Of a stretch of DNA of 34,583 nucleotides, positions 1 to 34,583 are shown one piece after another. Location of the stretch: contig JACDFO010000003.1 of NCBI GenBank assembly GCA_013815785.1, positions 1 through 34,583 of the forward strand. Direction: 5' to 3'. This stretch comes from Candidatus Saccharimonadota bacterium (GTDB taxonomy: Bacteria > Patescibacteriota > Saccharimonadia > Saccharimonadales > JACDFO01). The first letter of the stretch is position 1, and each line of letters starts with the position of its first letter. The notes beneath the pieces were generated by a model. That model was not told where the DNA came from. It worked only from the letters and a program-made list of their open reading frames with translations, and searched no databases. The translations under genes were made by a program, and so were the position numbers.

Positions 1-9208: not shown

Positions 9209-9577
9209 ATGAAGGCTAAAAACTTTAACGATTCACGGACCGCCGCACTCCGTGAATCCGGGGTATCCGAACACGCCGGTTTTCCTAACCCCGCCACGGA
9301 TAGAAGCCTACAGAATCTCGATATAAACATACTACTTATCCGCCATAGTGCCAGCACCTATCTTATGCGTATCGCCGGTAATGAGTGGCGGGTCTTAGGA
9401 ATTTTTAATAAAGACATCGTGATAGTGGACCGCGCCTTGGGTGCCCGGGCAAACGATCTGGTCGTGTGGTGGCAGGGCGAAAACTTCGTTATCAGTCATC
9501 AAAATCAGGTACCACAAGAAACCGAGACCTGGGGCGTTGTCAGCGCTACGATTCACCAGTTCAGGGAAAAATTGTGA
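9209..9577 (+). CDS. UmuD-like protein lacking the catalytic Ser/Lys dyad
   Basis: AGFPNPATDRSLQNLDINILLIRHSASTYLMRIAGNEWRVLGIFNKDIVIVDRALGARANDLVVWWQGENFVIS...ETWGVVSATIHQF aligns by eye to E. coli UmuD from the CGFPSPAAD cleavage region to FGVVIHVV. GDSM is GNEW, and the catalytic Lys region FTVKK is FVISH. Confidence 0.8.
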   Translation: MKAKNFNDSRTAALRESGVSEHAGFPNPATDRSLQNLDINILLIRHSASTYLMRIAGNEWRVLGIFNKDIVIVDRALGARANDLVVWWQGENFVISHQNQVPQETETWGVVSATIHQFREKL

Positions 9578-10857
9578 ACAAACCGATTTTCGCATTGATA
9601 GATTGCAATAATTTTTTCGTTTCCTGCGAGAAAATTTTCCGCCCAGACCTCGAGGGCAAACCCGTCCTCGTACTGAGCAGTAACGACGGCTGTGCAATAG
9701 CCAGGTCCAATGAAGCTAAGGTTTTGGGAATTCCGATGGCAGCGCCGGTATTCAAGTACCGCGACGTCATCCGCAACAATAATGTCGTCCAGTTTTCGGC
9801 AAATTTCGAGCTTTATGGCGATATTTCTAAACGTATCGTAGATGTACTGAATACAATCACCCCTAGGATAGAAGTATACTCGGTTGATGAATCATTCTTA
9901 GACCTTTCGGAGCTGCCAATTGATGATTTTGTGGCCTGGGGCCACACCGTGCGGAAGCTTATCCAGCGCTGGGTGGGCGTACCCGTATCAATCGGCATCG
10001 CCCCCAGCAAAGCTTTGGCAAAGCTCGCCAGCGACCGTGGTAAAAAAATACCAGAACTAAACGGAGTCTGTAGTTTTATAGGACCGAATTCGGAAGTACC
10101 GGTCGACCACATGCGAGTCATGCCGGTCCAGGATATCTGGGGTATAGGCTGGCGTCTGGCACCGAAGTTACGGGCTGAAGGCATAATAACTGCCTGGGAA
10201 TTTGCCCAGATGCGCCCTCAGCACGCGGGGAGCATCATGGGAATTCAGGGTAGGCAGCTAATAGCAGAGCTCAATGGCACGTCCTGTTGGCCGCTGGAGC
10301 GCATAGGCAAAATACGTAAAAGCATCATGAGCACCCGCACTTTTGGCGAAGACACGCATGATTTTAATGTCGTGGAGGCAGCTATCGCCAGTTTTAGCGC
10401 CAACGCCGCTTTTAAGCTGCGCAGAAGCCATCAACTAACTACTAAGGCCACAATCTTTGTAACAACTGACAAACACAAGCCAGGTTATCAACGCTGGGGC
10501 CAAGAAGTACGCTTTGATATACCGACCGCCGATACTGGCATACTGGCAAGTACATTAGTAGGAGCATTACAGGAAATATACCGCCCGCAAGTTGCCTATC
10601 ACCGAGCGGGGGTTATGCTATACGATTTTGTGCCAGACTCGCAGTTACAAACAGATATATTCGGGAAAGTAGACATCAAACTTCACGACGGGGGTAGGGC
10701 ACGAATGGAAGCCATGGATGCCGTCAACCAACGTTTCGGCAAACGAAAACTCATGTTCGCCGCCGAGGAGCTAGCCGCCAAATGGCAACCCAAACACAAC
10801 CTACGCAGCCCCCGCTACGTCAGCCACTGGGACGAGCTGCCGGTCATAAAATCCTGA
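9574..10857 (+). CDS. umuC: UmuC-like Y-family DNA polymerase
   Basis: GTG start overlapping the upstream TGA (GTGA). FALIDCNNFFVSCEKIFRPDLEGKPVLVLSSNDGCAIARSNEAKVLGIPM, EVYSVDESFLDLS, VSIGIAPSKALAKLASDRGKK; possible clamp-binding motif QTDIFG. Confidence 0.93.
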   Translation: MNKPIFALIDCNNFFVSCEKIFRPDLEGKPVLVLSSNDGCAIARSNEAKVLGIPMAAPVFKYRDVIRNNNVVQFSANFELYGDISKRIVDVLNTITPRIEVYSVDESFLDLSELPIDDFVAWGHTVRKLIQRWVGVPVSIGIAPSKALAKLASDRGKKIPELNGVCSFIGPNSEVPVDHMRVMPVQDIWGIGWRLAPKLRAEGIITAWEFAQMRPQHAGSIMGIQGRQLIAELNGTSCWPLERIGKIRKSIMSTRTFGEDTHDFNVVEAAIASFSANAAFKLRRSHQLTTKATIFVTTDKHKPGYQRWGQEVRFDIPTADTGILASTLVGALQEIYRPQVAYHRAGVMLYDFVPDSQLQTDIFGKVDIKLHDGGRARMEAMDAVNQRFGKRKLMFAAEELAAKWQPKHNLRSPRYVSHWDELPVIKS

Positions 10858-10903
10858 GCTAGCTATTCTATCTCTGTTATGGTAGTATTTCTCGGTTAAA
10901 TAC

Positions 10904-10978
10904 GGTCTCATCGTCTAACGGTTAGGACACCAGGTTCTCATCCTGGCAATCCGGGTTCGATTCCCGGTGAGATCACCA
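10904..10978 (+). tRNA. tRNA-Glu (anticodon CTC), CCA encoded
   Basis: GGTCTCATCGTCTAACGGTTAGGACACCAGGTTCTCATCCTGGCAATCCGGGTTCGATTCCCGGTGAGATCACCA; full cloverleaf, anticodon loop TTCTCAT. Confidence 0.96.
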
Positions 10979-10988
10979 TAGCAAATTA

Positions 10989-11012
10989 GATCGCATCTAG
11001 CGGTCTTTTTAT
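10989..11012 (+). terminator. Intrinsic terminator after tRNA-Glu
   Basis: GATCGC-atcta-GCGGTC followed by TTTTT. Confidence 0.65.
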
Positions 11013-11101
11013 ATGGTTATAGTCACTCATCTTCGCTATACTAAACCTTAAGCGTTAATACTGCGCGATTTCTATGTGGTGGGAGCCTTAATAACCAAAA
11101 C

Positions 11102-12832
11102 ATGCAGTTCGTAAATGACAAATGGTATACCTTATATCACCGCCTTGCTACTGGTGTAGCATTGCTAGTGGCATTGGCCACTGGAGTAGCACTTTTTGTA
11201 CCTGGTATGCAAGACATTGGCCGCCAGTGGGGGCTCACCTACGTTACACTCATACTGGCATTTTTCCAGCTTGTGTATGCTTTCTTTTACAAATCACAGA
11301 TAGCCAAACAGGGTGTCTGGACGACAACCCTCGGCACCTCTTTATTGCAGGCGACTACGCTCGTAACCCTAATCCACGGCAGCGGAAAGCTGGATTCTTG
11401 GTACTTCGTCTACTGGATGATCGTCGTACTGCTGAGTGGGGTTTTCGGTACATACGCCGTTGCCGGCGTATTCTTCATGATAACCATATATTACGTCTCG
11501 GTAGTGACGGACCAGATTACGCAATCTATGCCCGTTAATGTCAGATCTGGCGTCATAGTTCTGGGCGGTACATTACTAGCAGCTATAATAAGTCATTTCA
11601 TATGGCGTAATCAGTATAAAAAGCAGGAAAGCCAGAAGCTGGCACAGTTGTCCGGGATGCTTGCCAATAAAGACCAACAGGCCGAAATCCTGATTGAGTC
11701 CATAGCGGACGGCATTGTACTCATAAATACCGAAGGCAAGATAAGCCTCATGAATACCACAGCCGCGCTGATGAGCGAATGGCCAGTGGATGAAGCCCTA
11801 GGCATCGATGTGCAGCTTGTGATGAAGATGAAGACGGAAGACGGCCAAGATATTACTCCTGCTGAGCATCCTTTCGCCAAGGCACTTATTAATAAAGAAA
11901 AAATGGAACAGACGTTGAAATTGATTGGACGAAACGGTAAAGAAAGAGTCGTGTCGCTTGTGGTGTCGCCAGTAGTCGTACCTAGTAAAAAAGACAGTGT
12001 CGGGGTTGTTGCTGTTGTGCGAGATATTAGTGTATCGCGAGCTGAGGAGGGCAGACGAGCCGACTTTGTCAGTACCGCCAGCCACGAAATGCGCACACCC
12101 GTAGCTGCCATTGAGGGCTACTTACAATTGGCCTTGAACGAGAAGGTTGCCCAGGTAGACTTTAAGGCTCGGAACTATCTAGAAAAAGCACTCGATTCCA
12201 CCCATCATCTCGGTCAGTTGTTCCAAGATCTTCTAACTAGCGCCAAAGCTGAAGATGGTCGATTAGTCAGCCACCCCACTGTCGTCGAAATGGGGGCTTA
12301 CATGGAAGAAATTAGCGACAGCCTTAAATTTTCTGCAGACAAAAAAGGCTTGTTCATGGATTATACCGTGGGTGTCAGCCAAGATGGCAGTAACTCGGCG
12401 GTTGGTGGCGGCAAAGTAATCAAACCGCTTTATTATGTTCACGTTGACCCGGATCGCTTACGTGAAGTTGTGACCAATCTATCAGACAACGCCGTCAAAT
12501 ACACCGATGCTGGTAAAATTTCTATTGCGCTGACCGGCAACAATGACGTCGTACAGTTATATATAAAGGATACCGGTCCCGGTATCCCAGCCAATGACGT
12601 GCCGCACCTATTTCAAAAGTTTTACCGAGTAGACAGTTCGGCGACACGCACCATTGGCGGTACCGGCTTAGGTCTATTTATATGCCAAAAGATAATAGAG
12701 CTTTACAATGGCCGTATATGGGTAGAAAGTGCCGTCGGACAAGGTAGTACTTTCTATATTAATCTCCCGCGACTGAGTTCTCAAAAAGCAGCCGAACTAC
12801 AGGCACAAGAGGCGGCTAATCCACTCGGTTAG
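11102..12832 (+). CDS. Membrane sensor histidine kinase (MASE-like N-terminus, PAS, HisKA, HATPase)
   Basis: 576 aa; multiple TM helices, ADFVSTASHEMRTPVAAIEGYLQ, NLSDNAVKYTD, DTGPGIP, GGTGLGLFICQKI. Confidence 0.94.
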   Translation: MQFVNDKWYTLYHRLATGVALLVALATGVALFVPGMQDIGRQWGLTYVTLILAFFQLVYAFFYKSQIAKQGVWTTTLGTSLLQATTLVTLIHGSGKLDSWYFVYWMIVVLLSGVFGTYAVAGVFFMITIYYVSVVTDQITQSMPVNVRSGVIVLGGTLLAAIISHFIWRNQYKKQESQKLAQLSGMLANKDQQAEILIESIADGIVLINTEGKISLMNTTAALMSEWPVDEALGIDVQLVMKMKTEDGQDITPAEHPFAKALINKEKMEQTLKLIGRNGKERVVSLVVSPVVVPSKKDSVGVVAVVRDISVSRAEEGRRADFVSTASHEMRTPVAAIEGYLQLALNEKVAQVDFKARNYLEKALDSTHHLGQLFQDLLTSAKAEDGRLVSHPTVVEMGAYMEEISDSLKFSADKKGLFMDYTVGVSQDGSNSAVGGGKVIKPLYYVHVDPDRLREVVTNLSDNAVKYTDAGKISIALTGNNDVVQLYIKDTGPGIPANDVPHLFQKFYRVDSSATRTIGGTGLGLFICQKIIELYNGRIWVESAVGQGSTFYINLPRLSSQKAAELQAQEAANPLG

Positions 12833-12904
12833 AAAACAGGGACATACATGATAGAATGAGTTATAACATAAGCTATATAAGGCATAAACAAGGGTAAAAT
12901 AACT

Positions 12905-13933
12905 ATGGCAAAAATCATGCTCGTCGAGGACGACAACAATCTACGCGAAATCTATGAAGCCCGATTACTCGCTGAAGGCTACGAAATTGTCAGTGCTAAA
13001 GACGGTGAAGAAGCGTTAGCAATGGCTGTTAAAGAAAAGCCAGACCTTATTATTAGCGATGTCATGATGCCGAAAATTAGCGGCTTCGATATGCTGGATA
13101 TTTTGCGAAGCACTCCCGAGACCAAAAACACCAAAGTTATCATGATGACGGCGCTATCTCAGGCAGAGGACAAAAACAGAGCTGATAAACTCGGGGCTGA
13201 TCGTTATCTCGTGAAGTCCCAGGTAACGCTTGAAGATGTTGCCAAAGTAGCTCATGAGGTACTAACTGGTGAAGAAGCTCCTTCGCCCGCACCGGCAGCA
13301 GAACCCACCACCACAACAGCCCCCACACCAGAACCTACGGCTGTAGCAGTCGCACCAGTTCCTGAACCAGCGGCCACGCCCGATCTGACTCTAGTAATGC
13401 CATTACCTGTATCCGACGAACCCTCAGCTGCCTCACCAGCTACTACGCCGGCCGTTGATTCCGCAGCTGCGCAGACAACTGCCGATGAAGAAAGTACTAT
13501 CACAGACCAAATTAATCAGTTTGTGGCCGGTGTACCCACTGAAGCGCCTATCGAAGTTGCCACCCAGCCAATCGAAAGTACCGAAGACGTTGCTGACAAC
13601 GCTGCCAAACTAGCGGGTGTCGTCAACGATGTTATGGAACAAAAAGATGCTGAAGAAGCTACAACGGGCGACGTAGTAGCTGGCAAAAAAGTTATTTCGC
13701 CTATTAATGATTTGAACGCTCCGGGCCCAGACCTAAGTAAACTCGCTGCTGAACAAGATGCCAAAGACACCGCGACCGCCCCAGTTACAACACCGACCGC
13801 TACTAGCGTTATAACTCCCGAAGGCGAAATCGTTACACCACCTGAGGCAGATAACCCAGATGCGACACCAAAAACCGCTGAAACACCACCACAACCTGGT
13901 GACAAAATAGACCCCAATAGCGTCGCCTTGTAG
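12905..13933 (+). CDS. Response regulator receiver with a long Ala/Pro/Thr-rich low-complexity C-terminal tail
   Basis: CheY-like N-terminus (KIMLVEDDNNLREIYEARL, LIISDVMMPKISGFDML, YLVKSQ) then about 220 aa of disorder-like sequence. Confidence 0.9.
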   Translation: MAKIMLVEDDNNLREIYEARLLAEGYEIVSAKDGEEALAMAVKEKPDLIISDVMMPKISGFDMLDILRSTPETKNTKVIMMTALSQAEDKNRADKLGADRYLVKSQVTLEDVAKVAHEVLTGEEAPSPAPAAEPTTTTAPTPEPTAVAVAPVPEPAATPDLTLVMPLPVSDEPSAASPATTPAVDSAAAQTTADEESTITDQINQFVAGVPTEAPIEVATQPIESTEDVADNAAKLAGVVNDVMEQKDAEEATTGDVVAGKKVISPINDLNAPGPDLSKLAAEQDAKDTATAPVTTPTATSVITPEGEIVTPPEADNPDATPKTAETPPQPGDKIDPNSVAL

Positions 13934-13941
13934 GCGCCTTT

Positions 13942-14009
13942 AGCTAAAAGTGGAAAGTCGAAAGCTTAAGGCTAACCCAGTAATTGCTTTTAACTTTAGA
14001 CTTTTAGCT
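13942..14009 (+). terminator. Long A/T-rich stem-loop between the response regulator and the rRNA pseudouridine synthase gene
   Basis: AGCTAAAAGT-gg-AAAGT-cg-AAAGC ... GCTTT-ta-ACTTT-ag-ACTTTTAGCT, followed at 14018 by a T-run. Confidence 0.65.
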
Positions 14010-14022
14010 TTAAGCTGTTTTT

Positions 14023-14685
14023 ATGCGTATTAATAAGTTTATAGCCCAGGCTACCGGCCTATCCCGACGTGCTGCCGATGATGCCATAGACACTGGCAGA
14101 GTGCAAGTCAACGGCAAACCGCCCGATGCAGGACAGCAAGTTGCGGACACGAACATCGTGACACTTGACGGGCAGCGTATTACACCTTCTGTCAAGACCA
14201 TAACCACTATGCTAAATAAACCCATTGGTTATGTGTGTTCGAGGGATGGGCAGGGAAGTAAAACAATTTACGACCTTCTACCAGAAGATTTACATCAACT
14301 CAAACCGGTGGGACGACTTGATAAAAACTCGTCAGGATTATTACTCATGACAACAGACGGTACAATGGCACACGAATTAACCCATCCAAAGTTCGAGAAA
14401 ATTAAAAAGTACAAAATTGCACTCAACAAGGACCTCAGCGAGGATGATTTTGAAAAGATTACCGCTACCGGAGTTGAGCTGGAAGACGGGCTTAGCAAGT
14501 TCAGCCTTGATTACATAAACGCCCAAAACAAAGAATGGAAAGTTGAAATGAAAGAGGGTAAAAACCGCCAAATCCGACGAACCTTCGAACACTTAGGCTA
14601 CAACGTTGTAAAACTCCACCGCACCCACTTCGGATCGTATGTTCTTGCCAGCTTGCCAGCAGGTACCTATAAAATTCTAGAATAG
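14023..14685 (+). CDS. RsuA/RluB-family pseudouridine synthase
   Basis: S4-like MRINKFIAQATGLSRRAADDAIDTGRVQVNGK; VGRLDKNSSGLLLMTTDG; EGKNRQIRRTFEHLGYNVVKLHRTHFG. Confidence 0.94.
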   Translation: MRINKFIAQATGLSRRAADDAIDTGRVQVNGKPPDAGQQVADTNIVTLDGQRITPSVKTITTMLNKPIGYVCSRDGQGSKTIYDLLPEDLHQLKPVGRLDKNSSGLLLMTTDGTMAHELTHPKFEKIKKYKIALNKDLSEDDFEKITATGVELEDGLSKFSLDYINAQNKEWKVEMKEGKNRQIRRTFEHLGYNVVKLHRTHFGSYVLASLPAGTYKILE

Positions 14686-15903
14686 CTCCAACTGTTCACC
14701 AGTGCTTTCGTGCAGTAGCTCATCAAAATATTTCAGCAGTTGATTACTTTTATCGTCATCAAAAAGACGGTGGTAACAAATTTCATCGACCATAAACCCC
14801 GACCCGGGCAAGGATATACCTAAATCTTCATCCCACACTTGAGCATGCGCCTCATCACCCATCTGTCGAATGCGGGCCGCCTCGGTCTGCAATGCGAATT
14901 GTGCAACATGCGAACCAAGTTTTGTGACAAATTCCACATCCAACTCAGTTGCGATCCCAGCTAACCAGATGGTGTCGAGCGAGCGCAACGGCATTCGTTT
15001 TTGGTGATGTGCGCTTATCTTGTCTTCTAGCACGTTTAGCACATGATTGCGCACCTGAGGAGAGGTGTCTTCAAACTTTAGTAAACGATTCAACGCCGCT
15101 TGATTGCGCTCATCGCGAGTTATTGATCTATCAGCCAGCTCCTCTTGTGTCCACAGCATATCCGTATACCTCGCAACGGTATCTGGCGACTGGGAAGCAC
15201 ATTCCAGAAATAATTCACGAAGAAGTTGCCGCTTTTTGGCTGCCTCGTCAGGTGCGTATTGTCTCAGCTCTTCACATACTGGCCAACATATTGTGATTAA
15301 ATGCTTAACTCGCAAAAAGTCATCCTCGGCAAGCGCCTGACCACTCATAGCTAGTGCTTTGCGTGCATACTGGTACAAGATTGCTCCACCGGCGTAACCG
15401 GCATAATTAGCTGCAACCGCAAGATTCGGGTCGTCCTCGCGTAAGCGTTTATGCCATTTGGTTGCAAAATCATAGGCATGCATCCAGCGCTGCGACGTAA
15501 GTACCTCATTCAAAAACGAAGCAATTTCTTCAGTCGGTGGCAGCTCGGCCTCTGAGTTAAAACTCAGAGCAGCTCTTGCGGTTTCGTGGCGGCTGCTAAT
15601 ATCTTCAGGAATACTATAACGCCCGCGCATACGCATGTCATACCATTTGTTTACGACATTCTCGCGGTGTCGACGTTGTTCATACGCGATCAAGCTGTCT
15701 CGCTCTTCGCCAGCTGTTTCTGAGATTAGTAAATCCGCGATACCTCGCTCCGTCTCCAGTTCTGCCAGTTGCAGTTCGGTCTTATATTCATCCGTTTCCA
15801 AAAACGTTATGTCCTGACCAAAAAACTCCAGTGGCATGCATACGAAACTTGTTGGCCCCAAAGCCATCTCATGATTATCACCCATAGCTCTATATAACCA
15901 CAT
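14677..15903 (-). CDS. Hypothetical protein, helix-rich
   Basis: 408 aa on the minus strand; its stop overlaps the convergent pseudouridine synthase gene by 9 nt. Start could be the internal MGDNHEM. Confidence 0.75.
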   Translation of the reverse strand: MWLYRAMGDNHEMALGPTSFVCMPLEFFGQDITFLETDEYKTELQLAELETERGIADLLISETAGEERDSLIAYEQRRHRENVVNKWYDMRMRGRYSIPEDISSRHETARAALSFNSEAELPPTEEIASFLNEVLTSQRWMHAYDFATKWHKRLREDDPNLAVAANYAGYAGGAILYQYARKALAMSGQALAEDDFLRVKHLITICWPVCEELRQYAPDEAAKKRQLLRELFLECASQSPDTVARYTDMLWTQEELADRSITRDERNQAALNRLLKFEDTSPQVRNHVLNVLEDKISAHHQKRMPLRSLDTIWLAGIATELDVEFVTKLGSHVAQFALQTEAARIRQMGDEAHAQVWDEDLGISLPGSGFMVDEICYHRLFDDDKSNQLLKYFDELLHESTGEQLELF

Positions 15904-15958
15904 AAGTCATTAGTTAACCTAAAGCCCTTTTACCCTAGTAAATTTGACCTGTTTGAGA

Positions 15959-15964
15959 TATAAT
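15959..15964 (+). promoter_or_regulatory. -10 TATAAT, 7 nt before der ATG
   Basis: TATAAT-gttgtaa-ATG; no Shine-Dalgarno. Confidence 0.6.
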
Positions 15965-15971
15965 GTTGTAA

Positions 15972-17366
15972 ATGAGTAAAAAGTTACCAATTGTTGCGAT
16001 TGTGGGACGGGCCAATGTTGGCAAGTCAAGTTTGTTCAATGCGATCTTGGATAGGCGCGAAGCTATTGTAGCCAAAGAAGCAGGGACCACCCGGGACAGC
16101 ATCTGGGCAAAAGCTTGGCATATCGACCAACAGTTTTGGCTAATCGATACAGCCGGCATGAAGCAAGCTGAGGATGATTTTGAATTTACGATTCAGGAAC
16201 AGATTGCCCAAGCAGCAGATAGCGCAGACGTAATTTGGGTTTTAATCGAGGCGGACGCAATTATTAGCGACGAAGACCGTAAAGTGGCTAAGATGGCCCT
16301 CAAAACCAAGAAACCAGTGTTTTTGGTAGTCAACAAGCTCGATAAAAAGCCCAAAGCCGTGCCGGAAGATTATCAACGCCTTGGCATTAAAACGATTATT
16401 TTAACTAGCACAACTCAATTTAAAGGTATCGAATTATTACTCGATACACTTGTTGAGATTATTCCTAAGGCCATCGAGCGCGACGCGGACGATCGTGTCC
16501 GTCTGGCAATCTTGGGACGACCAAATGTCGGAAAGTCAGCCTTGTTTAACACCTTATCCAAGAAACAACAGGCAGTGGTGTCGGACCGTGCTGGTACTAC
16601 CCGTGACGTAAACCGTAACGTTGTGAAATACCAAGGCAAAGAAATTGAATTATTAGACACGGCCGGTATTAGACGATCTGGCAAAATAGGCAAGGGCATC
16701 GAACATTTTAGTGTTATTCGTACAGTAGCGGCGATTGAACAAGCAGATGTCTGTCTGTTACTCATGGATGCTACTGAACTGAATGTTGCGTTGGACCAAA
16801 AAATTGCCGGGATGGTCAAAGAAGCGGGCAAGGGACTTATTTTAGTCGTTAGCAAATGGGACAGTTTAGAAGAAAAGGATGCATTTACACGCGATGCGCT
16901 AGCACCGCAAATTATACGAAATTACGATTTTGTGCCATGGGCACCACTGATATTTACTAGCTCTGTTACGGGCCAGAACGTCACAAAATTATTTGACCTT
17001 ACGCTAGATATTGTCGGTAAACGCCAAACTTTGGTAAAAACCCGCGAGTTAAACCAGTGGCTCCGTCAGGTGACCGACAAGCATCCGCCAGCCGGGCTCA
17101 AAAACCGCGCCCCTAAACTCAACTATATGGTCCAGGAAGCCGAAAACCCAACCAACTTTAAGATTTATGGTGCGCACACCAAGTTTTTGCATTGGAGTTA
17201 TAAGCGCTACATGGATAAAGAACTCCGTTATAAATTTGGCTTTGAAGGTACACCAGTACATTTTTGGTTCTTCGAGAAACACGAAACCCACAAACACGGT
17301 GTAAGCCCAACCAAAGAAAAGAACAAAGCAATCCGCCGCCGCGAAGCCGCCGACAACCCCTACTAG
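15972..17366 (+). CDS. der: Ribosome-associated GTPase Der (EngA), two GTPase domains
   Basis: VGRANVGKSSLFNAIL and LGRPNVGKSALFNTLS; DTAGM and DTAGI; KH-like C-terminus. Confidence 0.97.
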   Translation: MSKKLPIVAIVGRANVGKSSLFNAILDRREAIVAKEAGTTRDSIWAKAWHIDQQFWLIDTAGMKQAEDDFEFTIQEQIAQAADSADVIWVLIEADAIISDEDRKVAKMALKTKKPVFLVVNKLDKKPKAVPEDYQRLGIKTIILTSTTQFKGIELLLDTLVEIIPKAIERDADDRVRLAILGRPNVGKSALFNTLSKKQQAVVSDRAGTTRDVNRNVVKYQGKEIELLDTAGIRRSGKIGKGIEHFSVIRTVAAIEQADVCLLLMDATELNVALDQKIAGMVKEAGKGLILVVSKWDSLEEKDAFTRDALAPQIIRNYDFVPWAPLIFTSSVTGQNVTKLFDLTLDIVGKRQTLVKTRELNQWLRQVTDKHPPAGLKNRAPKLNYMVQEAENPTNFKIYGAHTKFLHWSYKRYMDKELRYKFGFEGTPVHFWFFEKHETHKHGVSPTKEKNKAIRRREAADNPY

Positions 17367-17398
17367 CTTCAAATCTTTAAATTCTATATCCTAATTAC

Positions 17399-18046
17399 AT
17401 GGCACTATTTCAGAAGAATCCTTATGACTCAACAGAAAAACTACCTCTATACACTCTTGGACTTACTAAAAGCGTTTTAGTAGTGGGTCTTGGCAATAAA
17501 GGTAAGAACTACGAGGGAACACGTCATAATATCGGCTTTGAGTGTATCGACGCTTTTGCAAAAGCCACGGAATTACCCGAATGGATAGAGAAGAAATACC
17601 TTAAATGCCTCCATACAAGCGGCACAGTGGGCAATACACGCGTCATTGCCATTAAGCCTTCTACTTTTATGAATCTAAGCGGCGAGGCGGTACAGGCTGT
17701 TGCAAACTTTTATAAAATACCTCCGAGTCAAATTATAGTTGTACATGATGAGTTGGATATACCTTTTGGACAGATTCGCACCCGGGTTGGCGGAAGCGAT
17801 GCTGGCAATAACGGCATTAAGTCTATTATCCAGCATATGGGCGAGTCTGCTGGCCAGCAGATTGGCAGGGTCCGTATCGGCATTAAAGCCGCAACTCCAA
17901 TGGAAAGCTCGGATTTCGTACTAGGCAAGTTTGCTGCTAAGGAACAAAAGCAGCTGCCGCACCTCATCAAAGAGGCAACTGCTATCTTGACCGAATACGT
18001 CTATAGCGCCCAACTACCTCACGAAACCCGCAAATTTATCGTCTAA
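17399..18046 (+). CDS. pth: Peptidyl-tRNA hydrolase
   Basis: VVGLGNKGKNYEGTRHNIGFECID, KPSTFMNLSGEAVQAVANFYKI, VVHDELDIPFGQIRTRVGGSDAGNNGIKSI. Confidence 0.97.
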   Translation: MALFQKNPYDSTEKLPLYTLGLTKSVLVVGLGNKGKNYEGTRHNIGFECIDAFAKATELPEWIEKKYLKCLHTSGTVGNTRVIAIKPSTFMNLSGEAVQAVANFYKIPPSQIIVVHDELDIPFGQIRTRVGGSDAGNNGIKSIIQHMGESAGQQIGRVRIGIKAATPMESSDFVLGKFAAKEQKQLPHLIKEATAILTEYVYSAQLPHETRKFIV

Positions 18047-18351
18047 CTATCACGCTCGCCGAGCTCTTGGACTACTTCATCGAACATGGTCACAATAGCT
18101 GTGCGGGTTGCTAATTCACGGCCGATTGCTCTGGCAATATTGCTTCGAATTTGAGCACCCGCTAGATCAGTAATTATCCGGCCGGCAGTTATGTTGTCCT
18201 CGGTCTGTATGCTCGCCAGCCGATCAAGCTCTGTATCTGCCGCCAAACGTTCTTGGTGCAAATCGAACTCATTCATGTCGATTGGGCTGTCGTAACCACT
18301 CCGTCGCTGCTCATGAACAGTTAGGTAGGCTTTGTCTCCGAATATTTCCAT
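18043..18351 (-). CDS. Hypothetical protein (102 aa)
   Basis: Convergent 4-nt overlap with pth; extended -10 TGATATAAT 7 nt before the ATG. Confidence 0.65.
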   Translation of the reverse strand: MEIFGDKAYLTVHEQRRSGYDSPIDMNEFDLHQERLAADTELDRLASIQTEDNITAGRIITDLAGAQIRSNIARAIGRELATRTAIVTMFDEVVQELGERDS

Positions 18352-18358
18352 TAACTAT

Positions 18359-18364
18359 ATTATA
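18359..18364 (-). promoter_or_regulatory. Extended -10 (TGATATAAT), 7 nt before the 102-aa ORF
   Basis: Minus strand TGATATAAT-atagtta-ATG. Confidence 0.6.
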
Positions 18365-18417
18365 TCATATTTTTTTGCAAAAAAATACCGATGGCCGGGA
18401 ACCGCTTCACCAATAAA

Positions 18418-18467
18418 CAAAAAGGACCTCTGGAGGGGGTGGGCACCGCCAGAGATCCTTTTTGGGC
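18418..18467. terminator. Bidirectional intrinsic-terminator-like hairpin
   Basis: CAAAAAGGACCTCTGG ... CCAGAGATCCTTTTTG, one mismatch in 16; inner GGGTG/GCACC. A T-run follows on both strands. Confidence 0.6.
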
Positions 18468-18590
18468 TCGAACGAATCAAGCCCGAATTACACCCTTCAA
18501 CCCACCCAGCGAAACATCGGACATCAAAATCAATCAAATGCCGTGTCAGCCATAAAGACTATCTTTGGGACTCGCTTTGAAATTACCAGA

Positions 18591-18596
18591 TATAAT
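18591..18596 (+). promoter_or_regulatory. -10 TATAAT upstream of the structured RNA candidate
   Basis: ccagaTATAATcataaag, about 40 nt before the outer helix at 18631. Confidence 0.45.
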
Positions 18597-18602
18597 CATA
18601 AA

Positions 18603-18816
18603 GATCATAGCGGGGGCAGTGGTTAAAGGGGTTAGTTTGTTTTAGAACGATGTAATCTCAAGGATTACTACAGCTAAACTAAGTGGAGGGTAACGACTTG
18701 GTTGCAGCACGCTCTAAAACAATCTAACAGTGTTCCCGTTAAAACGGGTGTTAGAATAGGGGTATAAGGTACAGTAAGGCGCTTGCGCGCATTACGAATT
18801 GCTATTTTAGCAAATT
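18603..18816 (+). ncRNA. Candidate structured RNA / riboswitch-like leader upstream of dprA
   Basis: GTTAGTTTGTTTTAGA (18631-18646)/TCTAAAACAATCTAAC (18713-18728), one mismatch, encloses GTAATC-tcaag-GATTAC and AACTAAGT/ACTTGGTT. A competing hairpin TCTAACA...CCCGT/ACGGG...TGTTAGA reuses the 3' strand. Two further hairpins follow. Confidence 0.6.
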
Positions 18817-18851
18817 AATGTCCTTATGTCAATACTTAAATACATTTATAT

Positions 18852-19712
18852 ATGACTGTCAAGAAACTTACGCTTAAAAATACTGCCATTCCTGAAACTC
18901 TTAGAAACATTCCTAATCCCCCCAAGGAACTATATATCTTGGGCGATTTAACACCTTTGCTCGACCGTCCCAGGGTAGCGATAGTGGGAAGCCGGAAGGT
19001 TACGCCCTACGGCCGTCAAGTTACCCAGCAGTTGGCTAGAGAGCTCGCTCTAGCGGGTGTAGTAATTATTAGCGGCTTGGCGTTAGGAATAGATGCGATA
19101 GCTCATCAGGCAGCCCTGGAAGTTGGAGGGAAATGCATAGCGATATTACCTACGAGCTTAGAAGAAATATATCCGTCTAGCCATCGACAGTTAGCAGAGC
19201 AAATTCTTCGAACAGGCGGGGCACTAATCAGCGAATATCCAGAGGGAATGCCAAGTCTAAAAAAGAACTTTATCGAACGTAATCGCTTAGTTTCCGGACT
19301 TTCTGACGGCGTACTCATACCCGAAGCTGCCATCAAAAGCGGTACATTACACACCGCAAACTTTGCTTTGGACCAAGGAAGAACTGTGATGGCGGTCCCC
19401 GGGAACATCACATCACCCACCAGCCAAGGCACGAACAGCTTACTTAAGACTGGTGCCATATTGGTTACGGAAACCACCGATATCCTAACCGCACTGCACT
19501 TAACACCAAAAGATATGCAGCGGCAGCTACCACTAGCCGCTAATAAGGCAGAGCAGGCCATTTTAGATCTGCTTGCATCGGGAGTCAGTGACGGATCCGT
19601 TTTACTAGCAGACAGTGGTCTAGGTCCTAGCGAATTCAATCAAACGCTAACTATGTTAGAAATAACTGGGAAAATTAAACCACTCGGTATGGGTCATTGG
19701 TCTTTGATGTAA
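18852..19712 (+). CDS. dprA: DNA processing protein DprA
   Basis: VAIVGSRKVTPYGRQ, VIISGLALGIDAIAHQAAL, ISEYPEGMPSLKKNFIERNRLVSGLSDGVLIPEAAIKSGTLHTANFALDQGR, VPGNITSPTSQGTNSLLKTGA. Confidence 0.96.
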   Translation: MTVKKLTLKNTAIPETLRNIPNPPKELYILGDLTPLLDRPRVAIVGSRKVTPYGRQVTQQLARELALAGVVIISGLALGIDAIAHQAALEVGGKCIAILPTSLEEIYPSSHRQLAEQILRTGGALISEYPEGMPSLKKNFIERNRLVSGLSDGVLIPEAAIKSGTLHTANFALDQGRTVMAVPGNITSPTSQGTNSLLKTGAILVTETTDILTALHLTPKDMQRQLPLAANKAEQAILDLLASGVSDGSVLLADSGLGPSEFNQTLTMLEITGKIKPLGMGHWSLM

Positions 19713-19721
19713 ACTGACTTT

Positions 19722-19916
19722 ATGGGATTATTTTCATTTTTATTTGGACCAAAAAAACATACCTGCAAGACTAAACGAAGGTTTGCAAACGAACAGGCCG
19801 CTAAAGCTGCCCTAAAACTTATAAATCCTTCTAGGAAACAGGGTAAACCTTTCCGCTGCTACAAATGCCCAGAATGCGCGGGCTATCATCTTTCTTCCAA
19901 GCCAGCCCGCAAATAA
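19722..19916 (+). CDS. Small basic putative zinc-ribbon-like protein
   Basis: 64 aa; FRCYKCPECAGYHLSSK. Confidence 0.7.
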   Translation: MGLFSFLFGPKKHTCKTKRRFANEQAAKAALKLINPSRKQGKPFRCYKCPECAGYHLSSKPARK

Positions 19917-19985
19917 AGTTTGCTTTTATAAATAATTCCGCGTAGTCTAGGCCTTTGCATATATAAGAATGAAAGAGCAGTAAGG

Positions 19986-19991
19986 TATACT
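19986..19991 (+). promoter_or_regulatory. -10 TATACT, 8 nt before topA ATG
   Basis: TATACT-taagcgca-ATG; no Shine-Dalgarno. Confidence 0.55.
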
Positions 19992-19999
19992 TAAGCGCA

Positions 20000-22294
20000 A
20001 TGGCAAAGAATCTGGTGATAGTTGAGAGTCCGGCAAAAGCCAAGACCATAGAAAAATATCTAGGGTCAGATTTTTCTGTGAAAAGTAGTTTTGGACATAT
20101 ACGTGATCTTCCTAAGAAGGGCTTGAACATTGATGTTGCAGATAATTTTGAACCTACCTATGCCGTCAGTGCCGATAAGACCAAGATTGTCGCCGAGCTA
20201 AAAAAAGCTGCCAAAGGCGCTGAAGTATGGCTAGCGAGTGATGAAGACCGCGAAGGGGAGGCAATCGCCTGGCACTTGTGCAAGGCATTAGACCTCAAAC
20301 CAGAAAACACCAAACGAATCGTGTTTCATGAGATTACCAAGCCGGCTATAGAGCATGCCGTTAAAAATCCTCGCACTGTAGATATTAAATTAGTGGACGC
20401 ACAGCAAGCCAGGCGAGTCCTGGACCGTTTGGTTGGTTATGAACTTAGCCCGGTATTATGGAAGAAAGTTCGCCCAGGCTTAAGTGCTGGACGCGTACAA
20501 TCTGTTGCTGTTCGCATTATCGTAGAACGTGAACGAGAAATCAAAGAATTTGCCAGCGCCGGAACTTATAAAGTAACTGCCCAGTTTCAGACAAGCAAAA
20601 CCGAACTACCGGCCGAACTTTCGGTACGCATGGACTCGCTAGAGCTGGCTGAAGGCTTATTAAATGACTGTTTAGCAGCCGATTATAAAGTTACAAGTGT
20701 CGAGCAAAAGCCAGGCACCCGCAATCCCTCAGCGCCATTCACGACCAGCACCTTACAGCAGGAAGCTTCTCGCAAGCTTGGCTTTAGTGTCAAGCAGACT
20801 ATGACGGTCGCTCAGCGTTTATACGAAAGTGGACACATCACCTATATGCGTACGGACAGTACGATTCTCTCGGGTCAAGCCATCAAAGCGGCCGAGCAGT
20901 ACATAAAAAAGGAATTCGGCGCCAAATACCACCAGGTACGTCAGTATAAAACCAAAGATAAGGGTGCCCAAGAGGCTCACGAAGCCATCCGACCGACCAG
21001 CTTTACAAAGAAGGGTGCTGGCGAAGATGCCACCCAGATGAAACTGTACGAGCTAATATGGCGCCGGGCACTCGCTAGCCAGATGACGGCTGCTGAAGTT
21101 GATCGTACTGATGTAAGCATCAGTATCAGTAACCGTAAGGAAACATTCGGTGCTAAAGGCGAAGTACTGCGTTTTGACGGTTTTTTCAAAGTCTATGGTG
21201 GCGGCAAAGACGACGTTATTTTGCCAGATTTAGAGATTGGACAGCCACTGAATCTTAATTTGATGCAAGCAACCGAAACATTCAGCAAGCCACCAGCCCG
21301 CTACTCCGAAGCTGCTTTGGTCCGCAAGCTTGAAGAACTTGGTATTGGACGGCCAAGCACGTACGCACCGACTATTTCCACGGTTCAGGCCAGAGGTTAT
21401 GTCGAGCGAGTAGACTTAGAAGGCGAACAGCGTGAGATAACCATCCTGGAACTCAGTAAAGGCAAGATTGAAACCAAAAAAGAGCAACAAAATTTTGGTG
21501 CCGACAGAGGCAAGCTAATTCCAACCCCGCTAGCTGATGTAACCACTGATTTTTTGGTAAAGAATTTTGCCAGCATCGTAGATTATGACTTTACGGCTAA
21601 AGTCGAAGCAGATTTTGATGGCATAGCCGAGGGTAAAGAGCAGTGGCAGGCCATGATAAAAGGTTTTTATAACAAGTTTCATCCGTTGGTTGAAAAATCC
21701 GAAAACGTTTCGCGCGAAGAAAGTACTCAGACCAGAGTGCTCGGTCAAGATCCGAAGAGCGGCAAACCCGTCATGGCCCGCTATGGCCGCTATGGCCCAA
21801 TGCTTCAACGCGGTGAAACTGAAAGTGAAGAGAAGCCCGACTTTGCCCCGATGGCAGCTGGCGCAACCATCGAAGACATAACATTCGAGCAAGCTATGGA
21901 AATGTTCAAATTACCTCGCCTGGTCGGCACCACCGATGATGGCCAAGAGATAAAAGCTAATATCGGTCGTTTTGGTCCATATATCGTCGTCGGCAAGCTG
22001 TTCGTATCTATCAAGCCGCATGATCCTATGAAAATATCCGAAGAAGAAGCTCGCGAATTTTATGATAAGAAACTAGAACAAGAAGCGAATAAATATATTC
22101 AGAAGTTCCCTAGTGGTATCAACGTCGTAAATGGTCCGTATGGTCCTTATGTAACAGATGGCAAAAAAAACGCTCGCTTAGCCAAAACCGTCGATCCAGC
22201 CAAGCTAACTGAAGCTGAAGCCAAAGAGCTCATTGAAAAAGCACCTGCTAAAGGCAAAAAACGTTTTGTCCGCCGCAAAACCAACAAAAAATAA
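20000..22294 (+). CDS. topA: DNA topoisomerase I
   Basis: NLVIVESPAKAKTIEKYLG, DEDREGEAIAWHL, active-site YMRTDST, RYSEAALVRKLEELGIGRPSTYAPTI. Confidence 0.97.
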   Translation: MAKNLVIVESPAKAKTIEKYLGSDFSVKSSFGHIRDLPKKGLNIDVADNFEPTYAVSADKTKIVAELKKAAKGAEVWLASDEDREGEAIAWHLCKALDLKPENTKRIVFHEITKPAIEHAVKNPRTVDIKLVDAQQARRVLDRLVGYELSPVLWKKVRPGLSAGRVQSVAVRIIVEREREIKEFASAGTYKVTAQFQTSKTELPAELSVRMDSLELAEGLLNDCLAADYKVTSVEQKPGTRNPSAPFTTSTLQQEASRKLGFSVKQTMTVAQRLYESGHITYMRTDSTILSGQAIKAAEQYIKKEFGAKYHQVRQYKTKDKGAQEAHEAIRPTSFTKKGAGEDATQMKLYELIWRRALASQMTAAEVDRTDVSISISNRKETFGAKGEVLRFDGFFKVYGGGKDDVILPDLEIGQPLNLNLMQATETFSKPPARYSEAALVRKLEELGIGRPSTYAPTISTVQARGYVERVDLEGEQREITILELSKGKIETKKEQQNFGADRGKLIPTPLADVTTDFLVKNFASIVDYDFTAKVEADFDGIAEGKEQWQAMIKGFYNKFHPLVEKSENVSREESTQTRVLGQDPKSGKPVMARYGRYGPMLQRGETESEEKPDFAPMAAGATIEDITFEQAMEMFKLPRLVGTTDDGQEIKANIGRFGPYIVVGKLFVSIKPHDPMKISEEEAREFYDKKLEQEANKYIQKFPSGINVVNGPYGPYVTDGKKNARLAKTVDPAKLTEAEAKELIEKAPAKGKKRFVRRKTNKK

Positions 22295-22408
22295 TCATTT
22301 TTCCACAATTTGTAGTCTGTGCAAGGGTATTTCGTAGTAATATTGCCTGCACACGTAACGGAATATATGTCCATTTCATGCTAAAATAGTAAATAAGTCC
22401 TTATACCA

Positions 22409-22437
22409 TTGACTTTGTACATGATATGTTTTACAAT
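22409..22437 (+). promoter_or_regulatory. Promoter TTGACT-17-TACAAT
   Basis: TTGACT (22409-22414), 17-nt spacer, TACAAT (22432-22437); short leader containing AAGGA before the ATG at 22473. Confidence 0.65.
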
Positions 22438-22472
22438 TATATTAAATTAGTAAGTAAGGACAGATTACAGCA

Positions 22473-23513
22473 ATGGCTGACACTACCACTACCAAGAAGC
22501 TCAACATTGAGAAAATCGTCAACGATATCCTTGGCACTATAGACCGCGAGCGTGAACGCGAGATTGTTGCACGCCGTTATGGTCTATTTGATCGCAAGGA
22601 AACACTTGAGCAAATCGGTGAACTGTTGGGTATTACTCGCGAGCGTGTTCGTCAGCTCGAAAAGGCCGTTGTTGCCCGTCTAAAGGCAACTGCAGACGCG
22701 AAGCAGCTACCTCATATGTATGAAGTACAGGAAGCGTTTAAGCGCGAAGTTGAAGCAATGGGTAAGGTGTCCCGTATATCTGAACTTTCTAAGAAGTTAA
22801 CAAAGGACAATACCCGTATTGACCAGGCTAGAATCTCATTTTTAGCCCGTTTGTGCCCAGAACTAGTCGTTATTGACGATAATGATCACTATTATCATGC
22901 AGTAGGCATCAAGCAGGTCCATGACGAAAAGAAAATCAAAGACCACGTAACTAAAATTACAGAGGCCATCAAGGGCTTGGGAGCACCAGTAGAAATTGCT
23001 AAAATAGCCGATGCAGCAGGGCAGAGCGACCACAAACACGCCGAAGCACTTGCCAGCACATCTAAAGCTCTTGCGACCCTCAACGGCCGTTGGGGACTTA
23101 TCAAATGGCCGATGGTCAATCCAAAAAACATTCGTGATAAAATTTACGTTATTTTGCACGAAGCAGGGAAGCACATGCACTTTAACGAAATCGCAGACTC
23201 TATAAAGCGAAGCGAGTTCAAACGCAAAGATGTAACTACTCAGGCAATTCATAACGAACTAATCAAAGACAAGCGCTTCGTACTGATCGGACGCGGAATC
23301 TACGCTCTAAAAGAATGGGGTTACGAAAAGGGTACTGTTGCAGATATTATTACTGAGGTACTTACAAAAGCTGCAGAGCCTATGCACCGCGACGATATCG
23401 TCCGTGAGGTCCTGAAAAGCCGCCACGTGAAGGAAACGACCATTCTCTTGAACCTACAAGGCAAACAGCAGTTCAAGCGAGTAGCCAAAGCCACCTACGC
23501 CCTCGCGGAATAA
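22473..23513 (+). CDS. Sigma-70 region 4-like HTH fused to winged-helix/HARE-HTH-type domains
   Basis: REREREIVARRYGLFDRKETLEQIGELLGITRERVRQLEKAVVARLK (sigma region 4) plus KIYVILHEAGKHMHFNEIADSIK and ITEVLTKAAEPMHRDDIVREVLKSRHVKETTILLNLQGKQQFKRVAKATYAL (HARE-HTH-like). No region 2. Confidence 0.85.
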   Translation: MADTTTTKKLNIEKIVNDILGTIDREREREIVARRYGLFDRKETLEQIGELLGITRERVRQLEKAVVARLKATADAKQLPHMYEVQEAFKREVEAMGKVSRISELSKKLTKDNTRIDQARISFLARLCPELVVIDDNDHYYHAVGIKQVHDEKKIKDHVTKITEAIKGLGAPVEIAKIADAAGQSDHKHAEALASTSKALATLNGRWGLIKWPMVNPKNIRDKIYVILHEAGKHMHFNEIADSIKRSEFKRKDVTTQAIHNELIKDKRFVLIGRGIYALKEWGYEKGTVADIITEVLTKAAEPMHRDDIVREVLKSRHVKETTILLNLQGKQQFKRVAKATYALAE

Positions 23514-23522
23514 CCATAATTC

Positions 23523-23963
23523 ATGAGTAATCGTGAAGCAATGGACTGCCAAACTCAGAGTGATGCCATGCCATTTCCCCCATTTTCGTTACTTACTCGT
23601 GGCGCGCGCTTAGATATCAATCACCATTTTTCTGAACTTTCACCAGAAGTCGAATTTTTTCGTGATTATATCGCGTCAGTTATAAATCCTGAAATTAACG
23701 ACGATAAGTTGAAGCCCGTCGAATCAATATATAGGATCGCTGGCTTCTTTATACATCTAGCAAACGGGTCTGGCGGAGTCTTAAGTAGGCGTGACGCTAT
23801 TGAATGCGAAGGCATCTTCAAGGGTTATCAAGACAAAGGCGTAACATTTCAAAATCCTAATCTTATAAATGCAGACTTCCTTTCTACCAAAATTACATCG
23901 TTAGGCCCACATACAGCCAAACAGATTGAAACGCTCGCACAAGAGATTACACAATCCAAATAA
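23523..23963 (+). CDS. Hypothetical protein
   Basis: 146-aa ORF 9 nt after the preceding gene, same strand. Confidence 0.6.
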   Translation: MSNREAMDCQTQSDAMPFPPFSLLTRGARLDINHHFSELSPEVEFFRDYIASVINPEINDDKLKPVESIYRIAGFFIHLANGSGGVLSRRDAIECEGIFKGYQDKGVTFQNPNLINADFLSTKITSLGPHTAKQIETLAQEITQSK

Positions 23964-24012
23964 CAAACGTACATTTTACGAACAAACGAAAATCTACAAA
24001 AAGCAGTAATAA

Positions 24013-24198
24013 TCACACGGCGGCACTAAACCGGTTTTTGTAAGGCAACACAAAGGAGGGGATTTACAAACCAAATACCAAGCTCACAAGCAGAATGGTG
24101 AAAAACTCTATGTGAAACTAATGGGCAGTGAACCAATTCCAATCATACAAATGATGTCGCACAATGTATATTTTGCGACTCTATTATTGAATGTATAG
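24013..24198 (+). pseudogene. Possible protein remnant, stop-to-stop frame without a good start
   Basis: SHGGTKPVFVRQHKGGDLQTKYQAHKQNGEKLYVKLMGSEPIPIIQMMSHNVYFATLLLNV*; protein-like composition, first ATG only deep inside. Confidence 0.3.
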
Positions 24199-24563
24199 AT
24201 GATTACATATACCTTGTTTGCAGGGGACTTTATCTGTAGATTCGTGTCTTAGCTGAGATTTCGTTCGTAGCTGCACTGTTAACTAACTTACGTTTAAGTA
24301 TTACTACTCTCAGCTTCGTTTGTCCCCAGAAGAGCTTGTTGTAATACTGTGAGTTTTCCACAGCAGTCCGTGAAAAGTTTGCTTTTCACATTGAACTATT
24401 ATACAAATTTGCTTTTGCCCTGCCTTGCTTGTGTTGTATGTTTTTTTGACATTCCCCTGCTTTTGTTATTATGTATAGTTTTTCAACAATATGTGATATT
24501 TCACACATGCGAACATTATACGAACAACTAGGGTAGAGCGGTGGGAGAACGACTTACCATTGA

Positions 24564-25481
24564 TTACTTATAATAAGCTCGCTCTTCTATACGAACATCA
24601 ATATATTCGGTTGGCGTTATTCCATCTGCCTCAAGCTTCTCACTGACTGCTATATACGTCCCTACTTGAAGACGAACATCTATTTCAGTATTAAACTTTA
24701 TATAGTACCCCTTCCCCTCTGGGCGTACATGTAGCTCATTGGCAACTGCGGGCAATGAATACGACTCTATTCCTATCTGTTTCGAACCCAGATTCGCTGC
24801 AAGCTGCCGGGTAAAAGCAACTAAATCCGTTGTAAGGAGTTGTTGGCCAATTTCAGCAAGAATACCTGTATCATCCGTTATAACGGGTAGCTTGTCTCGC
24901 GTTGAACTGACAAGCTGACTGCTTTTCAACACAGCTGTACCGTCGTCGTCAATCACGAAGGAATCACCGCGTACTGCCAAAATTAAAACAGGCTGGGCAG
25001 GACTGACTTGGATGATTAATTTTCGTCCAATCAAAGGGACGGTCACGGCCGTATCTCCGAGTTCCGGAAACTGTCTTTCAAGCTCATCGGCTATCTTATT
25101 AGTGTTAATCGTTAGTTTACTTTTATTTAATACCGATTGTTCTAGCAAATCTTGTGCTGCGCGTTCGTACACCGCCATCTCTTGAACAACCACGGGCCGA
25201 GTATCTTTAGTTGTGATTTGTATGCGCACATTATCAGTAAGGGTAGTGACGTATATTCCTGAAAGCAAAACTAACGTACCAGCCACAAGCGATGGCATGT
25301 AACCTAGCCACCATGGTGTTTTAGTGACTGCCCTGTCGTTATTTAGGCCCGTCATATTACGAGCAGTATTTGTTCCGGATGAGGTTGAACGATTTGAATA
25401 ATAAGAGAATACGGGGGCACTGGATCCCGAATTCTGTCGATTGCGAACCTCTGGTTGAATTTTCTTTTTACGCTTCAACAT
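24564..25481 (-). CDS. ftsQ: FtsQ/DivIB-like cell division protein
   Basis: 305 aa; basic N-terminus, one TM (YMPSLVAGTLVLLSGIYVTTL), extracytoplasmic domain; last gene of the dcw block. Confidence 0.65.
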   Translation of the reverse strand: MLKRKKKIQPEVRNRQNSGSSAPVFSYYSNRSTSSGTNTARNMTGLNNDRAVTKTPWWLGYMPSLVAGTLVLLSGIYVTTLTDNVRIQITTKDTRPVVVQEMAVYERAAQDLLEQSVLNKSKLTINTNKIADELERQFPELGDTAVTVPLIGRKLIIQVSPAQPVLILAVRGDSFVIDDDGTAVLKSSQLVSSTRDKLPVITDDTGILAEIGQQLLTTDLVAFTRQLAANLGSKQIGIESYSLPAVANELHVRPEGKGYYIKFNTEIDVRLQVGTYIAVSEKLEADGITPTEYIDVRIEERAYYK

Positions 25482-25488
25482 CGTCGGC

Positions 25489-26637
25489 TTATCCTAATCC
25501 AAGAAGTAACTTTGCTAGCTTATGTGCTGCATCAGTTACAGTGAGTTTTTGCAGATTGCCACCTAATGTTTGTCTTTTGGCTGGAGTATCTAATAATTCG
25601 CAGATTGTATCGATAAAAATTCGAGAACCTTGCTTAAGTTGTTGTTCGGCAACAACTCTAGCTGCCGACTGTTCGTGCCATATTTCAGCATTTTTGAGCT
25701 GGTGACCACCGGTCAGCAGCGGGTTCGGTATTACTACGCAGGCGCGTCCCTGGACTCCGAGTTCGGCCATAGTATTTGCACCCGCTCTCGTGATTACCAG
25801 GTCGCTTGCGCCGGTATATTGATACATCGGCTTTAGTAGCTCGTGGATTTGTAGTCTAACGTGTGAAAAATCATCATATATTCCGCCCTTCCCTCGCCCC
25901 ACCTGGTGAATAACATATAGTTTAGGATATCTTTCTAAGAGCTCGGGCAATATGCTGCGAACTGCCGTATTGATCGTAGCAGCACCTCCACTTCCACCAG
26001 TGGCCAAAAGTACCATCGAATCAGCGGGCACACCTAAAGCAGTTTTGTAAGCAAGCTGTTGTTCATGGCTGACAGGCTGATAATGTTCTTCAACCAAAAC
26101 ACCGACGTAGCGTATGTTGGCGGGTGGATATCCGTAATTTTCTGGGGGCATACCTGTTGCATGAAATAGCGCCCAACGGCCAACCAGTCGATTCGCCAAG
26201 CCCGGTAGTATGTCTGAATCATGAGTAATAAAAGGCTTATGCCAAAAAGCCGCGCTAAGCCCTATAGGAACACCAACAAAACCACCTTTGAGTAAAATTA
26301 TATCGGGCTTTAATCTCTTGAGCAGTATCACGCTCTGGAGTGTACCAATCATAAAAAATATGCTATCACGAAGATTCAAGACGTTCGTTTTTATAGCAAA
26401 TAATCGACGAAGCCAGGATTCACCGTGATAACGTCGGAACTTACCGGCAAATATTGAGCGAGTTTCATCAATATGCGCATTACCGCTGGTCATAGCTGCA
26501 TACTTACCATTTCGTTCGCCTATATAAATAATGTGACAGTTCGGATCTTGCTTCTTAAGTTCTGCTGCGACCGCCAATAAAGGCGTAATATGGCCTCCGG
26601 TCCCGCCACCAGTAAGTATGATTCGCTTAGCTGACAT
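25489..26637 (-). CDS. murG: UDP-GlcNAc--lipid I GlcNAc transferase MurG
   Basis: ILTGGGTGGHITPLLAVAAEL, GGFVGVPIGLSA, SDLVITRAGANTMAELG, PNPLLTGGHQLKNAE. Confidence 0.96.
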   Translation of the reverse strand: MSAKRIILTGGGTGGHITPLLAVAAELKKQDPNCHIIYIGERNGKYAAMTSGNAHIDETRSIFAGKFRRYHGESWLRRLFAIKTNVLNLRDSIFFMIGTLQSVILLKRLKPDIILLKGGFVGVPIGLSAAFWHKPFITHDSDILPGLANRLVGRWALFHATGMPPENYGYPPANIRYVGVLVEEHYQPVSHEQQLAYKTALGVPADSMVLLATGGSGGAATINTAVRSILPELLERYPKLYVIHQVGRGKGGIYDDFSHVRLQIHELLKPMYQYTGASDLVITRAGANTMAELGVQGRACVVIPNPLLTGGHQLKNAEIWHEQSAARVVAEQQLKQGSRIFIDTICELLDTPAKRQTLGGNLQKLTVTDAAHKLAKLLLGLG

Positions 26638-27878
26638 TAAGGTCTCCTAGTCGTGTATGCACCATAGCCTGCTCTTGTCATTGGCCGTTTGGCCGCTTCT
26701 GGCCCGGTTTCAAGCTCCGTATTCGCACCATACGTTGTATAGCGCGAAATATTAAAGACCAAGCCTACGGCTGCAAGCACAAAGATAATACTTGTCCCAC
26801 CGTAGCTGATGAATGGCAGTGTAATACCTTTAAGTGGCAGCAACCCTATCATCGCTCCGATGTTTATAATCGTTTGCGTGCTCAACCACGCTAAAACCCC
26901 TGTTACTAAAAGCCGGCTGAACAAATCCGGGGCGCGTTCCATAATATTTTTTAACCTCGTAAAGAACAGTGCAAAAAGAGTAATCAACAAGGCTGAGCCA
27001 AGAAAGCCGAATTTTTCCGAATAAATTGCAAAGATTGAATCGTTAGCTGCCTCGGGCAAATAACCATAAGCTTGCACGCTATGAGCCAGACCTTTGCCGA
27101 ACATGCCTCCAGATCCAACTGCAATCAAGGCTTGGCACGCCTGATAACCACTTGCCTGACAATCCTGTTCTGGGTTTAAGAATGTAGTAACCCTGTCTCG
27201 ACGATATGCAAATGGCAGTGTAAGCAGGAAAAAGCTCGCAACCAGTATACCCCCGATAGCTATCAGCCTTTTTATCGGCATACCCGCCACATACACCATC
27301 GCTATCAGCATGGCCACAAGTACGCCTGCAGAACCTAGATCTCGCTGCAAGACAGCTACAACCACCCCGAGTACACCCAGTACGATTAAAAGCGGCTTGA
27401 ACGTCGCGATTTGATTATCTATGTTTCCAGAGCGAACGCGGTTTGCCAAAAATGCCGCTAGCCACACTAGAAGTGCGCACTTGATAAGCTCTACTGACTG
27501 CAAGGAAAGCCCCGCGAAGCGTATCCATCGGTGTGCTGGATACTCGGGCGTAACAGGTAAAGCGAGAGCTACAAGCGTTGCGGCGCCGGCGCCGATAATA
27601 AGTGGTCGCTTTAACTGCTTGAGTTTGTTAAGTGGGATATTGGCAACTATCACAAACACGACACTGCCAAGAAGTATCGCAGTCAGCTGCTTAGTAATAT
27701 AATAGTTTTCGCTTAAATTACGTTGTGCCGCGAGTCCAGGACTAATGGAATACACGACGATCAGGCCGATTACTAGTAGCAGCGCGGAGGCCACGACAAG
27801 CATGTAATCCGGCTTATGACGACGCTGATTGGTACCACCATCGTACGTGGAAGTCTTACGTGCGGATGATGGTCTCAT
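26637..27878 (-). CDS. ftsW: FtsW, SEDS-family peptidoglycan polymerase
   Basis: Multi-TM; HRWIRFAGLSLQSVELIKCALLVWLA, LQRDLGSAGVLV, NIGAMIGLLPLKGITLPFISYGGTS. Confidence 0.95.
   Translation of the reverse strand: MRPSSARKTSTYDGGTNQRRHKPDYMLVVASALLLVIGLIVVYSISPGLAAQRNLSENYYITKQLTAILLGSVVFVIVANIPLNKLKQLKRPLIIGAGAATLVALALPVTPEYPAHRWIRFAGLSLQSVELIKCALLVWLAAFLANRVRSGNIDNQIATFKPLLIVLGVLGVVVAVLQRDLGSAGVLVAMLIAMVYVAGMPIKRLIAIGGILVASFFLLTLPFAYRRDRVTTFLNPEQDCQASGYQACQALIAVGSGGMFGKGLAHSVQAYGYLPEAANDSIFAIYSEKFGFLGSALLITLFALFFTRLKNIMERAPDLFSRLLVTGVLAWLSTQTIINIGAMIGLLPLKGITLPFISYGGTSIIFVLAAVGLVFNISRYTTYGANTELETGPEAAKRPMTRAGYGAYTTRRP

Positions 27879-34583: not shown

Follow-up and report, generated by a model that had tools for sequence, protein, structure and literature searches.

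A large structured RNA, very probably a stand-alone non-coding RNA, encoded divergently from dprA in the order Saccharimonadales

The stretch upstream of dprA in the 34.6-kb window (the whole stretch of DNA that was analysed) is very probably the gene for a stand-alone structured non-coding RNA on the minus strand; this degree of confidence concerns the identity of the RNA and not its mode of action. The predicted promoter, the terminator and the G-U pairs all agree on the minus strand, and comparative evidence shows a putative single-copy RNA gene equipped with its own extended -10 promoter of the sigma-70 type and its own intrinsic terminator. Since the promoter is located at one end and the U-run terminator at the other, the RNA would extend from approximately 18797 to 18414. 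Folding of the 18603-18816 stretch was better than that of all 200 shuffled versions (z = -4.9). A stable non-coding RNA was one of the options considered in the original prediction for this locus, and it is now supported by the minus-strand promoter, the terminator and the covariation. The features of the locus are the following:

18852..19712, plus strand: dprA, the divergent neighbour, given as context and lying outside the RNA
18804..18832, minus strand: promoter of the RNA, TTGACA-N17-TGCTAAAAT
18414..18797, minus strand: the non-coding RNA, approximately 384 nt, with ends inferred from promoter and terminator
18774..18795, minus strand: 5' hairpin of variable sequence, from the MFE fold
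18756..18773, minus strand: conserved 5' C-rich strand beginning with GUACCUUAUACCCC, from conservation among relatives
18723..18755, minus strand: a:b hairpin UCUAAC...GUUAGA, whose b-box GUUAG competes for the c-box
18637..18722, minus strand: long helix, 18722-18710 with 18649-18637, from compensatory changes
18673..18708, minus strand: apical hairpin whose loop at 18692-18685 is the conserved UACCCUCC
18652..18668, minus strand: variable hairpin GUAAUC-CUUGA-GAUUAC, from the predicted fold
18622..18630, minus strand: 5' strand of the helix PX, CCCUUUAAC, position 9 showing each of the four Watson-Crick pairs
18501..18507, minus strand: G-box GGGUGGG, with complementarity to the loop of the terminator
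18493..18501, minus strand: 3' strand of PX, GUUGAAGGG, from covariation with the 5' strand
18464..18484, minus strand: optional hairpin ahead of the terminator, from the predicted fold and missing in many relatives
18419..18463, minus strand: intrinsic terminator hairpin and U-run, with the loop GCCCACCC at 18444-18437

The relatives were gathered through dprA and through the covariance model R1, the latter built from 12 of them, and the RNA length in 140 relatives ranged from 237 to 568 nt with a median of 356 nt. The promoter consists of a -35 box TTGACA (18832-18827), a 17-nt spacer with TGC at its end and a -10 box TAAAAT (18809-18804). It was present on the RNA strand in all 112 main relatives, as defined by the pattern TTGAC[ATG]-N16/17-TANNNT with TG ahead of the -10 box, the spacer being 17 nt long in 106 and TGC preceding the -10 box in 97 of them, at a median distance of 33 nt ahead of the conserved core; 29 of the 30 divergent relatives had it as well. 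At the other end, the terminator hairpin was followed by a U-run in 133/140 relatives, and its loop GCCCACCC was invariant (96 of the 97 relatives where the full G-box was recognised). The promoter/terminator scan of the plus strand detected neither a sigma-70-like promoter between 18362 and dprA nor a terminator; the TATAAT noted originally at 18591 is indeed there, but did not appear in the scan output. The two additional hairpins that had been seen ahead of dprA correspond to the 5' hairpin of the RNA and to a palindrome around its -10 box.

Two helices carry the comparative evidence for the structure. The long-range helix PX (CCCUUUAAC/GUURAAGGG) closes a variable domain, its strands being 53 to 183 nt apart in the relatives with a recognised G-box. 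Compensatory changes occurred at pairs 1, 2, 4, 5 and 7, the ninth pair was found as C-G, G-C, A-U and U-A, and the exchanges included AAG:CUU, AAU:AUU, AAA:UUU, GCC:GGC, CUC:GAG and GAC:GUC. The non-Watson-Crick cells of PX comprised 105 G-U and no A-C, with a small bias towards pairing because the partner strand was chosen by best complementarity; on the other strand the same cells would be A-C mismatches, which argues for the minus strand as the RNA. In the RNA of the window, the thermodynamic fold recovered PX unaided with a probability of 0.96. The long helix was paired in 95.7% of cells over 101 relatives and contained 210 double-change cells vs 46 after shuffling, a signal which was lost on sliding. 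The motif of the apical loop was found in 137/140 RNAs and was 90% unpaired in the predicted folds. In two of the loci (L217 and L218) an insertion of approximately 150-200 nt separates the long helix from PX.

In 129/140 relatives, against an expectation of 10.3, the stretch from PX to the terminator contained the sequence GGUGGG. In 17 of them it was located away from PX, as the loop of a hairpin GUGA[GGUGGG]UCAC, and this relocation favours a real contact with the terminator loop. We infer that the G-box GGGUGGG and the terminator loop may form a pseudoknot or a kissing contact; since the loop GCCCACCC never varies, the pairing shows no compensatory changes and is thus proposed rather than proven.

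The b-box GUUAG can either pair upstream in the a:b hairpin or lengthen the long helix by pairing with the c-box CUAAC at 18635-18631 (b:c). The helix of the original prediction, 18631-18646 (GTTAGTTTGTTTTAGA) with 18713-18728 (TCTAAAACAATCTAAC), was placed correctly, including its single mismatch, and the overlapping hairpin at 18723-18755 was confirmed; because the strand 18723-18728 is common to both, they exclude each other. Both states were populated on folding in the window and were near isoenergetic (0.65 vs 0.34), and equilibrium folds of partial transcripts indicated that the a:b hairpin would appear first in the growing transcript, with PX formation tipping the balance towards this hairpin. 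The mean probabilities of the two states over 111 relatives were 0.48 and 0.46, both being at least 0.1 in 55. The existence of mutually exclusive helices therefore stands, but the evidence falls short of conserved switching: the competing pairing was possible in 92% of cases vs 63% with shuffled upstream sequence, and in 78% vs 62% in the divergent relatives, an only modest excess over the shuffles. The b:c extension covaried in distant relatives (GUUGC/GCAAC, GUUAC/GUAAY and, in locus L012, AAUAGUC/GACUAUU), but the a:b hairpin had zero double changes in the main group. A conserved GUUAG switch as a firm claim was weakened by the shuffle control and also by family f8 (L207, L208 and L218), whose hairpin and long helix draw on mostly separate bases. 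Thus, the GUUAG exchange is a real potential of the predicted fold, and a conserved switch is not established.

Within the class, the R1 model matched 215 of 396 genomes, representing 117 of 153 genera, and nearly every matched genome had one copy. A looser search gave a match at E ≤ 1 in 34 of the 36 weak or missed genomes, and the apparent absence from genera g6 and g16 was mainly due to the strict filter. A phylum-wide sample gave 25 R1 matches, every one of them in the order Saccharimonadales; outside the order, two genomes (G032 and G044, the latter apparently identical with L012) had a divergent form, found by the PX pattern with zero control matches. The gene dprA was divergent from the RNA in all 105 loci where it was detectable, and pth was convergent and downstream of the RNA in 81 of the 85 loci where it was seen. 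In L222, L228 and L230, topA in the same orientation adjoins the RNA terminator in place of pth, indicating a rearranged locus in which the RNA was kept. Directly past the terminator in the window there is an ORF of 102 aa (18043-18351, minus strand) with its own TATAAT and without a homologue in the fetched loci.

The proposed fold would consist of the 5' hairpin, the exchangeable GUUAG hairpin and the long helix capped by the ACCCUCC loop, followed in the 3' part by PX closing the variable domain and by the terminator hairpin with its loop GCCCACCC. The conserved C-rich sequences were mostly unpaired in the predicted folds (ACCCUCC 90% and GCCCACCC 83%, vs 35% for the whole RNA), so that conserved C-rich motifs in unpaired loops, the mark of the sX13/RNAIII type of RNAs, were found here as well. 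The C-rich loops of sX13 from Xanthomonas (PMC3771888) and of RNAIII from Staphylococcus aureus (PMC2837412) pair with G-rich mRNA sites, and because of this likeness antisense action in trans was adopted as the working mechanism, with a less than even chance of being correct. The exposed C-rich loops would pair with G-rich sites in mRNAs, the candidate targets being GGAGGGU and GGGUGGGC near start codons, and the loops would be masked and unmasked either by the G-box of the RNA itself or by the exchange of the 5-bp GUUAG pairing.

Only 8 of the 26 genes in the window had a weak-or-better Shine-Dalgarno-like site, and apart from the RNA gene the window contained GGAGGGT 0 times and GGGTGGG once. 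Upstream of several genes (15972, 18351(-), 4781(-) and 33669(-)) a TATAAT-like -10 box was located approximately 8-15 nt ahead of the ATG, which suggests that several window genes have leaderless mRNAs. With few Shine-Dalgarno-like sites and several apparently leaderless genes, antisense targets may be few, and therefore a scaffold of a ribonucleoprotein or a catalytic housekeeping RNA, whose C-rich loops would bind protein or rRNA in some core job, is tentatively considered nearly as likely. Such a role would fit with the single copy, the near-universal presence in the order, the conserved synteny and the invariant loops carried on arms of variable length, as well as with the likeness of ACC(C)UCC to the anti-Shine-Dalgarno tail of 16S rRNA. 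It has no known protein partner to its credit, however, and the RNA replaces neither RNase P RNA nor tmRNA: the models RF00010 and RF00023 had no match at the locus, and the true copies were found elsewhere, on contigs C11 (244 bits) and C30, respectively. A 6S-like RNA, binding RNA polymerase as a mimic of an open promoter and also raised in the original prediction, is improbable: a long helix is present and the genome is without a match to RF00013, leaving its 6S analogue unaccounted for, but the locus itself had no match to this model even at E up to 5, and what is conserved is a set of C-rich loops plus a long-range helix, and not the long, rod-shaped fold with its central bubble. Also improbable is a cis-acting minus-strand leader, in which the GUUAG exchange and the contact between G-box and terminator loop would set the read-through into a downstream gene. 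The near-isoenergetic states, the complementarity of the G-box to the terminator loop and the co-oriented 102-aa ORF of the window would suit it, but with pth usually convergent there is mostly no co-oriented target, and the ORF had no detected homologue in the loci. Finally, a riboswitch or switching leader for dprA on the plus strand, the other option of the original prediction, can practically be dismissed on the sequence evidence. Either strand would allow the alternative helices, and dprA does lie to the right, but the promoter, the terminator and the G-U pairs face the opposite way, the scan found no plus-strand promoter between 18362 and dprA, the RNA is kept where topA lies downstream, and an RNA which is transcribed divergently from its own promoter and stops at its own terminator would not control dprA in cis as a leader.

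Saccharibacteria live on other bacteria, and their genomes are very small. Whether acting as an antisense RNA, as preferred here, or otherwise, an RNA of 240-570 nt that is kept as one copy throughout the order, shows strong compensatory evolution and lacks an Rfam entry is likely to matter to them. It was apparently missed so far because genome annotation relies on Rfam. The RNA is new at the level of an RNA family, and this claim does not extend to the mode of action; that it represents a new class, a large lineage-universal RNA serving the epibiotic Saccharibacteria in some core function of their own, with a conserved switch by 5-bp strand exchange and with its terminator hairpin folding back into the mature RNA, is possible but less likely than not. 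Cultured and transformable Saccharibacteria exist (PMC10633639), which makes the role of the RNA directly testable.

The covariance-model scan of the locus against Rfam 15 (4227 families) gave no family at its gathering score, and the microRNA matches mir-365, MIR4378 and mir-927 were hairpin look-alikes far below theirs. No description of this RNA was found in the open literature, the search covering neither subscription papers nor preprints. The SRP RNA models RF00169 and RF01854 had no match at the locus, and an SRP-like domain IV motif occurred in 1/140 RNAs; the same two models found no SRP RNA in the whole draft genome (G000, 96% complete), where it is probably either missing or diverged. 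RNase P RNA, which is diverged in CPR (PMC8172020), is a large structured RNA of similar length in the same kind of organism, but the genome encodes its own copy elsewhere. The 6S RNA is likewise a single-copy stand-alone RNA with long helices, the present RNA being longer and conserved in other parts. The Xanthomonas sX13, a stand-alone RNA with several C-rich apical loops, is much smaller, and the Saccharimonadales RNA has no sequence match to any Rfam family. RNAIII of S. aureus, approximately 0.5 kb long, shows no homology by the Rfam scan, and the Saccharimonadales RNA differs from it by having no visible coding part and by a host whose genes rarely possess a strong Shine-Dalgarno site; what both have in common is a large structured RNA with conserved C-rich hairpin loops exposed.
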